Positions 1 to 64,000 of a stretch of 64,000 bases of DNA are shown here, piece after piece. The notes under the pieces were generated by a model. That model ran no database searches. It was not told where the DNA came from and saw only the letters and a program-made list of their open reading frames with translations. Location: the NCBI GenBank assembly GCA_022822065.1, contig JAJECI010000011.1:1-64000 (forward strand). The letters are read 5' to 3'. Within the stretch, counting starts at the first letter, position 1, and every line of letters starts with the position of its first letter. Position numbers and translations under genes: made by a program. The DNA comes from Candidatus Dadabacteria bacterium (GTDB lineage: Bacteria > Desulfobacterota_D > UBA1144 > Nemesobacterales > Nemesobacteraceae).

Positions 1-124
1 TGAGAGTCTTGTAACCTTCTCCCTCAATGGCGGTGTAATGAACAAAAACATCATCCTGCACTTCGTCGGATGTTATAAATCCATAGCCCTTGGAGCTATT
101 AAACCATTTTACAGTTCCCTGCAT
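1..124 (-). CDS. Cold-shock domain protein (CspA family), 3' part outside window
   Basis: A small single-stranded nucleic-acid-binding protein, probably an RNA chaperone. Only the first 41 codons are present because the gene runs off the left edge. The N-terminus is typical of the family: GTVKWFN at residues 3-9, RNP1-like KGYGFI at 12-17 and RNP2-like DVFVHY at 25-30. The ATG at 124-122 is preceded by an AGAGGTAGG ribosome-binding site. A good sigma70-type promoter lies upstream (161-189), giving a leader of about 30 nt. Such a short leader does not suggest the long cold-responsive leader of E. coli cspA. Family assignment is secure; the paralogue cannot be named. Confidence 0.93.
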
Positions 125-160
125 TGTAATACCTACCTCTAGAAATTTAATATCCGCGGG

Positions 161-189
161 ATTATTCCAGACCTATATTACTTTGTCAA
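161..189 (-). promoter_or_regulatory. Sigma70-type promoter of the cold-shock gene
   Basis: On the minus strand there is a perfect TTGACA (-35, 184-189), a 17-nt spacer and AATAAT (-10, 161-166). It directs transcription into the cold-shock gene starting at 124, with the likely start point near position 154. Confidence 0.7.
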
Positions 190-283
190 ACAGTATTTTT
201 CCGTTTCCAGACAAAATCTTGAGTGTATGCAAAAAGAAATTATGGTTCTCAAAGCGTTTCGCAGTATACTTAAGCGCATCTCA

Positions 284-302
284 AATCCGCGCAAAGCGGA
301 TT
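284..302. repeat. Perfect inverted repeat (7-bp arms)
   Basis: AATCCGC (284-290), a 5-nt loop and GCGGATT (296-302) form a perfect 7-bp hairpin just upstream of the gene at 323. No T-run follows on either strand, so a simple terminator is unlikely. It may be an operator or an RNA hairpin in the gene's 5' region. Confidence 0.4.
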
Positions 303-322
303 CTTAAGCAGGTATAAAATCA

Positions 323-877
323 ATGGAAGACAGGAAAAGAAAAAGAATCTACATTTTCTGCGTAGTGCTGTTTCTGCTTGGAGGAGGGCTTTTCTTTTAT
401 AATGTCGTTAAAAGCTTCACAGGCCTTGGCGCGACGCTTAGCGAATACGCTTTTCCGGGAAGCCACTCCATCCAGCTTGAGGAAAAGGGGCTTTATTCAA
501 TCTACCACCAGTACGAAAGTGCTTTCGAGGAAGGAAAGACGAGCGGGGACTCCGTCGAGCGGGGCTCGATAGTCGTTTACCTGAGAAAAGCTTCCGACGC
601 GGAAAACGTGGAACTCAAGGTGCCCGATTCTCAGAAAAGATACAGTTACATGGGGAAGAGGGGAGTGAAGATATTTGAGTTTGAAAACCCCGGGCCGACA
701 GGTTACATGATCGAGTCTTTCTCAAAGCTCCCTTCGCAAACCTCCCGGTACACTTTGGTTGTTGAGCGCGGGTTCGAGATAACAAGGCTTAAGGGAATAC
801 TTGTTTCCCAGGCATTTTTGCTTGCCCCGACCCTTTTCGCGATAATACTTTTCATGCGCACCTACATAAGGAGCTGA
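323..877 (+). CDS. Hypothetical membrane protein with two terminal TM segments
   Basis: I do not recognise this 184-residue protein. A basic N-terminus (MEDRKRKR) is followed by a hydrophobic segment at about residues 9-28. A soluble, mixed region spans about 30-155, and a second hydrophobic segment lies at about 160-180. This predicts a protein anchored at both ends with a periplasmic middle domain. A TATAAA-like element sits only 4 nt before the ATG, and a weak GCAGG could serve as ribosome-binding site. It ends 9 nt before the exonuclease gene on the same strand, so the two may be co-transcribed. Coding is supported by length and the ordered membrane topology; function is unknown. Confidence 0.7.
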   Translation: MEDRKRKRIYIFCVVLFLLGGGLFFYNVVKSFTGLGATLSEYAFPGSHSIQLEEKGLYSIYHQYESAFEEGKTSGDSVERGSIVVYLRKASDAENVELKVPDSQKRYSYMGKRGVKIFEFENPGPTGYMIESFSKLPSQTSRYTLVVERGFEITRLKGILVSQAFLLAPTLFAIILFMRTYIRS

Positions 878-886
878 CCGCGACGG

Positions 887-1750
887 ATGTTCAGAGAAGT
901 AAAATCCCGAGTTCTTGCTTTCGACATAGAGTGGGTTCCCGACCCCGAGTCGGGAAAGGCCGCGTACGAACTTCCCGAAGACATGCCCGACCGCGAGGTG
1001 ATCGAGTTCATGTGGGAACAGGGCGGGGCGACAGAGGAAGAACCCATGCCGTTTCTCAAGACGGTTCTCTCAAAGATAGTATCGATCTCGATGGTCTTCC
1101 GGGAATCGGAAAGAGACGGAACGACTTCAAGACTCAAACTTCACTCCATTCCGTCAATTCCGACTTCGGACGAAGACTGCTCCGAGAGAAGAATCATAGA
1201 AGATTTCTTCAAGATTCTCGACAAGCACAACCCGCAGCTCGTGGGGTACAACACCTCGGGGGCCGACATTCCGATTCTGGCGCAGAGAATGATCAAGCAT
1301 GGGCTCGGGGGCGGTTTTTTCACGCAGAGACCTAACAGGCCTTGGGAAGGAGCCGATTTTTTCGCCCGCGGAAGCGACTGGAATGTTGATTTGATGCGTT
1401 GCGTAAGCACATGGGGAAAAGGCACCCCGTCTCTTCACGAAATATCGGTCGTAAGCGGAATCCCGGGCAAGATGGAGGGAGTAGACGGAAAACAGGTTGC
1501 GCCGATGTGGCTTGAAGGAAAACTTGACGAGATAGTCGCCTATAACGAGTGCGACGCTCTTACGACTTATCTTCTGTGGCTCAGGATGGCCCACTCGATC
1601 GGACACTTCGACTCGGACCGGTACGCGGAGGAGCAGCGTCTGCTTCGCGACATGATAAAGAAAGAAGCTGAGAGTCCTCAAAGGCGCCGGCATCTTCTGG
1701 CTTACCTCTCAAAGTGGGAGAGCCTGAGCGGGGTAGGGGCGGATGAGTAA
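887..1750 (+). CDS. Predicted 3'-5' exonuclease, PolB-type (DnaQ fold)
   Basis: A 287-residue protein resembling the stand-alone family of exonucleases related to the proofreading domain of family B DNA polymerases (Pfam DNA_pol_B_exo2). The DEDD-type metal-binding motifs can be seen: LAFDIEW with D13 and E15, LVGYNTSGADI near residues 118-128, and YNECDALTTY near 218-227. There is no polymerase domain. The probable role is DNA or RNA 3'-end trimming in repair, but the substrate is unknown. Its stop codon overlaps the start of trhO by 8 nt (ATGAGTAA), which suggests translational coupling. The start at 887 is the first ATG of the frame and puts motif I at the usual distance from the N-terminus. 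Confidence 0.85.
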   Translation: MFREVKSRVLAFDIEWVPDPESGKAAYELPEDMPDREVIEFMWEQGGATEEEPMPFLKTVLSKIVSISMVFRESERDGTTSRLKLHSIPSIPTSDEDCSERRIIEDFFKILDKHNPQLVGYNTSGADIPILAQRMIKHGLGGGFFTQRPNRPWEGADFFARGSDWNVDLMRCVSTWGKGTPSLHEISVVSGIPGKMEGVDGKQVAPMWLEGKLDEIVAYNECDALTTYLLWLRMAHSIGHFDSDRYAEEQRLLRDMIKKEAESPQRRRHLLAYLSKWESLSGVGADE

Positions 1751-2705
1751 ACAGCCCGACAGCCACGGCGTCGCCGTCCTTTCCTTCTACAAGTTCGTTG
1801 ATCTTGACGGTCTCTTGGAGATAAAGAACTCCCTGCTCTTGTTTTGCGGGGAAAACGGCATAAACGGCACCTTTATTCTTGCTTCTGAGGGAATAAACGC
1901 CACCGTGGCGGGTCCCCGCGAGGGCATAGAGAGGCTTATGGCCTATCTTGAGAGCGACACCAGGCTCTCGGGCGCGCGGTACAAGCTCAATTACAACGAG
2001 AAAAGCCCCTTTCACCGCCTCAAGGTCAAATTCAAAAAGGAACTGATCCCCATGGGCATAAGCGGCATAAAGCCGCAGCGTCTCTCGGGGCAGCGCGTCC
2101 CGCCCGAGCGGTGGAACGAGCTTATAAGCCGCCCCGACATGCTCCTCATAGACACCAGAAACGATTACGAGAACCGCGTCGGAACCTTCAGGGGAGCCGT
2201 GAATCCGGAAACAGACCATTTCAGGGAGTTTCCCGAGTACGTGAGGGAAAACCTCGACCCCGCGGAGCACAAGGAGATAGCGATGTTCTGCACGGGCGGG
2301 ATAAGGTGCGAGAAAGCGACATCCTACCTTCTCGAGCGGGGATTTAAGCGCGTGTACCAGCTTGAAGGGGGAGTGCTTTCCTACCTCGAGCGGGTTCCCT
2401 GCGAGCAGAGCCTCTGGGAAGGGGAGTGTTTCGTGTTTGACGACCGCACTTCGGTCGGCCACGATCTTTCCAAGGGAGCCTGGAGTACCTGCAGGAACTG
2501 CAGGGCGCCCGTATCTCCTGAGGACAGGAAATCCGAGGGGTTCCGCGAGGGGATATCCTGTCCCCGCTGCCACGCGAAGCTTACTCCCGAGAGGGTTTCA
2601 TCGCTTGAGGAAAGACAGAAGCAGATGAGGCTTGCCAGAGAAAGAAACCGCAAACATCTAGGGGCTGTAATAAAAAGAGGGAGCGCAAAACGGGCGCAGG
2701 GTTAA
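1743..2705 (+). CDS. trhO: tRNA uridine(34) hydroxylase (rhodanese-like)
   Basis: TrhO/YceA family (UPF0176), which performs oxygen-dependent hydroxylation of wobble uridine 34 in some tRNAs, the first step of cmo5U/mo5U synthesis. An N-terminal ferredoxin-like domain (about residues 1-95) is followed by a rhodanese domain (about 115-225) with the active-site loop CTGGIRCEKA, catalytic Cys near residue 183. The C-terminus carries CxxC pairs (CRNC, CPRC) and a basic tail, as in long members of the family. The ATG overlaps the preceding exonuclease gene by 8 nt. The stop overlaps the cimA stop on the other strand in a shared TTAA. The 320-residue length fits. Confidence 0.93.
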   Translation: MSKQPDSHGVAVLSFYKFVDLDGLLEIKNSLLLFCGENGINGTFILASEGINATVAGPREGIERLMAYLESDTRLSGARYKLNYNEKSPFHRLKVKFKKELIPMGISGIKPQRLSGQRVPPERWNELISRPDMLLIDTRNDYENRVGTFRGAVNPETDHFREFPEYVRENLDPAEHKEIAMFCTGGIRCEKATSYLLERGFKRVYQLEGGVLSYLERVPCEQSLWEGECFVFDDRTSVGHDLSKGAWSTCRNCRAPVSPEDRKSEGFREGISCPRCHAKLTPERVSSLEERQKQMRLARERNRKHLGAVIKRGSAKRAQG

Positions 2706-4294
2706 TCTTGGGCTTCGAGTTCGTCCCTTAAGATCTTGTAGTCTATGCTGTCGACAAGAGCTTTCCAGCTCGCTTCCACTATGTTGTCTGAAACTCCCAC
2801 GGTGCTCCATGTCTTTTTCCCGTCTCCGGATTCCACAAGCACTCTCACCACGGAGTCGGTGCCTCCCGACCTTGACACTACCCTTACCCTGTAGTCAAGC
2901 AGCCGCAGGGTCTTGAGTCCGGGGAAGAATTTCTCAAGCGATTTCCGAAGCGCCCTGTCTATCGCGCTTACGGGACCTGTTCCCCTTGCCACCGTGTATT
3001 CCGCGACTCCGTTTACCTGAACCTCCGCGGTCGCTTCTGAGAGCGGTTCCTCGTCTCCCTCCCGCTTTTCGACCAGGGTCCGGGTGTTTTTCAGGTAGAA
3101 CCGCTTTTTATAGGTTCCGAGGGTTTTTCTCACCAGCAGTTCAAAGGACGCGTCCGCCCCTTCGAATTCGTAACCCTGGTTCTCGAGGACCTTCAGCTCG
3201 TTCAGTATCTCGAGGATCCTCTCATCCTTGGGGTCTATGTCCACTCCCAGTTCCTGGGCCTTGTAGGCTATGTTGGCCCGGCCGGAGAGGTCAGAGACCA
3301 GCACACGCCTCCTGTTGCCGACGCTCTGGGGCTCCACGTGCTCATAGGTGTCTGAATTCTTCATGACGGCGCTTACGTGAATTCCTCCCTTGTGCGCAAA
3401 GGCGCTTTCGCCGACAAACGCCTGCTTTTTAAGAGGGGGCAGGTTGGTGAGTTCATGAATGAAGTGGGACACGGAATAGAGTTTCCTCAGATTTCTCTTG
3501 GAAAGGGACTTCATCCCGAGCTTAAGAGCGATATTGGGTATTATGGCACAGAGGTTGGCGTTTCCGCACCGCTCCCCGTAGCCGTTCATGGTTCCCTGTA
3601 CCTGGGACGCTCCCTCTCTCACCGCGTAAAGCGTGTTCGCGACCCCGACTTCGCTGTCGTTATGGGTGTGTATTCCCAGGCTCGGATTGTCGAACATGCC
3701 GTTAACTTCCCTTATAGCGTCCTCGATATCCCATGGCATGGAGCCGCCGTTTGTGTCGCAAAGAACGACCGTGTCGACTCCCGCACCGTAGGCGGTCCCA
3801 AGAACCTTCGCTGAGTACTCGGAGTTTCTTTTCCATCCGTCGAAGAAATGCTCGGCGTCGAAGAACACCTTGTCCACGTGGTGCTTTAAGTACTCGATCG
3901 AGTCGTGTACGAGCTCGAGATTCTCTTCAAGCTCTATTTTGAGGGCTTCTGTAACTTGGAAGTCCCAGCTTTTCCCGACGATCGTCACAACCGGGGTCTC
4001 GGCTTGCAGGAGCGCCTGGATGCTCGCGTCCTTCTCGCAGGTCTTCTTTGCGCGCCTTGTGCTTCCGAAAGCCGCAACGCTCGCGTTTTTAAGCCCGAGC
4101 TTCTTCGCCTCTTCGAAGTATCCCTTGTCCCTTTCGTTAGAACCCGGCCATCCTCCCTCGATGTAATGCACCCCGAGGTCGTCAAGCCTCTTAGTTATAC
4201 GGATCTTGTCGTGTATGGAAAAGGATATGTTTTCCCCTTGGGTTCCGTCACGCAGGGTCACGTCGTATATTTCAACGGTTCTCGATCTACTCAT
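2702..4294 (-). CDS. cimA: (R)-citramalate synthase
   Basis: Condenses pyruvate and acetyl-CoA to citramalate, the entry to threonine-independent isoleucine synthesis. It is a member of the 2-isopropylmalate synthase/HMG-CoA lyase TIM-barrel family. TLRDGTQGE near the N-terminus provides the catalytic Arg and metal-binding Asp, followed by a family-typical EGGWPGSN, the metal motif HTHND and a C-terminal LeuA-like regulatory domain. At about 530 residues it matches the citramalate type (TIGR00977-like) rather than LeuA or homocitrate synthase, though substrate is inferred. I prefer the ATG at 4294, which overlaps the lysC stop by 8 nt (ATGAGTAG). A TTG at 4306 is also in frame. Last gene of the nnr-tsaE-lysC-cimA block. 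Confidence 0.9.
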   Translation of the reverse strand: MSRSRTVEIYDVTLRDGTQGENISFSIHDKIRITKRLDDLGVHYIEGGWPGSNERDKGYFEEAKKLGLKNASVAAFGSTRRAKKTCEKDASIQALLQAETPVVTIVGKSWDFQVTEALKIELEENLELVHDSIEYLKHHVDKVFFDAEHFFDGWKRNSEYSAKVLGTAYGAGVDTVVLCDTNGGSMPWDIEDAIREVNGMFDNPSLGIHTHNDSEVGVANTLYAVREGASQVQGTMNGYGERCGNANLCAIIPNIALKLGMKSLSKRNLRKLYSVSHFIHELTNLPPLKKQAFVGESAFAHKGGIHVSAVMKNSDTYEHVEPQSVGNRRRVLVSDLSGRANIAYKAQELGVDIDPKDERILEILNELKVLENQGYEFEGADASFELLVRKTLGTYKKRFYLKNTRTLVEKREGDEEPLSEATAEVQVNGVAEYTVARGTGPVSAIDRALRKSLEKFFPGLKTLRLLDYRVRVVSRSGGTDSVVRVLVESGDGKKTWSTVGVSDNIVEASWKALVDSIDYKILRDELEAQD

Positions 4295-5525
4295 CGGTTT
4301 TTCCAAGATTAAAAGCGTCGTGAAGAGTTCTCACAGCGCTCTCCGTGTCTTTTTCCTCAAGCACGCATGAGATTTTTATTTCCGAAGTGCTTATCATCAA
4401 AATGTTAATCCCCTCGTTTGCGAGCGCCCGGAACATGCGCGACGCCACTCCCGAGTGGGTCTTCATCCCCACACCCACCAAAGAAACTTTGGATATAAGG
4501 TTATCGGAAAGAACCTGGTTTGCCCCCAGCTCCTCGGCCATTTTTTCCGAGAGTTCTATTGATTTGCTGAAATCCGACTTGGGCACCGTGAACGTAAGGT
4601 CGGTAAACCCTTCCGTGCTCACGTTCTGAACGATCATGTCGACCACTATGCTCTCGTCCGCAAGCGACGAGAAAAGCTTCGCCGCTATGCCGGGCTGGTC
4701 GGGCACCTGGGTCACGGTGATTTTCGCCTGGTCCCTGTCGTAGCTGACTCCCGATACGACAACTTCTTCCATGGATTTCATAACTTTTTCCTCATCCACA
4801 ACCCAGGTTCCTTCGTCCTCGGGCTTTGGAGTTGACTTAACATGTATAGGCACTTTAAATTTTTTTGCAAATTCAACCGCGCGGGCTTGGAGCACTTTTG
4901 ATCCCATGGAGGCCATCTCAAGCATCTCGTCATAGGAAATCCGGCCGAGTTTTCTGGCGTCGGGACAGATCCCTGGGTCCGTGGTGTAGACCCCGTCAAC
5001 ATCGTCCTTGTAGAGTTCGCACGCGTCGGCCCCCATTACCGCCGCGAGGGCTACCGCGGTGAGGTCGGAGCCTCCCCGCCCGAGCGTGGTGAGGTTTCCA
5101 TTCTCGTCAACTCCCTGGAATCCCGCTATCACGACCGCCTTTTTTTCCCCGAGAGCCAAACGGACGTTCCTGTCGTCGATCGACTTTATCTTCGCCTTCG
5201 AGTAGATATTGTCCGTGGTGATCCTTATCTGGTGCCCTTGGAACGATATCGCGTCCTCGCCGAGCGATTTTATGGTCATCGCCACAAGACCGGAAGAGAC
5301 CTGCTCCCCGCTTGAGGTTATCACGTCAAACTCCCTTTCATCAGGGGGATCCATCACCTCTTTTGCGAGGCCGACCAGCCTGTCGGTTTCGCCTGCCATT
5401 GCGGAAACCACTGCTATCACGTCGTTTTTCTGTTTCTTCGTAGCTACTATGTGCTCGGCGACGCGTCTTATCTTTTCGATGCTAGCAACGCTTGTTCCGC
5501 CGTATTTTTGAACGACAAGAGCCAT
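4287..5525 (-). CDS. lysC: Aspartate kinase
   Basis: Phosphorylates aspartate, the first committed step to lysine, threonine, methionine and diaminopimelate. KYGGTSV at residues 7-13 is the kinase signature. The amino-acid kinase domain covers about 1-250 and contains GRGGSDLTAVALA. Two ACT domains (about 265-410) should bind the feedback inhibitor. At 412 residues it is the monofunctional type with no homoserine dehydrogenase part. The ATG is preceded by GAGGAAAA and lies 58 nt inside the 3' end of tsaE, an unusually long overlap. It probably feeds the same amino-acid network as cimA (next gene) and dapB (26 kb). Confidence 0.96.
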   Translation of the reverse strand: MALVVQKYGGTSVASIEKIRRVAEHIVATKKQKNDVIAVVSAMAGETDRLVGLAKEVMDPPDEREFDVITSSGEQVSSGLVAMTIKSLGEDAISFQGHQIRITTDNIYSKAKIKSIDDRNVRLALGEKKAVVIAGFQGVDENGNLTTLGRGGSDLTAVALAAVMGADACELYKDDVDGVYTTDPGICPDARKLGRISYDEMLEMASMGSKVLQARAVEFAKKFKVPIHVKSTPKPEDEGTWVVDEEKVMKSMEEVVVSGVSYDRDQAKITVTQVPDQPGIAAKLFSSLADESIVVDMIVQNVSTEGFTDLTFTVPKSDFSKSIELSEKMAEELGANQVLSDNLISKVSLVGVGMKTHSGVASRMFRALANEGINILMISTSEIKISCVLEEKDTESAVRTLHDAFNLGKTDE

Positions 5526-5962
5526 TTTTCCTCACCCGTCACTTTTATTGTTCTCGACTCCAAAGCCGCCTGGGGCTGAGATTGGATATCAATTATAACA
5601 GCGTTTTCCGGTAATACACCCCGGATCTTATCCGCCCATTCAACGACGGAGACGCCGTCTCCGTAAAAAAATTCCTCATAGCCCATATTCTCGAATTCAG
5701 CTCCGCCCGAGAGCCTGTAGGCATCAAAGTGAAAAAGAGGCACCCTGCCTTCATAGCAGTTCATTATGACGAAGGTGGGGCTGTTGGGTTCCTCCTCTAT
5801 TCCAAGACCGCGGGCAAGACCCTTGGCGAAAACCGTTTTTCCCGCGCCCAGTTCTCCCGTGAGACCTACGATCGAGCCTCGGGGGATCAATTTTCCCATT
5901 ATCTCGCCGCAAAGCATGGTCTCTTCAGGCCTGCTGACTTCTAGGAGGAATCCGTGTCCCAT
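5468..5962 (-). CDS. tsaE: tRNA threonylcarbamoyladenosine biosynthesis ATPase TsaE
   Basis: The ATPase partner of TsaBD in t6A37 tRNA modification. The P-loop TGELGAGKT lies at residues 35-43, followed by the family motifs SPTFVIMNCYEG, FHFDAYRL and VVEWADKI. At 164 residues it is normal length, and its last 19 codons overlap lysC in another frame. The start is 5 nt after the nnr stop, so it is translated from the nnr transcript. Fusion or adjacency of nnr (YjeF) and tsaE (YjeE) is a conserved arrangement in bacteria. Confidence 0.95.
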   Translation of the reverse strand: MGHGFLLEVSRPEETMLCGEIMGKLIPRGSIVGLTGELGAGKTVFAKGLARGLGIEEEPNSPTFVIMNCYEGRVPLFHFDAYRLSGGAEFENMGYEEFFYGDGVSVVEWADKIRGVLPENAVIIDIQSQPQAALESRTIKVTGEEKWLLSFKNTAEQALLASKR

Positions 5963-5967
5963 TTGGA

Positions 5968-7524
5968 TTATCTTACCGTAGTGAAGTGCTTTTCTTCCGT
6001 GGATGATATGATGGAATTTATTGAAGCGGGGATTTTACGCGATATTTCAGAGGCGGTAAAGCCCGCGGCGCCCGTTTCTTCAAGAAGGAGATCAGCCGCG
6101 TGGCCGTGGAGAAAAACGCCGAGAAGGCAGGACTGAAGAGAATCGTATCCTTGAGCCGCGAGTCCTCCAATTATTCCCGTAAGCACGTCCCCGGTTCCTG
6201 CCGTGGCCATGGCGGAATTCCCCGTAGGGTTTATGAACACCTCTCCCGTGGGGGTGGAGACTACTGTTCTCGCTCCCTTAAGGACCACGAAGCAGCCGTA
6301 TTTCTCGGAGAACCGGGTTGCGGTTCCCACGCGGTCACCCTGCACCTGTTTTGAACTGATGTCGCAGAGTCTCGCCATTTCCCCGGGGTGCGGAGTTATT
6401 ACCGCGGGAACTTTTGTTTTCCTTAGAATCTCCGGGTTCTTTGAAATTATGTTAAGCGCGTCTGCATCAAGCACAACCGGTACTTCGCATTGCGTTATCA
6501 CCTTTTCAAGGAACTTCCCCGCGCTTCGCGAGGTTGATATTCCGGGGCCGAGGGCAAGCGCGGTCTTTCTCTCGGCAAGTTCTCTTAGGGCTTCTTCGTG
6601 AGCGTTTGAGTGGAAAGTTCCGTCCTTTGAGTCCTTGAGCGAAACGGACATCACCTCAGTTGTCTTTTCCTCAATGGCGGGGGATATGCTGTTTGGAACC
6701 CCCAAGGTAACGAGTCCGCTTCCCGTCCGAAGCGCCGCCTCGGCACAGAGAATCGCGGCTCCGCTTTTTCCAGGGGAACCCGCGAGCACGAGAAGATGCC
6801 CGTAGGTTCCCTTGTGAGAATCCGCGGCCCTTTTTTTTATCAGTCCCCGGCATTTTTGAAACGTGAGAAGTTCAAAGGGAATATCTTCTTCAAGCAGCTT
6901 TGGGATCGTTATATCCGCTACGCAGAGCTTCCCTGCGTAGTCGACCCCGGGGTAGGTGCACATTCCGAGCTTCGGCGGAGCGAAAGTGACGGTAACATCG
7001 GCCCGCACCGCCACCCCGAGAGGCTGTCCCTTGTCCGCGTCAAGTCCGGAGGGTATGTCCACGGAAACCCGCCGGGCGCTCTGGCGGTTTATGAATTTTA
7101 TAAGCCTCTCGTAAAATCCTCTCACGTCCCTGTCGAGTCCCGTGCCGAAGATGGCGTCGACTATGACTTCCGTATCCTTTATCCTGGGGAGTTTTCCCTC
7201 AAGCTCCCTTACGTCGGCCCCGGTCTCCAGAAGAGAGTCAAGGTTCGTTTTCGCATCTCCCTTGTAGCGCTGTTTTTTCTGGGCTATGTGAACGCTTACG
7301 TCCTTTCCCGAGGAGATGAGGTGACGAGCGATCACGAAACCGTCCCCGGCGTTGTTTCCGCCGCCGCAGATGACCGCCATTTTCTTTGCGGATGGACACT
7401 CGGCGAGGATGACCGACGCCACGGCTCTTCCGGCGTTTTCCATAAGCACGACGCCCGGAACTCCGAATTCTTCAATCGTCCTTCGGTCTATTTCCCTTGA
7501 AATCTGCTTGGTTGAGAGTTTCAT
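5968..7524 (-). CDS. nnr: Bifunctional NAD(P)H-hydrate epimerase / ADP-dependent dehydratase
   Basis: Repairs damaged (hydrated) NADH and NADPH. The N-terminal YjeF_N epimerase domain (about residues 1-210) has GGGNNAGDGF at 54-63 and a typical ATFAPPK-like segment (VTFAPPKLG). The C-terminal ribokinase-like dehydratase domain (about 225-505) has LVLAGSPGKSGAA, TPHPGEMARL and GTGDVLTGIIGGLAAQG near residues 443-460. The 518-residue length is standard for the fused bacterial enzyme. I see no clear ribosome-binding site before the ATG at 7524. A 29-nt gap separates it from the zinc-binding protein gene upstream, so both may share a transcript. Confidence 0.95.
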   Translation of the reverse strand: MKLSTKQISREIDRRTIEEFGVPGVVLMENAGRAVASVILAECPSAKKMAVICGGGNNAGDGFVIARHLISSGKDVSVHIAQKKQRYKGDAKTNLDSLLETGADVRELEGKLPRIKDTEVIVDAIFGTGLDRDVRGFYERLIKFINRQSARRVSVDIPSGLDADKGQPLGVAVRADVTVTFAPPKLGMCTYPGVDYAGKLCVADITIPKLLEEDIPFELLTFQKCRGLIKKRAADSHKGTYGHLLVLAGSPGKSGAAILCAEAALRTGSGLVTLGVPNSISPAIEEKTTEVMSVSLKDSKDGTFHSNAHEEALRELAERKTALALGPGISTSRSAGKFLEKVITQCEVPVVLDADALNIISKNPEILRKTKVPAVITPHPGEMARLCDISSKQVQGDRVGTATRFSEKYGCFVVLKGARTVVSTPTGEVFINPTGNSAMATAGTGDVLTGIIGGLAAQGYDSLQSCLLGVFLHGHAADLLLEETGAAGFTASEISRKIPASINSIISSTEEKHFTTVR

Positions 7525-7553
7525 GGTTTTTTGGGATTGATGAAGGGATTCGC

Positions 7554-7835
7554 CTATTTGCCCATCCCGCCCGCTCCCGTGGGTCTTGTATCTCCTAACT
7601 CTTCTATATGTCTCTCAATGAATTCCTCTGCGTGATCGAAGCAGAAATAGTAGGAAAGAAGAGTGCCGCCGCTTCGGTTAACGGTGATCAGCTGGTAGTG
7701 GCGGCTGCAGATATCCATTCCGCACTTTATACATTCCTTGATCTGGTTTCTTTCTCCCGAAAGTTCGCACCGTTCCCCGCCAGGGCTTACGTGATCACAC
7801 TGGTAGATTTCAACTTCTATTGTTTTTACCGACAA
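7554..7835 (-). CDS. Small Cys/His-rich putative zinc-binding protein
   Basis: I do not recognise this 93-residue protein as a named family. It has a striking set of possible metal ligands: C13, H15, C23, C35, C38, C43, H46, C65 and H68, arranged like two treble-clef or ribbon-type zinc sites. The start is a TTG at 7835 preceded by a strong GGGGAGG ribosome-binding site at 8-nt spacing. The TTG is therefore well supported despite being a rare codon. It probably heads the minus-strand nnr-tsaE-lysC-cimA block. Function is unknown; protein or nucleic-acid binding is possible. Confidence 0.72.
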   Translation of the reverse strand: MSVKTIEVEIYQCDHVSPGGERCELSGERNQIKECIKCGMDICSRHYQLITVNRSGGTLLSYYFCFDHAEEFIERHIEELGDTRPTGAGGMGK

Positions 7836-7888
7836 TGCCTTTACCTCCCCTTGGTCTCTGCGTTAATTATACAGTTTCGCGTAGGAGT

Positions 7889-7916
7889 TTGGTAAATCAC
7901 GCGGATAATTTATAAT
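7889..7916 (+). promoter_or_regulatory. Sigma70-type promoter of the radical SAM gene
   Basis: TTGGTA (-35, 7889-7894), a 16-nt spacer and a consensus TATAAT (-10, 7911-7916). The ATG follows at 7938, so the leader is only about 15 nt and the GGGAAGG ribosome-binding sequence sits close to the RNA 5' end. Confidence 0.6.
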
Positions 7917-7937
7917 AGACGGGAAGGATGAAGTTTG

Positions 7938-8906
7938 ATGATACATCCAAGACAAGCCGTAAACGGCACATTAAAATACTTTTACATCAAGGCCACGGGA
8001 AGGCCGAAGCTCCTTAATCTTGAGATAACCAAGCTTTGCAACGCCCGCTGCGATTTCTGCGACTACTGGGAGACAAAACACGAAGAGCGTCTTTCCGACT
8101 ACACGCCAGTAATAAAGAAGATAAATCCCCTCGTCACGGTAATTACGGGAGGGGAGCCCATGATCAGAAAGGACCTTCCCGATATCGTGAGACAGATAAA
8201 GGGATGCTCCATATTCATTTTCACTTCCATGGTCACCAAGGGGGATTTCCTCACCGAGGAGAAAACAGAAGAACTTTTCGACGCGGGGATGGATCAGATC
8301 GCCGTTTCCCTTGATTTTCCGGGGGAAAAGCACGATACCTACAGGGGCATTCCCGGTCTCTGGAAAAAACTGTCGGAAACCCTGCCCGAACTGGCGGAAC
8401 GGTTTCCGGACAAGAGCTTGGTGCTTAACACCATAATAATGGAAGACAACCTCGAGGAGGTCGTCGACATAGCGAAGAAGGCAAGAGAGTGGGGCATAGC
8501 AATATCCTTCAGCTCCTACTCGGTTATGAAAACCAACAACGAAGACCACTTCGTGAGAAAGGAAGCCCTCTCGAAGGTAAAGGATCTTGTAGAGGAACTG
8601 GTCGCGCTTCGAAAAAAATGGAAGGGCACGATACTCTCGACCGAGTACTATCTCAGGGAAGTCCCGGGCTATTTCGAAAGGGGAAGCGTTCCCGACTGCC
8701 TGGCCGGCATCAACCAGATACATGTTACCCCGAGCGGGCACCTAAAACGCTGCTCCGAGATGCCCGTAGCCGCCCACTACAGCGATTACAAGCCGGACCT
8801 TTACGAAAAAACCAAGTGCACTTCCTGCTGGTACAGCTGCAGGGGGGAGACCCAGAGCCCGGCGAACGTCAAAAGGGCCATGGAATACATGGGGATCTAT
8901 ATCTGA
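7938..8906 (+). CDS. Radical SAM enzyme with C-terminal Cys-rich region
   Basis: The N-terminal CxxxCxxC motif (CNARCDFC, Cys at residues 34, 38 and 41 counting from the ATG at 7938) binds the 4Fe-4S cluster that cleaves S-adenosylmethionine. TGGEP follows, as expected for the SAM-binding GGE motif. The C-terminal part has further cysteines (a DCLAG Cys, KRCSEM, CTSCWYSC), like SPASM or twitch-type auxiliary cluster domains. The substrate cannot be told from sequence, and no dedicated substrate peptide or partner gene is adjacent. An in-frame TTG one codon upstream is possible, but the ATG fits the spacing better. The gene is monocistronic between a divergent zinc protein gene and a convergent VOC gene. 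Confidence 0.88.
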   Translation: MIHPRQAVNGTLKYFYIKATGRPKLLNLEITKLCNARCDFCDYWETKHEERLSDYTPVIKKINPLVTVITGGEPMIRKDLPDIVRQIKGCSIFIFTSMVTKGDFLTEEKTEELFDAGMDQIAVSLDFPGEKHDTYRGIPGLWKKLSETLPELAERFPDKSLVLNTIIMEDNLEEVVDIAKKAREWGIAISFSSYSVMKTNNEDHFVRKEALSKVKDLVEELVALRKKWKGTILSTEYYLREVPGYFERGSVPDCLAGINQIHVTPSGHLKRCSEMPVAAHYSDYKPDLYEKTKCTSCWYSCRGETQSPANVKRAMEYMGIYI

Positions 8907-8945
8907 AGCCGGGTCGGCGCGACGCCTTACGTGCGATCGTAACGG

Positions 8946-9299
8946 TCAGGTGTCGGTCCAGACTGCGAATTCATTTCCGCTCGGTTCCCTGAAATGGAAC
9001 CGGCGACCACCTGGAAATTCAAAGGTCTCGAGTTCGATCTTGCCCCCGGCCTTGCGGATAGCGGCAAGCGTCCGCTCTAGGTTGGCACTGTAGAAGACCA
9101 CCAGAGCACCGCCTGAGGCCTGTGTGCTTTCCAGTTCCGATCTGAAGAACCCGCCCTCAAGACCGGCGTCCGAAAATGCCATGTAATCTGGGCCGTAGTC
9201 GGTAAAGGACCAGCCGAACACTTCGGCGAAAAAAGATTTCGTGCGCGCGAAGTCGCGGCACGGAAACTCGACATAGTCGATCTTGTTGTGATTTCCCAT
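8946..9299 (-). CDS. VOC (glyoxalase/bleomycin resistance) superfamily protein
   Basis: A 117-residue single-module VOC protein with an opening typical of the fold, YVEFPCRDFARTKSFFAEVFGW, split here as YVEFPCRDFART and KSFFAEVFGW. It ends in FHFREPSGNEFAVWTD, which carries the usual last metal-side Glu. VOC proteins form dimers and act as metal-dependent isomerases, dioxygenases or antibiotic binders, so no specific reaction can be assigned. The gene sits between the convergent radical SAM gene and cysS on the same strand. Confidence 0.85.
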   Translation of the reverse strand: MGNHNKIDYVEFPCRDFARTKSFFAEVFGWSFTDYGPDYMAFSDAGLEGGFFRSELESTQASGGALVVFYSANLERTLAAIRKAGGKIELETFEFPGGRRFHFREPSGNEFAVWTDT

Positions 9300-9386
9300 T
9301 TCTGTCCCCCATGCGACCGGATTTTCCGGCGAAAATGTTACGAAATTAAAATAGTGTGCAAGGAAACTTCGCCGGAGCGAGTCAAA

Positions 9387-10832
9387 TTAGAATCTCTGCG
9401 CTTTCCAGTCGGTGCCGTCCGGGCGGTCTTCAAGCACGATTCCCTTTGAACTTAGGTAGTCTCTGATCTCATCGGCCTTTTTCCAGTTCTTGTCTTTTCT
9501 GGCCGAGTTCCTCTCGTCTATCAGCTTCTCTATCTCAAGGGGATCTATGTCTGAGAGGTTCGCGGTGGACTTTCTTCTCTCCATGTACTCGGCCGGTTCT
9601 TCGGAGAGCACTCCGAGCACTCCGCATATCTCCTTTATCTTCTCAAGAGCGAGAGTCGCGCTTTGAGTCTTCCCCACGGAGTCAAGCGACCTGTTGATCG
9701 AGCGTATCAGGTCAAAAAGGTTCCCCACCACGTCGGCGGTGTTGAAGTTGTCGCTCATCGAGGAGTAAAAATCCTCCTCGAATTTCCTGATCGAACCTTC
9801 AAGTGCGGAATCGGAGCCCTTTGCTTCGCCCGCTTCCGCGGCTCGTAGCAAAGTAAGGTATATCCTCTCAAGCGCCGCCTCGCTGTCATGCATGCTTTTC
9901 TCCGAGAAATCGGCGGGGTTCTGGTAGTGGTGCGAGAGGAAGAAAAGCCTTATGGCCTCCGGGGACCATCTCTTCGTCGCCTCAGACAGCGTGAAAAAGT
10001 TCCCGAGGGACTTTGACATCTTTTCCTTGTTTATCCTTATGAGGCCGTTATGAAGCCAGTATTTTGCAAACGGCTCTCCGGAGGCGGCCTCTGACTGGGC
10101 TATCTCGTTTTCGTGATGCGGGAAGATAAGATCCTTTCCCCCTCCGTGTATCTCGAAATTCGTCCCCAGATACTCCATGCTCATAACAGAGCACTCTATG
10201 TGCCATCCGGGCCTTCCGTCTCCCCACGGACTTTTCCAGGCCGGCTCGCCGGGTTTCGACTCCTTCCAGAGCGCGAAATCAAGAGGGTCTTCCTTTTCTT
10301 CGTTAACGTCTATCCTCACCCCTTCAAGCATGTGGTCAAGCGACCTGCAGGAGAGCTTTCCGTAGTCCGGGAATTTTCTCACGGAGAAAAAGACGTTGTT
10401 GCCCGAGCGGTAGGCGTAGCCTTTTTCCAATATTTTCTCTATAAGCGCTACTATCTGTTCCAGATGCTCGGTTACCCGGGGCTCGACATCAGGGGTCTCG
10501 ACCCCTATCGAGGCCATATCCTCCCTGTATTCCTTTATGTACTTCTCAGATATCTCATCGCAGCTCACGCCTTCCTGCTTTGAACGGGTTATTATCTTGT
10601 CGTCTATGTCGGTGTAGTTTCTCGCGAACAGCACGTCGTAGCCCGCGTGGCGGAGAAATCTCTGTATTATGTCAAAAGACACGGCGGAGCGGGCGTGTCC
10701 CAGATGGGCTGAGTCATATACGGTGGGACCGCAGACATACATCCGGATCTTGTCTCCTTCAAAGGGAACGAGATCTTCTTTTTTCTGGGAGAGGGAATTA
10801 TAGATTTTTATCTTGGGAAGTTCTTTCTGCAT
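9387..10832 (-). CDS. cysS: Cysteine--tRNA ligase
   Basis: Class I aminoacyl-tRNA synthetase charging tRNA-Cys. The sequence has CGPTVYD with zinc ligand C34, the HIGH-type motif HLGH at 43-46, ECSVMSMEYLG, HHENEIAQSEA (further zinc ligands) and KMSKS near residues 270-274. The 481-residue length is standard and the protein is intact to the C-terminal anticodon-binding region. The ATG follows directly behind a perfect 7-bp hairpin (10841-10861) that contains the only good ribosome-binding sequence. Confidence 0.97.
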   Translation of the reverse strand: MQKELPKIKIYNSLSQKKEDLVPFEGDKIRMYVCGPTVYDSAHLGHARSAVSFDIIQRFLRHAGYDVLFARNYTDIDDKIITRSKQEGVSCDEISEKYIKEYREDMASIGVETPDVEPRVTEHLEQIVALIEKILEKGYAYRSGNNVFFSVRKFPDYGKLSCRSLDHMLEGVRIDVNEEKEDPLDFALWKESKPGEPAWKSPWGDGRPGWHIECSVMSMEYLGTNFEIHGGGKDLIFPHHENEIAQSEAASGEPFAKYWLHNGLIRINKEKMSKSLGNFFTLSEATKRWSPEAIRLFFLSHHYQNPADFSEKSMHDSEAALERIYLTLLRAAEAGEAKGSDSALEGSIRKFEEDFYSSMSDNFNTADVVGNLFDLIRSINRSLDSVGKTQSATLALEKIKEICGVLGVLSEEPAEYMERRKSTANLSDIDPLEIEKLIDERNSARKDKNWKKADEIRDYLSSKGIVLEDRPDGTDWKAQRF

Positions 10833-10840
10833 GTTTCAAG

Positions 10841-10861
10841 GGAGGTCACTACGGGACCTCC
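10841..10861 (-). promoter_or_regulatory. Hairpin containing the cysS Shine-Dalgarno sequence
   Basis: On the minus strand GGAGGTC, a 7-nt loop and GACCTCC form a perfect 7-bp stem ending 8 nt before the cysS ATG. The 5' arm is an ideal Shine-Dalgarno sequence (AAGGAGGTC). No T-box motif was seen in the 260-nt gap upstream. The hairpin could regulate cysS translation or simply bring the site closer to the start codon. Confidence 0.4.
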
Positions 10862-11092
10862 TTATCCTGCGGCATTTTTCGAAGGGAAAATTCTACGTAT
10901 TCGTTCCTTAAATTCAAGAGACAAGCTGTTCCCGAGAGCTTTTAACCAGGATTGCTTCACATTCTCTTGAAATCTAAACTTCTTATTTAGGGAACATCCG
11001 CATAGAATTGTTGCCGACGCAATATTTAAGGATCTTGGCGTCTGACATGCTCGCTTTTGTTCAGTCCAAATTGATGGTTCCGGTATCGTTGC

Positions 11093-12010
11093 TTAGCCTA
11101 GGAAACAGTTTTCGTTGTGCCACTCCAAGACCTCGGGTTCAGGAACAGACAAGGACTTTTCCGGAACGTGAACCTTGCTGCCGTGAAGGCTGTAGTAGTG
11201 ACGTCCGTTTTCAAACTCCTCCCTGATTTTTTTGCTGACTTCAAACCTGAGGTCAGGCGTTACCGTAACGTAGCCTCGGTCAAACAGGCTGTGAATATCC
11301 CGGCGCAGGAGAAGACCGTTTGATATTTCGTGTTCTCCTCCCTCCTTGTAGGGGCGTATATGAGCCGCGTCGAGAGCCGGAAGGGTGCGTTCCCGCGTAA
11401 CCGCGCACCGCCTCCCATAGGCGTCAATCACTTCTGACCGAAATGCGCCCTGACCTCGGCGGGGTCGTATAATTCTGGGTTTTCCAAATCGCTCTGCCGG
11501 AGCTTTCTCGTCGGGATGAACAATGGTCAATTCCCTGCTTAGCTTTTTCCAGAGTTCCAGACCCTCTGACTCTTCCGTGGAATATCTCTTGTATGTCATG
11601 ATATTGGGAGACCAGCTTTGCGGAACTTGAATCCATCGATCTCTAGGTAGAAAAAATGGCTGGGTAAGAATTCTGCAACCTATCTGGAAATCATTCTGTT
11701 GTTCTAGGTCTACCTTGCGGTACCTGGCGATCATGGCGCGCATCTCGTGGAAAGACGCAGCGCCGTTGGCTTCGCCGAAAAAATCCCAGGCCGTACTGCA
11801 CGGCATGAGAGTCTCGTGAGCGAAGATACCGCCGCCGACTATGGAGTTATACGGAGAATGCAGCTTGAAGAGGAACAGTTCACCCGGTCTTAACGCCCTG
11901 AAACGTTTTTCCGACGGCGTCCAGAAATTGACTTCGGTTAGACTTGTTCTGCGGCTCAGATATTTAAACCAGTTGTTGTCCGTTACCGCTATGACCAGAT
12001 TTACAGACAT
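11093..12010 (-). CDS. HNH endonuclease with N-terminal PUA/EVE-like region (COG3440-like)
   Basis: A 305-residue predicted restriction endonuclease. The C-terminal HNH_2-type domain (about residues 190-260) has the metal-site His in DAAHIRPY (H217), N231 in ISNGLLLR and H240 in RDIHSLFD. The N-terminal 1-110 (start LVIAVTDNNWF, then RPGELFLFKL and GGGIFAHE) looks like a PUA-superfamily module of EVE/ASCH type, though this is a weaker call. Such modules fused to nucleases recognise modified bases in known modification-dependent restriction enzymes. No methyltransferase is adjacent, consistent with a stand-alone type IV-like enzyme. The ATG is preceded by GGTAGGAAGCAG. Confidence 0.8.
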   Translation of the reverse strand: MSVNLVIAVTDNNWFKYLSRRTSLTEVNFWTPSEKRFRALRPGELFLFKLHSPYNSIVGGGIFAHETLMPCSTAWDFFGEANGAASFHEMRAMIARYRKVDLEQQNDFQIGCRILTQPFFLPRDRWIQVPQSWSPNIMTYKRYSTEESEGLELWKKLSRELTIVHPDEKAPAERFGKPRIIRPRRGQGAFRSEVIDAYGRRCAVTRERTLPALDAAHIRPYKEGGEHEISNGLLLRRDIHSLFDRGYVTVTPDLRFEVSKKIREEFENGRHYYSLHGSKVHVPEKSLSVPEPEVLEWHNENCFLG

Positions 12011-12164
12011 CTGCTTCCTACCAGAACAAGTGTACCTTCTCGGGAAGGCTCAGAAAAATAAATTTCAAATAAGCCCTTGCCAAAGTAAAACCGTCCGTTA
12101 GTATGATGGCTCACTTTAGTTTTTTTCTTTGGAATTTCTTTTGTTTTCCTTGTTCTTTCAGAAG

Positions 12165-12192
12165 TTGACAATTACATGTGGGTGAGTATGCT
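12165..12192 (+). promoter_or_regulatory. rRNA operon promoter
   Basis: Perfect TTGACA (-35, 12165-12170), a 16-nt spacer and TATGCT (-10, 12187-12192), about 90 nt upstream of the mature 16S end. It is followed by a boxA element and a processing stem, in the order expected for an rRNA leader. Confidence 0.6.
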
Positions 12193-12213
12193 ATTTCACC
12201 CATTTTGATAGCT

Positions 12214-12227
12214 TGATCTTTGAAAAT
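12214..12227 (+). promoter_or_regulatory. boxA-type antitermination element in the rrn leader
   Basis: TGATCTTTGAAAAT resembles the NusB/NusE-binding boxA consensus TGCTCTTTAACA. A near copy (TGATCTTTGACAAT) lies at 14084-14097, upstream of 23S. A copy before each large rRNA is the arrangement known in E. coli. Confidence 0.6.
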
Positions 12228-12232
12228 TTAAT

Positions 12233-12252
12233 AGCAGACGATAGCGGGCGAA
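12233..12252 (+). other. 5' arm of the 16S precursor processing stem
   Basis: AGCAGACGA (12233-12241) is the perfect complement of TCGTCTGCT at 13851-13859. After a short internal bulge, GCGAA pairs with TTCGC near 13844. The two arms bracket the 16S gene and form the double-stranded RNA normally cut by RNase III. Confidence 0.6.
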
Positions 12253-12282
12253 CTAGAGCAGTATCCGTAAATTCTTTTAAAT

Positions 12283-13820
<1,538 letters not shown>

Positions 13821-13842
13821 TCACGGAGATATCTGTCTCTTT

Positions 13843-13859
13843 TTCGCTCGTCGTCTGCT
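13843..13859 (+). other. 3' arm of the 16S precursor processing stem
   Basis: TTCGC followed by TCGTCTGCT, complementary to the arm at 12233-12252. It lies between the 16S 3' end and tRNA-Ile. Confidence 0.55.
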
Positions 13860-13899
13860 TTTTACGAAAAAGTATTTCCCGCGCTTAAAAAGCAACAGG

Positions 13900-13976
<77 letters not shown>

Positions 13977-13978
13977 TA

Positions 13979-14051
13979 GGGGGTGTAGCTCAGTTGGGAG
14001 AGCGCCTGCTTTGCAAGCAGGAGGTCGACGGTTCGAGCCCGTTCACCTCCA
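13979..14051 (+). tRNA. alaT: tRNA-Ala (TGC anticodon)
   Basis: A 73-nt cloverleaf with acceptor GGGGGTG pairing to CACCTCC, anticodon stem CCTGC/GCAGG and loop TTTGCAA (anticodon TGC at 14012-14014). It is only 2 nt downstream of tRNA-Ile. The CCA end is not encoded (ATAA follows the stem), unlike its neighbour. Confidence 0.97.
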
Positions 14052-14083
14052 TAAATGTAAATAAAGAATTTCGAATGCTTTTT

Positions 14084-14097
14084 TGATCTTTGACAAT
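14084..14097 (+). promoter_or_regulatory. Second boxA-type element, before 23S
   Basis: TGATCTTTGACAAT, matching the copy at 12214-12227 at 13 of 14 positions. It lies in the tRNA-23S spacer, where E. coli also has a boxA. Confidence 0.6.
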
Positions 14098-14140
14098 TGA
14101 ATATAACGCTGAGAAACAGAATTGATCGTGTTGTTAGTAT

Positions 14141-14163
14141 TATCGAGGATTTTCACGCCTCGC

Positions 14164-14170
<7 letters not shown>
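14141..14170 (+). other. 5' arm of the 23S precursor processing stem
   Basis: TATCGAGGATTTTCA, then GCCTCGCAG and TAAG, pairs almost continuously with 17104-17132 to give a stem close to 30 bp. This is the expected RNase III substrate and it fixes the 23S boundaries. Confidence 0.65.
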
Positions 14171-17103
<2,933 letters not shown>

Positions 17104-17112
<9 letters not shown>

Positions 17113-17132
17113 AGGCTTGAAAATTCTCGATA
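17104..17132 (+). other. 3' arm of the 23S precursor processing stem
   Basis: CTTA, CTGCGAGGC and TTGAAAATTCTCGATA complement the arm at 14141-14170 with very few mismatches. Confidence 0.65.
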
Positions 17133-17164
17133 CCAACACACAATTTTCTCAAGCGTTATATTCA

Positions 17165-17232
17165 GTTGCCAGAGGTCTTTTCGCTTCTGCGGGTATAAGA
17201 CCTTTCGAGGGCCGTTCCCCGCAACTCCTTTT
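17165..17232 (+). terminator. Structured region downstream of 23S, possible rrn terminator
   Basis: Outer arms GTTGC (17165-17169) and GCAAC (17221-17225) enclose a 9-bp stem AGAGGTCTT (17171-17179) / AAGACCTTT (17197-17205), followed by TCCTTTT. This occupies the place where a 5S gene would normally lie but has no 5S sequence. It may be an atypical terminator or a small RNA; the T-run is short. Confidence 0.35.
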
Positions 17233-17238
17233 ATCGTT

Positions 17239-17244
17239 TATAAT
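17239..17244 (+). promoter_or_regulatory. -10 element of rmuC (leaderless type)
   Basis: Consensus TATAAT ending 9 nt before the rmuC ATG, with no Shine-Dalgarno sequence between. The -35 region is weak. Confidence 0.5.
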
Positions 17245-17253
17245 AACCGTGTT

Positions 17254-18735
17254 ATGGATATCTCCGGTCTGCTTACCCATTTGGGGGCGATGGCGATTGT
17301 CGCTCTCGCATTGTTCTACTACCTGACCAGGGAAAGGGGTCGGCGCGAATCAACTGAAACAGAGCTGTCCATTATAAGAACCGAACTGGAAGAGTCAAAG
17401 AGCAAGGGTGTCCTCTTGGAAGGGGAGCTTAAAGAATCGGTTGAGGCAGCAGGTGCTCTTAACGCCGAAAAAGCCTCTCTTCAGTCCAGCATAAAAGAAA
17501 AGGAAGCCGCCATTTCGGATCGTGATTCCAGGATTTCCGGGTTCGAAAGGCAGGTAACGGAACTCACTTCCCAGGTTACCGAAAAAGAAAGCCTTCTTTC
17601 AAGACTCAGTGCGACCGTGGAGCAGGAAAGAAAAGGCTTTGAGGAAAAACTGACCATTCTGGATGAAGCGAAAAAAAGACTCGGTGACGAGTTCGAGAAC
17701 CTAGGAAACAGGATTTTCGAGGATACGACCAAGAAATTCACCGACAAAAACAAGACGGACATGGAAACCCTGCTGAATCCCCTCCGCGAGCAGATAAAGG
17801 ATTTTGAGAAGAAAGTCACCGATACCCACAAAGAGGCAAGCACCGACAGGGCATCTCTTAAAGCCCACATAGAGAATCTTAAGAACCTGGGTGAGCAGAT
17901 GAGCCAGGAAGCTCTCAATCTCACTACCGCTCTCAAGGGAGAATCGCAGGCCCAGGGCGCTTGGGGGGAAATAGTGCTTGAGAGGGCGCTTGAGATGTCG
18001 GGCCTTTCCGAGGGCAGGGAGTATCATTCCCAGTCAAGCTACAAGGGGGGCAACGGTAATACCCTCCGACCTGACGTGATTGTTCATCTCCCCGAGGGAA
18101 AAGACGTTATAATCGACTCCAAGGTTTCCCTTACGGCTTACGAGAGATATGTCTCCTGTGAGGATGAGGAGGAGAGGAAAGATCACCTGAAGGAGCACAT
18201 TCTTTCGTTTCGAAACCACATAAAGGAACTCAGCGACAAAAGATACGAGGATATCCCCGAAATAACGAGCCTTAACTACGTTTTGATGTTCGTTCCGCTC
18301 GAGTCGGCTTTCATGCTGGCCATAGAGACGGAGAGGGATATTTATGCGGAGGCTTTCGAGAAAAACGTGATAGTCGTCTGTCCCTCGACCCTTCTCGCGA
18401 CGCTGAGAACCATACACAGCATCTGGCAGTTCGAGTACCAGAACGCAAACGCCAGGGAGATAGCCGAAAGCGCCGGGAAGATGTACGACAAGTTCGTGAC
18501 TTTCGTTGAGCATCTTGAGGAAGTCGGAAAGCGCATAGAACAGTCCGATCAGGCTTATCAAAAGGCGATGGGCAGCCTTCGCGACGGGAGGGGCAACCTG
18601 GTGAAAAGAGCTTCAGATCTCAGGGAGTTGGGAATTAAAACCTCGAAAGAGCTTCCCCCGGATATCTCCGAAAAATCCCGGCTTTCGGGATACGCCGTTT
18701 CCCAGGGCAAGGAGACGGACGACGGATCGCCGTAA
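17254..18735 (+). CDS. rmuC: DNA recombination protein RmuC
   Basis: A predicted nuclease-fold protein linked to limiting recombination at inverted repeats. The ATG at 17254 gives 493 residues. The frame is open 52 codons further upstream, but that part lies in the 23S 3' end and is not real. An N-terminal hydrophobic anchor (LGAMAIVALALFYYL, about residues 8-22) is followed by a long coiled coil rich in Glu and Lys (about 25-170). The RmuC core has WGEIVLERALEMSGL and the nuclease-like motif DVIIDSKVSL near residue 285. The start is preceded by TATAAT at a 9-nt gap and no ribosome-binding site. Confidence 0.93.
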   Translation: MDISGLLTHLGAMAIVALALFYYLTRERGRRESTETELSIIRTELEESKSKGVLLEGELKESVEAAGALNAEKASLQSSIKEKEAAISDRDSRISGFERQVTELTSQVTEKESLLSRLSATVEQERKGFEEKLTILDEAKKRLGDEFENLGNRIFEDTTKKFTDKNKTDMETLLNPLREQIKDFEKKVTDTHKEASTDRASLKAHIENLKNLGEQMSQEALNLTTALKGESQAQGAWGEIVLERALEMSGLSEGREYHSQSSYKGGNGNTLRPDVIVHLPEGKDVIIDSKVSLTAYERYVSCEDEEERKDHLKEHILSFRNHIKELSDKRYEDIPEITSLNYVLMFVPLESAFMLAIETERDIYAEAFEKNVIVVCPSTLLATLRTIHSIWQFEYQNANAREIAESAGKMYDKFVTFVEHLEEVGKRIEQSDQAYQKAMGSLRDGRGNLVKRASDLRELGIKTSKELPPDISEKSRLSGYAVSQGKETDDGSP

Positions 18736-18813
18736 TCTTTTCGATGTTAGAAAAAAGAGGGGAAATCATGTACGATTCCACCCCTAATTTCCATACGTAA
18801 GGAGTGAAGCAGA

Positions 18814-19614
18814 TTGTTTGAAAATTCTCTTAAGGGCAGTTGGGCTCTGGTGCTCGGTTCTTCAAGCGGCTTCGGAGAGGCCTGCAGTCTTGAGCTTGCG
18901 CGCTGTGGAATGAATATCTTCGGCGTGCACCTTGACCGAAGGGGCACCATGGCGAAGGTAGAGGGGATAGTGGACGAGATAAGAAGCACGGGAAGCCAAG
19001 TGAAATTCTATAACGTGAACGTGGCCGACGCCGAGAAAAGGCAGGAGGTTATCGCGGATATAAAAGACGTGGTGGGACAAGACGGCTCACGGGTAAAGGT
19101 AATGATACACTCCGTAGCCTTCGGAACGCTCAAACGCTACGTCGCGGATGAACGCAAAGACGTTCTTAACACCAGGAACATCGACATGACGCTTGACGTG
19201 ATGGCCCACAGCATCGTCTACTGGGCGCAGGACCTTGTCATGGAAGGAATAATGGGCGAGGGCGGGAGAATATTCGCCATGACGAGTGCGGGGAGTCACA
19301 AGGTCTGGCCCACATACGGTGCGGTATCGTCGGCCAAGGCGGCCATAGAGGCTCACGTACGGCAGCTTGCCGTTGAACTCGCGCCCCGAGGAATTACCGC
19401 GAACTCAATAATGGCAGGAGTAACCGACACTCCCGCGCTGAGGAAGATTCCGGAAAACGACAAACTAATCGACCACGCTCTCCGGGCGAACCCTTCGGGA
19501 AGATTGACGACCACCGAGGACGTGGCAAAGGCCATTGTGCTTCTCTCCGTTGACGAGGCATCCTGGATCACCGGCAACGTGATAGGGGTTGACGGCGGAG
19601 AAGACCTTGTCTGA
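18814..19614 (+). CDS. SDR-family oxidoreductase, enoyl-ACP reductase-like
   Basis: A 266-residue Rossmann-fold short-chain dehydrogenase. The cofactor loop GSSSGFGE lies near residue 16. The catalytic pair is in YGAVSSAK (Y168 and K175), a Tyr-x6-Lys spacing characteristic of enoyl-ACP reductases (FabI/FabL) rather than the Tyr-x3-Lys of common SDRs. The following segment SIMAGVTDTPAL is also FabL-like. It may perform the last reduction in fatty-acid elongation, but no other fab gene is nearby. The start is a TTG at 18814 with a perfect AAGGAG at 18799-18804. Confidence 0.82.
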   Translation: MFENSLKGSWALVLGSSSGFGEACSLELARCGMNIFGVHLDRRGTMAKVEGIVDEIRSTGSQVKFYNVNVADAEKRQEVIADIKDVVGQDGSRVKVMIHSVAFGTLKRYVADERKDVLNTRNIDMTLDVMAHSIVYWAQDLVMEGIMGEGGRIFAMTSAGSHKVWPTYGAVSSAKAAIEAHVRQLAVELAPRGITANSIMAGVTDTPALRKIPENDKLIDHALRANPSGRLTTTEDVAKAIVLLSVDEASWITGNVIGVDGGEDLV

Positions 19615-19629
19615 CAGTGCTGCTTAGGA

Positions 19630-19635
19630 TATTAT
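19630..19635 (+). promoter_or_regulatory. -10 element of the DoxX gene (leaderless type)
   Basis: TATTAT ending 10 nt before the ATG at 19646. There is no Shine-Dalgarno sequence in the gap. Confidence 0.45.
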
Positions 19636-19645
19636 AGTTGACAGT

Positions 19646-20068
19646 ATGTTACATCACGGCAGAAATAGGGATGCTGACCTAGGAATTTTTCTGCTCAGAG
19701 TGGGTCTCGGCTTCTCGATGCTGATTTTCCACGGCTATGGGAAGTTGATCGGGGGACCCGAGAGATGGGCTAAAATCGGAGGGTCACTACAGACCTTCGG
19801 CATTGATTTTTTCCCGGTTTTCTGGGGTTTCATGGCGGCTTTTGCCGAGTTTTTCTGCTCGGCGTTCATAATTGCGGGGATTTTCTTTATACCCGCGACT
19901 TTTCTTCTGACCGTTAATATGATCGTGGCGGTTCTCTTCCACCTGTATCTTCCGGAAGGGTCACCCGCGGCGGGATGGCAAGGGGCTTCAAACGCGATTG
20001 AGTATCTTTTCGTCTATGTGGCGTTAATGGCTACCGGCCCTGGAAGGTACAAGATAAACCTGGGCTGA
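19646..20068 (+). CDS. DoxX family membrane protein
   Basis: A 140-residue integral membrane protein of the DoxX family, with the family opening FLLRVGLGFSMLIFHGYGKLIGG and three further hydrophobic segments (about residues 50-65, 70-95 and 118-135). The opening is quoted in two parts as FLLRVGLGF and HGYGKLIGG. Four TM helices are expected. Some family members take part in respiratory or redox processes, but the function here is unknown. The start lies in a leaderless-type context (TATTAT 10 nt upstream). It is 31 nt after the SDR gene but probably has its own promoter. Confidence 0.85.
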   Translation: MLHHGRNRDADLGIFLLRVGLGFSMLIFHGYGKLIGGPERWAKIGGSLQTFGIDFFPVFWGFMAAFAEFFCSAFIIAGIFFIPATFLLTVNMIVAVLFHLYLPEGSPAAGWQGASNAIEYLFVYVALMATGPGRYKINLG

Positions 20069-20153
20069 CGTTTTTTCCGTAAGCGTTTTGTTGTCTCTTT
20101 ACGAGGAAAATCGGTAAGGATTCGCTCTGGATAACAGAAGCGTCGGCGACACG

Positions 20154-22685
20154 TCACTCGATGTCGTCCGGGGTTTTTTCGATATTCGTTTTTATTACCC
20201 GAAGGAAATTCATTCCCATTATTTTCTCCACAACCCTCCTCGGATACCCTTTGCCGAGAAGATACTCGGAGAGTGCGGGAAGCTTTGATATATGTCTCAT
20301 CTCCTCGGGGAAATCCTTTAGGGGGGCTCCGTCCATGTCGGTTCCCACTCCCACGTGATCTTCGCCACAGATGTTTATGATGTGATCTATATGGGCGTAG
20401 ATGTCTTCAAGGGTGGCCAGACCATTTCCTTGCCTTAGGAATTTTCCGTAGAAAACGACCCCGGTCACTCCGCCTCTTTCGGAAATTGCGCGAAGCTGCT
20501 CGTCACGCAGGTTTCTTGGATGATCAACAAGCGCTCTTGAATTCGAGTGGGTCGCCACGGGTATGAGTTCGGTGAGCTCCACGCTTTCCCAGAAACATTT
20601 CTCGTTCAGGTGGGAGAGATCAAGGGTAATACCCAGAGCGTTCATCTGCCGGAGAAGCTCTTTTCCCTTCTCGGAGAGCCCTTCTTTGCTCTCGGGTCCG
20701 GAAGCGTAGATGTTCCTGTTGTTCCAGGAGAGTCCGACCGCCCGGACGCCCCTTTTTTGGTATTCAAGAAGATGTTCCGGGTTCAAGACGGGGTCCGCTC
20801 CTTCCATGAGGGTGAAAAACCCGATTTTCTCTTCCTCATGAAGTCTGTCTATGTCCCGTCTGTTTCTTATCTGAAAAACGCTTTCTGAGTGTTCTCTGTA
20901 TATGTCGTCGTATACGTCAAGCTGGGCCATGGCTTCGGTTACTGAACCCTCGGGTTTATGCTTTGGGTGAATGAAGATGGTGTTGAAAACGACCCTTGCT
21001 CCGCTCTGCCTTAGTCCCGGCAGTGTTATCATGCAGGGAACCTCGGGATTCTCAAAATCCCTTTTGTAGTGGCGCACGTGAAAGGCTATGTCCTGGTGGG
21101 CGTCGATAGTGAAAAAATTGGCCGGATCGGGCACTCCCCATCCTCCCCCTCCCGGAGTCTCGATCCTTACAGCTTCTCCGCCCTTTACCGCGATAGAGCA
21201 TTTCGCGGGCAGCTTTTTCTCTTCCCCACCCGACACAAGCGTGTTCTTACCGCTCGCTCCGTCTTCTCCGCCCCGGGCTCCCCAAGGCCGCCTTTCCCTT
21301 CTTTCGGTTATGAGGGAGACATGTGAGTCCTCAAGGAACCTGTACTGCCTTGTGATTCCGTCCCCGCCCGGGAACCTGCCCGCGCCTCCTGATCCCTTTC
21401 TTACGGAGTATGACTCCACCATTACGGGGAGCTCCCTCTCGATTGCCTCAACGGGGGTGTTGAGCGTGTTTGTCATGTGCGTGTGCACCGAGTTTGCTCC
21501 TCCCGCGCCCGACCTCCCTCCCATTCCTCCGGCTATCGTTTCGTAGTAGGCGTAGGAGGCATCGGAAGGCGCGTCTTGCGGCGAACCGAACGCGAGGTTG
21601 CTCATCGTTCCCGCGCTTGCCGCCTGTATCGTTTCGGGTATTGCCTCCGCGAGCGCTCCGAACACCACGTCAACTATCCTCTGGGACGTCTCGACGTTTC
21701 CGCCGACGACCGCGCTCGGGTACTTGGCGTTAAGAATCGAGTCCTCGTCGACTCTGATTTCAATGGGCCTGAGCGTCCCCGAGTTAAGAGGCGTGTCTTC
21801 GCCCGAGAGGCACTGAAAACAGTACAGAACCGCGGAGGTCGTTACGCTCAGGGGAGCGTTAAGACATCCTTTTACCTTCTTTGAACTCCCCCTGAAATCC
21901 ACGGTCGCTGAGTTTCCGTCTATTTTTATTCTTGCCTTTATCGGTATGTCCCTTGTTCCCGCTCCGTCGTCTTCAAGATAGTCGGTAAAGACGTAATCCC
22001 CGTCCGGTATTTTCTCTATGGCTTTTCTAACGAGCCTCTCCCCGTAGTCAAGAAGCCCGGAAGCCGCATGGTTTATTTTCTCGAGGGAATACTTTTCCAG
22101 AAGCTCCCGCATCCTTTTTTCCCCGGTGTCAAGCGCGGCTATCTGCGCCCGAAGATCCCCCTCTCTTTCCTCATGATCCCTGGTTGAGCGAATTATCTCC
22201 TGGAGCAGGGCTTCACGCAGCACTCCTTCTTCCCGTATCCTCGTCGGGGATATTATGATCCCCTCTTCGTGTATCGTCGTCGAAAGCGGCAGGGACCCCG
22301 GAGTGTCGCCTCCTATGTCCGCGTGGTGGGCGCGCGAGGCGAGCAGGAACTCGGGTTTCCCGTCAATGAACACTGGAGCGACGCAGGTTACATCCGGAAG
22401 ATGCGTTCCGCCGCGGAAAGGGTCGTTAAGGATGAAGACATCTCCCTGGGACAGGTTTTCCGTCGCTACCGACCTCGCGGCAAACGACATTGACCCGAGG
22501 TGTATGGGGATGTGGGCCGCCTGCGCGATCATATCTCCGTCCGAGTTGAATATGGCGCAGGAGAGGTCCCTTCTTTCCTTTATGTTGGGAGAGAATCCCG
22601 CTCTTACGAGGACAGAACCCATTTCCTCGGCGATTGTTCCGAGGAGATTGTTGAAGATCTCGAGTTCGAAAAGTTTTAGCTCCAT
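20154..22685 (-). CDS. Fusion: HyuB-type hydantoinase/oxoprolinase + M19 membrane dipeptidase
   Basis: A single 843-residue frame joins two enzymes. Residues 1 to about 520 are a complete hydantoinase B/5-oxoprolinase subunit (FNNLLGTIAEEMG, HIPIHLGSM, LNDPFRGGTHLPD, and the family-typical end ETPGGGGWG). Then, after only a few linker residues, a complete M19 (renal-type) dipeptidase runs to the end. It has the first zinc motif as DAHQD, then LMEG, ATHSNSRAL and HVGVGTDMDG. No start codon lies near the dipeptidase N-terminus, which argues for a true fusion. The ATG at 22685 fits HyuB homologues; the frame open upstream overlaps sucD. No hyuA gene is adjacent. TATTAT lies 8 nt before the ATG with no ribosome-binding site. 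Confidence 0.88.
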   Translation of the reverse strand: MELKLFELEIFNNLLGTIAEEMGSVLVRAGFSPNIKERRDLSCAIFNSDGDMIAQAAHIPIHLGSMSFAARSVATENLSQGDVFILNDPFRGGTHLPDVTCVAPVFIDGKPEFLLASRAHHADIGGDTPGSLPLSTTIHEEGIIISPTRIREEGVLREALLQEIIRSTRDHEEREGDLRAQIAALDTGEKRMRELLEKYSLEKINHAASGLLDYGERLVRKAIEKIPDGDYVFTDYLEDDGAGTRDIPIKARIKIDGNSATVDFRGSSKKVKGCLNAPLSVTTSAVLYCFQCLSGEDTPLNSGTLRPIEIRVDEDSILNAKYPSAVVGGNVETSQRIVDVVFGALAEAIPETIQAASAGTMSNLAFGSPQDAPSDASYAYYETIAGGMGGRSGAGGANSVHTHMTNTLNTPVEAIERELPVMVESYSVRKGSGGAGRFPGGDGITRQYRFLEDSHVSLITERRERRPWGARGGEDGASGKNTLVSGGEEKKLPAKCSIAVKGGEAVRIETPGGGGWGVPDPANFFTIDAHQDIAFHVRHYKRDFENPEVPCMITLPGLRQSGARVVFNTIFIHPKHKPEGSVTEAMAQLDVYDDIYREHSESVFQIRNRRDIDRLHEEEKIGFFTLMEGADPVLNPEHLLEYQKRGVRAVGLSWNNRNIYASGPESKEGLSEKGKELLRQMNALGITLDLSHLNEKCFWESVELTELIPVATHSNSRALVDHPRNLRDEQLRAISERGGVTGVVFYGKFLRQGNGLATLEDIYAHIDHIINICGEDHVGVGTDMDGAPLKDFPEEMRHISKLPALSEYLLGKGYPRRVVEKIMGMNFLRVIKTNIEKTPDDIE

Positions 22686-22693
22686 ACGGGGAA

Positions 22694-22699
22694 ATAATA
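22694..22699 (-). promoter_or_regulatory. -10 element of the HyuB-dipeptidase gene (leaderless type)
   Basis: On the minus strand TATTAT lies 8 nt before the ATG at 22685, with TTCCCCGT between and no Shine-Dalgarno sequence. Confidence 0.45.
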
Positions 22700-22761
22700 A
22701 CCAATTTAAGGATTGCCCGTGTGAGGAGCGGGATTCGCAGCGGCCGTTGGGCCTGGGGGCG

Positions 22762-23631
22762 TTACGAGATCGCGCTTTTGAGCGCTTCTCCCATCTCGGC
22801 CGGGCTCTTGCAGGTGGTGACTCCGGCGCGCTCAAGCGCCTGGAACTTGTCTTCGGCGCTTCCCGAACTCCCGGAAATTATGGCTCCCGCGTGACCCATT
22901 CTTTTTCCCTTGGGCGCCGTGGCTCCCGCGATGAACGCGGCTATGGGCTTCGTGAAGCTCTGGCTTATGTATTCCGCCGCCTCTTCTTCGTCGGAACCCC
23001 CGATTTCCCCTATCATTACCACCGCGTCTGTGTCCGGGTCGTTCTCAAAGAGGGAGAGGGCGTCAATGAACGTGGTTCCGATAACGGGGTCGCCGCCTAT
23101 GCCCATGCAGGTCGACTGTCCTATGCCGAGGTTGGTAAGCTGCCAGACAGCCTCGTAGGTAAGGGTTCCGCTTCTTGAGATTATCCCCACTCTTCCGGGT
23201 TTATGAATGTAGCCCGGCATTATTCCCACCTTGGCTTCTCCGGGGGTTATAACACCCGGGCAGTTGGGCCCCACGAGCCTTGAGTCAGAGCCTCTCATGG
23301 ACTCCTTTACCCTTACAACGTCGAGGGTGGGTATTCCCTCGGTTATGCAGATTACAAGCTCAACTCCAGAATCAAGCGCCTCAAGCATCGAATCCATCGC
23401 GAACGCCGCAGGAACGAACACCAGGGACACGTTCGCCCCGGTTTCCCGCACCGCTTCGTCCATGGTGTCGAAAACCGGAAATCCCTCTACGCTGCTACCG
23501 CCTTTTCCCGGAGTGACACCGCCGACGACGTCGGTTCCGTACTCCCGGCACTGGGTCGCGTGGAAAAGCCCGGCACTTCCCGTTATCCCCTGCACGAGGA
23601 CTTTTGAGTCTTTATTTACGAGGATGCTTAT
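22762..23631 (-). CDS. sucD: Succinate--CoA ligase alpha subunit, probable ATA start
   Basis: The alpha subunit binds CoA and carries the phosphohistidine in the TCA-cycle step between succinyl-CoA and succinate. Key motifs are [30 protein letters not shown] and GHAGAIISG, the last with the phosphorylated His. The first usual start (GTG, 23595) would remove the first Rossmann strand. Reading back 12 codons gives [12 protein letters not shown], which aligns with the E. coli N-terminus MSILIDKNTKVI. The first residue is then an ATA codon at 23629-23631, with AAGGGAGA about 9 nt upstream and an in-frame stop further up. From ATA the protein is 289 residues, the same as E. coli SucD. No sucC is adjacent. 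Confidence 0.9.
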
Positions 23632-23688
23632 TTTTCCGGTTCTCCCTTGTAGGATTCACTGTTTTTCAAATGAGGGGGGAACTATAAC

Positions 23689-23775
23689 ATGCCTGATCCG
23701 TTTTTTCAAAGTCCTTCGCTCCGGGTCTGTATAGAAGCCGAAAAATATTCTGCGGACCTGAAACATCTTTTTTGA
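23689..23775 (+). CDS. Possible small ORF (28 codons) followed by a hairpin
   Basis: ATG at 23689 preceded by GGGGGGA, 28 codons to a TGA at 23773, then a short GC hairpin (CGCC/GGCG, 23781-23792) with a T-run (23794-23798). The peptide starts MPDPFFQSPS and has no recognisable family. Such an arrangement can arise by chance, so this is a weak candidate placed in the 276-base gap between sucD and the GIY-YIG gene. Confidence 0.2.
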   Translation: MPDPFFQSPSLRVCIEAEKYSADLKHLF

Positions 23776-23893
23776 AAAAGCGCCCCGCGGCGGTTTTTGG
23801 AGCATTATCGGCTAGTTAGGGCCGGTGACTTATAGGCGGTCTTCCATTAAGGACTTACCGTTTCGTATCATATTAAAATCATTGATAAATCGT

Positions 23894-23899
23894 TATAGT
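23894..23899 (+). promoter_or_regulatory. -10 element of the GIY-YIG gene (leaderless type)
   Basis: TATAGT ending 8 nt before the ATG at 23908; the gap (GCCTGCCC) has no Shine-Dalgarno sequence. Confidence 0.45.
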
Positions 23900-23907
23900 G
23901 CCTGCCC

Positions 23908-24519
23908 ATGAAAAAACCACAGCCTAGGATAGGCAAAATTATACGGATATATAAAATCAGCTTCCCGGACGGGTCAGCTTACGTAGGGCAGACAAAACGA
24001 CCGGTCTCCTACCGACTCGGGCAACATCGGTGGTCGAATCCATGCAACTGGATTTTATACCGCAAGCTTCTGATAATGGAGCCGACTGTGGAAGTTCTCT
24101 CGCGTCACCGCAAGCAGGAGATTGCGGACCGGGAAGAGAAAAAACAGATCATGCGGCTTGAAAAACCTATAAACAGATACGTTGAGGGGAGGCAGATCAA
24201 CACGAACCCCGAGGCGCCGCCGTTGCGCAACAACAGGTGGTCAAAAAAAAGAAACCGGCGGGAGAGGCGCAAATATCCTCGTAAAGCCAGCGGCCATCAC
24301 GTTTGTTCCTGGTGTTGGCGAAAACTTCCCGTGTCGGAATTCTATTCCGACCGCTGCAGGTCGGTAGGCCTTTCAAGCCGGTGCAAGGAATGCAGCAGCA
24401 TCGAGAATAAAACCCGCAAGCAGGAGATAAAAAAAAAGACGGTGACCCTTCTGCTGCTTATTTGCGGACGAAGCTTGAGCGTCAGGCGCTCCGGAAAACG
24501 AAGGTCAGACCGGTGGTAA
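23908..24519 (+). CDS. GIY-YIG nuclease-like protein with C-terminal zinc finger; possible -1 frameshift
   Basis: The N-terminal region (residues about 10-75) matches a GIY-YIG nuclease core: IYKISFPDG, then AYVGQTKRP, then YRLGQH with the family Arg. A basic linker follows, then a Cys-rich segment VCSWCWRKLP...RCKEC (about 130-160) typical of phage and mobile nuclease fingers. The frame ends in a strange tail after a run of nine A. At 24432-24438 there is a slippery A AAA AAG in the correct phase. A -1 shift there replaces the tail with 32 codons starting DGDPSAAYLRTKLER and ending at 24536, which look more natural. The gene may be mobile-element derived. There are no flanking repeats. Confidence 0.68.
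   Translation: MKKPQPRIGKIIRIYKISFPDGSAYVGQTKRPVSYRLGQHRWSNPCNWILYRKLLIMEPTVEVLSRHRKQEIADREEKKQIMRLEKPINRYVEGRQINTNPEAPPLRNNRWSKKRNRRERRKYPRKASGHHVCSWCWRKLPVSEFYSDRCRSVGLSSRCKECSSIENKTRKQEIKKKTVTLLLLICGRSLSVRRSGKRRSDRW
24432..24438 (+). other. Candidate -1 ribosomal frameshift site A AAA AAG
   Basis: The heptamer is in the phase required for tandem -1 slippage. A Shine-Dalgarno-like AGGAG lies just upstream (24422-24426). A GAGCG/CGCTC hairpin lies about 40 nt downstream, near 24476-24490. Alternatively the A-run is a real indel or a sequencing error. Confidence 0.4.
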
Positions 24520-24584
24520 GCGTTTATGAGAGATAAGAAATAACCCCGCCCGCAACCGTTGTCGGCCGCGGTGACCAGCAAGTC

Positions 24585-25457
24585 TTACTCTATATTCTGA
24601 ACCTGCTCCCGTATTTTCTCGAGTTCAAGACGTATGTTTATGGTGAGGTGGGAGATTCCGGCGTCCTTGCATTTTGCCGATATCGTTCCCGCTTCCCTGT
24701 TCATCTCCTGGACCAGGAAATCAAGCTCCTTTCCCACGGGCCCCTTTTTCTTGGCGGTTTTCCTGAACTTTGAGATATGAGCCTCGAGCCTCACGATTTC
24801 TTCGTCGATCTCGCTTTTTTCCGTCACTATGGCCGCGGCTTCCTGGGAGATGAGGGGGTCGTTCTTGTGCCTTGAGGAGAAGATTTTCTCGATCTTCTCC
24901 TTTGTTTTTTTCTCGGATTTCTTTACGAATTCCTTTCGTCTTTTCTTTACGCCGTCAACCGTTTTTCTTATGATTTCCAGACGCCCGAGTATCGCTTTCT
25001 CAAGCTTCTGCCCCTCGGCTTCCCGGCTCCTGTTGAACTTTGCGAGAGCTTTTATGATTGCTTCCCTGATCCTGGCTTGTGTCTCCTTTGAGACCTCCGG
25101 TCCGACTTGGCTTTCAAAAGAGTTCTCCATCATGAGCAGGTGCTCGATTCCTATTTCCGTTTTAAGTCCCAGGGCGGAATTGATTCTTTTAAGGGAACTG
25201 TGGTTTTCCCGAAGCACCTTCTCGGACAGACGCTGTCTTTCCTTTCTGTTTGTCTGCACGGAAAGCCTGAGGCGGAGTTTCCCCCTCTGAATCGAGTTTT
25301 TCAGTCTCTCTTCAATGGCGGTTTCCATCTGGAGAAACGATTCGGGGACGCTGGCATTGACGTCAAGGAACCTGTGGTTCTCCGAGCGTATATCCACCGT
25401 GATCTTTCCAACCTCGGTGTTTACTGATGATTCCGCGAAACCGGTCATGCTTTTCAT
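24585..25457 (-). CDS. yicC: YicC family endoribonuclease
   Basis: A 290-residue YicC protein, a family shown in model bacteria to have endoribonuclease activity and affect sRNA stability. The N-terminal signature MKSMTGFA is followed by EVRS-like IRSENHRFLDV. The C-terminal DUF1732 part has a family-typical GKELDFLVQEMNREAGTISAK, split here as GKELDFLVQEMN and REAGTISAK. The central part is a charged coiled coil. AAAGGAAAGAAG precedes the ATG. In many genomes yicC is followed by gmk, rpoZ and coaBC, but here it is a lone minus-strand gene. Confidence 0.94.
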   Translation of the reverse strand: MKSMTGFAESSVNTEVGKITVDIRSENHRFLDVNASVPESFLQMETAIEERLKNSIQRGKLRLRLSVQTNRKERQRLSEKVLRENHSSLKRINSALGLKTEIGIEHLLMMENSFESQVGPEVSKETQARIREAIIKALAKFNRSREAEGQKLEKAILGRLEIIRKTVDGVKKRRKEFVKKSEKKTKEKIEKIFSSRHKNDPLISQEAAAIVTEKSEIDEEIVRLEAHISKFRKTAKKKGPVGKELDFLVQEMNREAGTISAKCKDAGISHLTINIRLELEKIREQVQNIE

Positions 25458-25645
25458 AATGTGCTTCTTTCCTTTTCGGTATCCGTTTTTCTTTTTTTCT
25501 CAAGCAGAATACCCGCAACGGCTTCCAATTCGCAACCGCCGCCGGGGGAGGAAAGAAAACCGCGCCATATGTTCTCGGAACTTGCCTGTACCATTTTTCT
25601 CGTTTAACTTCTTAGATCATTCAAAGGATCCCCATTTTCCGCTCC

Positions 25646-26125
25646 ATGAGAAAAGCTCATCTTTTCGTTCTGCCATTGCTGCTTCTTTTTGTCTCCTGCG
25701 CCATTCCGGTGCGAAGTCAGGACCAAAGAAGGCCGCAGCCGAAGATTTCAGCCACCAGTGTCGTTAACTCTTTTCTCGAGGCGCTTAAGGAGCGGAACTT
25801 TGAATCCGCTTACGACAAGGTGCATATATTCAGTTCGGACCGCGAGGGTTACGTGAGCAGGTTCGAGCTTCTTTACGAGCGCTATGACATCAGGATAGTT
25901 GACTACAGGGTGCTGGCGACCCAGCTTTTCAAGGACACCGCCATAGTGGTCGCGGAAGTGGAGGTTGACTACAGGGAACCGGATGGAGACAAGCGTCAGA
26001 GGGCCAGATACACAAACCGCTACGATCTTTCAATACCCGAAAAAGAGTGGAAAATAATAAAGGACGAATGCATTGAGAACTGCAGTTACGGGCCGGAGGG
26101 TGAAAGCGGAGACGGAGGAGTGTAG
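25646..26125 (+). CDS. Hypothetical lipoprotein (NTF2-like)
   Basis: A 159-residue protein with a lipoprotein signal peptide: basic MRKAH, hydrophobic core LFVLPLLLLFVS and lipobox Cys at about residue 18. After a Pro/Gln-rich linker, residues 40-150 follow an NTF2/DUF4878-like pattern: VVNSFLEALKERNFESAYDKV, quoted as VVNSFLEALKE and NFESAYDKV, then beta strands ending in KEWKIIKDEC. Likely outer-membrane or periplasmic, function unknown. Its stop is 1 nt before the dapB start, so the two genes are probably coupled. Confidence 0.78.
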   Translation: MRKAHLFVLPLLLLFVSCAIPVRSQDQRRPQPKISATSVVNSFLEALKERNFESAYDKVHIFSSDREGYVSRFELLYERYDIRIVDYRVLATQLFKDTAIVVAEVEVDYREPDGDKRQRARYTNRYDLSIPEKEWKIIKDECIENCSYGPEGESGDGGV

Positions 26126-26126
26126 G

Positions 26127-28057
<1,931 letters not shown>

Positions 28058-28435
28058 TTGAAAAAACTAGCTTTTCTAGCCACTTCAGCCCTTTTTCTTT
28101 TATCATGCATGCCTCCCGGGACCGGGCAGGGAGGGGCGGGGGGAACGCCGTTCTCGGCCATACTCCCGTTCGTTTTGATATTCGCTCTTTTTTACTTTCT
28201 TATCATAAGACCCCAGCAGCGCCAGAGCCGTGAGCGCAAGAAGATGCTCGCCGAGGTAAAAAGAGGCGACGGCGTTGTCACCACAGGGGGCATATACGGC
28301 AGGGTGATAAACGTCGACGGGGACGACCTCACGGTCGAGATAGCCAAAGGCATCAACATAAAAATGGTCCGCTCCGGAATCTCGGAGAAGATCGATTCCG
28401 GGGCCGCTGAAGGCAAATCCAAAGGGGGCGGCTGA
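28058..28435 (+). CDS. yajC: Preprotein translocase subunit YajC with N-terminal lipobox-like segment
   Basis: Accessory subunit of the SecDF-YajC complex. The TM segment SAILPFVLIFALFYFLII is followed by the signature RPQQRQSRERKKM and the domain GDGVVTTGGIYGRV. Unusually, a separate N-terminal stretch (residues 1-15) forms a signal peptide ending in LFLLSC, like a lipobox with Cys at residue 16, followed by a Gly/Pro-rich spacer. The TTG at 28058 directly follows the tgt stop, with GAGGAGG upstream. The lipoprotein nature is inferred. Confidence 0.92.
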   Translation: MKKLAFLATSALFLLSCMPPGTGQGGAGGTPFSAILPFVLIFALFYFLIIRPQQRQSRERKKMLAEVKRGDGVVTTGGIYGRVINVDGDDLTVEIAKGINIKMVRSGISEKIDSGAAEGKSKGGG

Positions 28436-28439
28436 TTAG

Positions 28440-30041
28440 ATGAAAGGCGTGTCCCGTCTTTGGATTACCGTTATCGCTCTTTTCTCCTTTCTCTGCGTAA
28501 TACTCCTTACGCCTACCTTCATGGGCGACAAGCTTCCTTCCTGGTGGGGGAAGGTTTTCTCAAGCAAGGGCATAAGCCTCGGGCTTGATCTTGAGGGAGG
28601 GATATTTCTTCTTCTGGGAGTAGAGACCGAAGAGGGCGTGGAGCAGGAAATGCTCATAGTCGAGGAGGCGCTCGTATCGAAATTCAGGGAGGGGAGGATT
28701 CTCGTCAAGAACTCCTCTGTTTCGGACGGAACCCTCACGATCGGTCTTTTCCCGGGCGCGGACATGGATAAGGCGCTTGAGATCGCGCGCGACGAGTTTG
28801 AAGAGGTGGCGGATATAGGTTCCGACGGCTTTCTCGTAAGGCTCTCGATAAAATCGTCCTACGTGGACGAGCTTGAGCAAAACTCAATAGAGCGGGTTCG
28901 CCACATAATAGAGAACCGCGTCAAGGATTTCGGCCTTGTCGAGCCGAGCATACAGAAATCAGGCGACGACAGGATCCTGGTGCAGGTGCCGGGAGCTTCC
29001 AAAAAAGACAGGCAGAGAATAGTTAACCTGATCAAAAAGACGGCCGTTTTGGAATTCAAGATCGTAAGAGCCGTCGGGGCGACGCGGGAGAACCTCATTG
29101 CCGCCGCCGAAGCCGGGACCGAAAAGCAGGTAACGGAAAAAGGCCTCGCCATCCACGAGGGAGACACGGGGAACGAGAACGAAAAGTTCTTTCTGACCGA
29201 GAGGCTAGCGAGCGTGACGGGGGAATATATCTCGGATGCCCGGATAACCTTTGACAATTACGGAAACCCGGCGGTCGGATTCACGTTCAGGGGGGAGGGC
29301 GCGAGCAAGTTCGGAAAGCTTACCGAGTCCAACATCGGCGAACGCCTGGCGATAGTTCTTGACGGCGTGATAAAGTCGGCTCCCACAATCCAGGACAAGA
29401 TAACCTACCAGGGCACGATAACCGGGACCTTCACGACGGAGGAGGCAAAGGACCTCGCGCTTATCCTGAGGTCGGGCTCCCTTCCGGTTCCCGTGAGGGT
29501 TGAGCAGGAAAGGACCGTGGGTCCTTCCCTGGGGCAGGACTCGATAGAGAAGGGGAGATTCTCCATGATAGTCGGCGGCATACTCGTTCTGGTGTTCATG
29601 GTCTTTTTCTACAGGCTCCAGGGCGTTGTGGCGAACGCCGCCCTAGTGCTCAACATACTTTTCATAATGGGTTTTCTCTCCGCTTTCGGCGTTACGCTTA
29701 CGCTTCCCGGCATAGCGGGACTCGTTTTAACGCTCGGCATGGCGGTTGACGGAAACATCATCATATTCGAGAGGATAAAAGAGGAGCTTGTTGCGGGTAA
29801 AACCGCGGTTCACTCCATTGAAACGGGATACGCAAGATCCGTCTGGACCATACTTGACGCGAACGTCACGACGCTTCTTACGGCGCTCATACTTTTCTGG
29901 CTGGGTACCGGCCCCGTGAAGGGCTTCGCCGCAACGCTTTCAATCGGAATAGTGTCGACCGTTTTCAGCAACCTGATTGTGGCGAGAGTATTTACGAACA
30001 TGCTGTACAGGGACAAAAAACTGACCGAGGTAAGTATCTGA
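28440..30041 (+). CDS. secD: Protein translocase subunit SecD
   Basis: Membrane component that uses the proton motive force to pull proteins through the Sec channel. One N-terminal TM helix is followed by a large periplasmic region (about residues 35-350) with GLDLEGG and VQVPGASKKDRQRI. Five C-terminal TM helices follow, with the conserved GPSLGQDSIEKG and the cytoplasmic-side GMAVDGNIIIFERIKEEL. The 533-residue length is standard for a separate SecD. It lies 4 nt after yajC and 10 nt before secF. Confidence 0.96.
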   Translation: MKGVSRLWITVIALFSFLCVILLTPTFMGDKLPSWWGKVFSSKGISLGLDLEGGIFLLLGVETEEGVEQEMLIVEEALVSKFREGRILVKNSSVSDGTLTIGLFPGADMDKALEIARDEFEEVADIGSDGFLVRLSIKSSYVDELEQNSIERVRHIIENRVKDFGLVEPSIQKSGDDRILVQVPGASKKDRQRIVNLIKKTAVLEFKIVRAVGATRENLIAAAEAGTEKQVTEKGLAIHEGDTGNENEKFFLTERLASVTGEYISDARITFDNYGNPAVGFTFRGEGASKFGKLTESNIGERLAIVLDGVIKSAPTIQDKITYQGTITGTFTTEEAKDLALILRSGSLPVPVRVEQERTVGPSLGQDSIEKGRFSMIVGGILVLVFMVFFYRLQGVVANAALVLNILFIMGFLSAFGVTLTLPGIAGLVLTLGMAVDGNIIIFERIKEELVAGKTAVHSIETGYARSVWTILDANVTTLLTALILFWLGTGPVKGFAATLSIGIVSTVFSNLIVARVFTNMLYRDKKLTEVSI

Positions 30042-30051
30042 GGGTGCGCGA

Positions 30052-30963
30052 ATGCGGATTATAGGAAGACTGAGCTACGATTTCGTGGACAAGATGGGGG
30101 GCGCGATGCGTATTTCCATCGCGCTTGCGGTTATTTCCATCGCTTCCCTGCTGTATCATCAGGGCCCTAACTGGGGAGTAGAGTTCACGGGCGGAACGGA
30201 GATACATATAAAGCTCGCAAAGAGCCTTGAGGGCGAAGTTCTGAAAAGCGCGCTTGCCGAGAACGGCTTTCCCTCGGAATCGGTTCAGCGCTTCGGCCTT
30301 CCGGGCGACAACGAGCACCTCATACAGTTCGCTCCGGAACTTGCGACCTTTGACCAGATAAGCGATTTTCAGAAAAAACTCGAGGAACTCTTCGCAACGT
30401 CGGAGAATTTTGAGGGAGCCTCCATTCAGAGAATAGACTACATAGGTCCCAGGGTGGGGAAGGAGCTCATAACCAAGGCCCTTTTATCCATACTGATTGC
30501 GTGCGTCGGCATACTTGCCTACCTGGTGGTCAGGTTTGAATTCGGTTTTGCCGTGGGGGCGGTCATCGCCCTTATTCACGACACACTTATAACCGTCGGG
30601 GCCATATCGCTCGCCGACAAGGAGTTCACCCTTGCGATCGTGGCCGCGCTTCTGACCGTGATAGGTTACTCGGTTAACGACACGATCGTCATATTTGACA
30701 GGATAAGGGAGAACATGGGGAATTTCCCCGAAAAAGGGTTCAGGGAGCTTATTAACGATGGAATAAGCCAGACGCTCTCGCGTACCCTGCTTACCGCTAT
30801 AACGGTGTTCATAGTGCTCCTCCCGCTCTTTTTCCTGGGGGGTTCGGTGATACACGATTTCGCGTTCACCCTTATGGTGGGGGTCGTTATAGGAACCTAC
30901 TCCTCGATTTTCGTGGCAAGCGCCTTCGTGGTCTACTGGAGAAAGAGAAAGGAAGCCGGATAG
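30052..30963 (+). CDS. secF: Protein translocase subunit SecF
   Basis: Partner of SecD. The periplasmic segment has VEFTGGTEIHIK and IGPRVGKEL. Six TM helices include the motif TVIGYSVNDTIVIFDRIREN, quoted as TVIGYSVNDT and IVIFDRIREN, that defines the family. At 303 residues it is complete. It begins 10 nt after secD and is the last gene of the tgt-yajC-secD-secF run. The 111-nt gap to pheS shows no clear terminator. Confidence 0.96.
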   Translation: MRIIGRLSYDFVDKMGGAMRISIALAVISIASLLYHQGPNWGVEFTGGTEIHIKLAKSLEGEVLKSALAENGFPSESVQRFGLPGDNEHLIQFAPELATFDQISDFQKKLEELFATSENFEGASIQRIDYIGPRVGKELITKALLSILIACVGILAYLVVRFEFGFAVGAVIALIHDTLITVGAISLADKEFTLAIVAALLTVIGYSVNDTIVIFDRIRENMGNFPEKGFRELINDGISQTLSRTLLTAITVFIVLLPLFFLGGSVIHDFAFTLMVGVVIGTYSSIFVASAFVVYWRKRKEAG

Positions 30964-31074
30964 AAACCGCTTTCTGCGCACTCCGCACGGGTGAGTTTCT
31001 CGCTTTGATAATCAGCTCCATAACAGTTAAATATTTCCCGTTCTGCTTCTGAAAACACACAGCCCGGGCACATC

Positions 31075-32094
31075 ATGGAAGAAACGCTTCAGCAGATAAG
31101 AAACCAGATAGATTCTGACCTTGAGGGGGTCTCTACGGAGGCCGATCTTGTGAGGGTAAAGGCAAGCTACGTCGGCAAGAAAGGGTCTCTGACGCAGCTT
31201 CTGAAATCCATGAAGGACCTTCCCGCTTCCGAGCGCCGCGAGGCGGGAATTTTAATAAACGGAGCCAAAGGGGAGATCGAGGAGCTGATCGACAGAAAAT
31301 CCGACGAGATAAAGCGCAGAGCGATGGATGAAAAGCTGCTTGAGGAGGCAACCGACTTCACCCTCCCGGGGCGTGGAATGCCGGTAGGGGCCAAGCATCC
31401 CATAACCCAGGTGATGGAGCGCATAGTCTATGATTTCGAGAGGATGGGGTTTGAAGTCGCCGAGGGTCCCGAGGTCGAGCTTGACTACTACAATTTCGAG
31501 GCGCTTAACATACCGAAAAACCATCCCGCAAGGGACATGCAGGACACTTTCTACATAACAGACGACATGGTGCTAAGAACCCATACCTCGCCGGTGCAGA
31601 TACGGATCATGCAGACCCAGCAGCCTCCGGTGAAGATAATAGCTCCGGGAAAGGTCTACCGCTGCGACAGCGACGTTTCCCACACTCCCATGTTCCACCA
31701 GATAGAGGGTCTTCTGGTCGACAAGGGCATAACTTTCGGAAATCTGAAGTCCGTCATCATTCAGTTCGTCAAGCTCACTTTCGGCGACAATACGAACGTA
31801 AGGTTCCGCCCGAGCTTTTTCCCCTTCACCGAGCCAAGCGCCGAGGTGGACATAGAGTGCCAGATATGCTCCGGCAACGGATGCAGGGTGTGCAAGGGTA
31901 CAGGCTGGCTTGAAATAATGGGGTGCGGAATGGTTGATCCCGCGGTTTTCTCAAGCGTTAACTACAACACTGACATCTATTCGGGTTTCGCCTTCGGCAT
32001 GGGGGTTGAGAGAATCGCCATGCTTAAGTACGGGATAAACGACATAAGGCTTTTCTTTGAGAACGACGTAAGGTTTTTGAGGCAGTTCGTATAA
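31075..32094 (+). CDS. pheS: Phenylalanine--tRNA ligase alpha subunit
   Basis: Class II synthetase catalytic subunit. An N-terminal coiled coil (about residues 1-85) is followed by the catalytic domain with HPITQVMERI, GFEVAEGPEVE, DTFYI, LRTHTSPVQIR, MFHQIEGL, RFRPSFFPFTEPS and GFAFGMGVERIAML. A four-Cys segment CQICSGNGCRVC is present, as in many non-enteric PheS proteins. The 339-residue length is normal. The usual partner pheT does not follow; the next gene is dcd. A terminator-like hairpin lies about 23 nt after the stop. Confidence 0.97.
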   Translation: MEETLQQIRNQIDSDLEGVSTEADLVRVKASYVGKKGSLTQLLKSMKDLPASERREAGILINGAKGEIEELIDRKSDEIKRRAMDEKLLEEATDFTLPGRGMPVGAKHPITQVMERIVYDFERMGFEVAEGPEVELDYYNFEALNIPKNHPARDMQDTFYITDDMVLRTHTSPVQIRIMQTQQPPVKIIAPGKVYRCDSDVSHTPMFHQIEGLLVDKGITFGNLKSVIIQFVKLTFGDNTNVRFRPSFFPFTEPSAEVDIECQICSGNGCRVCKGTGWLEIMGCGMVDPAVFSSVNYNTDIYSGFAFGMGVERIAMLKYGINDIRLFFENDVRFLRQFV

Positions 32095-32116
32095 TTTCTT
32101 GCGGGGTTGCCGTCGG

Positions 32117-32135
32117 AAACGGGGCACCGTTTTTT
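32117..32135 (+). terminator. Intrinsic terminator after pheS
   Basis: AAACGG (32117-32122), loop GGCA and CCGTTT (32127-32132) continue into a T-run ending at 32135. The 6-bp stem followed by Ts is positioned just downstream of the pheS stop, ending the transcript without a pheT. Confidence 0.55.
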
Positions 32136-32178
32136 ACGGTTCGCTTCATTTTGCCGGATAAAAACTACCAGATTGATA

Positions 32179-32201
32179 ATATTTTTTAAGTTAAAAAATA
32201 T
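32179..32201. repeat. AT-rich perfect palindrome upstream of dcd
   Basis: Two 11-nt arms (ATATTTTTTAA and TTAAAAAATAT) around a single G form a perfect 23-bp palindrome, about 70 nt before the dcd ATG. A TTGATA at 32173-32178 abuts it. It could be an operator overlapping the dcd promoter, or a hairpin. Confidence 0.45.
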
Positions 32202-32268
32202 CTTTTATATGAGAACATTACGAATCAGATATTAAACAAGATTCGATAGAACAGAAAGGAGAACACCG

Positions 32269-32832
32269 ATGGGAATTAAACCTGATCACTGGATAAGAAA
32301 AATGTCGCTTGAACACAAGATGATAGATCCTTTTGTTGAAGGACAGGTAAGCAAGGGCGTTATATCGTACGGCCTTTCCTCCTACGGCTACGATATAAGG
32401 GTAAGCAATGAGTTCAAGGTGTTCACGAACCTGCACAGCGCAGTTGTTGACCCGAAGAATTTTGATCCCAACTCCTTTGTGGAGATAGAGAACGATTACT
32501 GCATAATCCCCCCGAACTCCTTCGCGCTTGCAAAGACCGTCGAGTATTTCAGGATACCCAGGAGCACCGTTACCGTGTGCGTCGGTAAATCCACTTACGC
32601 AAGGTGCGGAATAATCGTGAACGTCACGCCTTTTGAGCCCGAGTGGGAGGGATACGTGACGCTTGAGATCTCGAATACGACCCCCATTCCCGCAAAGATA
32701 TATTCAAACGAGGGGATCGCCCAGGTGCTCTTTTTTGAAGGTGATGAGGAATGCCAGATCTCCTACGCGGACAAGAAGGGAAAATACCAGAAACAGACCG
32801 GCATCACGCATCCGAAAATTTCACAAGCATAG
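32269..32832 (+). CDS. dcd: dCTP deaminase
   Basis: Deaminates dCTP to dUTP (or, in bifunctional forms, to dUMP). Motifs are [41 protein letters not shown] and a C-terminal GIAQVLFFE, all typical of the trimeric Dcd/dUTPase fold. The 187-residue length matches. GGAG at 8-nt spacing supports the ATG at 32269. It is separated from pheS by an apparent terminator and an AT-rich palindromic promoter region, so it is likely monocistronic. Confidence 0.95.
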
Positions 32833-33018
32833 GGAATCCTGGAAAGCAATTCTGTCGACGAGAGACCGATTGGGCCTGCAATCTACTGAAAAGTTCGGAA
32901 TTTATATACTTCACTGCCCAAAAGTGTGATAGAATATGGAGGTGGGCTTAACGTATTCCCTACGGAGCGAGTTCGAGACAATACCGCAGCGTCCCGACAG
33001 CATAGAGAAGCGCCTCAA

Positions 33019-33369
33019 ATGAGCGACAAAGAAGTTAAAATCCAGGTCGATCAGTCCAAAGGAGTTCTGGTAATAAGCGTATCCGGCGAGATCAAAGGCC
33101 TGAGCGGACGGGAATTTCACCGCGCGATATTCCAGGAAATCGAGGGGCAGTACCTCCCTATAGTTCTGGACCTCGAAGGGTTGACCTACATCAACAGCAC
33201 GGGACTGCGCTCGATCCTGCTTGTCGCCAAAAGGCAGCAGGAGAACAAGACGAAATTCGCGGTATGCTGCCTGTCCGGACCTATGAGAGAAATATTCGAG
33301 ATCACGTGCTTTGACCGGATCATGCCGGTGCTTGATTCCTGCTCCGAAGCCATAGAAGCGGTAGCTTAA
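33019..33369 (+). CDS. STAS-domain anti-sigma factor antagonist-like protein
   Basis: A 116-residue single STAS domain of SpoIIAA/RsbV type. The signature strand-turn DLEGLTYINSTGLRS contains the likely phosphorylated Ser (S60). Partners would be an anti-sigma kinase (RsbW-like) and PP2C phosphatase, but neither is in the window. The ATG at 33019 is chosen because the 31 extra codons upstream are not STAS-like. It lies in a plus-strand run between dcd and gyrB, with no strong sign of co-transcription. Confidence 0.88.
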   Translation: MSDKEVKIQVDQSKGVLVISVSGEIKGLSGREFHRAIFQEIEGQYLPIVLDLEGLTYINSTGLRSILLVAKRQQENKTKFAVCCLSGPMREIFEITCFDRIMPVLDSCSEAIEAVA

Positions 33370-33486
33370 AATCCGTCCGACTTCAAGAAGCCTTATGTCG
33401 GCTTTGATGCTTTCCGGATCAAATCCGAAATCTGATTTTTCCTTCCTGACACGGGCAGGCATGGATATAAATCCCAAAAATCCTGA

Positions 33487-36063
<2,577 letters not shown>

Positions 36064-36147
36064 TAACCTTGGCTGCTCTTCTTGCTGCGATGGCTTTTTA
36101 TAGAATTTCCCAAGAAGCGTAGGCTTTATTCCATCGGGAATTATATA

Positions 36148-37197
36148 CTAAAGAACTCCCGAAACGATAAGAAAACTTACGAGGAGCAGATTGGCTACTG
36201 CTAGGGGGAAAAGCCTCTTCCAGCCGAGACTCATTACCTGATCGTACCTGAACCGTGGCAAAGTCCATCTTACCCAGATAAACAGGAAGAGTAAGAAAAG
36301 GACTTTGCCGATAAATACAACCGGCGGCAGATACCAGTGTGTGTTGATATCAATGCCGAACCACCCTCCGAACGGTAAGGGATACCAACCACCCAAAAAC
36401 AAACAAGTTATCATGCACGAAGCAACTATCATATGAGTATATTCAGCCATGAAGAACATTGCAAATTTGATACTGCTGTATTCGGTGTGATAGCCGGCGA
36501 CTATCTCGGGTTCAGCTTCCGGCATATCAAACGGAAGCCTGTTAGTCTCGGCGAATGCCGAGATGACGAAAACCACAAATCCTATAAAGGACGGGATTAT
36601 AAACCACATCGTCTCCTGCGCTTCGATTATGTCCCCGAGTCGAAGCGAACCCGTTATGGCTATTACCCCCAGTATGGAAAGACCCAGAGCGAGTTCGTAG
36701 CTTATCATCTGCGCAGCGGCCCGGAGGCCCCCGAGAAGAGAGTACTTGCTGTTAGAACCCCACCCGCCGAGCACCACGCCGTATACGCTGAGCGAACTTA
36801 TTCCAAGCACGTAGAGAAGTCCGACGTTTAAGTCGGCTATCTGGAACCTTACGAATACGGGATCCTGAAGAAACCCGAAGAGATCAGTGTGAAACCCCTT
36901 TCCTATGGGAATCACGGCGAGGGCGGCAAGGGCCGTGACGAGCGCGAACGCCGGGGCCATTATATACATGGTTTTGTTCGCTTTCGGGGGAATGATGTCT
37001 TCTTTGAAGATGAACTTGATGCCGTCTGCGAGGGGCTGCAAAAACCCAGAGGGTCCGACCCTGTTCGGTCCGTAGCGGTCCTGTATGAAGGCGCTTAACC
37101 TTCTTTCCGTAAAGGTGAGATAGGCGACGACCGTGAGAACGACGAAAAAGACAAGCGCTATCTTCGCGACCGCTATTGTTATTAGGAGTGGAGTCAT
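36148..37197 (-). CDS. nuoH: NADH-quinone oxidoreductase subunit H
   Basis: The membrane subunit of complex I that forms the quinone entry. It has eight or more TM helices and the signatures ERRLSAFIQDRYGPNRVGP (quoted as ERRLSAFIQDR and YGPNRVGP), QPLADGIKFIFKED, ETNRLPFDMPEAEPEIVAGYH (quoted as ETNRLPFDMPEAEPE) and a final WTLPRFRYDQVMSLGWK. At 349 residues it is complete. Its start overlaps nuoG by 4 nt (ATGA), so the two are coupled. No other nuo gene follows; gyrB converges from the other side. Confidence 0.97.
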   Translation of the reverse strand: MTPLLITIAVAKIALVFFVVLTVVAYLTFTERRLSAFIQDRYGPNRVGPSGFLQPLADGIKFIFKEDIIPPKANKTMYIMAPAFALVTALAALAVIPIGKGFHTDLFGFLQDPVFVRFQIADLNVGLLYVLGISSLSVYGVVLGGWGSNSKYSLLGGLRAAAQMISYELALGLSILGVIAITGSLRLGDIIEAQETMWFIIPSFIGFVVFVISAFAETNRLPFDMPEAEPEIVAGYHTEYSSIKFAMFFMAEYTHMIVASCMITCLFLGGWYPLPFGGWFGIDINTHWYLPPVVFIGKVLFLLFLFIWVRWTLPRFRYDQVMSLGWKRLFPLAVANLLLVSFLIVSGVL

Positions 37198-38801
37198 CTG
37201 CCCGCGCCGTGTTCAATAACTTTTCCGACGGTACCTACTCCGTCGTAGCTCATCCCCCCGTATCCGGGGGTCTTGAGGCTTATGTCATCCATCACGTCCG
37301 ACGCGGAACCGTAGCTGAACAGGGCTTTGTCGAGCTTCTCCCCGATCATGCAGAGTATTTCCCATCCGGGCTTAGCCTTTCCGGGAGGAGAGATGGCCTT
37401 TTTTATTTTCTGGACCCGTCCGGCATCGTTCGTGAAAGTCCCGTCTTTTTCATAAGAGCTTGCCGCCGGAAGTATCACGTGGGCGTATCTCGCGGTCTCG
37501 GTGAGTTTGTAGTCGATAACGGCAAGGAAGCCGATTTTCTCAAGAGCCCGGGAAAGAGCGTCTTTCTCTTGGCCTGAGACCATCTCAAACAGGTCCGCTT
37601 CAATGACGACCAGAGTGTCGATTCTGCCGGCAAGAAGCGAGTCGATAGTAGTTTTCGTATAGTCTCCGTTTGCCTGTGCCATGAGATTCCTGGCTCCGGC
37701 GCTGTTTGGATAGGGATCGTTGCTTACGAGGTCGAATTTTTTCTCTATTTTCTCGGTTCCCGTGGCGCAGATTGCCGGGCAGTCTCCGAGTGTGGATGAA
37801 AGCTTAGCCACAAGAAACATCTCCTCGTTTGTAAGCCTGGCCGACCCCGCGATCGCGCAGGCGCTCGCGTCGCCCGACTTCATTCCCGAGAGCCTGGCCC
37901 CGATACCGTTAATCGCGTTTTCCCAGGAGGCTATCTCGTAGTCCTTATCGCTTTTCATTATGGGATCCTTAAGCCTGGTCGATTCCTGAATCTCCTTGTA
38001 ATCGAATCTTCCCCGATCGCATATCCAGTGACCGTTTACTTCCTCGTTTATTCTCGGGCGTATGCGGGAGACCTCTCCTTTCCTTGGGTCGACGCCCACG
38101 GTAATGTTGCACCCGGTGCTGCAGAGAGAGCAGACAGAATCCGTGAATTCCATGTACCAGACCCTCTCATCGTGAAGCGTGTCCTTGGGAAGCAAGGCCC
38201 CGACCGGGCAGATGTCAATCACGTTTCCGGCAAGCTCGTTATCTAGTGTTTTCCCGGGGAAAACGGAGATTTTCTTCCGAAACCCCCTTCCGGTGGTTCC
38301 AAGTTCATGGGTTTTCGTCACCTCATCCGTAAAGCGCACGCACCTTGTGCACATGATGCACCTGTTGGCGTCGTACATTATGCGGTCGCTCAGGTAGCTT
38401 TTCTGCCTTACCTTCTTGTCCTCGGGACCGCCGACCCTGCTGTAGCCGGGACCGTGGGTGAAAGTGGTCATCTGGAGCGGACATTCTCCGCCCTTGTCGC
38501 ATATTGGACAGTCAAGAGGGTGGTTTATAAGCGTGAATTCGACGGCCGCCTTTCTGGCCTCAAAAGCTTTTTCGGTGTCCGTCTTGACCACGAGGCCGTC
38601 TCTTACGGTCGTGTTGCAGGCGGGGAGCACCTTGGGGACGCCTTCCACTTCCACGAGGCATTGTCTGCACTGTGCGACCACGCTCAGCGAAGGGTGATAG
38701 CAGAAGTGAGGGATCTCTATCCCGGCCACCGCGGCGGCCTGGATGACGTTCAGTCCGTCGTCCACATCAAGTTCAATTCCGTCGATGGTTATCTTGGGCA
38801 T
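37194..38801 (-). CDS. nuoG: NADH-quinone oxidoreductase subunit G (short form)
   Basis: Iron-sulfur subunit of complex I. The N-terminal 2Fe-2S domain has FCYHPSLSVVAQCRQC and LPACNT. Then come the His-Cys cluster site CPICDKGGECPLQ, the 4Fe-4S site CIMCTRCVRF with CPVGAL, and the molybdopterin-family N7-type site CSLCSTGCNITV with a distal ICDRG. At 535 residues it is shorter than many NuoG proteins (about 680-900): the C-terminal molybdopterin-fold part is reduced. The protein looks intact otherwise. It lies 89 nt after tatA and overlaps nuoH by 4 nt. Confidence 0.95.
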   Translation of the reverse strand: MPKITIDGIELDVDDGLNVIQAAAVAGIEIPHFCYHPSLSVVAQCRQCLVEVEGVPKVLPACNTTVRDGLVVKTDTEKAFEARKAAVEFTLINHPLDCPICDKGGECPLQMTTFTHGPGYSRVGGPEDKKVRQKSYLSDRIMYDANRCIMCTRCVRFTDEVTKTHELGTTGRGFRKKISVFPGKTLDNELAGNVIDICPVGALLPKDTLHDERVWYMEFTDSVCSLCSTGCNITVGVDPRKGEVSRIRPRINEEVNGHWICDRGRFDYKEIQESTRLKDPIMKSDKDYEIASWENAINGIGARLSGMKSGDASACAIAGSARLTNEEMFLVAKLSSTLGDCPAICATGTEKIEKKFDLVSNDPYPNSAGARNLMAQANGDYTKTTIDSLLAGRIDTLVVIEADLFEMVSGQEKDALSRALEKIGFLAVIDYKLTETARYAHVILPAASSYEKDGTFTNDAGRVQKIKKAISPPGKAKPGWEILCMIGEKLDKALFSYGSASDVMDDISLKTPGYGGMSYDGVGTVGKVIEHGAGR

Positions 38802-38890
38802 AGAGAGGGCTCAAGGGAAAAACGATTAGGCTAAATACTATCAGAGAAAGTCCTTTTGACAAGTAGGGATCTGCGCTCTTTTTCGGATGC

Positions 38891-39079
38891 CTAGGACTTG
38901 GTCTTTTCGTCCGGATCGTCTTCAAACTCTATGTTTTTCGTCAGATCATCCTTGGCTCTTTGGAGCTCTCTTATCCCCCTGCCCAGGGTTCTCGCCATCT
39001 TCGGGAGTTCCTTGGGCCCCAGAACTATGAGGGCGATAAACAGTATTATCAGTAATTCAGCCGTACCAAGTCCGAACAT
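38891..39079 (-). CDS. tatA: Sec-independent protein translocase protein TatA/TatE
   Basis: A 62-residue protein with one TM helix (FGLGTAELLIILFIALIVLG), the FGP-type hinge as LGPKELPKMAR, an amphipathic helix (LGRGIRELQRAKDDL) and an acidic tail. The short length fits TatA rather than TatB. It forms the protein-conducting oligomer of the twin-arginine pathway. GGGAG precedes the ATG and a TATATT -10-like element lies 20 nt upstream (39100-39105). No tatC is in the window. Confidence 0.92.
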   Translation of the reverse strand: MFGLGTAELLIILFIALIVLGPKELPKMARTLGRGIRELQRAKDDLTKNIEFEDDPDEKTKS

Positions 39080-39120
39080 GGTTTTTTCTCCCAGTGTCTA
39101 ATATAACCAAAACCGGGCGG

Positions 39121-40350
39121 CTAAGTAGCGATTTTGTCAGTTTTTTTTACGGGAGTCTTTATAAGAAGCGTTAACAAGGCCGTTATGAAAGACGCCGCCA
39201 TAGCCACGATAAGGGAGTTCTGGTAGCTCTGGGTCATGTCGAAGAGAAATCCCGAGATGAGGGGACCGCTGATCGCGGCGAGGGAGAATCCCGTGCCGAA
39301 AATGCCGAAGATGCTTCCAAGCGACGTAAGGCCGTAGAATCTTCCCAGTATAGTCGGAAACATCGGCACCCACCCGCTGTAGAAAAAGCCGAACATGAAG
39401 CCGAACAGGTAAAGCGACCATACCTCCACGACCGACAGAATCAGGATTATTGAAGCTGCCTGGAAGAAATAACAGACAAACAGTATTCGCACGTCCTTCA
39501 GGATGTTGGTCATCACTCCCGAGAAGAAAATCCGTCCGATAATGCTTCCGACCCCTATGAAGGCGGGTGCCCCGGCCGCCACAAGCGGCGTTATTCCCGC
39601 TCCTACCGAGAAATTGAAAAGGTTAACGATAATGATGAGAAAAGTGTTAAACCCGAAGAAGAAGGCGGCGTACATAAGCCAGAAGCTTGAGTGTGAAAAC
39701 GCTTCCTTGGCACTCCAGTCAGAAGCTCCCGTATCCCTCGCATCCTCCGAGTCCTCTCCGTACGGCCTGAGCCCCATCTCCTCGGGACGATTTTTCACCA
39801 GGAACGCGGAACAAAGTATCACGGTAAAAATTACGGAGAGATAAACAAGGGCGCGCTCGTAACCGAATGATTCTATGAGCCAGGTGGTAAGCGGGTTTAC
39901 CACCAGACCGCTTACAGGAACCCCCGCCGTGGCGATTCCTATGGCAAGCGCCCTTTTCTTAACGAACCACCTGCTTATGACAGTGACGGGCAGTATGTAG
40001 AGGAACCCGTCTCCTATTCCCACCATCACGCTGTAGGTGAGGTAGAGTTCCCAGGTGGTTTGGGCATAAGCGGAGAGAAGAAAGCCGAATGCTCCTATGA
40101 GTCCTCCGAAGAAGGTGAGGTACCTGGCGTCGTGGGTGTCTATAAGCCTCCCCGCGAACACGAACGAAAAGGCCATGCACACGCATCTCAGGGAGAAAAA
40201 TGACGATCCGACGGCGGTTGAAAGACCGAAAGCTTCGTTCAGGTAAGGGAGAAATATCCCGAACGAGTAGAGAACCATTCCGTCAAGCGTTATGAGCAGG
40301 TGCCCCGCTACGACTATTATCCATCCGTAAAAGATTTTGTTCCTAAGCAT
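39121..40350 (-). CDS. MFS transporter, oxalate/monocarboxylate-type
   Basis: A 409-residue major facilitator with 12 predicted TM helices. The start FYGWIIVVAGHLL and the loop between TM2 and TM3 (FAGRLIDTHDARY) resemble the oxalate:formate antiporter/monocarboxylate branch. The substrate cannot be assigned. The long linker near residue 200 (RPEEMGLRPYGED) is typical of the middle loop. It starts 42 nt after hisS on the same strand, with no Shine-Dalgarno sequence visible, so it may be read from the hisS transcript. Confidence 0.88.
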   Translation of the reverse strand: MLRNKIFYGWIIVVAGHLLITLDGMVLYSFGIFLPYLNEAFGLSTAVGSSFFSLRCVCMAFSFVFAGRLIDTHDARYLTFFGGLIGAFGFLLSAYAQTTWELYLTYSVMVGIGDGFLYILPVTVISRWFVKKRALAIGIATAGVPVSGLVVNPLTTWLIESFGYERALVYLSVIFTVILCSAFLVKNRPEEMGLRPYGEDSEDARDTGASDWSAKEAFSHSSFWLMYAAFFFGFNTFLIIIVNLFNFSVGAGITPLVAAGAPAFIGVGSIIGRIFFSGVMTNILKDVRILFVCYFFQAASIILILSVVEVWSLYLFGFMFGFFYSGWVPMFPTILGRFYGLTSLGSIFGIFGTGFSLAAISGPLISGFLFDMTQSYQNSLIVAMAASFITALLTLLIKTPVKKTDKIAT

Positions 40351-40392
40351 GGGTTTTTCGGTTGGAAACGGGATTTCGCCGCCGCGGGCGAA

Positions 40393-41676
40393 TCAGAGAA
40401 GTTTCCGAAAATCGCCGTGTCCCCGAAGGTCGGCGAGTGTTTTGAGGGGAAACGTTTTTTCCTCTCCCGTTTTCATGTTGCGAAGCGAAAAGACTTCTCT
40501 CCGAAGCTCGTCCTCTCCGATAATAATGGAATACGCCGCCCCGGTCCTGTTCGCTTTTCTCATCTGGCTTTTCAGGCTTTTGTTCTCGTATTCAGTCTCG
40601 ACCCGCATCCCCTTTTTCCTCAGGTCGTCGGCTATTTTCGTCGCCTCGCCCCTGGCTTCATCTCCGATATGGATAACGCACACGAGCTGTTTTCTCCCCG
40701 GAGCGTTCCTCCGAGTCTTAGTTTTCTCAAGCAGAAGCAGTATTCTCTCAAGCCCCATCGCGAAGCCCACCGCGGGAGTTTCCGGTCCTCCCATCCGCTC
40801 CACCAGAAGGTCGTACCTTCCTCCGGCCGCAACGGCGTTCTGGGAACCGAGCTTGTCCGTCGTCACCTCGAATACGGTGTCCGTGTAGTAGTCAAGCCCT
40901 CTCACTATCCTTGGGTTAAGCCTGTAAGGTATGGATTTTTCACCGAGAGAGGAGGTAAGTATGTCCAGATGCTCACCGCTTTGCTCAGAGAGATAATCCC
41001 GGATCGAGAAGGGAATCTCGGACGTTATCTCTCGGCATATTCGGGTCTTGCAGTCAAGTATGCGGAGGGGATTAGTGCCGAGGCGGTTCTGGCAGTTCTC
41101 GCAGAGAGAGTCCTTCTTCGGGGAGAGAAAGTCCGTAAGGGCTTTTTTGTACCGCTCGCGCTCTGTGGGCTTTCCTATCGAGTTAAGCTCAAGCTCCACG
41201 TGATCCGAGAGTCCGAGTTCCGTGATCGCGAGCCAGAGCATCGCGATTATCTCCGAATCCGCAAGCGGGTCCCTGGAACCGAAAAGCTCGGCCCCTACCT
41301 GGTTAAAGCTTCTCTGCCTTCCCTCCTGGGGTTTTTCGTGCCTGAACATCTCTCCCGAGTAGTAAAGCTTCGTCACGGGCGATTTTCTGTAAAGGGAATT
41401 CTCGATAAATGCCCTTACAACTCCCGCCGTGCCCTCGGGTCTCATCGAAACCCACTCCCCGCCCTTGGTCTCGAAGGTGTACATCTCTTTTTGGACGATG
41501 TCGGTGGTGTCGCCGAGCCCCGTTGAGTAGACCTCGGACGGTTCCAGAATCGGAATGATTATCTCGGAAAAACCGAAGCGCTCGAACACTTCCTTGGTTT
41601 TGCTCTCTACGAGTCGCAGTTTCTCCGTTTCGGGGTGGAATATGTCCTTGAATCCGTGAAGACGGGCCGCTTTCAT
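40393..41676 (-). CDS. hisS: Histidine--tRNA ligase
   Basis: Class II synthetase for tRNA-His. Motifs are GFKDIFHPE at the start, RPEGTAGVVRA (motif 2 region), RSFNQVGAELFG, the His-specific motif RGLDYYTDTVFEV and AAGGRYDLLVERMGG. A C-terminal anticodon-binding domain covers about residues 325-420. The 427-residue length is standard. A 408-codon open frame runs on the opposite strand but it is only the antisense shadow of this gene. The 232-base gap upstream holds a long inverted repeat (41792-41856). Confidence 0.97.
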   Translation of the reverse strand: MKAARLHGFKDIFHPETEKLRLVESKTKEVFERFGFSEIIIPILEPSEVYSTGLGDTTDIVQKEMYTFETKGGEWVSMRPEGTAGVVRAFIENSLYRKSPVTKLYYSGEMFRHEKPQEGRQRSFNQVGAELFGSRDPLADSEIIAMLWLAITELGLSDHVELELNSIGKPTERERYKKALTDFLSPKKDSLCENCQNRLGTNPLRILDCKTRICREITSEIPFSIRDYLSEQSGEHLDILTSSLGEKSIPYRLNPRIVRGLDYYTDTVFEVTTDKLGSQNAVAAGGRYDLLVERMGGPETPAVGFAMGLERILLLLEKTKTRRNAPGRKQLVCVIHIGDEARGEATKIADDLRKKGMRVETEYENKSLKSQMRKANRTGAAYSIIIGEDELRREVFSLRNMKTGEEKTFPLKTLADLRGHGDFRKLL

Positions 41677-41791
41677 AGTACGTTTTCCCGGGTGAACAGT
41701 TGTTCCCGCGGGTTGGTTAAGGTTATACGCTCCTTAGTCAAAAATAAAGTTCCCGATACCGAAGAACGCTTTTCTGGAAATATCTGGGAGG

Positions 41792-41856
41792 AGAGGTCGG
41801 CGAATATCCCTGATAGTCCTGAAACCTTCTGAAACAGGTGCTTTCAACCGACCTCT
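41792..41856. repeat. Inverted repeat with 9-bp arms upstream of hisS
   Basis: AGAGGTCGG (41792-41800) and CCGACCTCT (41848-41856) are perfect complements separated by 47 nt. A smaller CCTG/CAGG pair lies inside. It may fold as a structured RNA in the gap between the substrate-binding-protein gene and hisS. No T-run follows on either strand. Confidence 0.35.
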
Positions 41857-41908
41857 TGAAGCTATTTTCCCGGGCCCGCGGCGAACATGCGGGCTTGCCG
41901 CTCGGGGG

Positions 41909-43204
41909 TTAATTCGTATTCACTTCTTCGCCTTGAAAATTAAGATATGTTTTTTGTGGCACACCCTGAGCGTCGTATGTGTCAACCGCGTAGAGTCCGT
42001 CTTCTATGTCTCCATTGTTGTTGAGACTGATCGGACCCGAAAGTCCCTCGTAGTCAATGTCGTCGTTAACCGTGGTTTCATCGGTAAGCGCCGCGGCGCA
42101 GGTGGCGTAACTGTGGCACTTTGTTCCTTCTCTCGTAACATCCCGGATTTTGGAAACATAATCGGAGGGATTGCTGCTTCCGGCGCTTAAGGCCGCGAGG
42201 CGGAGTATGACCACCGCGTCGTAGGCGTGTGCGGCAAAGTCACTAGAATCGAACCGCTCTTGAAATTCTTCAAGCCTTTTTCCCGGAGGTGGAGTTGAAA
42301 TCACCTGCTTGAATCCTTCAATCTCACCGTTTTCCTCATCCACATGTGGAAAAAGGGCGGATTCAAACCCAAGCCCGTCCCCGACGTAATATCCGGTTTC
42401 CTCGGGAATCACCGAAGAATCCAGAAGCTCTCTGATTATTCTCCCTCCCTCCTTATTGAAAACAAATAAGACTATAGACTCTACATCCGGGATTCGCTGC
42501 ACTGCCGCCTCAACACGTGAGACCACAGCAGCGGCCGCCTCCGAAATCATGGCGTCATCAGCGTCATCCAGGAAATTGGCGGTGTCATAGCTAACGACCT
42601 CGACCTGCCTGCCGTCAGACATTATTTGTTCTTGGACAAGCGACGCAAGGGCTGTTCCCCATGCGTCCTCACGGTTCACTATAACCGTGTTGCCCTGAGA
42701 CTGCTTCGCCAGTATTGGCGCCTGAAAGAGGTCGGAAGGGGCTACTCTGAAGAAAAAATGCTGGTTGCCGCCGTCCACGACTTTTTTGTTTTCTTCGCTA
42801 AGTCTGGGAGAAGTTGCCGAGGGCGAAATGGCGACTATTTCATTTTCGACCAGAAAAGGAAAAACATTTAGGGAGTCCGAGGAGTATGAAGGTCCTACTA
42901 TGCCGTGGACACCCATTTCAAGAAGCTGCATCGCGCTTGCGGCCGCTTCGCCCGCTCCCGCTTGGAAAGAGTTTCCGCTTACGATCTCTATATTCCCCCC
43001 AGCCTTGTTAATGTCGTCTTTCGCGAGATCCACGGCATCTATAAGAGGCTGATTAAACCCTTCGCCTTCAGCCAGAAGTGTTCCTATGCAGAAAACTTCC
43101 GCGCAATCAACTTTTGCCTCATCCTCGTCGTCAAGGCAGCCCGAAGAGAGTATTCCAATAAAGACCAAAAGCAGCACGGAACCCAAAATACTTAGTCTTT
43201 CCAT
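41909..43204 (-). CDS. ABC transporter substrate-binding lipoprotein (type 1, branched-chain amino-acid-like)
   Basis: A periplasmic-binding-protein type 1 (Peripla_BP_6/LivJ-like) lipoprotein. The signal peptide (SILGSVLLLVFIGILSSGC) ends in a lipobox Cys near residue 23, followed by an acidic DDEDE stretch. The body shows AEGEGFNQPLIDAVDLAKDDI, quoted as GFNQPLIDAVDLAKDDI, and GIVGPSYSSDSLNVFPFL. Ligand is unknown. No permease or ATPase is nearby, so it is an orphan receptor or works with distant genes. The ATG at 43204 is preferred over 43210 because GGAGG then lies 9 nt upstream. Confidence 0.87.
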   Translation of the reverse strand: MERLSILGSVLLLVFIGILSSGCLDDEDEAKVDCAEVFCIGTLLAEGEGFNQPLIDAVDLAKDDINKAGGNIEIVSGNSFQAGAGEAAASAMQLLEMGVHGIVGPSYSSDSLNVFPFLVENEIVAISPSATSPRLSEENKKVVDGGNQHFFFRVAPSDLFQAPILAKQSQGNTVIVNREDAWGTALASLVQEQIMSDGRQVEVVSYDTANFLDDADDAMISEAAAAVVSRVEAAVQRIPDVESIVLFVFNKEGGRIIRELLDSSVIPEETGYYVGDGLGFESALFPHVDEENGEIEGFKQVISTPPPGKRLEEFQERFDSSDFAAHAYDAVVILRLAALSAGSSNPSDYVSKIRDVTREGTKCHSYATCAAALTDETTVNDDIDYEGLSGPISLNNNGDIEDGLYAVDTYDAQGVPQKTYLNFQGEEVNTN

Positions 43205-43242
43205 GACCATATACCTCCAATTGAAATGCGTATTGCCATCGC

Positions 43243-43257
43243 CGAATCTCTGATTCG
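43243..43257. repeat. Short palindrome in the binding-protein leader
   Basis: CGAATC, a 3-nt loop and GATTCG form a perfect 6-bp inverted repeat, about 40 nt before the ATG at 43204. A TATAAT in a GTATATAATTATAC palindrome lies upstream (about 43270). Possible operator. Confidence 0.3.
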
Positions 43258-43370
43258 TTGACGTGCTGTATAATTATATACTAAAACGGGAGTAAGCCGT
43301 TCAGTTTTTCACGATGATTTACTTATCGGTGAAAAGTTTATTGTCGTTTGATGCTCCGGGATAGGAGCGG

Positions 43371-43661
43371 CTATTCGTTTATCAGTTTTTCTTCAAACTC
43401 GCCTATTGGGATCGCCGCCAAGGTTTCTATGTGGACAGTGCCCCTTGAACCCAGTTCTATTACGATTTTCGTGATTGTCTCGTTATCCGGGGCCTCCACT
43501 ATGTTCACGAAGTCGTAGGAGCCGAGCGCCGCGTACTGGGCTTCCACCTTGGCGCCCATTTCTTCAAGCTCCCTGTTAACCTCATTTATCCTCTCGGGCC
43601 TCATCTTTATGGTCCTTCTGCCCTCGTCGGTGAGGTTGCTAAGCATGATGTATTTGCCCAT
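43371..43661 (-). CDS. GYD domain protein
   Basis: A 96-residue protein of the GYD family (named for a conserved Gly-Tyr-Asp; here GSYDFV). The N-terminal MLSNLTDEGRRTIK and the dimeric ferredoxin-like fold pattern are typical. Family function is unknown. It follows trxA by 26 nt on the same strand and is probably co-transcribed. Confidence 0.85.
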   Translation of the reverse strand: MGKYIMLSNLTDEGRRTIKMRPERINEVNRELEEMGAKVEAQYAALGSYDFVNIVEAPDNETITKIVIELGSRGTVHIETLAAIPIGEFEEKLINE

Positions 43662-43687
43662 TTTCTCGCGCCTGCGCCCCGGGTGTA

Positions 43688-44020
43688 TCAGTCCAGGGTC
43701 TTGTTAAGCACCTTTTCTATCTCGCTTTTCGGGACGGCGCCGACTATCTGCTCGGCGACCTCGCCGTTTTTAAAAACTATCAGGGTAGGAATGCTTCTTA
43801 TGCGGAATTTCATGGTAGTCTCGGGATTTTCGTCCACATTCACCTTTCCCACCTTCACGCTGCCTTCATAGTCGTTGGAAATCTCCTCGATGACGGGCGA
43901 GAGAGCCCTGCAGGGACCGCACCAGGGGGCCCAGAAGTCGACCAGAACGGGAACTTCGCTTTCCATTACTTCCTTATCGAACGCGGAATCTACTACTTCG
44001 ACTATGTTTTCGGATGCCAT
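43688..44020 (-). CDS. trxA: Thioredoxin
   Basis: Disulfide reductase of the cytoplasm. The active site WCGPC lies at residues 33-37 within VDFWAPWCGPCRALSP, with the later cis-Pro segment IRSIPTLIVFKNGE. The ATG at 44020 gives 110 residues, and AAGGAG at a good distance supports it; the open frame 19 codons upstream is not thioredoxin-like. It is the first gene of a pair with the GYD protein. Confidence 0.97.
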   Translation of the reverse strand: MASENIVEVVDSAFDKEVMESEVPVLVDFWAPWCGPCRALSPVIEEISNDYEGSVKVGKVNVDENPETTMKFRIRSIPTLIVFKNGEVAEQIVGAVPKSEIEKVLNKTLD

Positions 44021-44242
44021 TTTTATCTCCTTGGGGATTGTATGCCTATAAGGTAATAACAATTTATAATAATACAAGAAGAGGAGTGCGGATGTTTTGC
44101 ATCTGTAAGTGCCGGACGTTTGATTGTGTATAATTCTGGAGATTTCAAAATGCGCCGATGCCGTACTGTGCCTCTGAATACGATGTGTGCGGGTTCTTCG
44201 CGGTTACTCTGAACGGGATACTGTGATATAGGGAGAAAAGCC

Positions 44243-45310
44243 TTGTTTATGCGAACAAAAGTCTTTTTGCTTTCTTTAGCTGTCTTTCTTTTTCCCGGGC
44301 TTTCCTCTGCTCAGCCTCCCGACGCTCCCGTGGTGGTATCCCCGGTCGTTGAGAGGGAGGTAAATAAACCCCTTAGGCTTGTCGGCGCGACGTTTCCCGC
44401 GAGGAAATCCGTCATATCAAGCGAGGTCGAGGGGGTCGTCGGGAAAATGAACGCCGAGGAGGGCCAGTACGTAAAAAAGGGTGAGATCCTCGCCGAGATA
44501 AAGAACGATAAGATCCGTCTTGCTCTCGAGCAGCTCAGAAGCGAGAGAAGGGAAGCCCTTGCGAGAGCCGAGCTTTCGGAAAAAGATTTCGCGAGGATGG
44601 GAGAGCTTTACGACAAGGGCATTATTTCTGACGGAGATTTTGACAGGGCAAGGACCCAGAGGGAATCCGACCGGGCCGGGCTTCTCAGTCTTGAGAGCCG
44701 CGTCGAAATCGCCGAATACGATCTCGCGGCGTCGAAAATCGCCGCTCCCTATAACGGCTACGTGACCAAGCACCACGCCCAGGCGGGACAGTGGCTCGGT
44801 ATCGGGGACCAGGTGGTCTCTTTTGTGGACATAGACACGATAGAGGTGATGGCGGGGGTGCCCGAGAGGTACATAGACGACATAAAAGAGGGCATGGAGG
44901 TCGAGGTCATACTGCCCTCCCACGATCTGCTGACCGTTCCCGCGAAAATCTCTTCAGTCATCCCGGACGCGGACCCGAGAGCCGTATCCTTTCCGGTAAG
45001 GGTGGTGCTTGAGAATCCGGATCATACGATAAAATCCTCGGCTTCCGCCGTAATCATGGCAAGGATCGGCGAGACCGAGAAAATAAAGCTCGTACCGAAA
45101 GATTCCATAGTCAGGTCTCCCCAGGGCCCTATGGTCTTTGCCGTGAGGGAAGGCCTAGCGCACCCGGTACCGGTAAAAGAAAAGGGCTGGTATGAGAGTT
45201 TCACTCACGTCGAGGGGGGAATAAGCGCGGGCGAGAGCGTGGTCGTGAGAGGAAACGAGAGACTCAGGCCCATGCAGAAAGTCAGGATTGCCGACACCAT
45301 AGAGCAATGA
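44243..45310 (+). CDS. RND efflux periplasmic adaptor (membrane fusion protein)
   Basis: A 355-residue membrane fusion protein. A signal peptide (about residues 1-22, ending LSSAQ) is followed by a lipoyl half-motif EGVVGKMNAEEGQYVKKGEIL (quoted as VVGKMNAEEGQYVKKGE), a helical hairpin (about 85-150) and beta-barrel and membrane-proximal domains. The TTG at 44243 has GGGAG upstream; an ATG two codons in is the alternative. A TATAAT at 44129-44134 may be the promoter. It overlaps the pump gene by 4 nt, so both are one operon; no TolC-like gene is in the window. Confidence 0.92.
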   Translation: MFMRTKVFLLSLAVFLFPGLSSAQPPDAPVVVSPVVEREVNKPLRLVGATFPARKSVISSEVEGVVGKMNAEEGQYVKKGEILAEIKNDKIRLALEQLRSERREALARAELSEKDFARMGELYDKGIISDGDFDRARTQRESDRAGLLSLESRVEIAEYDLAASKIAAPYNGYVTKHHAQAGQWLGIGDQVVSFVDIDTIEVMAGVPERYIDDIKEGMEVEVILPSHDLLTVPAKISSVIPDADPRAVSFPVRVVLENPDHTIKSSASAVIMARIGETEKIKLVPKDSIVRSPQGPMVFAVREGLAHPVPVKEKGWYESFTHVEGGISAGESVVVRGNERLRPMQKVRIADTIEQ

Positions 45311-48300
45311 ATCTTGTCGAGACCTCTATAAAAAACCCCGTAACCGTAGCCGTCGGCGTTATATTCCTCGTTATTTTCGGGGTTATCTCGCTTTTCAGAA
45401 TCCCCGTTCAGCTTACCCCGGACGTCGAGACGCTCAGGGTTACGGTGAGCACTTTCTGGAGGGGCGCAAGCCCCTTTGAGATGGAAAGCGAGGTGGTAAA
45501 CGAGCAGGAAGACGAGCTTCAGGGAATAACGGGTCTCAGGAGACTTGACAGCGAGAGTTCGGAGAACTCCTCCGAGGTAATACTCGAGTTTGAAACCGGC
45601 TCCGACATTGACTCCAAGGTGGTCAAGGTATCGAACAGGCTTGACCAGGTAAGAGAATATCCGGACGACGCCGAGCGGCCAGTGATAACCACCGTCGATC
45701 CCAGGGCAAACGCCATGGCGTGGTTTATCCTGAAGCCTCTTCCTGACAATCCCGCTGATATAAATCTTTACTACGACTTTGCGGACGAGATAATCCGCAC
45801 CAGGCTTGAGAGGGTTCCCGGAGTCGGGGCTTCAAACGTGTTCGGCGGAAGGGAACGGCTCATAGAGGTTCTTTTCGATCCCGCCGCGCTTGCCAAGAGA
45901 AATATCACAATAGCCGAGCTTGCCGCCTCCATTGACAGGGAGAATGAGAATTTCAGCGCCGGTTCCTTTAGCGAAGGTAAAAGGCAGTATCTAGTCCGAA
46001 CCGTCGGAGAGTACAGGACCACGCGTGATATAGGGAACATAGTAGTGGCTACCGCGCAAAGCGGCCTTCCCGTTTACCTGAGGGATGTTGCCACTGTCCG
46101 CCTCGGATACGAGGACCCGGGCTACACGGTAAGGCAGAACGGAGATCCCGCCATCGCCGTTAACGTGCTTCGCGAGAGCGGGGCGAACTCAATGGATGTC
46201 AAGGAGGCCCTCTTTGCGGCCGTTGAGGAGCTGAATACGGGCGTCCTCAAGGAAAACGGACTTCGCCTCCGCAATGTCTACGAAGAGACCGGTTACATAA
46301 AAAACGCGATAAAGCTCGTCAGGGGAAATCTTGTTATAGGCGGCGTGCTCGCCATAACGGTTCTCCTTCTTTTCCTTAGAAGCGCGAGCAGCACGATGAT
46401 CGTGGCAATCGCGATACCGTCAAGCGTCATAGGGACTTTCATAGTTTTCGAGGCGCTCGGGCGCACTATAAACGTGGTCAGTCTCGCAGGAATGAGCTTC
46501 GCCGTCGGCATGGTCATAGACAACTCAATCGTGGTTCTTGAAAACGTGTACCGCCACATGCAGATGGGAAAATCGAGGCTGGAGGCGGCCTATGACGGTA
46601 CGACCGAGGTCTGGGGGGCGGTGCTTGCGAGCACCCTCACCACGGCTGCCGTGTTCATTCCGATCATGTTCATCGAGGAGCAGACGGGACAGCTGTTTCG
46701 AGACATAGCCATAGCGATAAGTGTCTCCGTCATACTGAGTCTTCTTGTTTCCATAACCGTCATACCGTCCGCGTCTTCGAAGTACCTCTCAGCGGGGGGC
46801 GCGGAATCCCTTGAGCGCCTTCGTATCATGCCGCGGCTGCTTGGCTTCGCGGGAAGGGTCTCGGACTTTATAAACCGCTTTACCGAGCAGATAATGACTA
46901 GCGTCAGGAAAAGGGTGATTCTCGTGGGTTCCTTCACCCTCTTGTCAATAGTGCTTATAATCGCCGTTTTTCCCAAGACCGAATACCTGCCCACGGGAAA
47001 CAGGAACTTTCTTTTCGGGATACTTATTCCGCCTCCCGGATACAATGTCGAGGAATATACCGCCATCGGAAAGCAGATCGAGGCGGATCTCGAGCCCTAC
47101 ATAAACGAGAGGACCTCGGCCGAGAGGGGCCTTCCCCGGATAAAGAACTTTTTCTACGTCGCGAGGGGAAAACAGATTGTCATGGGCGCGATCGCCGAGA
47201 AGAGAAAGGAAGTCAAGGAACTTTTCCCCGTTCTTCAACAGACCCTATCCGAGGTTCCGGGGACATTCGGCGTGATAGTTCAGCCCAGCATCTTTAACAG
47301 CAACATAGGCGAGGGGAGGTCGATAGACGTTAACGTTACGGGGGATGATCTCAATGAGATACTGAGGACCGCGAGAAGCGTGTTTTTCATGTCCATGGAG
47401 GCCATTCCCGGGGCGCAGGTGAGACCGATTCCAAGCCTTGACCTCGGAAGCCCCGAGGTCAGGATCGTTACCGAACGGGAGGCGGCTTCCCGGGTCGGGA
47501 TCACCAACAGCGAGCTCGGGTTTACCGTGAGGTCCCTTATAGACGGCGTTCAGGCAAGCGAGTTTAACCTCGAGGGACAGGAGGTCGACATAGTCTTGCG
47601 GGCGGAGCAGGATTTCTCCGAGAGAACCCAGGATATAGAGAACATAATGATCACTTCTCCGAGCGGGCAGGTGGTCACCGTGGGAGCTTTGGCCAGGGTC
47701 AGCCTTGAAAGCGGCCCGGAACAGATAAATCACTACGAAAGACAAAGGGTGATAACGATACAGATAACTCCTCCCGAGGAAATTACGCTCGAGGAGGGGA
47801 TAGAGACCATTAACGACAATATAATCTCCGTGCTTCGGCAAAGCGGCCAGGTAGGGGAGCGAACCGGTTTTGTCCTCTCCGGGACCGCGGACAAGCTCGC
47901 GACGGCAAAGGACGCGCTTCAGTTGAATTTTCTTCTGGCAGTGGTGATATCGTTTCTGCTGATGGCGGCTCTTTTCGGGAGTTTTCTCCATCCTCTGGTT
48001 ATCCTGGTCACCGTTCCGTTTGCTTCTCTGGGGGGCTTTATCGGGCTTTTCATCCTTAACCTGTTCACGTACCAGCCGCTTGACATACTGACGATGCTGG
48101 GTTTCGTGATTCTGATAGGAATAGTAATCAACAACGCCATACTCATAGTCCACCAGGCGCTTAACAACATGCGGGCGGGCATGGAGCAGCAGGAGGCCAT
48201 ACGCGAATCGGTAAGGGTGAGGATAAGGCCGATATTCATGAGCACCCTCACGAGCGTGTTCGGCATGCTTCCCCTCGTGCTTGCTCCGGGGGAAGGCTCC

Positions 48301-48429
48301 GAGCTCTACAAGGGCCTTGGAAGCGTCGTGGTCGGCGGACTGGTTCTCTCAACGGCCTTCACCTTGTTTCTGATTCCCTCCGTCTTCAGCCTCATGCTTG
48401 AGTTCCGCAAAAGACCCTCCTTCTTATGA
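45307..48429 (+). CDS. RND-family multidrug efflux pump permease
   Basis: A 1,040-residue inner-membrane pump of the AcrB/HAE1 family, exporting hydrophobic compounds with proton import. It begins with a TM helix (PVTVAVGVIFLVIFGVISLF) and has two large periplasmic loops and TM blocks with GMVIDNSIVVLENVYRH (the TM4 Asp motif) and a second block ending GIVINNAILIVHQALN. The N-terminal pore segment VSTFWRGASPFEME is typical. Substrate is unknown. The ATG overlaps the adaptor stop by 4 nt. Confidence 0.95.
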   Translation: MNLVETSIKNPVTVAVGVIFLVIFGVISLFRIPVQLTPDVETLRVTVSTFWRGASPFEMESEVVNEQEDELQGITGLRRLDSESSENSSEVILEFETGSDIDSKVVKVSNRLDQVREYPDDAERPVITTVDPRANAMAWFILKPLPDNPADINLYYDFADEIIRTRLERVPGVGASNVFGGRERLIEVLFDPAALAKRNITIAELAASIDRENENFSAGSFSEGKRQYLVRTVGEYRTTRDIGNIVVATAQSGLPVYLRDVATVRLGYEDPGYTVRQNGDPAIAVNVLRESGANSMDVKEALFAAVEELNTGVLKENGLRLRNVYEETGYIKNAIKLVRGNLVIGGVLAITVLLLFLRSASSTMIVAIAIPSSVIGTFIVFEALGRTINVVSLAGMSFAVGMVIDNSIVVLENVYRHMQMGKSRLEAAYDGTTEVWGAVLASTLTTAAVFIPIMFIEEQTGQLFRDIAIAISVSVILSLLVSITVIPSASSKYLSAGGAESLERLRIMPRLLGFAGRVSDFINRFTEQIMTSVRKRVILVGSFTLLSIVLIIAVFPKTEYLPTGNRNFLFGILIPPPGYNVEEYTAIGKQIEADLEPYINERTSAERGLPRIKNFFYVARGKQIVMGAIAEKRKEVKELFPVLQQTLSEVPGTFGVIVQPSIFNSNIGEGRSIDVNVTGDDLNEILRTARSVFFMSMEAIPGAQVRPIPSLDLGSPEVRIVTEREAASRVGITNSELGFTVRSLIDGVQASEFNLEGQEVDIVLRAEQDFSERTQDIENIMITSPSGQVVTVGALARVSLESGPEQINHYERQRVITIQITPPEEITLEEGIETINDNIISVLRQSGQVGERTGFVLSGTADKLATAKDALQLNFLLAVVISFLLMAALFGSFLHPLVILVTVPFASLGGFIGLFILNLFTYQPLDILTMLGFVILIGIVINNAILIVHQALNNMRAGMEQQEAIRESVRVRIRPIFMSTLTSVFGMLPLVLAPGEGSELYKGLGSVVVGGLVLSTAFTLFLIPSVFSLMLEFRKRPSFL

Positions 48430-48498
48430 AACCGGTCTTGTTTGTGGCATAATAAACCACCTGACTGAGCATTGACAATTATCTGGAGGAAACCTTAA

Positions 48499-49887
48499 AT
48501 GGCCAAGACGAAATACAGAGTGGAATCCGACTCGATGGGAAAGATGAAAGTGCCCTCGGACGCTTATTACGGGGCGCAGACGGCAAGAGCGGTTGAGAAT
48601 TTCCCCGTGAGCGGACGCACTCTTCCAAGGGAATTCATAAGGGCGATGGGCCTTGTAAAGCTCGCCGCGGCGCAGACAAACGCGGAACTCGGATTTCTTA
48701 GAAAGGGTACAGCGCGGGCCATAGCTAGGGCCGCGCAGGAGGTTGTCGACGGGAAACTCGACGATCATTTCGTGGTCGACGTCTTTCAGACGGGCTCCGG
48801 CACCTCTACCAACATGAACACGAACGAGGTGATAGCCAACAGGGCAACCGAGATACTTAAGGCAAAAACCCGGGTGCATCCGAACGACCACGTGAACATG
48901 GGCCAGTCGAGCAACGACGTGATCCCCACGGCCATGCACGTCTCCTCCCTTGAGGCGATCGAAAAAGACCTCATACCGTCGCTTGAGTATCTTCGCGACG
49001 CGCTCTCGAAAAAGGCAAAGGAGTTTGACCACATAGTCAAGATAGGGCGCACCCACCTTATGGACGCCACCCCGATACGGCTCGGCCAGGAGTTCAGCGG
49101 ATACGCGAGCATGGTCGACCACGGAATCTCGAGACTGAAGGGGATAAGAAACGATCTCTCCGAGCTTGCCATAGGCGGAACCGCGGTCGGCACCGGCATA
49201 AACACCCATAAAAGTTTCGGAAAGAAGGTGGCGACGAGGATAAGCGAGTCTACCGGAGTCAGATTCAGGGAGGCGAAGAACCACTTCGAGGCCCAGGCTT
49301 CAAAGGACGCGGTCGTTCAGACGAGCGGAGCGCTTAAGACGGTCTCGGTCAGCCTCATGAAGATAGCGAACGACATACGCTGGCTTGGAAGCGGCCCGCG
49401 CTGCGGATTCGGAGAGATACTCCTTCCCGCGATACAGCCGGGCTCTTCGATCATGCCGGGGAAGGTTAATCCGGTGGTCGGGGAGTCGGTTACGCAGGTC
49501 GCGGCCCAGGTGATCGGGAACGACGCGGCGATAACGATCGGAGGGCAGGCGGGGAACTTTGAGCTTAACGTGATGATGCCTATGATGGCTGACAACCTTC
49601 TTCAGTCGATAAGGCTTCTCTCGAGGGTCTCCACCGTGTTTGTCGACAAGTGCATCTCGGGAATAGAGGCGGACGAGGAGCGCTGCGGGGAGATCATCGA
49701 ACAGAGTCTCGCTATGTGCACGAGCCTCGCGCCGATCATAGGCTATGACAACGCGGCCGCGATTGCAAAAGAGGCTTACGCTTCCGGAAGGACGGTGAGG
49801 GAGGTTGCCAGGGAGAAAGGGGTGCTTTCCGATGAAGAGCTTGACAGGGTTCTTGACCCGTTCTCGATGACAAAGCCGGTTTCGTAG
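48499..49887 (+). CDS. fumC: Class II fumarate hydratase
   Basis: Interconverts fumarate and malate without an iron-sulfur cluster. The signature GSSIMPGKVNPV lies in the C-terminal half. Other motifs are SGTSTNMNTNEV, NMGQSSNDVIPTAMH and GRTHLMDATPIRLGQE. The 462-residue length is standard for FumC, and the sequence favours FumC over aspartase and argininosuccinate lyase. The ATG is preceded by GGAGGA. With sucD it supplies a second TCA-cycle enzyme in the window. Confidence 0.96.
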   Translation: MAKTKYRVESDSMGKMKVPSDAYYGAQTARAVENFPVSGRTLPREFIRAMGLVKLAAAQTNAELGFLRKGTARAIARAAQEVVDGKLDDHFVVDVFQTGSGTSTNMNTNEVIANRATEILKAKTRVHPNDHVNMGQSSNDVIPTAMHVSSLEAIEKDLIPSLEYLRDALSKKAKEFDHIVKIGRTHLMDATPIRLGQEFSGYASMVDHGISRLKGIRNDLSELAIGGTAVGTGINTHKSFGKKVATRISESTGVRFREAKNHFEAQASKDAVVQTSGALKTVSVSLMKIANDIRWLGSGPRCGFGEILLPAIQPGSSIMPGKVNPVVGESVTQVAAQVIGNDAAITIGGQAGNFELNVMMPMMADNLLQSIRLLSRVSTVFVDKCISGIEADEERCGEIIEQSLAMCTSLAPIIGYDNAAAIAKEAYASGRTVREVAREKGVLSDEELDRVLDPFSMTKPVS

Positions 49888-49943
49888 CGGTACGGGTTTT
49901 TATGTCCGTCGCGGGCCGTATAATATTCTCTGGGGCTTAGAGA

Positions 49944-50405
49944 ATGAGAAAATTTCTTTTCGTCTTTCTGCTTTTTTTAGTGTTTCCGGCCTCTTCTTAT
50001 GCGGAGCAGCAGAGCTACAAAACCTATACCGATATAGGGGAGCTTGAACCTCCGACAGTAACCATCACCCAGGTTCTTTTCTCCCGGGATGAGTTCCATA
50101 GAAAAATATTCATCCTTGAGGGACAGGTGGGCGAATTGCGGTTTAAGAGGATGGCGAACGGGAGGAAGTTCACCCTGTTTCGGTTCTTCGAGCATGATCC
50201 GGAAAAAAGAATAGACGTCTACGCCAGAGGGTTCGTGGAAGGCATTGAGAACGGGAGCAGGATAAGGGTCTGGGGCCGCTACAGCAAGGATAAAAGGTAT
50301 TTTCTCAGCAAGCGCAAGAACATCATGAAGGCGAAGAAGATCCATATTTTTCAGGAGATTCCGGAATTGCTAGAAGACCTGCCTGTAGAGAAAAATCCTT
50401 CTTGA
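49944..50405 (+). CDS. Hypothetical secreted protein
   Basis: I do not recognise this 153-residue protein. A clear signal peptide (KFLFVFLLFLVFPASSYA, cleavage near residue 21) is followed by beta-rich sequence with FILEGQVGELRFKRMANGRKF and IRVWGRYSKDKRYFLS (first shown here as FILEGQVGELRFKR). This suggests an OB-like fold in the periplasm. A TATAAT at 49919-49924 lies 19 nt before the ATG and should be its promoter. It is the last gene before the AT-rich insert. Confidence 0.75.
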   Translation: MRKFLFVFLLFLVFPASSYAEQQSYKTYTDIGELEPPTVTITQVLFSRDEFHRKIFILEGQVGELRFKRMANGRKFTLFRFFEHDPEKRIDVYARGFVEGIENGSRIRVWGRYSKDKRYFLSKRKNIMKAKKIHIFQEIPELLEDLPVEKNPS

Positions 50406-50537
50406 ATGATACTTAAATACATATTCAGGCATTTACTAATATTGATATTTTAGGCGATTGAAGACTTTATGTACATCAGTAAATAATAGAACTGTAACAG
50501 GTTAAATACAGGGTTGTTAATAAAGCAAATCAGCAAA

Positions 50538-50642
50538 ATGAATCTCTGCCCACATGGAAACCCCGATGGAGAGTTGCAAGATGCTAGAACCGAAGCATTT
50601 ATTGAGTGGACTAGAGATACAAAGTTTAACTTCTGGAGGTAA
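50538..50642 (+). CDS. Possible small ORF coupled to the DUF4145 gene
   Basis: ATG at 50538, 34 codons, stop TAA at 50640-50642 inside the ribosome-binding site (GGAGG) of the next gene. The peptide (MNLCPHGNPDGELQ..., ending TKFNFWR) has natural-looking composition. It may be a leader peptide coupled to translation of the DUF4145 gene, or a remnant of a longer upstream protein. Weakly supported. Confidence 0.3.
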   Translation: MNLCPHGNPDGELQDARTEAFIEWTRDTKFNFWR

Positions 50643-50648
50643 GCGATT

Positions 50649-51407
50649 ATGGTCAAGGAGGGCAGGAATCAGCCTGAAATCTATAAAGAGCAATTTGTTT
50701 GTCCATATTGTGAGGTATTTGCTAAACAAGATTGGACTAACACACAAGAAATTGTGGAAACAATCAAGTACTTAATAAATCATATATATTTGGATTACAG
50801 GGGAGAGGTAGGTGACTATGCCCAGCAAGAAATTAAAAAGTTTAATACTCATGTATTCCAAAAACTGCCCAGAAATTTGTCAGTGAGATTTTTCTCACAA
50901 GATTTCAGCTTTGCTAAATGTCAAAACTGTTCTGAGATGAGCATCTGGATGGAAGAAGACAAAAAGATGATTTATCCCAGATTACTTTCTTTTCCAGACC
51001 CCAATGCAGATATGGATGATGATATCAAAGAACTTTATCTTGAAGCTGCGAAGATATTCCAAGATTCTCCACGGGCATCTGCTGCGATACTGCGATTGTG
51101 TGTTGAAAAACTATGTGGGCAGTTGCAAGAAAAGGGGGATTTAAATACCTGTATAGGTAACTTGGTAGAGAGAGGATTAGACCAGCGAATACAACAGGCC
51201 TTAGACTATTGTCGTGTTATTGGAAATAATGCTGTGCATCCGGGAGAAATAGATATAGAGGAAGATCCTGACATGGTTAGATTTCTCTTTGATCTGGTAA
51301 ACGACATAACCCGAGACATGGTAACAAAGCCGAAGGAAATGGAAAAGAAATACTCATCTCTTCCCGAAAAGGTCAAGAAACAAATAGAGAAAAGGGATAA
51401 GAAATAA
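50649..51407 (+). CDS. DUF4145 protein with N-terminal zinc-ribbon cysteines
   Basis: A 252-residue protein. The N-terminal half has CxxC pairs (C18/C21 in CPYC, C91/C94 in CQNC) that could bind zinc. The C-terminal half (about residues 125-225) matches DUF4145, a domain of the HEPN superfamily: SPRASAAILRLCVEKL and then RVIGNNAVHPGE with R189 and H197. DUF4145 proteins are frequent next to restriction and other defence genes. The ATG at 50649 has GGAGG at about 9 nt. It converges on the SIR2-type gene, 33 nt apart. Base composition is clearly more AT-rich than the neighbouring chromosome. Confidence 0.82.
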   Translation: MVKEGRNQPEIYKEQFVCPYCEVFAKQDWTNTQEIVETIKYLINHIYLDYRGEVGDYAQQEIKKFNTHVFQKLPRNLSVRFFSQDFSFAKCQNCSEMSIWMEEDKKMIYPRLLSFPDPNADMDDDIKELYLEAAKIFQDSPRASAAILRLCVEKLCGQLQEKGDLNTCIGNLVERGLDQRIQQALDYCRVIGNNAVHPGEIDIEEDPDMVRFLFDLVNDITRDMVTKPKEMEKKYSSLPEKVKKQIEKRDKK

Positions 51408-51440
51408 GAATTATGTCATTCTGAAATTGAGCAGCTAAAC

Positions 51441-53066
51441 CTAATTCACTTTCTGCCATCTTGGAGAAGAGGTGATTTCCTCGATACCTTTTACAATTTG
51501 TCGTGCTTCTCTAGCGGACACAGCAGTATGCTTGTGCACAACATCGTTACGAATTTTTAGCCATCGCAGTATCCGCTGGACTTCGGATTTTCTAAGCAAA
51601 TCTTCATCACTAGCCATAACAAGCCTTTGTCTGAAAGGTATAAATTTCCTGCCCCTACCCCTAATGGGTTGAGTTTGTAAGTCATCCCGGTTCCTTATAG
51701 TCGTTTCGAGGTGCGAGATTGCTGAAATAACTGCTGCTCTATACTCTTTTGCATGAAGTAAGCGGTGTGCTTCGACAAGCCTAGGTTTTAGTTCTTTTGC
51801 TGCCTCCTTAAACCACCCATCCAAGGCTGCGAGAAAGGTTTCAACTTCATCAGATTCTAAATCTGGTCGCTTAAGTATTTGAGCCTGCCGTATGTTTAAT
51901 GGAATAGTTGTGCCTTCTTCAAAGATTATACGAACTCTATCGGCCTTCTTGCGTGTGATAGCTATGCGAGTTTCAACCGATGCGAAATTGCTGGATGCAT
52001 CTATTAAGACTAAAAAAGCCTTACTAATTAAAGCTTCGATTTTCGCAACTAAATTGTCACCTGGAGAAATGACATCATCTCTCGTCACAGGAACAAACCC
52101 TGCTTCTCGAACCAGCGGAAATACTCGTTCACGATAAAATCGACGCACCGATGAAGGTAGTGTGAAATAACAAAGCCTAGTGGGGGAATCTTTTGGAAAC
52201 AAAAACTCTTGTAAGGATTCTTCTTCTATAACTTGATTCCCGACTGCAAAGCTTTCTTGCCAATAATCCCTCAGTTCTTCAAATACTTCAGAAAGGATTT
52301 TTCCATAGTTAGCTTTATTCTTGGATAGGTTAATTACCTCTACACCCCGGCGTTTAAACCGTGCTATGTCCGCAGTTCGTGCGCCAACACACAATGCGTA
52401 TGCGGGCCGCCTAACCTTTCCGAGTCGTTTACCAACAATCTTCCACAATTGGCGAAAGTCGGGGTCATCTAAACTGTATCCGATCAGCACTGCAGTTCGA
52501 GTGATAAACAGATTTGAAAGGTATGTTGCGATTACTGGATAGCGTTCAACAAATAGGTCGTAATCTTCTTCAGTGGCGACCAAACGGTCCGGATGATTTA
52601 GGTCTCCGTGTAATTTTAACAAAGCAGTGCTAGGGGTTCGATTTATGGATAATTGCTTTTGTTCAATGACAGGTGTGTAAGGTCTTGAAATATTCTCGTA
52701 TCCTTTCTCAAGAAGAAAATCAAAATTTGTGGTGCAAACAATATCAAATTGAACAGCGCAGAATGTGCGGTGTGTTTTGCCTAGTTGGGCTTTATTTATG
52801 AACAAAAGGTTGGATAGCTTTTCAATAAGTTTTGCGCGTCCGAACTTATGTTCATAAGCAGAAATACTATCAATAGGATTTTCATATTCATAGTCTTGCA
52901 TGTCTTCAGCAAGGAATTTGCCAAGCTCATTCCAAAGTGGCATGGTTTGCCCAGATGGAAGAACAGCGTTTCTCGACAATCCGGCACCAACAATGGGAAG
53001 CCATCGGTTTGCAACAAGATCATCAAGTAATGGCTTTGGAAAGTGTTTAAGGTGTTTTGCTGCCAT
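51441..53066 (-). CDS. SIR2-TIR-like-HEPN multidomain protein, probable phage defence effector
   Basis: A 541-residue protein with three parts. Residues 20-270 are a SIR2_2-type NADase domain: IVGAGLS at 25-31, TTNFD with N114, KLHGD with H153, and GYSLDD at 196-201. Residues about 296-395 have an alpha/beta TIR- or nucleoside-deoxyribosyltransferase-like pattern (VFPLVREAGF, then SKAFLVLIDASS, then E365). The C-terminal region (about 425-535) looks like HEPN, with RNDVVH (R506, H511) fitting Rx4-6H. SIR2 and TIR domains in known defences degrade NAD. Their union with HEPN is inference from motifs only. AT-rich, no clear ribosome-binding site before the ATG. Confidence 0.8.
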   Translation of the reverse strand: MAAKHLKHFPKPLLDDLVANRWLPIVGAGLSRNAVLPSGQTMPLWNELGKFLAEDMQDYEYENPIDSISAYEHKFGRAKLIEKLSNLLFINKAQLGKTHRTFCAVQFDIVCTTNFDFLLEKGYENISRPYTPVIEQKQLSINRTPSTALLKLHGDLNHPDRLVATEEDYDLFVERYPVIATYLSNLFITRTAVLIGYSLDDPDFRQLWKIVGKRLGKVRRPAYALCVGARTADIARFKRRGVEVINLSKNKANYGKILSEVFEELRDYWQESFAVGNQVIEEESLQEFLFPKDSPTRLCYFTLPSSVRRFYRERVFPLVREAGFVPVTRDDVISPGDNLVAKIEALISKAFLVLIDASSNFASVETRIAITRKKADRVRIIFEEGTTIPLNIRQAQILKRPDLESDEVETFLAALDGWFKEAAKELKPRLVEAHRLLHAKEYRAAVISAISHLETTIRNRDDLQTQPIRGRGRKFIPFRQRLVMASDEDLLRKSEVQRILRWLKIRNDVVHKHTAVSAREARQIVKGIEEITSSPRWQKVN

Positions 53067-53311
53067 ATTATGTTTTGCAGGGGTTGACTTATATATGGAT
53101 TGAGTCAGCGTACAGTTAAATCCTCAAATTATCAACTCTGATGAAGTTAGGCACTGCTGCTTTTGCCCCTTGCTTGAAATTTAAAATCTCCCATCCGATA
53201 TTCTCAAGAGTTTAGAACAAAACGAATTGTGTAAAATAGCGTAGAATTTCCTTTGAGGAAGATTGGATGAAATAATGCTTTAATTTTTTCGCAAATTTTA
53301 GTTTTCTTCAT

Positions 53312-53317
53312 TATATT
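53312..53317 (+). promoter_or_regulatory. -10 element of addB (leaderless type)
   Basis: TATATT ending 6 nt before the ATG at 53324; the gap has no Shine-Dalgarno sequence. A second candidate promoter (TAGAAT) lies further upstream near 53245. Confidence 0.4.
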
Positions 53318-53323
53318 TGCTAG

Positions 53324-56323
53324 ATGAGAGTAATTTATCACCCTAAAAAACTCACTTTCAAAGACCTTTTCAGAAAACACGGACTTAACCCAAGCGATGA
53401 AACAACCCTGTTTCTTCTTCCAGGGGTATCGGTTGTACAGGAAATAGAAGATTATTGCTCTGGCGAAGGGGTATGGGGAAAAAATCTGCTCACGTTCAAC
53501 GAACTGTCGGACTTCATAAACGAGGCATCCTCGAACCTGAAAAAGAAAAGGATATCAAGGATCCAGTCCTTATCCGTGACCAGAAAAGCGGCGGAATCGA
53601 TCTCGGAGAACCTTGAGGTTTTCAGGGAATTCTCGCAGAACCGGGATTTTCTCAACGCCGCGGCTTCCATTATTTCAAAACTTAAGCAAAGCAAGGTCTC
53701 CGCGAAGGAACTTGCCGGGTCCGCCAAGAGAATCAAGGCGCGCGGTCTTCGAGGGAAACTCTCGGACATAGGGCTTGTTTACGAAAGATACGAAGCTCTT
53801 GTGGCGAAAAGAGGCTTTCTTGACGACGCGGATTCCATCCGTGTCACCTCAGAAGAGCTTGACGGAGAAGGGCTTGCCCCGTTTTTCCCGTCCGCGAAAA
53901 GACTCGTGATCTTCGGTTTCTCCGATCTTACCCCCTGCGAACTTGACGTGATAAAGAGCCTTTCCTCCACGGTCTCCGAAACCTTCTTTTTCCTGGGCGA
54001 TTTCGGCGACCTGAATGAATACAGGAACTGCTTTCTGGGCAGGCTCAGCGAAGCTTCCATGGATTATGAAGAAGATTTCACAATGACAGGTGAAGTCCTG
54101 GAAGGCAAGACAGAGAGGGAATTCAGCGAGTTTCGCGACTCTCACGACGAGATTGAATATGTCTCAAGGACGATCAAGAAGCTTGTTGTGGATGAGGGGC
54201 GGAAAGCCTCTGATTTTAAGGTTCTTGTGAGGTCGGCGCAGAAACGCGATCGCTCCATAGTTCGTATATTCGAGAAAAACGGGGTTGCCGTCGACCTCAG
54301 GAACTCCGGAACCTTGGCCGGGAGCGTGTACGGACGCCTTGCGGGCGATATACTTCGCCTGAAGTCGGGCAATTTTCACAGAAACGACCTGATCGCGCTT
54401 CTCTCAAACCCTCTTTTTGTTCTCTACCTGGGAGAATCTCAACTCTCGCGGCGCTGCATCAACCTCGTAAAGGGGGTTTCTTCTGCAGATAAAAACTACA
54501 GGACAGTAAGCGGCATCTCCGGCTGGAAGAGGATTCTGGAACATATAGCGGAGCAAGACGCCCAGTTGTCCGCAGTTGCCCGTGATATAGTCCTGGCGCT
54601 TGATTCTGTATCGTCAAAGTTCGGCAAAAGAAGTTTTGCCGCGATGACTTCTGATCTAAGAAGGATCTTTTCAGAACTCGGGGTTTCTGAGAACTCTGCA
54701 CTGCTTATAGAGGGAAACAAGACCACTAGGGAGTGTTTTGATGAGTTCTTCTCTTTTCTGAGGGAGCTTTCCTTTTCTTACGGGGAGTTTGATTTCCGGG
54801 TTTCAGACCCCGGAGAGTATCTTTTTCTCCTGGATGAGTTTATGGGGGAGAGGGCAATTCCCTACAAAACCCCCTGCGGGGCCGATTCGCAGAGGGTAAG
54901 CGTTATTGATTTCTCGGCAGCGCGCGGCATAAACCCTGGGTTTCTTTTCCTGATAGGCCTTTCGGACACTTCTTTTCCCTCTGCTATTCCCCTAGACCCC
55001 GTTCTAAAGCCCAGAGAGAAGGCGGAAATAAACCGGGCACTTAAAAAAAGGGTGTTTGACGAGGAGGGTTTTCATTACGAGAAGGAAAAGCATCTTTTCT
55101 CCACCCTGAGCGCTTCGGCTTCCGAGAAGGTGTTTTTCTCCCGCTTCCGCTACGATCAGAGATCAAGGGAGGTAAACCCATCCGATTTTCTTGAGGAAAT
55201 GGGAGTTTCTCCCTCGCCGCTCAGCTCTGGGATCTTTTTGGAGTCGGGGGAGATGTTTTCAAGGGAAGATGCTCTATTTCACTGCTTTTTACCCTCGGGA
55301 GCGGGCAATGGCGACCCGAAGATCGTTGAAGTCTTAAGCCAACATTACGGTTCGGATATCGTCGGTCATATCTCCGGGGGTATTTCCGCTGAGAGAAAAA
55401 GACTTGAGCTTGAGGGGGATTATACGGATTTTGAAGGGGTCCTTCTAAACGCTCCATCCCCTCCGGATACCCTCTCACCCACAAAGCTTGAAACCTACGG
55501 GACATGCCCATTCAAGTACTTTTCACAGGAAATACTGGAGCTGGGCATGGTCAAAGACCCTGAAGAACAAAGGGCGTCACAGCTTGATCTCGGTTCACTT
55601 GCCCATGACATCCTGAAAGAACTTATGGAAACCGTTTTCGCAGAAGGTTCCGATACGCCACAGTTAAGCCGTGTCTTCGATGTCTACGGCAAACTCAGGG
55701 GGAAGTACGAAACGAGGCCCGGCTTTTTCACCCACCTCCCAAAAAGCGTGGCTGAGATGGAGAAAAGAAGGTTCTTTGACTTTGTTTTGCCGAGTTTCAT
55801 CTCCGATGAGATCCAAAGGATCGGAAAAGATGAATTTACTCCCCGGTTTTTTGAAAAGAAAGTGAAGTTTCGTATCGCAAATGCCGAAGTCAGCGGGAAA
55901 ATAGACAGGGTTGATGTCAACGGAGACAGTGAGGAAAACGCCGCGGTTATCGATTACAAGATCGGGGGCTTAAGTGACAGGAAATATTTTGATTTTAAAA
56001 ATCTGCAGCTTCCCCTTTATCTGAAGGCGCTGCTTGATGAGGGGACTGTTCCCTCCCGGGGTTCTTATCTCTCAATCGGAAGACCAGGAGACAGCGTTTT
56101 GTCTAAGGATCTTTCTCTGGATGAAGCGGTCTCGCTTGCGGAGTACTACGTGGAGAACATAAAGAAAGGGTTTTTCCCTCCCTACGTGGGGAAAAAGGAA
56201 GAAAATCAGGAGACCCATTCCCTCAAGATGTCAAAGAATCGCCCCTGTTCCTACTGCGATTATGTGGATCTTTGCAGGGTGAAGGACGGCGCGGTAAGAA
56301 AAACCGGGCATTCGCAAGGATAA
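53324..56323 (+). CDS. addB: AddB-type helicase-nuclease subunit with 4Fe-4S cysteines
   Basis: A 999-residue subunit of an AddAB-type (RecBCD-like) complex that processes double-strand breaks. The C-terminal PD-(D/E)XK nuclease has GKIDRVD then AVIDYKIGG. The nuclease is bracketed by the iron-sulfur cysteines: one in TCPFKYF (near residue 728) and three in CSYCDYVDLC (975-984). The N-terminus lacks a clear Walker A (LFLLPGVS), as in AddB proteins where only AddA is the motor. Its stop is 3 nt before addA. The ATG stands in a leaderless-type context. It flanks the AT-rich defence insert but has normal composition. Confidence 0.92.
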   Translation: MRVIYHPKKLTFKDLFRKHGLNPSDETTLFLLPGVSVVQEIEDYCSGEGVWGKNLLTFNELSDFINEASSNLKKKRISRIQSLSVTRKAAESISENLEVFREFSQNRDFLNAAASIISKLKQSKVSAKELAGSAKRIKARGLRGKLSDIGLVYERYEALVAKRGFLDDADSIRVTSEELDGEGLAPFFPSAKRLVIFGFSDLTPCELDVIKSLSSTVSETFFFLGDFGDLNEYRNCFLGRLSEASMDYEEDFTMTGEVLEGKTEREFSEFRDSHDEIEYVSRTIKKLVVDEGRKASDFKVLVRSAQKRDRSIVRIFEKNGVAVDLRNSGTLAGSVYGRLAGDILRLKSGNFHRNDLIALLSNPLFVLYLGESQLSRRCINLVKGVSSADKNYRTVSGISGWKRILEHIAEQDAQLSAVARDIVLALDSVSSKFGKRSFAAMTSDLRRIFSELGVSENSALLIEGNKTTRECFDEFFSFLRELSFSYGEFDFRVSDPGEYLFLLDEFMGERAIPYKTPCGADSQRVSVIDFSAARGINPGFLFLIGLSDTSFPSAIPLDPVLKPREKAEINRALKKRVFDEEGFHYEKEKHLFSTLSASASEKVFFSRFRYDQRSREVNPSDFLEEMGVSPSPLSSGIFLESGEMFSREDALFHCFLPSGAGNGDPKIVEVLSQHYGSDIVGHISGGISAERKRLELEGDYTDFEGVLLNAPSPPDTLSPTKLETYGTCPFKYFSQEILELGMVKDPEEQRASQLDLGSLAHDILKELMETVFAEGSDTPQLSRVFDVYGKLRGKYETRPGFFTHLPKSVAEMEKRRFFDFVLPSFISDEIQRIGKDEFTPRFFEKKVKFRIANAEVSGKIDRVDVNGDSEENAAVIDYKIGGLSDRKYFDFKNLQLPLYLKALLDEGTVPSRGSYLSIGRPGDSVLSKDLSLDEAVSLAEYYVENIKKGFFPPYVGKKEENQETHSLKMSKNRPCSYCDYVDLCRVKDGAVRKTGHSQG

Positions 56324-56326
56324 GTC

Positions 56327-59300
56327 ATGGAGAGAATTTCCAAGTTTCTAGAACTTAACGATGAGCAATCCCGGATACTTCGCCCGGCGGGAAGGGTGGC
56401 GGTCAGGGCGGGGGCTGGATCGGGAAAGACAAGGGCGATAATAGCCAGGTATCTCGGTATTCTGGAAGCCGGCGAAGCCGATATTCCTCAGATAGTGGCC
56501 GTTACTTTTACGGAGAACGCCGCTGCTGAACTCAAGTCGAGAATAAGCGCGGAAATCTCAAAGTATATCGATACTCACGGCTACGGGGGGAATATTTCCG
56601 AGGGGTGGCGCAGGAGATTCTTTTCCGCTCCCATAGGCACTATACACAGCTTCTGCTCAGGGATACTAAGGGAAAACGTCTTTGATTCAGGACTTCCTTT
56701 GGACTTCTCCGTAATTGAAGGCTCCGAGAAAGACGCTTTTTACGAACAGAATATCGGCAAGTTCCTTCTCATGGGAATCGAGGGTGGCGATCCCAGGCTG
56801 CAGAGACTTCTAGAGATGGAATCTTATGATTACGCTCAGATCCTGAAGATCATAGCCATGATACTGAAGGAAGCTGTGAGGCTTCACCTGGTTCCTCCTT
56901 TCCGCTATTGCGGGGAAAACGTCAATCTTGAGAAGCCCGGTCCAAAGAGGCTTGAATCCATGGATGAAAGGCTTCACATGAGGATTGAGGACTATATTTC
57001 CGTTCTTTCGTCCCAATCCAAAAAGAGAAAACAGGCTCTTCAGGATCTCAGCGGAAAAATAGACATGACTCTGGGCATTGACCGAAACATCCGCCACCTC
57101 AAAGCCGTCTATGAGCAGGCAAAAAGCGAAATGACAAAGTCTGAAGTTGAGCGCTCAAGGCTCGCGCTTCTTGATACGGTCTTTTCAGTAATGGGATATT
57201 ACGACTCGGAAATCAACTCTATCTATCTTGATCTGTCGGGCGACGCGTACCGTTTTCTAAGGCAGGCAAAAATCTCCGAGGAAAAAATAGAGTATGAAGA
57301 CATGATACGTCTCACGATTGAATCGCTAAAAGAAAATCCTGAAATATTAGGCTATTACAGGAGTTTTCTAAAGTTCATTATAGTTGACGAATTCCAGGAC
57401 ACGGACTCCCTTCAGCTTGAGTTGATGAAACTTCTTACAGACGGCGACTCCGGCGGCAGTCTTATCGTGGTCGGTGACGTAAACCAGTCCGTTTACGGTT
57501 TCAGGGGCGCTGAGCCCGAGATGTTCGGGAGAATACTTGGGGACGAGGATTTCGGGAAGATATCCTTTGCGGCGAATTACCGCTCCCGCGACAGGCTCAT
57601 AGAGTTTTTCAATCTTTTTTTCGCCGGAACTTTCCCCGAAGGATATTATGAAAAAATGACGGTTCCTGTTCCCCAACCCGATCCCAGCATTCCGGTTGAA
57701 ATAATCGCGTGCGAAGGTGCAAAAGCCGATGAGTCTATTGAAGGGGAAGCCCGTGCCGTGGCATCGAGGATAAAAGAGATACAGAAGGAGTCTTCGGGAG
57801 AGATTGCTCTTCTGTTCAGAAGGTCTTCAAACGTCTCCGTCTACGAGAAGGCGCTTGCGCGGGAGGGAATCAGGTTCCAGTCCCGCATGGGGCGCGGTTT
57901 CTACGATCTTCCCGAGGTAAGAGACGTTATTTCCATGCTCAGATACTTTCTCAATCCGCAGGATAAACTGGCGCAGGCGTCCATGCTCAGATCTCCTTAT
58001 TTCGGGGCTTCCGATGATGAGCTTTTCTCCCATTTTTGCGGGGAGGGGAAGCAAAACGGTTCCAAGGTTGGGGAATACCTCCGTTTTCTTGATGAAAAAA
58101 GAGGGGAGTACATTGACGGAGATACTTTCAGGACAGTCGATTTCGCTGTAAACGGGCTTGGCTATTCCGCAGCGGTTCGGGCGCTTCCAGACGGCGGGGC
58201 CAAATATCTCAATCTTAAAAAGGTTCTTCTGATGACGGAAAATCTGGTTTCCCACAAGGGATACGGGCTTTCCCAGGTGGTTGAACACTTTGATTCCATG
58301 CGCCGAACTTATGAAGAAGAGCAGGTGTTTGAGGAAACAAGGGACGACAGGGTAGTGAAACTCATGACGGTTCACGGGGCAAAGGGGCTTGAATTCCATA
58401 CCGTCTTTCTCTGCAACACTAACTACCGAAGGGTAACGTCGTCTGAGAGGGTTATGGCGGATATCGAAAAAGGTTTCGTAGTGAGATATCCTGCTTCCTC
58501 TTCGGATGACTGGGAGGAGCTTAAATCCCGCGTCGAGAGAAGAGAAGCCTGGGAAGAGAGAAGGGCGCTCTACGTGGCAATGACCCGCGCAGAGAAAAAA
58601 CTTTTCATATGTCTAAGCGGCCGCCGCATGGCCAGAGAAGAGCGGATACAGGTGGAAGCTGGCAGCTTCGCCGAACTTATTGATTCAAAACTCTCCCTTT
58701 CTTCCAGATGCCTTGAATCGCCGCAAGGATTTACCGACGACACCTGGGGAATTTCTTTCTCGGGACTCTATGACGGGAAAACTTTGGAGGAACCTGACAA
58801 TGTCTCGGACACTTCTTCTTTGAAAAGGGAAATTCCCTTGGATTTTAAGTACATGGAACCCATCTACTCCAAGGAAGATAGGCCTCAGCGTGCGGAGACC
58901 TCTCCGCTTCCCGACCTGTTTTCTCCGACTGACCGCCTAAAAGATCCGGAGAGAGCGGGAAGCATAATGCACAGGTTCCTTGAGACCTGGGATTTCAGGG
59001 AGGAAACAGTCGAGAAGGAGATTGAATTCGTCCTGGGGGAATTCCTTGTCTCGAGCCTGAACATGAAAGAACTGCTGCTGGAACTTTCCTCGAATTTTCT
59101 TTCTTCCGAGCTTCTTCCCTTTATTCGCGCGGCTCGGGGAGTAAGAAGGGAACTTAAATTCGTCTTTGACCCCGGGGAGGGCGCTCCGAAGAGAGGCAGG
59201 ATAGACCTTCTTACAGAAGAGGACGGGGGAATGCGTCTTTTTGACTACAAGTATAGAGAATCGATGAATGACGACGCCCACAAGACTTACGAGGAGCAGA

Positions 59301-59398
59301 TGGACGGTTACTGCGAAGCCGTACGTTCAAAGTTCGAAAAACCGCTGCTATCTCGCCACATAGTCCTTATACCCCAAGTGGAGCTTGTCTCCATATAA
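56327..59398 (+). CDS. addA: AddA-type UvrD/RecB-like helicase-nuclease
   Basis: A 1,023-residue superfamily 1 helicase with a C-terminal nuclease. Walker A is GAGSGKT (about residues 28-34). Other motifs are VTFTENAAAEL (Ia), VDEFQDTDSLQ (II), GDVNQSVYGFRGA (III), NYRSRDRLIEFFN (IV), MTVHGAKGLEFHTV (V) and LYVAMTRAEKKLF (VI). The nuclease region has GSIMHRFLE and RGRIDLLTEEDG...LFDYKYR (about 955-977). Translated 3 nt after addB, it forms the motor of the complex. Motif phage Chi recognition cannot be judged from sequence. Confidence 0.96.
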   Translation: MERISKFLELNDEQSRILRPAGRVAVRAGAGSGKTRAIIARYLGILEAGEADIPQIVAVTFTENAAAELKSRISAEISKYIDTHGYGGNISEGWRRRFFSAPIGTIHSFCSGILRENVFDSGLPLDFSVIEGSEKDAFYEQNIGKFLLMGIEGGDPRLQRLLEMESYDYAQILKIIAMILKEAVRLHLVPPFRYCGENVNLEKPGPKRLESMDERLHMRIEDYISVLSSQSKKRKQALQDLSGKIDMTLGIDRNIRHLKAVYEQAKSEMTKSEVERSRLALLDTVFSVMGYYDSEINSIYLDLSGDAYRFLRQAKISEEKIEYEDMIRLTIESLKENPEILGYYRSFLKFIIVDEFQDTDSLQLELMKLLTDGDSGGSLIVVGDVNQSVYGFRGAEPEMFGRILGDEDFGKISFAANYRSRDRLIEFFNLFFAGTFPEGYYEKMTVPVPQPDPSIPVEIIACEGAKADESIEGEARAVASRIKEIQKESSGEIALLFRRSSNVSVYEKALAREGIRFQSRMGRGFYDLPEVRDVISMLRYFLNPQDKLAQASMLRSPYFGASDDELFSHFCGEGKQNGSKVGEYLRFLDEKRGEYIDGDTFRTVDFAVNGLGYSAAVRALPDGGAKYLNLKKVLLMTENLVSHKGYGLSQVVEHFDSMRRTYEEEQVFEETRDDRVVKLMTVHGAKGLEFHTVFLCNTNYRRVTSSERVMADIEKGFVVRYPASSSDDWEELKSRVERREAWEERRALYVAMTRAEKKLFICLSGRRMAREERIQVEAGSFAELIDSKLSLSSRCLESPQGFTDDTWGISFSGLYDGKTLEEPDNVSDTSSLKREIPLDFKYMEPIYSKEDRPQRAETSPLPDLFSPTDRLKDPERAGSIMHRFLETWDFREETVEKEIEFVLGEFLVSSLNMKELLLELSSNFLSSELLPFIRAARGVRRELKFVFDPGEGAPKRGRIDLLTEEDGGMRLFDYKYRESMNDDAHKTYEEQMDGYCEAVRSKFEKPLLSRHIVLIPQVELVSI

Positions 59399-59404
59399 AA
59401 TCCC

Positions 59405-60097
59405 ATGAAAAAAACGGTCGTAATCATCCCGGCGCTGAACGAAGAGCGCTCCATAGGGCGGGTAATCGGGGATATTCCCCGGGACCTGGTGACGGAGATA
59501 GTAGTTGTTAACAACGGCTCGACCGACTCCACCGCGCAGGTTGCCTCGGACTCTGGAGCTACGGTTGTGGAGGAAGAGAGGAGGGGTTACGGACAGGCAT
59601 GCCTTACGGGGATAAGTTACATTAAGAACTCTTCATATCTACCTGATATCATAGTATTTCTAGATGGGGATTATTCTGATTATCCCCAGGAAATGAAAGA
59701 CCTTATCTCCCCGATAACCGAGGAGGGATACGATCTCGTCATAGGGTCAAGAACCATCGGCGAAAGACAGAGGAGGGCGCTTCTGCCCCAGGCCCTTGTG
59801 GGTAACTACATAGCTACCAGGCTCATAAAACTGCTCTACCGCGCGGACTTCACAGATCTCGGTCCTTTCAGGGCCATAAGGTACGACAAGCTCCTTTCCC
59901 TCGGCATGAGGGACAGGACTTTCGGGTGGACGGTCGAGATGCAGGTAAAGGCCGCGAAGAAAGGGTTTCGCTGCACCGAGGTTCCCGTGAGTTACAGAAA
60001 GAGAATAGGAACTTCAAAAATAACCGGAACGATTTCGGGAAGCGTCATGGCCGGGGTGAAGATCACCTGGATGATATTCAGGCAGCTTTTCTCGTAG
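59405..60097 (+). CDS. Family 2 glycosyltransferase (DPM1-like)
   Basis: A 230-residue GT-A fold transferase without TM helices. PALNEERSIG lies near residue 9. VVVNNGSTDST, the metal DxD region as FLDGDYSD and the later segment GPFRAIRYDKLLSL are typical of polyprenyl-phosphate sugar transferases of the dolichol-phosphate mannose synthase group. The product and acceptor are unknown, and no other cell-envelope glycan gene is close. The ATG is 6 nt after the addA stop, so it may be co-transcribed with addBA. Confidence 0.9.
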   Translation: MKKTVVIIPALNEERSIGRVIGDIPRDLVTEIVVVNNGSTDSTAQVASDSGATVVEEERRGYGQACLTGISYIKNSSYLPDIIVFLDGDYSDYPQEMKDLISPITEEGYDLVIGSRTIGERQRRALLPQALVGNYIATRLIKLLYRADFTDLGPFRAIRYDKLLSLGMRDRTFGWTVEMQVKAAKKGFRCTEVPVSYRKRIGTSKITGTISGSVMAGVKITWMIFRQLFS

Positions 60098-60111
60098 GGT
60101 TCTTGCCGGCG

Positions 60112-60185
60112 CGTCCCCGGCAGGATTCGAACCTGCGGCCTCAGGATTAGGAATCCTGCGCTCTATCCAACTGAGCTACGGGGAC
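60112..60185 (-). tRNA. tRNA-Arg (CCT anticodon)
   Basis: A 74-nt minus-strand cloverleaf. The acceptor GTCCCCG pairs with CGGGGAC, the anticodon loop is TTCCTAA (anticodon CCT, reading AGG) and the T-loop is GGTTCGAATCC. No CCA is encoded at the 3' end. It lies between the glycosyltransferase and the cyclotransferase gene. Confidence 0.96.
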
Positions 60186-60224
60186 ACAGAAGGGAAAATG
60201 AGTCTACCCGCTTAGGTTTCCGCT

Positions 60225-61040
60225 TCAAGGGGATGCGGGGCTGAGTTTTATCTCGAAAACCTCGGACCAAAGTTTTCCGGTGATAAAGAAGGTGTCGGAA
60301 GCAGGTTTCCAGGCGATTCCGTTCAGCACTTCCGCTTTTTCGGGAAGGCTCAGTCTTTTTCTCAGTTCCCCGAGGCTTATACGTCTCTCCACCACGCCGC
60401 TCTCCGGGTTTACGACCACGATATCGTCTGAGAGCCATATGTTGCAGTAGATTTTCCCCCCTGCGTATTCGAGTTCGTTAAGCGTCGTGACCGGAGACCC
60501 GTCCTCTTTTACGCTTATGACTTTTGTTACCTCGAAGCTCTCCGGGGAGAGAAAGTACAGTTTTTCGGTTCCGTCGCTCATTATGAGGTTTGCTCCGTCA
60601 TCGGTAAGCCCCCAGCCTTCCGTGGAATAGGCAAACGATCCCTTGTGCTCCAGAGTCTGCTTGTCGTATATGAAACCCTGTCCTAACCTCCAGGTGAGCT
60701 GGTATATGCTCTCGCCTATTATGGTAATACCTTCGCCGAAAAACCTCTCGGGAAGAGTTGTCTTGGCAAGTACTTCTCCCGTGGCCGGGTTGGTTCTTCT
60801 GAGAGATGACTTTCCGTAAAGCCCCGTGCTTTCATAGAGGAAACCGTCTCTGTAGACGAACCCCTGGGTGAAGGCGGTCGGGTCGTGCGGAAAAGAGTTA
60901 ACTACCTTGAAAGCGGTCCGGTCGGGGGGATTCTCCTTGTTTTCCGTCGTGGAACACGCGGAGAGGATAAGGAGAAGGAAACAGATAGAGCCTGCCATGC
61001 GTAGAAGGGGTTTTATCTTTTTATGATGCTGCTTCCGCAT
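60225..61040 (-). CDS. Glutaminyl-peptide cyclotransferase-like lipoprotein
   Basis: A bacterial/plant-type glutamine cyclotransferase (Glu_cyclase_2), a beta-propeller that converts N-terminal Gln to pyroglutamate. The lipoprotein signal is MRKQHHKK, then SICFLLLILSAC with lipobox Cys near residue 26. Family segments are FPHDPTAFTQGF, FLYESTGLYGKSSLR, FGEGIT and the C-terminal LNGIAWKPASDTFFITGK. The ATG at 61040 is chosen because the frame open upstream is not signal-like. TAGAAT lies 7 nt before it and there is no ribosome-binding site. Gene divergent from mntR. Confidence 0.9.
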   Translation of the reverse strand: MRKQHHKKIKPLLRMAGSICFLLLILSACSTTENKENPPDRTAFKVVNSFPHDPTAFTQGFVYRDGFLYESTGLYGKSSLRRTNPATGEVLAKTTLPERFFGEGITIIGESIYQLTWRLGQGFIYDKQTLEHKGSFAYSTEGWGLTDDGANLIMSDGTEKLYFLSPESFEVTKVISVKEDGSPVTTLNELEYAGGKIYCNIWLSDDIVVVNPESGVVERRISLGELRKRLSLPEKAEVLNGIAWKPASDTFFITGKLWSEVFEIKLSPASP

Positions 61041-61047
61041 GGGGCTT

Positions 61048-61053
61048 ATTCTA
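61048..61053 (-). promoter_or_regulatory. -10 element of the cyclotransferase gene (leaderless type)
   Basis: On the minus strand TAGAAT lies 7 nt before the ATG at 61040, preceded by an AAGGC/GCCTT inverted repeat that could be an operator. Confidence 0.45.
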
Positions 61054-61092
61054 AGGCATAAACGCCTTTTTTTGAAACTCCGCAATTTCCCC

Positions 61093-61120
61093 TTGACAGC
61101 ACATCGGTTTTTGCTAGAAT
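61093..61120 (+). promoter_or_regulatory. Promoter of the mntR-transporter operon
   Basis: TTGACA (-35, 61093-61098), a 16-nt spacer and TAGAAT (-10, 61115-61120), with a TG just upstream of the -10 element. The likely start point is near 61127, immediately before the operator palindrome. Confidence 0.7.
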
Positions 61121-61130
61121 TAAAAAGAAA

Positions 61131-61146
61131 TTTAGACAAGACTAAA
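61131..61146. promoter_or_regulatory. Candidate MntR/DtxR operator palindrome
   Basis: TTTAGACAAGACTAAA: arms TTTAG and CTAAA are perfect, with symmetric C and G inside (TTTAGnCnnGnCTAAA). Located at about +5 to +20 of the mntR promoter and about 50 nt before the regulator start. The size and symmetry suit a DtxR/MntR-family dimer, suggesting autoregulation. Confidence 0.55.
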
Positions 61147-61196
61147 ATAATTTTTTGCCTGTCTGAATCTTAAGCGGTTTTTTAGGAAATGAAAAT

Positions 61197-61865
61197 ATGG
61201 AAAAGATGCTTTCGCAATCGATAGAGGATTACCTCAAGGCCATTTACGAGGTTGAGAGTTCCGAAGAAAAGGTTTCAACAAGCGCGCTTTCGGAAAAACT
61301 GGGCGTGTCTCCGGCTTCGGTGACGAGCATGGTGAAAAAGCTCTCCGAGAGAAAGCTTATAACCCACAAGCGCTATCAGGGAGTGAAGCTTACCCCGGCG
61401 GGCAGGAAAATAGCCCTTGAGATAATCAGGCACCACCGCCTTGTCGAGCTTTACCTCAAGGAGGCGCTAGGCGTTCCCTGGGACCAGGTCCATCAGGAAG
61501 CCGAGAAATGGGAGCATGTGCTCTCGGAAGATCTTGAGGACAGGATCGACAAGTTCCTCGGTTATCCGGTCACCGACCCGCACGGTTCTCCGATTCCGCG
61601 TCGCGACGGCACCATGATCGTAAGGCAGTGCGATGCCCTTGTGGACGTGGAGCCGGACACCTTGGTGAAAGTGGTTGAGGTGAGTGATCACGACCCGGAA
61701 CTGCTTCGTTATCTGGGCGGGATAGGTCTTTACCCGGAAACCGAGATGACGGTTGTTTCGAAGCAGCCGTTTAAGGGCCCCATAATCGTTGAGCTGACCG
61801 GGAAGGAATATCCCATAGGGCGAAACGCGGCCAAGTACATACTGGTTGAGAAAGCGAACAACTGA
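61197..61865 (+). CDS. mntR: DtxR/MntR-family metal-dependent repressor
   Basis: A 222-residue regulator. An N-terminal winged helix (about residues 5-70) has SIEDYLKAIYE, the recognition helix region VSPASVTSMVKKL and the wing. The metal-binding and dimerisation domain has RHHRLVELYL and a family-type E-x-E/H set (WEHVLSEDLEDRID). A C-terminal SH3-like FeoA domain (about 145-220) is present, as in DtxR/IdeR-type rather than short MntR proteins. Downstream Mn/Zn transporter genes suggest manganese as the signal, but iron is possible. A weak AGGAAA precedes the ATG; the leader carries the operator. Confidence 0.92.
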   Translation: MEKMLSQSIEDYLKAIYEVESSEEKVSTSALSEKLGVSPASVTSMVKKLSERKLITHKRYQGVKLTPAGRKIALEIIRHHRLVELYLKEALGVPWDQVHQEAEKWEHVLSEDLEDRIDKFLGYPVTDPHGSPIPRRDGTMIVRQCDALVDVEPDTLVKVVEVSDHDPELLRYLGGIGLYPETEMTVVSKQPFKGPIIVELTGKEYPIGRNAAKYILVEKANN

Positions 61866-61876
61866 GAGGAAAAGAG

Positions 61877-62860
61877 ATGAGAGTCATAACGGGTATGCGG
61901 TTTTTGCTGCTGTCTGCGCTGCTGGTCTTCTGCGCGGCCTGCGCCGAGAGCAGCGGAAGCGTAAAGAGAGAAGGCACGATAAAGGTGGTTACGACCACGG
62001 GGATGGTCGGAGATCTGGTCAGGAACATTGCCGGGGAGGCGGTGGAAGTCACTTCCCTTATGGGGACGGGCGTTGACCCGCACCTCTACAAGGCAAGCGC
62101 CGGGGACGTGGAGAAACTTGCCCGAGCCGACATGATTTTCTACAACGGCCTTCACCTTGAGGGAAAGATTACGGACGTTCTAGGGCAGATGAGAAAAAGC
62201 GGAATATTCACCGTGGGCGTCGCGGAGGGAATTGACAAGTCCCTGCTTGTTTCTCCTGAGGAGTATGAGGGATATTACGACCCCCATATCTGGTTTGACG
62301 TGGCTCTCTGGAAGAAGGCGGCCAAGGTAGTAATGGAAGCATTCTCTGCTTACGATCCTGAAAACGCCCCCGTCTACAGGAGCAATGCCGAATCCTACCT
62401 GAGGGAACTTGACCTCCTGCAGACCTACATACAGAAGAGAATCTCCATGGTGCGGCCCGAAAGAAGGGTGCTTATAACGGCTCACGACGCGTTTAATTAC
62501 TTCGGAAAGGGCTACGGGTTTGAAGTGATGGGGCTTCAGGGGATAAGTACCGATTCCGAGGCAAGCGTCGCGGATATAAAGAACCTCTCAAAGGTAATCG
62601 CCGAGCGTAAAATCCCGGCCGTTTTCGTTGAAACCTCGATCTCTCCAAGATACATGCGCGCCCTTAGGGCCTCTGTAAAGGCAAGGGGTTTTGATGTCCG
62701 GATAGGCGGCAGCCTCTACTCCGATTCAATGGGCAGTCCGGGAACGGAAGAAGGCACCTACATAGGGATGTTCAAAAGCAACGTGGATACCATGGTTGAG
62801 TCACTCAGCCGCGGTATCGAAATTGCCGATTCCAAAGCCAAGGCCGCCGGAGATGGGTGA
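61877..62860 (+). CDS. Mn/Zn ABC transporter substrate-binding lipoprotein
   Basis: A 327-residue cluster 9 (TroA/MntA/PsaA-like) metal-binding lipoprotein. The lipobox is VFCAAC (Cys near residue 22). The metal ligands should be the His in VDPHLYKAS, the His in DPHIWFDV, the Glu in FVETSISP and the Asp in GSLYSDSMG. There is no long His-rich loop, which favours Mn (or Fe) over Zn. HDAFNYFGKGYGFE matches the family. It starts 11 nt after the regulator and overlaps the ATPase by 4 nt. Confidence 0.93.
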   Translation: MRVITGMRFLLLSALLVFCAACAESSGSVKREGTIKVVTTTGMVGDLVRNIAGEAVEVTSLMGTGVDPHLYKASAGDVEKLARADMIFYNGLHLEGKITDVLGQMRKSGIFTVGVAEGIDKSLLVSPEEYEGYYDPHIWFDVALWKKAAKVVMEAFSAYDPENAPVYRSNAESYLRELDLLQTYIQKRISMVRPERRVLITAHDAFNYFGKGYGFEVMGLQGISTDSEASVADIKNLSKVIAERKIPAVFVETSISPRYMRALRASVKARGFDVRIGGSLYSDSMGSPGTEEGTYIGMFKSNVDTMVESLSRGIEIADSKAKAAGDG

Positions 62861-63636
62861 TGAGCGGGAGAGGGGAAAATCCGGTCGCTCCGGCGATCCG
62901 CGTGACGGATCTGACCGTCGCTTACGGCGACAAGACCGTTCTTTGGGATATAGATCTTGAAATTCCAAGGGGTTCGATGGTTGCCGTTGTGGGGCCAAAC
63001 GGTGCCGGCAAGACAACGCTCATAAAATCCATACAGGGTCTTGTTCCCCGCGTTGCGGGAGTGGTCTCCGTCCACGGCAGACCTTACGAAAAGCAGAGAA
63101 AGGAAGTCAGTTACGTTCCCCAGAGAGGTTCTGTGGACTGGGATTTCCCCACATCCGTCGTGGATACGGTGAAAATGGGTACTTACGGGGACCTTGGATG
63201 GATAAGGCGTCCCGGAAAAAAGGAACATGAAAAGGCGCTCGGCGCGCTCGAGAAGGTCGATATGCTTGAATTCGCCCAGAGGCAGATAAGCCAGCTCTCG
63301 GGGGGACAGCAGCAGAGGGTGTTTCTCGCTAGAGCCCTCGTTCAGAGCGCGTCGGTTTACCTGCTGGATGAGCCCTTCCAGGGGGTTGACGCCACGACCG
63401 AAAAAGCGATAGTCACTATACTGAAGGAGCTTGTGGCCGGGGGTAAGACAGTGCTCGCGGTTCACCACGACCTTAACACCGTTTCGGAGTACTACGAGCG
63501 GATCGCTCTTCTGAACGTGGGACTTGTGGCGTCGGGAAGGGTAGATGAGGTTTTTAATTCCGAGAACCTCATGAAGGCTTACGGGGGCAAGACCTCCTTT
63601 TTCCCCGAGAGAAAAGCGGCCAGAAGGGCAGTGTGA
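62857..63636 (+). CDS. Mn/Zn ABC transporter ATP-binding protein
   Basis: A 259-residue ATPase of the metal importer. Walker A is GPNGAGKTT, the Q-loop follows as YVPQRGSVDWDFP, the ABC signature is LSGGQQQRV and Walker B is VYLLDEPFQGVD, followed by a His switch (VHHDL). The sequence is closest in style to TroB/MntB/ZnuC ATPases. It overlaps the binding protein by 4 nt and the permease by 1 nt (TGATG), an arrangement for coupled translation. Confidence 0.94.
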   Translation: MMSGRGENPVAPAIRVTDLTVAYGDKTVLWDIDLEIPRGSMVAVVGPNGAGKTTLIKSIQGLVPRVAGVVSVHGRPYEKQRKEVSYVPQRGSVDWDFPTSVVDTVKMGTYGDLGWIRRPGKKEHEKALGALEKVDMLEFAQRQISQLSGGQQQRVFLARALVQSASVYLLDEPFQGVDATTEKAIVTILKELVAGGKTVLAVHHDLNTVSEYYERIALLNVGLVASGRVDEVFNSENLMKAYGGKTSFFPERKAARRAV

Positions 63637-64000
63637 TGCTTGAATTTGCGGTTGAGCTTTTCTCTGACTATACGGCCAGGACCATTTTGCTTGGAGCTGC
63701 TTCCCTCGGAGTCGTAAGCGGCGTGGTGGGCTCTTATGCGGTCCTCCGGAAGCAAAGCCTCGTGGGCGACGTCATGTCTCACGCGGCGCTTCCAGGAATA
63801 GTGCTTGCCTTCATGATAGTGGGAGTCAAGGAGCAGCTGCCGATCTTTATCGGGGCCGCGCTTTCCGCCGTCTTGGCGGTTTTCGTGATCAATCTCGTAA
63901 CGGAGAACTCAAGGATAAAGACTGACAGCGCTATGGGAATGGCGCTTTCGGTCTTTTTCGGGCTGGGTCTTGTTCTTTTAACCTACGTGCAGAGAATGCC
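63636..64000 (+). CDS. Mn/Zn ABC transporter permease (ABC-3 family), truncated by window
   Basis: The first 121 codons of the membrane subunit are present. The family signature SYAVLRKQSLVGDVMSHAALPGI (quoted as YAVLRKQSLVGDVMSHAALP) and alternating hydrophobic segments identify the ABC-3 permease. It starts at an ATG overlapping the ATPase stop by 1 nt and is the fourth gene of the mntR-headed operon. It continues beyond the window. Confidence 0.93.
   Translation, partial: MLEFAVELFSDYTARTILLGAASLGVVSGVVGSYAVLRKQSLVGDVMSHAALPGIVLAFMIVGVKEQLPIFIGAALSAVLAVFVINLVTENSRIKTDSAMGMALSVFFGLGLVLLTYVQRM

Follow-up and report, generated by a model that had tools for sequence, protein, structure and literature searches.

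In one genus of Candidatus Dadabacteria, the HyuB subunit of an ATP-dependent lactamase family and an M19 dipeptidase are encoded by a single uninterrupted gene, and an intact HyuA partner subunit is encoded in trans, elsewhere in the genome on a separate contig. The gene lies in a window of 64,000 nucleotides, the whole stretch of DNA that was analysed, from a Candidatus Dadabacteria-like assembly of 1.63 Mb, and the in-frame fusion proposed in an earlier sequence-only reading is borne out in frame, coordinates and domains (Table 1). Together with HyuA, the fused protein probably represents a HyuA-dependent lactamase subunit carrying a tethered dipeptidase, with a role in salvage. Gene fusions usually link proteins that act together, and the arrangement thus hints at a pathway shared by a HyuA-HyuB lactamase and an M19 dipeptidase in Dadabacteria, which are known from genome sequences alone.

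Table 1. Features of the fused gene and its upstream neighbour, in window coordinates.
Feature	Position	Strand	Remarks
Fused HyuB-M19 gene	20154..22685	-	843 aa; ATG at 22685, stop at 20156-20154; from translation
HyuB half, aa 1-515	21141..22685	-	PF02538; putative metal-site subunit of an ATP-dependent lactamase
In-frame GTG, residue 518	21132..21134	-	Possible internal start for M19; unconserved
Linker, about aa 516-523 (WGVPDPAN)	21117..21140	-	Differs among species; from the junction alignment
M19 dipeptidase half, aa 524-843	20157..21116	-	PF01244, motifs and Foldseek
sucD (succinate-CoA ligase alpha)	22762..23631	-	Upstream neighbour conserved class-wide; Pfam and synteny

Pfam places the HyuB domain at residues 6-519 (profile positions 3-519 of 519, 663 bits) and the M19 domain at residues 524-832 (profile positions 6-318 of 319, 278 bits), both above the curated cut-offs, and finds no third domain in the protein. 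Only about eight residues separate the two, in agreement with the linker of a few residues described earlier; in this species the stretch spanning it lies around TPGGGGWGVPDPANFFTIDAHQD, and no signal peptide is visible at the N-terminus of the fusion. An AlphaFold2 model built from a 44-row alignment has a mean pLDDT of 89 and shows both domains complete and connected by a short loop, while its pTM of 0.64 means that it does not set their relative orientation. Foldseek matches the first half to N-methylhydantoinase, the caprolactamase subunit CapB and acetone/acetophenone carboxylases, and the second half to M19 dipeptidases, with target-normalised TM scores of 0.92-0.93 to Lmo2462 (3lu2/3neh).

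That both halves look catalytically complete, as had been claimed from the letters, holds at the level of ligands, which are invariant in all 13 species carrying the fusion. The zinc ligands and substrate arginine of the M19 half are H530, D532, E628, H692, H713 and R724, which we take to match the H-x-D, Glu, His, His and Arg residues of DPEP1. The metal ligands of the HyuB half, located by alignment to CapB (6yra_B) and NMHase (7hk5), are D40, H95, D98 and H120, and the Asp-His-Asp-His metal site of CapB consists of D41, H99, D102 and H124 (PMC8453981). At the level of equivalog models, the HyuB half scores 243 bits against a cut-off of 1000 for caprolactamase subunit beta (NF050157), and HyuA scores 461 bits against a cut-off of 1000 for CapA in NCBIfam; since no NCBIfam equivalog model reaches its cut-off for either protein, the sequence does not fix the lactam substrate.

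Twelve further species of the genus, in separate assemblies, also have an uninterrupted frame of 841-843 residues at 83-92% identity, and the fusion is therefore not an assembly artefact; the agreement of 13 independently assembled species rules out the assembly error or chimeric frame that had been raised as a concern. The fused state is present in every one of the 13 species that have the locus, without a re-split gene or a conserved internal start. Across these species purifying selection on both halves is strong (median dN/dS 0.088 for HyuB and 0.095 for M19), and the linker alone is loose, with a mean identity of 57% and a dN/dS of about 0.5 as against about 0.09 in both domains. The sole genus member without a match to the fusion is G007, where sucD was not detected either, in a search run without a positive control; the locus is thus probably absent from that assembly, and a true loss of the fusion is disfavoured. 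The earlier statement that no start codon lies near the dipeptidase is nearly right: a GTG does occur at residue 518 in this species, behind a chance Shine-Dalgarno-like stretch (GGAGGGGGAGG), but it is shared by only two other species (3 of 13), and in one species (G005) neither ATG, GTG nor TTG occurs within the stretch reaching from 40 codons ahead of the first residue of the M19 DAHQD motif to 8 codons beyond it. Translation of M19 by itself is accordingly not conserved, and an internal start was rejected, as the GTG is unconserved and the Shine-Dalgarno-like stretch is the coding sequence of the conserved PGGGGWG motif.

The neighbourhood from which the gene arose is older than the fusion. 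Throughout the class, HyuB and M19 are neighbours behind sucD, often with a gene of the Memo family in between. In the sister genus (G014), sucD is followed by separate HyuB and M19 genes in the same order, 80 bp apart. Separate genes in a related genome, which the sequence-only reading had regarded as speaking against a fusion, thus exist in the sister genus; they represent the ancestral state and leave the fusion standing in its 13 species. A marine relative (G046) likewise has sucD, HyuB and M19, the last two slightly overlapping, and in the other marine relatives examined (L160-L165) HyuB is gone and M19 lies immediately behind sucD, so that the neighbourhood predates the divergence of the marine family from the other members of the class. 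Marine M19 frames of 616-638 residues were considered as a second fusion, perhaps with sucD, and rejected, the frames being separate ones of about 315 and 288 residues. In the tree, the HyuB halves of the fusions group together in a single clade (support 100/100), as do their M19 halves (95/100), which points to a later, single event. The fusion is thus young and of single origin, the HyuB stop and the M19 start having been lost only in this genus. A search of 387 genomes, about 330 of them outside the class, returned both domains in a single match in this genus and nowhere else. Among 75 further HyuB loci (L038-L112), M19 occurs in the fetched flanks of one, itself from Dadabacteria, and HyuA in the flanks of 44, some of the loci being short.

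Several features of the surrounding DNA were observed in passing. Among the other members of the order that were examined, most have the Memo-family gene (PF01875) between HyuB and M19 (L128, 10662-11888; also L127, L130, L134, L037 and L143), and its product carries an extra N-terminal region that is weakly PqqD-like; it was not found in the sister genus or in the five genomes of the fused genus that were searched. The apparent start of sucD is ATA (window 23629-23631, minus strand), at the same position in L145, L146, L148-L152, L154, L155 and L009. Wherever the start is readable in genus members (11 of 11), this ATA is the apparent start codon, as against ATG in the sister genus and in others; a canonical start in frame first follows about 12 codons further in, and there is a TGA upstream. 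A central metabolic gene thus appears, as read from the sequence, to have a conserved non-canonical start codon. Between yicC and sucD there is a frame of 203 residues (23908-24519, plus strand) without a Pfam match, and its N-terminus (IYKISFPDGSAYVGQTKR) presumably resembles the GIY-YIG nuclease motif, a likeness noticed by eye.

The earlier reading described the fusion as lacking HyuA, which is correct for the neighbourhood but not for the genome: a loss of HyuA is rejected, as a single intact copy encoding 648 residues lies on a different contig (C10:9088-11034), between genes that, from their translations, we take to be Nudix-like and PhoD-like. It retains the motifs DAGGTFTD at residue 7, DMGGTSTD at 274 and GADPGP at 336; the DxGGTxTD, second DxGGT and PGP motifs are described for CapA (PMC8453981). 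Of 14 genus members, 13 yielded a HyuA gene; it is unlinked from HyuB in every compared HyuA-bearing genome of the order; split HyuA and HyuB loci are the rule across the class. A HyuB without an adjoining HyuA therefore need not be an orphan, since this class encodes both subunits apart. Across the class, both subunits occur in 35 genomes, neither in 15 and just one of them in 8 (Fisher p 2e-7, uncorrected for phylogeny), a co-occurrence dominated by one family-level loss, that of the marine family (not significant in the order alone, p 0.15). The six HyuB-positive assemblies without a HyuA match probably reflect gaps in fragmented genomes. On the simplest reading, HyuA and HyuB would constitute an ordinary two-subunit enzyme encoded at two loci.

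We propose that the ancestor of this genus lost the HyuB stop and the M19 start, merging two long-standing neighbours, and that the HyuB half would pair with HyuA made from its distant locus. According to the model for caprolactamase, a cyclic amide is first activated by HyuA at the expense of ATP, and its ring is opened at the metal site of HyuB (PMC8453981); here, HyuA would phosphorylate a cyclic amide, most likely 5-oxoproline, whose ring the zinc site of HyuB would then open. The M19 half would independently cleave dipeptides, for example Cys-Gly or others derived from glutathione or the cell wall. 5-Oxoproline is our best guess for the lactam substrate, because it arises spontaneously in all cells (PMC13274462), PxpA is absent, and glutathione synthase (GshB) and gamma-glutamyltransferase (GGT) are present in the genome above the curated cut-offs. 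None of 18 genomes had a PxpA, with a control that matched in 5, which leaves HyuA-HyuB as the sole 5-oxoprolinase candidate found. The link to GGT is imperfect: one relative (G018) has HyuA, HyuB and M19 without GGT, and another (G019; loci L133 and L167), a single-contig genome, has HyuA and HyuB with neither GGT nor M19. For the dipeptidase, known M19 family members include Cys-Gly dipeptidases such as GliJ, according to PDB titles, as well as L-D dipeptidases. Salvage of glutathione or short peptides, close to the breakdown of glutathione-derived products suggested earlier, thus remains in keeping with the gene content and would use both halves, as parallel branches joining at free amino acids. 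The channelled pathway suggested with it is not supported, since each half persists in some relatives that lack the other, which makes strict channelling unlikely: marine relatives retain M19 although HyuA and HyuB are gone, and HyuA and HyuB occur without M19 in two relatives. As M19 stays behind sucD in the marine genomes, it has a function there in its own right. Conservatively viewed, the fusion would mainly lock co-expression and tether the dipeptidase to the lactamase complex, rather than form an obligate channelling enzyme.

Other explanations of the fused gene can be weighed against this one. The fusion may simply be neutral, a stop codon having disappeared between neighbouring genes of a small genome and the join being tolerated because HyuB ends in a free C-terminus, with the two halves acting on unrelated substrates; we consider this rather unlikely, although several observations fit it. 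The two genes already adjoined each other, with 80 bp between them in the sister genus and an overlap in G046; the linker is short and under weak constraint, each half occurs without the other in some relatives, and CapB likewise has a C-terminal extension at the same position (PMC8453981). Against it stands the persistence of the fused state in all 13 species with the locus, none of which has re-split the gene or conserved an internal start. That the HyuB half has become a mere scaffold or dimerisation module for M19, its lactamase role gone, is highly improbable: HyuA is indeed not encoded alongside, but the four metal ligands are invariant, the dN/dS of the HyuB half is as low as that given above, and an intact HyuA is carried by nearly all genus members.

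A connection between the halves closer than the one we propose would exist if the substrates were cyclic dipeptides, with HyuA and the HyuB half opening diketopiperazines at the expense of ATP and the M19 half cleaving the product in a consecutive step. No other simple scheme would let one half hand its product to the other as a substrate, a two-enzyme route of a cyclo(Gly-Leu) hydrolase followed by a dipeptidase has been reported (PMC3852281), and relatives of HyuA-HyuB accept diverse cyclic amides (PMC8453981). However, the enzyme of the first step in the cyclo(Gly-Leu) route is called unknown in the same report (PMC3852281), none of the HyuA-HyuB enzymes tested in the literature examined showed diketopiperazine activity, and the relatives that keep M19 without HyuA-HyuB, or the reverse, speak against such a series, as does the finding that M19 adjoining HyuB was not seen outside the class. 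We therefore regard cyclic dipeptides as an unlikely substrate, and a tethered two-step machine, in which the ATP-consuming opening of the ring would be followed at once by cleavage of the linear dipeptide in the M19 half, as improbable; if true, it would be a genetically identified route of diketopiperazine breakdown. The lactamase subunit with a tethered dipeptidase acting in salvage thus remains the preferred reading.

The fusion consists of known domains in a new arrangement, found in one genus only as far as the searched collections show, and the literature covered, which lies outside subscription journals, yielded no paper that describes it or that links a dipeptidase or diketopiperazines to HyuB or oxoprolinase. 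Like the ATP-dependent lactamases CapAB, N-methylhydantoinase and eukaryotic 5-oxoprolinase, the first half has a full HyuB fold with a D-H-D-H site, and as in the CapAB family its HyuA partner carries both phosphate motifs; unlike in that family, where HyuA is adjacent or fused, the partner gene is unlinked here, and unlike CapB, the HyuB half bears an M19 dipeptidase at its C-terminus and scores below the CapB equivalog cut-off. The second half resembles the M19 membrane and renal dipeptidases Lmo2462, Sco3058, GliJ and DPEP1 in its full domain, zinc ligands and substrate Arg motif, but differs from them in having no conserved start of its own and in forming the C-terminal half of a fusion without a visible signal peptide. 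Gene fusion is itself known in this enzyme family from the eukaryotic-type 5-oxoprolinase of about 1250-1290 residues; there, however, HyuA is fused to HyuB, whereas in these Dadabacteria HyuA stands apart and HyuB has another enzyme as its fusion partner.

Follow-up and report, generated by a model that had tools for sequence, protein, structure and literature searches.

A SIR2, TIR-like and HEPN domain protein and a PD-T7-4 family gene in an AT-rich insert of a Candidatus Dadabacteria genome

The stretch of DNA that was analysed (hereafter the window) comprises 64,000 nucleotides of contig JAJECI010000011.1 from a Candidatus Dadabacteria bacterium (assembly GCA_022822065.1). Within it, an insert carrying two genes lies between orf153 and an addB-like gene, and the features of this region are as follows.

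49944..50405, + strand: orf153, left flanking gene, conserved in the genus; of 11 genus relatives examined, 9 have it on the same contig as addB
50461..53318, no strand: insert of ~2.86 kb between orf153 and addB
50649..51407, + strand: DUF4145 (HEPN-superfamily) protein with a CxxC...CxxC zinc ribbon, 252 aa, PD-T7-4 family
51441..53066, - strand: SIR2 - TIR-like - HEPN protein, 541 aa (hereafter the large protein)
51462..51785, - strand: HEPN domain of the large protein, residues ~428-535 (R506, N507, H511), by predicted fold and invariant motif
51786..52187, - strand: TIR-like domain of the large protein, residues ~294-427 (E365), by predicted-fold match
52242..53066, - strand: SIR2 NADase-type domain of the large protein, residues 1-275 (N114, H153), PF13289 6.6e-25
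53324..56323, + strand: addB-like right flanking gene, with Pfam ADDB_N and PDDEXK_1

The initial annotation had described two convergent genes in an AT-richer segment, and both open reading frames are real, convergent and separated by a gap of 33 bp, with a GC content of 0.398 for positions 50460-53300 versus 0.523 in the remainder of the window. When GC content was calculated for stretches of 2.84 kb with a step of 100 bases (mean 0.517, sd 0.030), the eight lowest-GC stretches all overlapped the insert. The insertion is real, as orf153 and addB are only 91 bp apart in another species of the same genus (G015); homology of the left flank to this genome stops near window position 50460, and that of the right flank restarts at ~53319 by a by-eye reading of the alignment. 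The insert called at first reading stands, but the limits then given to it (50406 and 53323) mark the edges of the adjacent genes, and the insert itself spans ~50461-53318. No direct or inverted repeats of at least 9 bases common to 50401-50560 and 53181-53330 were found.

The insertion spot is variable within the genus. The first 400 residues of addB are present in all genus genomes searched (12/12, own genome included), and we measured the equivalent spot in nine siblings, omitting G019 and G023 as orf153 is absent from their addB contigs. Two of these nine spots are empty and four contain metabolic or unassigned genes, while the equivalent chromosomal spot of one sibling (G025) carries type ISP/IIG restriction-modification together with PDC-M30. 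By eye, Doc-like ORFs were also seen in two of the four sibling spots with metabolic or unassigned genes.

The three-domain reading that had been proposed for the large protein is supported, for SIR2 by sequence and for the TIR-like and HEPN parts by predicted fold and conserved residues. The SIR2 domain scored 88.3 bits in Pfam, well above the cut-off of 24.5. Its catalytic residues N114 and H153 are present as named at first reading, line up with the ThsA motifs TTN.D and HGD, and are invariant in 10/10 rows of alignment A7 and 11/11 rows of alignment A2. The rows of A7 exclude L030 (C-terminal part out of frame; E at 365), L033 (SIR2 only), and L034 and L003 (broken frames), and the ranking of residue conservation drops L026 as well, a near copy of L025. 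By both sequence and fold, the nearest solved relatives of this part are the defence NADases ThsA, KomC and DSR2 (Z ~21-26); a Sir2 homologue, which we take to be of the deacylase type, matched only at Z 13.8. PADLOC models match the large protein in its SIR2 part only, the best being ThsA (residues 5-230), and the same is true of NCBIfam models, bar one chance-level match (E 0.072).

Both remaining parts score below their Pfam cut-offs (TIR-like 13.1 versus 28; HEPN 14.8 versus 28.4), and a PDB sequence-profile search with them (E up to 1) did not retrieve any solved protein of the TIR or HEPN type. Profile matches of these parts to ribosomal L23 (best 0.33), Ski2 (0.84) and oligoribonuclease (0.6) were rejected as chance. 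Structure models were built from 10 and 9 sequences with no templates. The model of residues 285-541 (pLDDT 80.6) matched the TIR domain 4w8g with Z 13.7 (rmsd 2.8, 120 aligned), followed by the SPARTA TIR (Z 13.5), TIR-STING (13.4) and DNPH1 (Z 12.7), and the best Foldseek match of the same model had an E of 2e-4. The middle region suspected of being TIR-like from its letters is below the Pfam cut-off, but has a TIR fold by predicted structure. No SLOG match was found in the large protein by Pfam at E up to 1; the SLOG of ThsA was also absent among the best 50 fold matches listed for the TIR-HEPN model, which excludes nothing. TIR and SLOG folds are related.

In TIR domains the catalytic Glu is expected on the helix that follows strand three, and the candidate here is E365, located in the model on helix 360-372 after strand 352-356. 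This column is occupied by Glu in 9/10 rows of A7, with D in L032, a broken copy; in conservation it comes only 20th among the 133 positions, and the Ser located two residues before it varies. For the HEPN domain, the model matched the HEPN protein AF_0298 (2hsb) with Z 12.6 (rmsd 2.1, 104 aligned), a value to be read with the caveat that helical bundles may give Z near 13 by chance. The HEPN motif is RNxxxH with a spacing rule of R-x4-6-H. The C-terminal motif reported initially is found at R506, N507 and H511 as stated and is invariant in 10/10 rows of A7, with H511 and N507 ranking 2nd and 3rd among 103 HEPN positions.

Relatives of the large protein (n = 13) are distributed over 10 genome contigs, 2 plasmids and 1 viral contig, and the relative on the viral contig adjoins a major head gene and a head scaffolding gene. 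Eight of the 13 are intact, with three domains in a single frame, four have broken frames, and L033 consists of SIR2 only. The scan of genome contigs depends on exact matches to short conserved peptides: it found 10 from a two-sequence alignment query and no relatives with the single protein as query. For viral scans, a profile query found one relative, an earlier scan none and the TIR-HEPN part alone none, and phage records gave three partial matches within residues 13-271. In a phylum search of 57 genomes, we found the large protein only in its own genome, with a distant SIR2 match in one sibling (E up to 1e-10).

The Ramlibacter and Cyanobium copies have 87.4% DNA identity over 1,654 bp, from 35 bp before to 14 bp after the gene, and comparison of their flanks gave no further DNA match beyond this stretch. 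For three more pairs of relatives, the DNA match is confined to the gene or to at most 8 bp around it. Because the DNA common to these four pairs ends at the gene edges, the large-protein gene travels alone. The defence role first proposed for the insert is supported by context, namely by its place at a variable spot, by copies on plasmids and a phage-like contig, and by one-gene transfer.

Comparison with named systems places the large protein near several of them. As in ThsA (SIR2-SLOG), the N-terminus is a SIR2 NADase-type domain; the two share their catalytic residues and match closely in fold (Z 26), and in both proteins SIR2 is followed by a domain of the TIR-DrHyd-SLOG clade (clade described in PMC9503650); however, the large protein appears to have a TIR/DNPH1-like domain instead of SLOG, plus HEPN. 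In Thoeris the signal maker and the NAD-consuming killer are separate proteins (PMC9503650). In the window, no ThsB gene adjoins the large-protein gene, and neither neighbouring gene is a TIR gene. KomC (KomBC / HAM-SIR2) was the top match by VIA-align (9xvc_E, Z 26.0, rmsd 2.5, 248 aligned) and ties with ThsA, but is a 264-aa SIR2-only protein that is complexed with KomB (names as given in PDB titles). DSR1 and DSR2 are likewise SIR2 NADase defence proteins (SIR2 fold Z up to 24.6) and are single-gene systems. They differ in having >1,000 aa versus 541 aa and a long C-terminal part in place of the TIR and HEPN domains found here; the NCBIfam models Dsr2 (71.0 bits) and Dsr1 (18.6 bits) do not reach the equivalog cut-off of 1,400. 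In TIR-STING the TIR domain is an NADase effector driven by STING, and in SPARTA it is an NADase effector driven by Argonaute (PMC10952713). TIR-STING and SPARTA TIR-APAZ resemble the middle domain of the large protein in TIR fold, but are without SIR2 or HEPN. Membership of Thoeris, DSR1/2 and Avs5 was rejected as the matches are limited to the SIR2 part, and no SIR2-TIR-HEPN fusion was found in the literature searched. The early remark that the combination could not be matched to a named system stands for the fusion, but the second gene on its own matches PD-T7-4. The large protein adds a family that PADLOC models match in the SIR2 part only.

On balance, we consider it probable that the large protein is a one-gene anti-phage protein with a SIR2 effector, a TIR-like gate and a HEPN domain serving as RNase or sensor, and that the PD-T7-4 gene is independent of it. 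We infer NADase and RNase activity, an infection trigger, gating and cell death for this protein, which would act as a self-contained single-gene abortive-infection protein. The SIR2 domain would be the chief effector: an NAD+ hydrolase held inactive before infection and depleting NAD+ once infection occurs. The TIR-like domain would occupy the place of the SLOG sensor of ThsA and most likely gates SIR2, through an NAD-derived nucleotide that it binds or produces and/or through oligomerisation. The HEPN domain, with its full RNase motif, could be a second effector that cuts RNA, or a sensor of phage RNA or protein. The presence of SIR2, TIR-like and HEPN domains in one protein across distant bacteria would make it a compact object for studying the coupling of NAD depletion to RNA cleavage within a single immune response.

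It is possible, if rather unlikely, that the TIR-like and HEPN domains are catalytically dead and serve only as sensor or scaffold, with SIR2 as the sole enzyme. The moderate conservation of E365 and the variable Ser would fit such a role, as would two precedents. The long C-terminal part of DSR2 is a sensor. In ThsA, signal recognition falls to the SLOG part that follows SIR2 (PMC9503650). The invariant R506, N507 and H511, however, are what an active HEPN RNase would have. An opposite extension of the favoured one-gene reading, which we regard as unlikely, is an NAD circuit in one polypeptide, with the TIR-like domain, upon infection, making a signal nucleotide from NAD+ that activates SIR2 within its own chain or in an adjacent one, which would amount to Thoeris in one gene, plus independent killing by an active HEPN RNase; if true, a phage would have to counter three enzymatic activities residing in a single protein.

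We think it decidedly unlikely that we are dealing with a ThsA variant whose signal comes from a distinct TIR protein (ThsB), leaving the TIR-like middle domain of the large protein to sense that signal and nothing more. ThsA is the best PADLOC match of the large protein, and its own genome has two other TIR genes, given by TIR_2 matches ~90 and 205 kb off on the same contig. Directly downstream of the broken Rhizobium copy (L032) lies a TIR gene with ThsB-like matches, the SIR2-only relative L033 adjoins a TIR-Ras-DUF4365 protein, and the TIR proteins of the two loci match one another; the two neighbouring TIR genes suit a partnered, Thoeris-like reading better. Nevertheless, the second half of ThsA is unmatched (PADLOC profile positions 5-227 of 478). 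Moreover, TIR was found only at L032 and L033 among 13 neighbour proteins scanned, and the gene moves alone.

Returning to the favoured reading, the DUF4145/PD-T7-4 gene would be an independent defence gene in the same insert. Its product matched Pfam DUF4145 (3e-15), with C18, C21, C91, C94, R189, G192, N193 and H197 invariant in 7/7 rows, which agrees with its first description as a HEPN-superfamily protein with a zinc ribbon. It also matched the PADLOC PD-T7-4 model PDLC04109, which has no tool cut-off, with 244.4 bits (E 1.9e-73, positions 22-209 of 211). PD-T7-4 is one of the systems in PMC9519451; no difference from it was seen in the insert's gene, and the SIR2 neighbour is outside that system. 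The alternative, that both genes form one two-component system with the SIR2-TIR-HEPN protein as effector and the DUF4145 protein as sensor, regulator or antitoxin, is highly improbable. Both genes are of defence type and share one insert with 33 bp between them, yet they are convergent rather than in an operon, and they do not co-occur: no DUF4145 relatives beyond chance were found in 13 distinct SIR2-relative loci (best E 0.83), and the 11 distinct DUF4145 loci contained no relatives of the SIR2 protein (E up to 1), these loci being 1.6-17.6 kb long. Around DUF4145 relatives in five plasmid loci, no SIR2 gene was annotated. We therefore rejected the joint system, short as the compared loci were; the two genes had been put forward together as one candidate defence system, which is unsupported because the DUF4145 gene adjoins 0/13 SIR2 relatives. 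A search of the compared loci for the remains of a gene upstream of DUF4145 returned, apart from the flank already known, a single match at chance level (E 0.069).

Lastly, it is highly improbable that SIR2 is not an NADase but an ADP-ribosyltransferase or RNA-end processing enzyme acting on HEPN-cut RNA, a role that a fusion of SIR2 and an RNase would suit and that recalls some phage sirtuins proposed in RNA repair (PMC9503650), since its nearest relatives by sequence and fold are defence NAD+ hydrolases and the other Sir2 homologue lies far behind in Z.

Around the relatives of the large protein, neighbour families (ORFs of at least 70 aa) recur in at most 3/12 loci compared. PADLOC gave any match for 4 of 10 neighbours; one of the four matches is weak, and two belong to the TIR genes at L032 and L033. 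An HmaC homologue adjoins the Cyanobium copy (E 6.4e-297). A regulator-like ORF was observed near the L002, L027 and L032 copies (annotated as LysR in L002). An oxidoreductase-type ORF is common to L032 and L034, and antisense ORFs of the large-protein gene match between these two loci.

Two convergent genes are present, as the initial annotation had proposed; they lie 33 bp from each other in the insert between orf153 and the addB-like gene. These genes and the insert flanks are:

50649-51407, plus strand: small gene (252 aa), an ORF in the window encoding the DUF4145 protein
51441-53066, minus strand: large gene (541 aa), an ORF in the window encoding the SIR2-TIR-HEPN protein
Insert flank: orf153, encoding a 153-aa protein
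Insert flank: addB-like gene

The AT-richer segment described there was equally evident, with a GC content of 0.398 at 50460-53300 versus 0.523 for the remaining window, and the eight lowest-GC of all sampled 2.84-kb window stretches overlap it. By comparing genomes of the same genus, we found that the insert is a true insertion at a variable spot: addB is present in all 12 genomes searched (own genome included), orf153 and addB were placed on one contig in nine of 11 relatives, the gap between them is only 91 bp in genome G015 and ~115 bp in G016, and homology of the left flank to G015 stops near window position 50460. In seven other relatives the gap, measured between match ends, spans 865 to 11,925 bp and is filled with differing genes. 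These include, in G025, a 1,704-aa restriction-modification protein of type ISP/IIG together with candidates for PDC-M30A and PDC-M30B, and a Fic/DOC protein adjoining an 82-aa ORF (G017; similar Doc-like ORFs, judged by eye, in G018, G024 and G021). Also present are a PQQ dehydrogenase-type protein (G026), a sulfate permease (G024, with an ORF in G018 that looks similar by eye) and, in G020, a CN-hydrolase-like protein. The spot thus takes mixed cargo, partly defence. The variable interval corresponds to window 50406-53323 and to sibling loci L035 and L037-L043, and is empty in G015 and G016.

The SIR2 domain of the large protein scored 88.3 bits against Pfam SIR2_2 (cut-off 24.5), and its solved-structure relatives by sequence are ThsA, KomC and DSR2. 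The large-protein model (pLDDT 77.6) reached Z 26 against both KomC and ThsA, and up to Z 24.6 against DSR2. The proposed catalytic residues N114 and H153 are invariant in a ten-row alignment (A7, without L003, L030, L033 and L034); aligned to ThsA, they fall on its TTN.D and HGD motifs, respectively (one ThsA entry in the motif alignment has Ala at the Asn position).

For the remaining domains, the predicted fold agreed with the initial annotation, although both fell under Pfam cut-offs by sequence. When residues 285-541 were modelled separately (pLDDT 80.6; best Foldseek E 2e-4), the middle part matched Hydra TRR-2 TIR (Z 13.7), SPARTA TIR-APAZ (Z 13.5) and SfSTING (Z 13.4), and also DNPH1 nucleotide hydrolases (Z 12.7), while the C-terminal part matched the HEPN protein AF_0298 (2hsb; Z 12.6, rmsd 2.1, 104 aligned). 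Below-cut-off matches among the 11 members of a second alignment (A2, which includes the window protein) were to TIR_2 (three members, best 0.0013), CAP12-PCTIR_TIR (one, 0.0012) and HEPN_RiboL-PSP (three, best 0.028); a profile of each part recovered no solved TIR or HEPN relative. R506, N507 and H511 are invariant in A7, ranking 10th, 3rd and 2nd in conservation among 103 HEPN positions. The candidate catalytic E365 is Glu in nine of ten A7 rows (Asp in the Rhizobium locus L032) and ranks 20th of 133 TIR positions, among which K342, G336 and D331 are invariant. Two more TIR_2 matches lie in the same genome outside the window (G000:C8:142397-142723 and 258360-258731); the open frames that contain them are 855 and 461 aa long.

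Of 57 genomes of the phylum, only the window's own encodes the large protein. The 13 relatives found comprise ten in genome contigs (Ramlibacter, Cyanobium, Sphingomonas and Rhizobium, and MAGs called Alphaproteobacteria, Deltaproteobacteria, Myxococcales, Eisenbacteria, Methylococcaceae and Methanomicrobiales), two plasmid-borne (Agrobacterium and Bradyrhizobium; query coverage at least 80%, whereas 195 further plasmid records match less of the query) and one on an IMG/VR contig (L053). All three parts lie in one open frame in eight of the 13 (L002, L025-L029, L031 and L053); frames are broken in four (L003, L030, L032 and L034), and L033 has SIR2 only. Two head proteins, a major one and a scaffolding one, are encoded near the L053 gene, with PHROG matches for two of six neighbours scanned. 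On this phage-like contig the intact gene has a GC of 0.458 and its surroundings 0.615.

The SIR2-TIR-HEPN gene is a one-gene unit. Across 12 loci compared, no neighbour family recurred in more than three; cross-hits were to a regulator-like ORF (three loci), an oxidoreductase-type ORF (two) and TIR proteins (L032, L033). The Ramlibacter and Cyanobium copies share 94% protein identity and 87.4% DNA identity over a 1,654-bp stretch that starts 35 bp ahead of the gene and ends 14 bp past it; the 17.6 and 11.6 kb compared have no other DNA in common. For three more pairs of relatives the DNA match is confined to the gene or within 8 bp, and gene GC is at least 0.02 under the surroundings in seven of nine relatives. 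Any single relative's record may reflect assembly contamination.

The small protein matches Pfam DUF4145, described as a HEPN family in PMC3710099. Its CxxC...CxxC and R189..GN...H197 motifs are invariant in 7/7 rows, consistent with the proposed second HEPN-superfamily protein with a zinc ribbon. It also matches the PADLOC model (244.4 bits, E 1.9e-73) for PD-T7-4, one of the systems recovered by functional selection according to PMC9519451. Co-occurrence, a check suggested by the initial annotation, did not emerge: DUF4145 relatives in the 13 SIR2-protein loci did not exceed chance (best 0.83), and the SIR2 protein was absent from all 11 DUF4145 loci searched. Among the 57 phylum genomes the pair is limited to its own genome, because the SIR2 protein occurs only there.

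SIR2, TIR and HEPN are each already known in defence; what appears to be new is their fusion in one protein. We found no description of such a protein in the literature searched, which took in few subscription papers, preprints or supplements, so it may be listed elsewhere. According to PMC9503650, the TIR, DrHyd and SLOG folds belong to a single clade involved in nucleotide processing or sensing, and in ThsA a signal sensed by the SLOG domain switches on the SIR2 NADase. Whereas SLOG follows SIR2 in ThsA, a TIR-like domain takes that place here and probably gates the predicted SIR2 NADase, with HEPN acting as a putative RNase effector or trigger sensor. By analogy with SIR2 relatives such as DSR2 (PMC10973363), the outcome would be NAD+ loss and abortive infection.

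Several loci have further features. In the Methylococcaceae MAG (L033:156-3514), the SIR2-only relative overlaps at its end with the beginning of an 844-aa TIR-Ras/Roc-DUF4365 protein, possibly a split, GTPase-gated variant. In Rhizobium sophorae (L032:9650-10900), a TIR protein with ThsB-like hits lies directly 3' of the broken copy. At L026:7921-11232, an HmaC homologue (PADLOC E 6.4e-297) adjoins the Cyanobium copy. In Agrobacterium fabrum (L002:3230-7887), the gene comes after a multiubiquitin/ThiF-type cluster and a dCTP deaminase gene. In a sibling species, a distant SIR2 match (L005, G020:C12:84924-85583) lies within an open frame of 1,230 aa, a length similar to that of DSR proteins.
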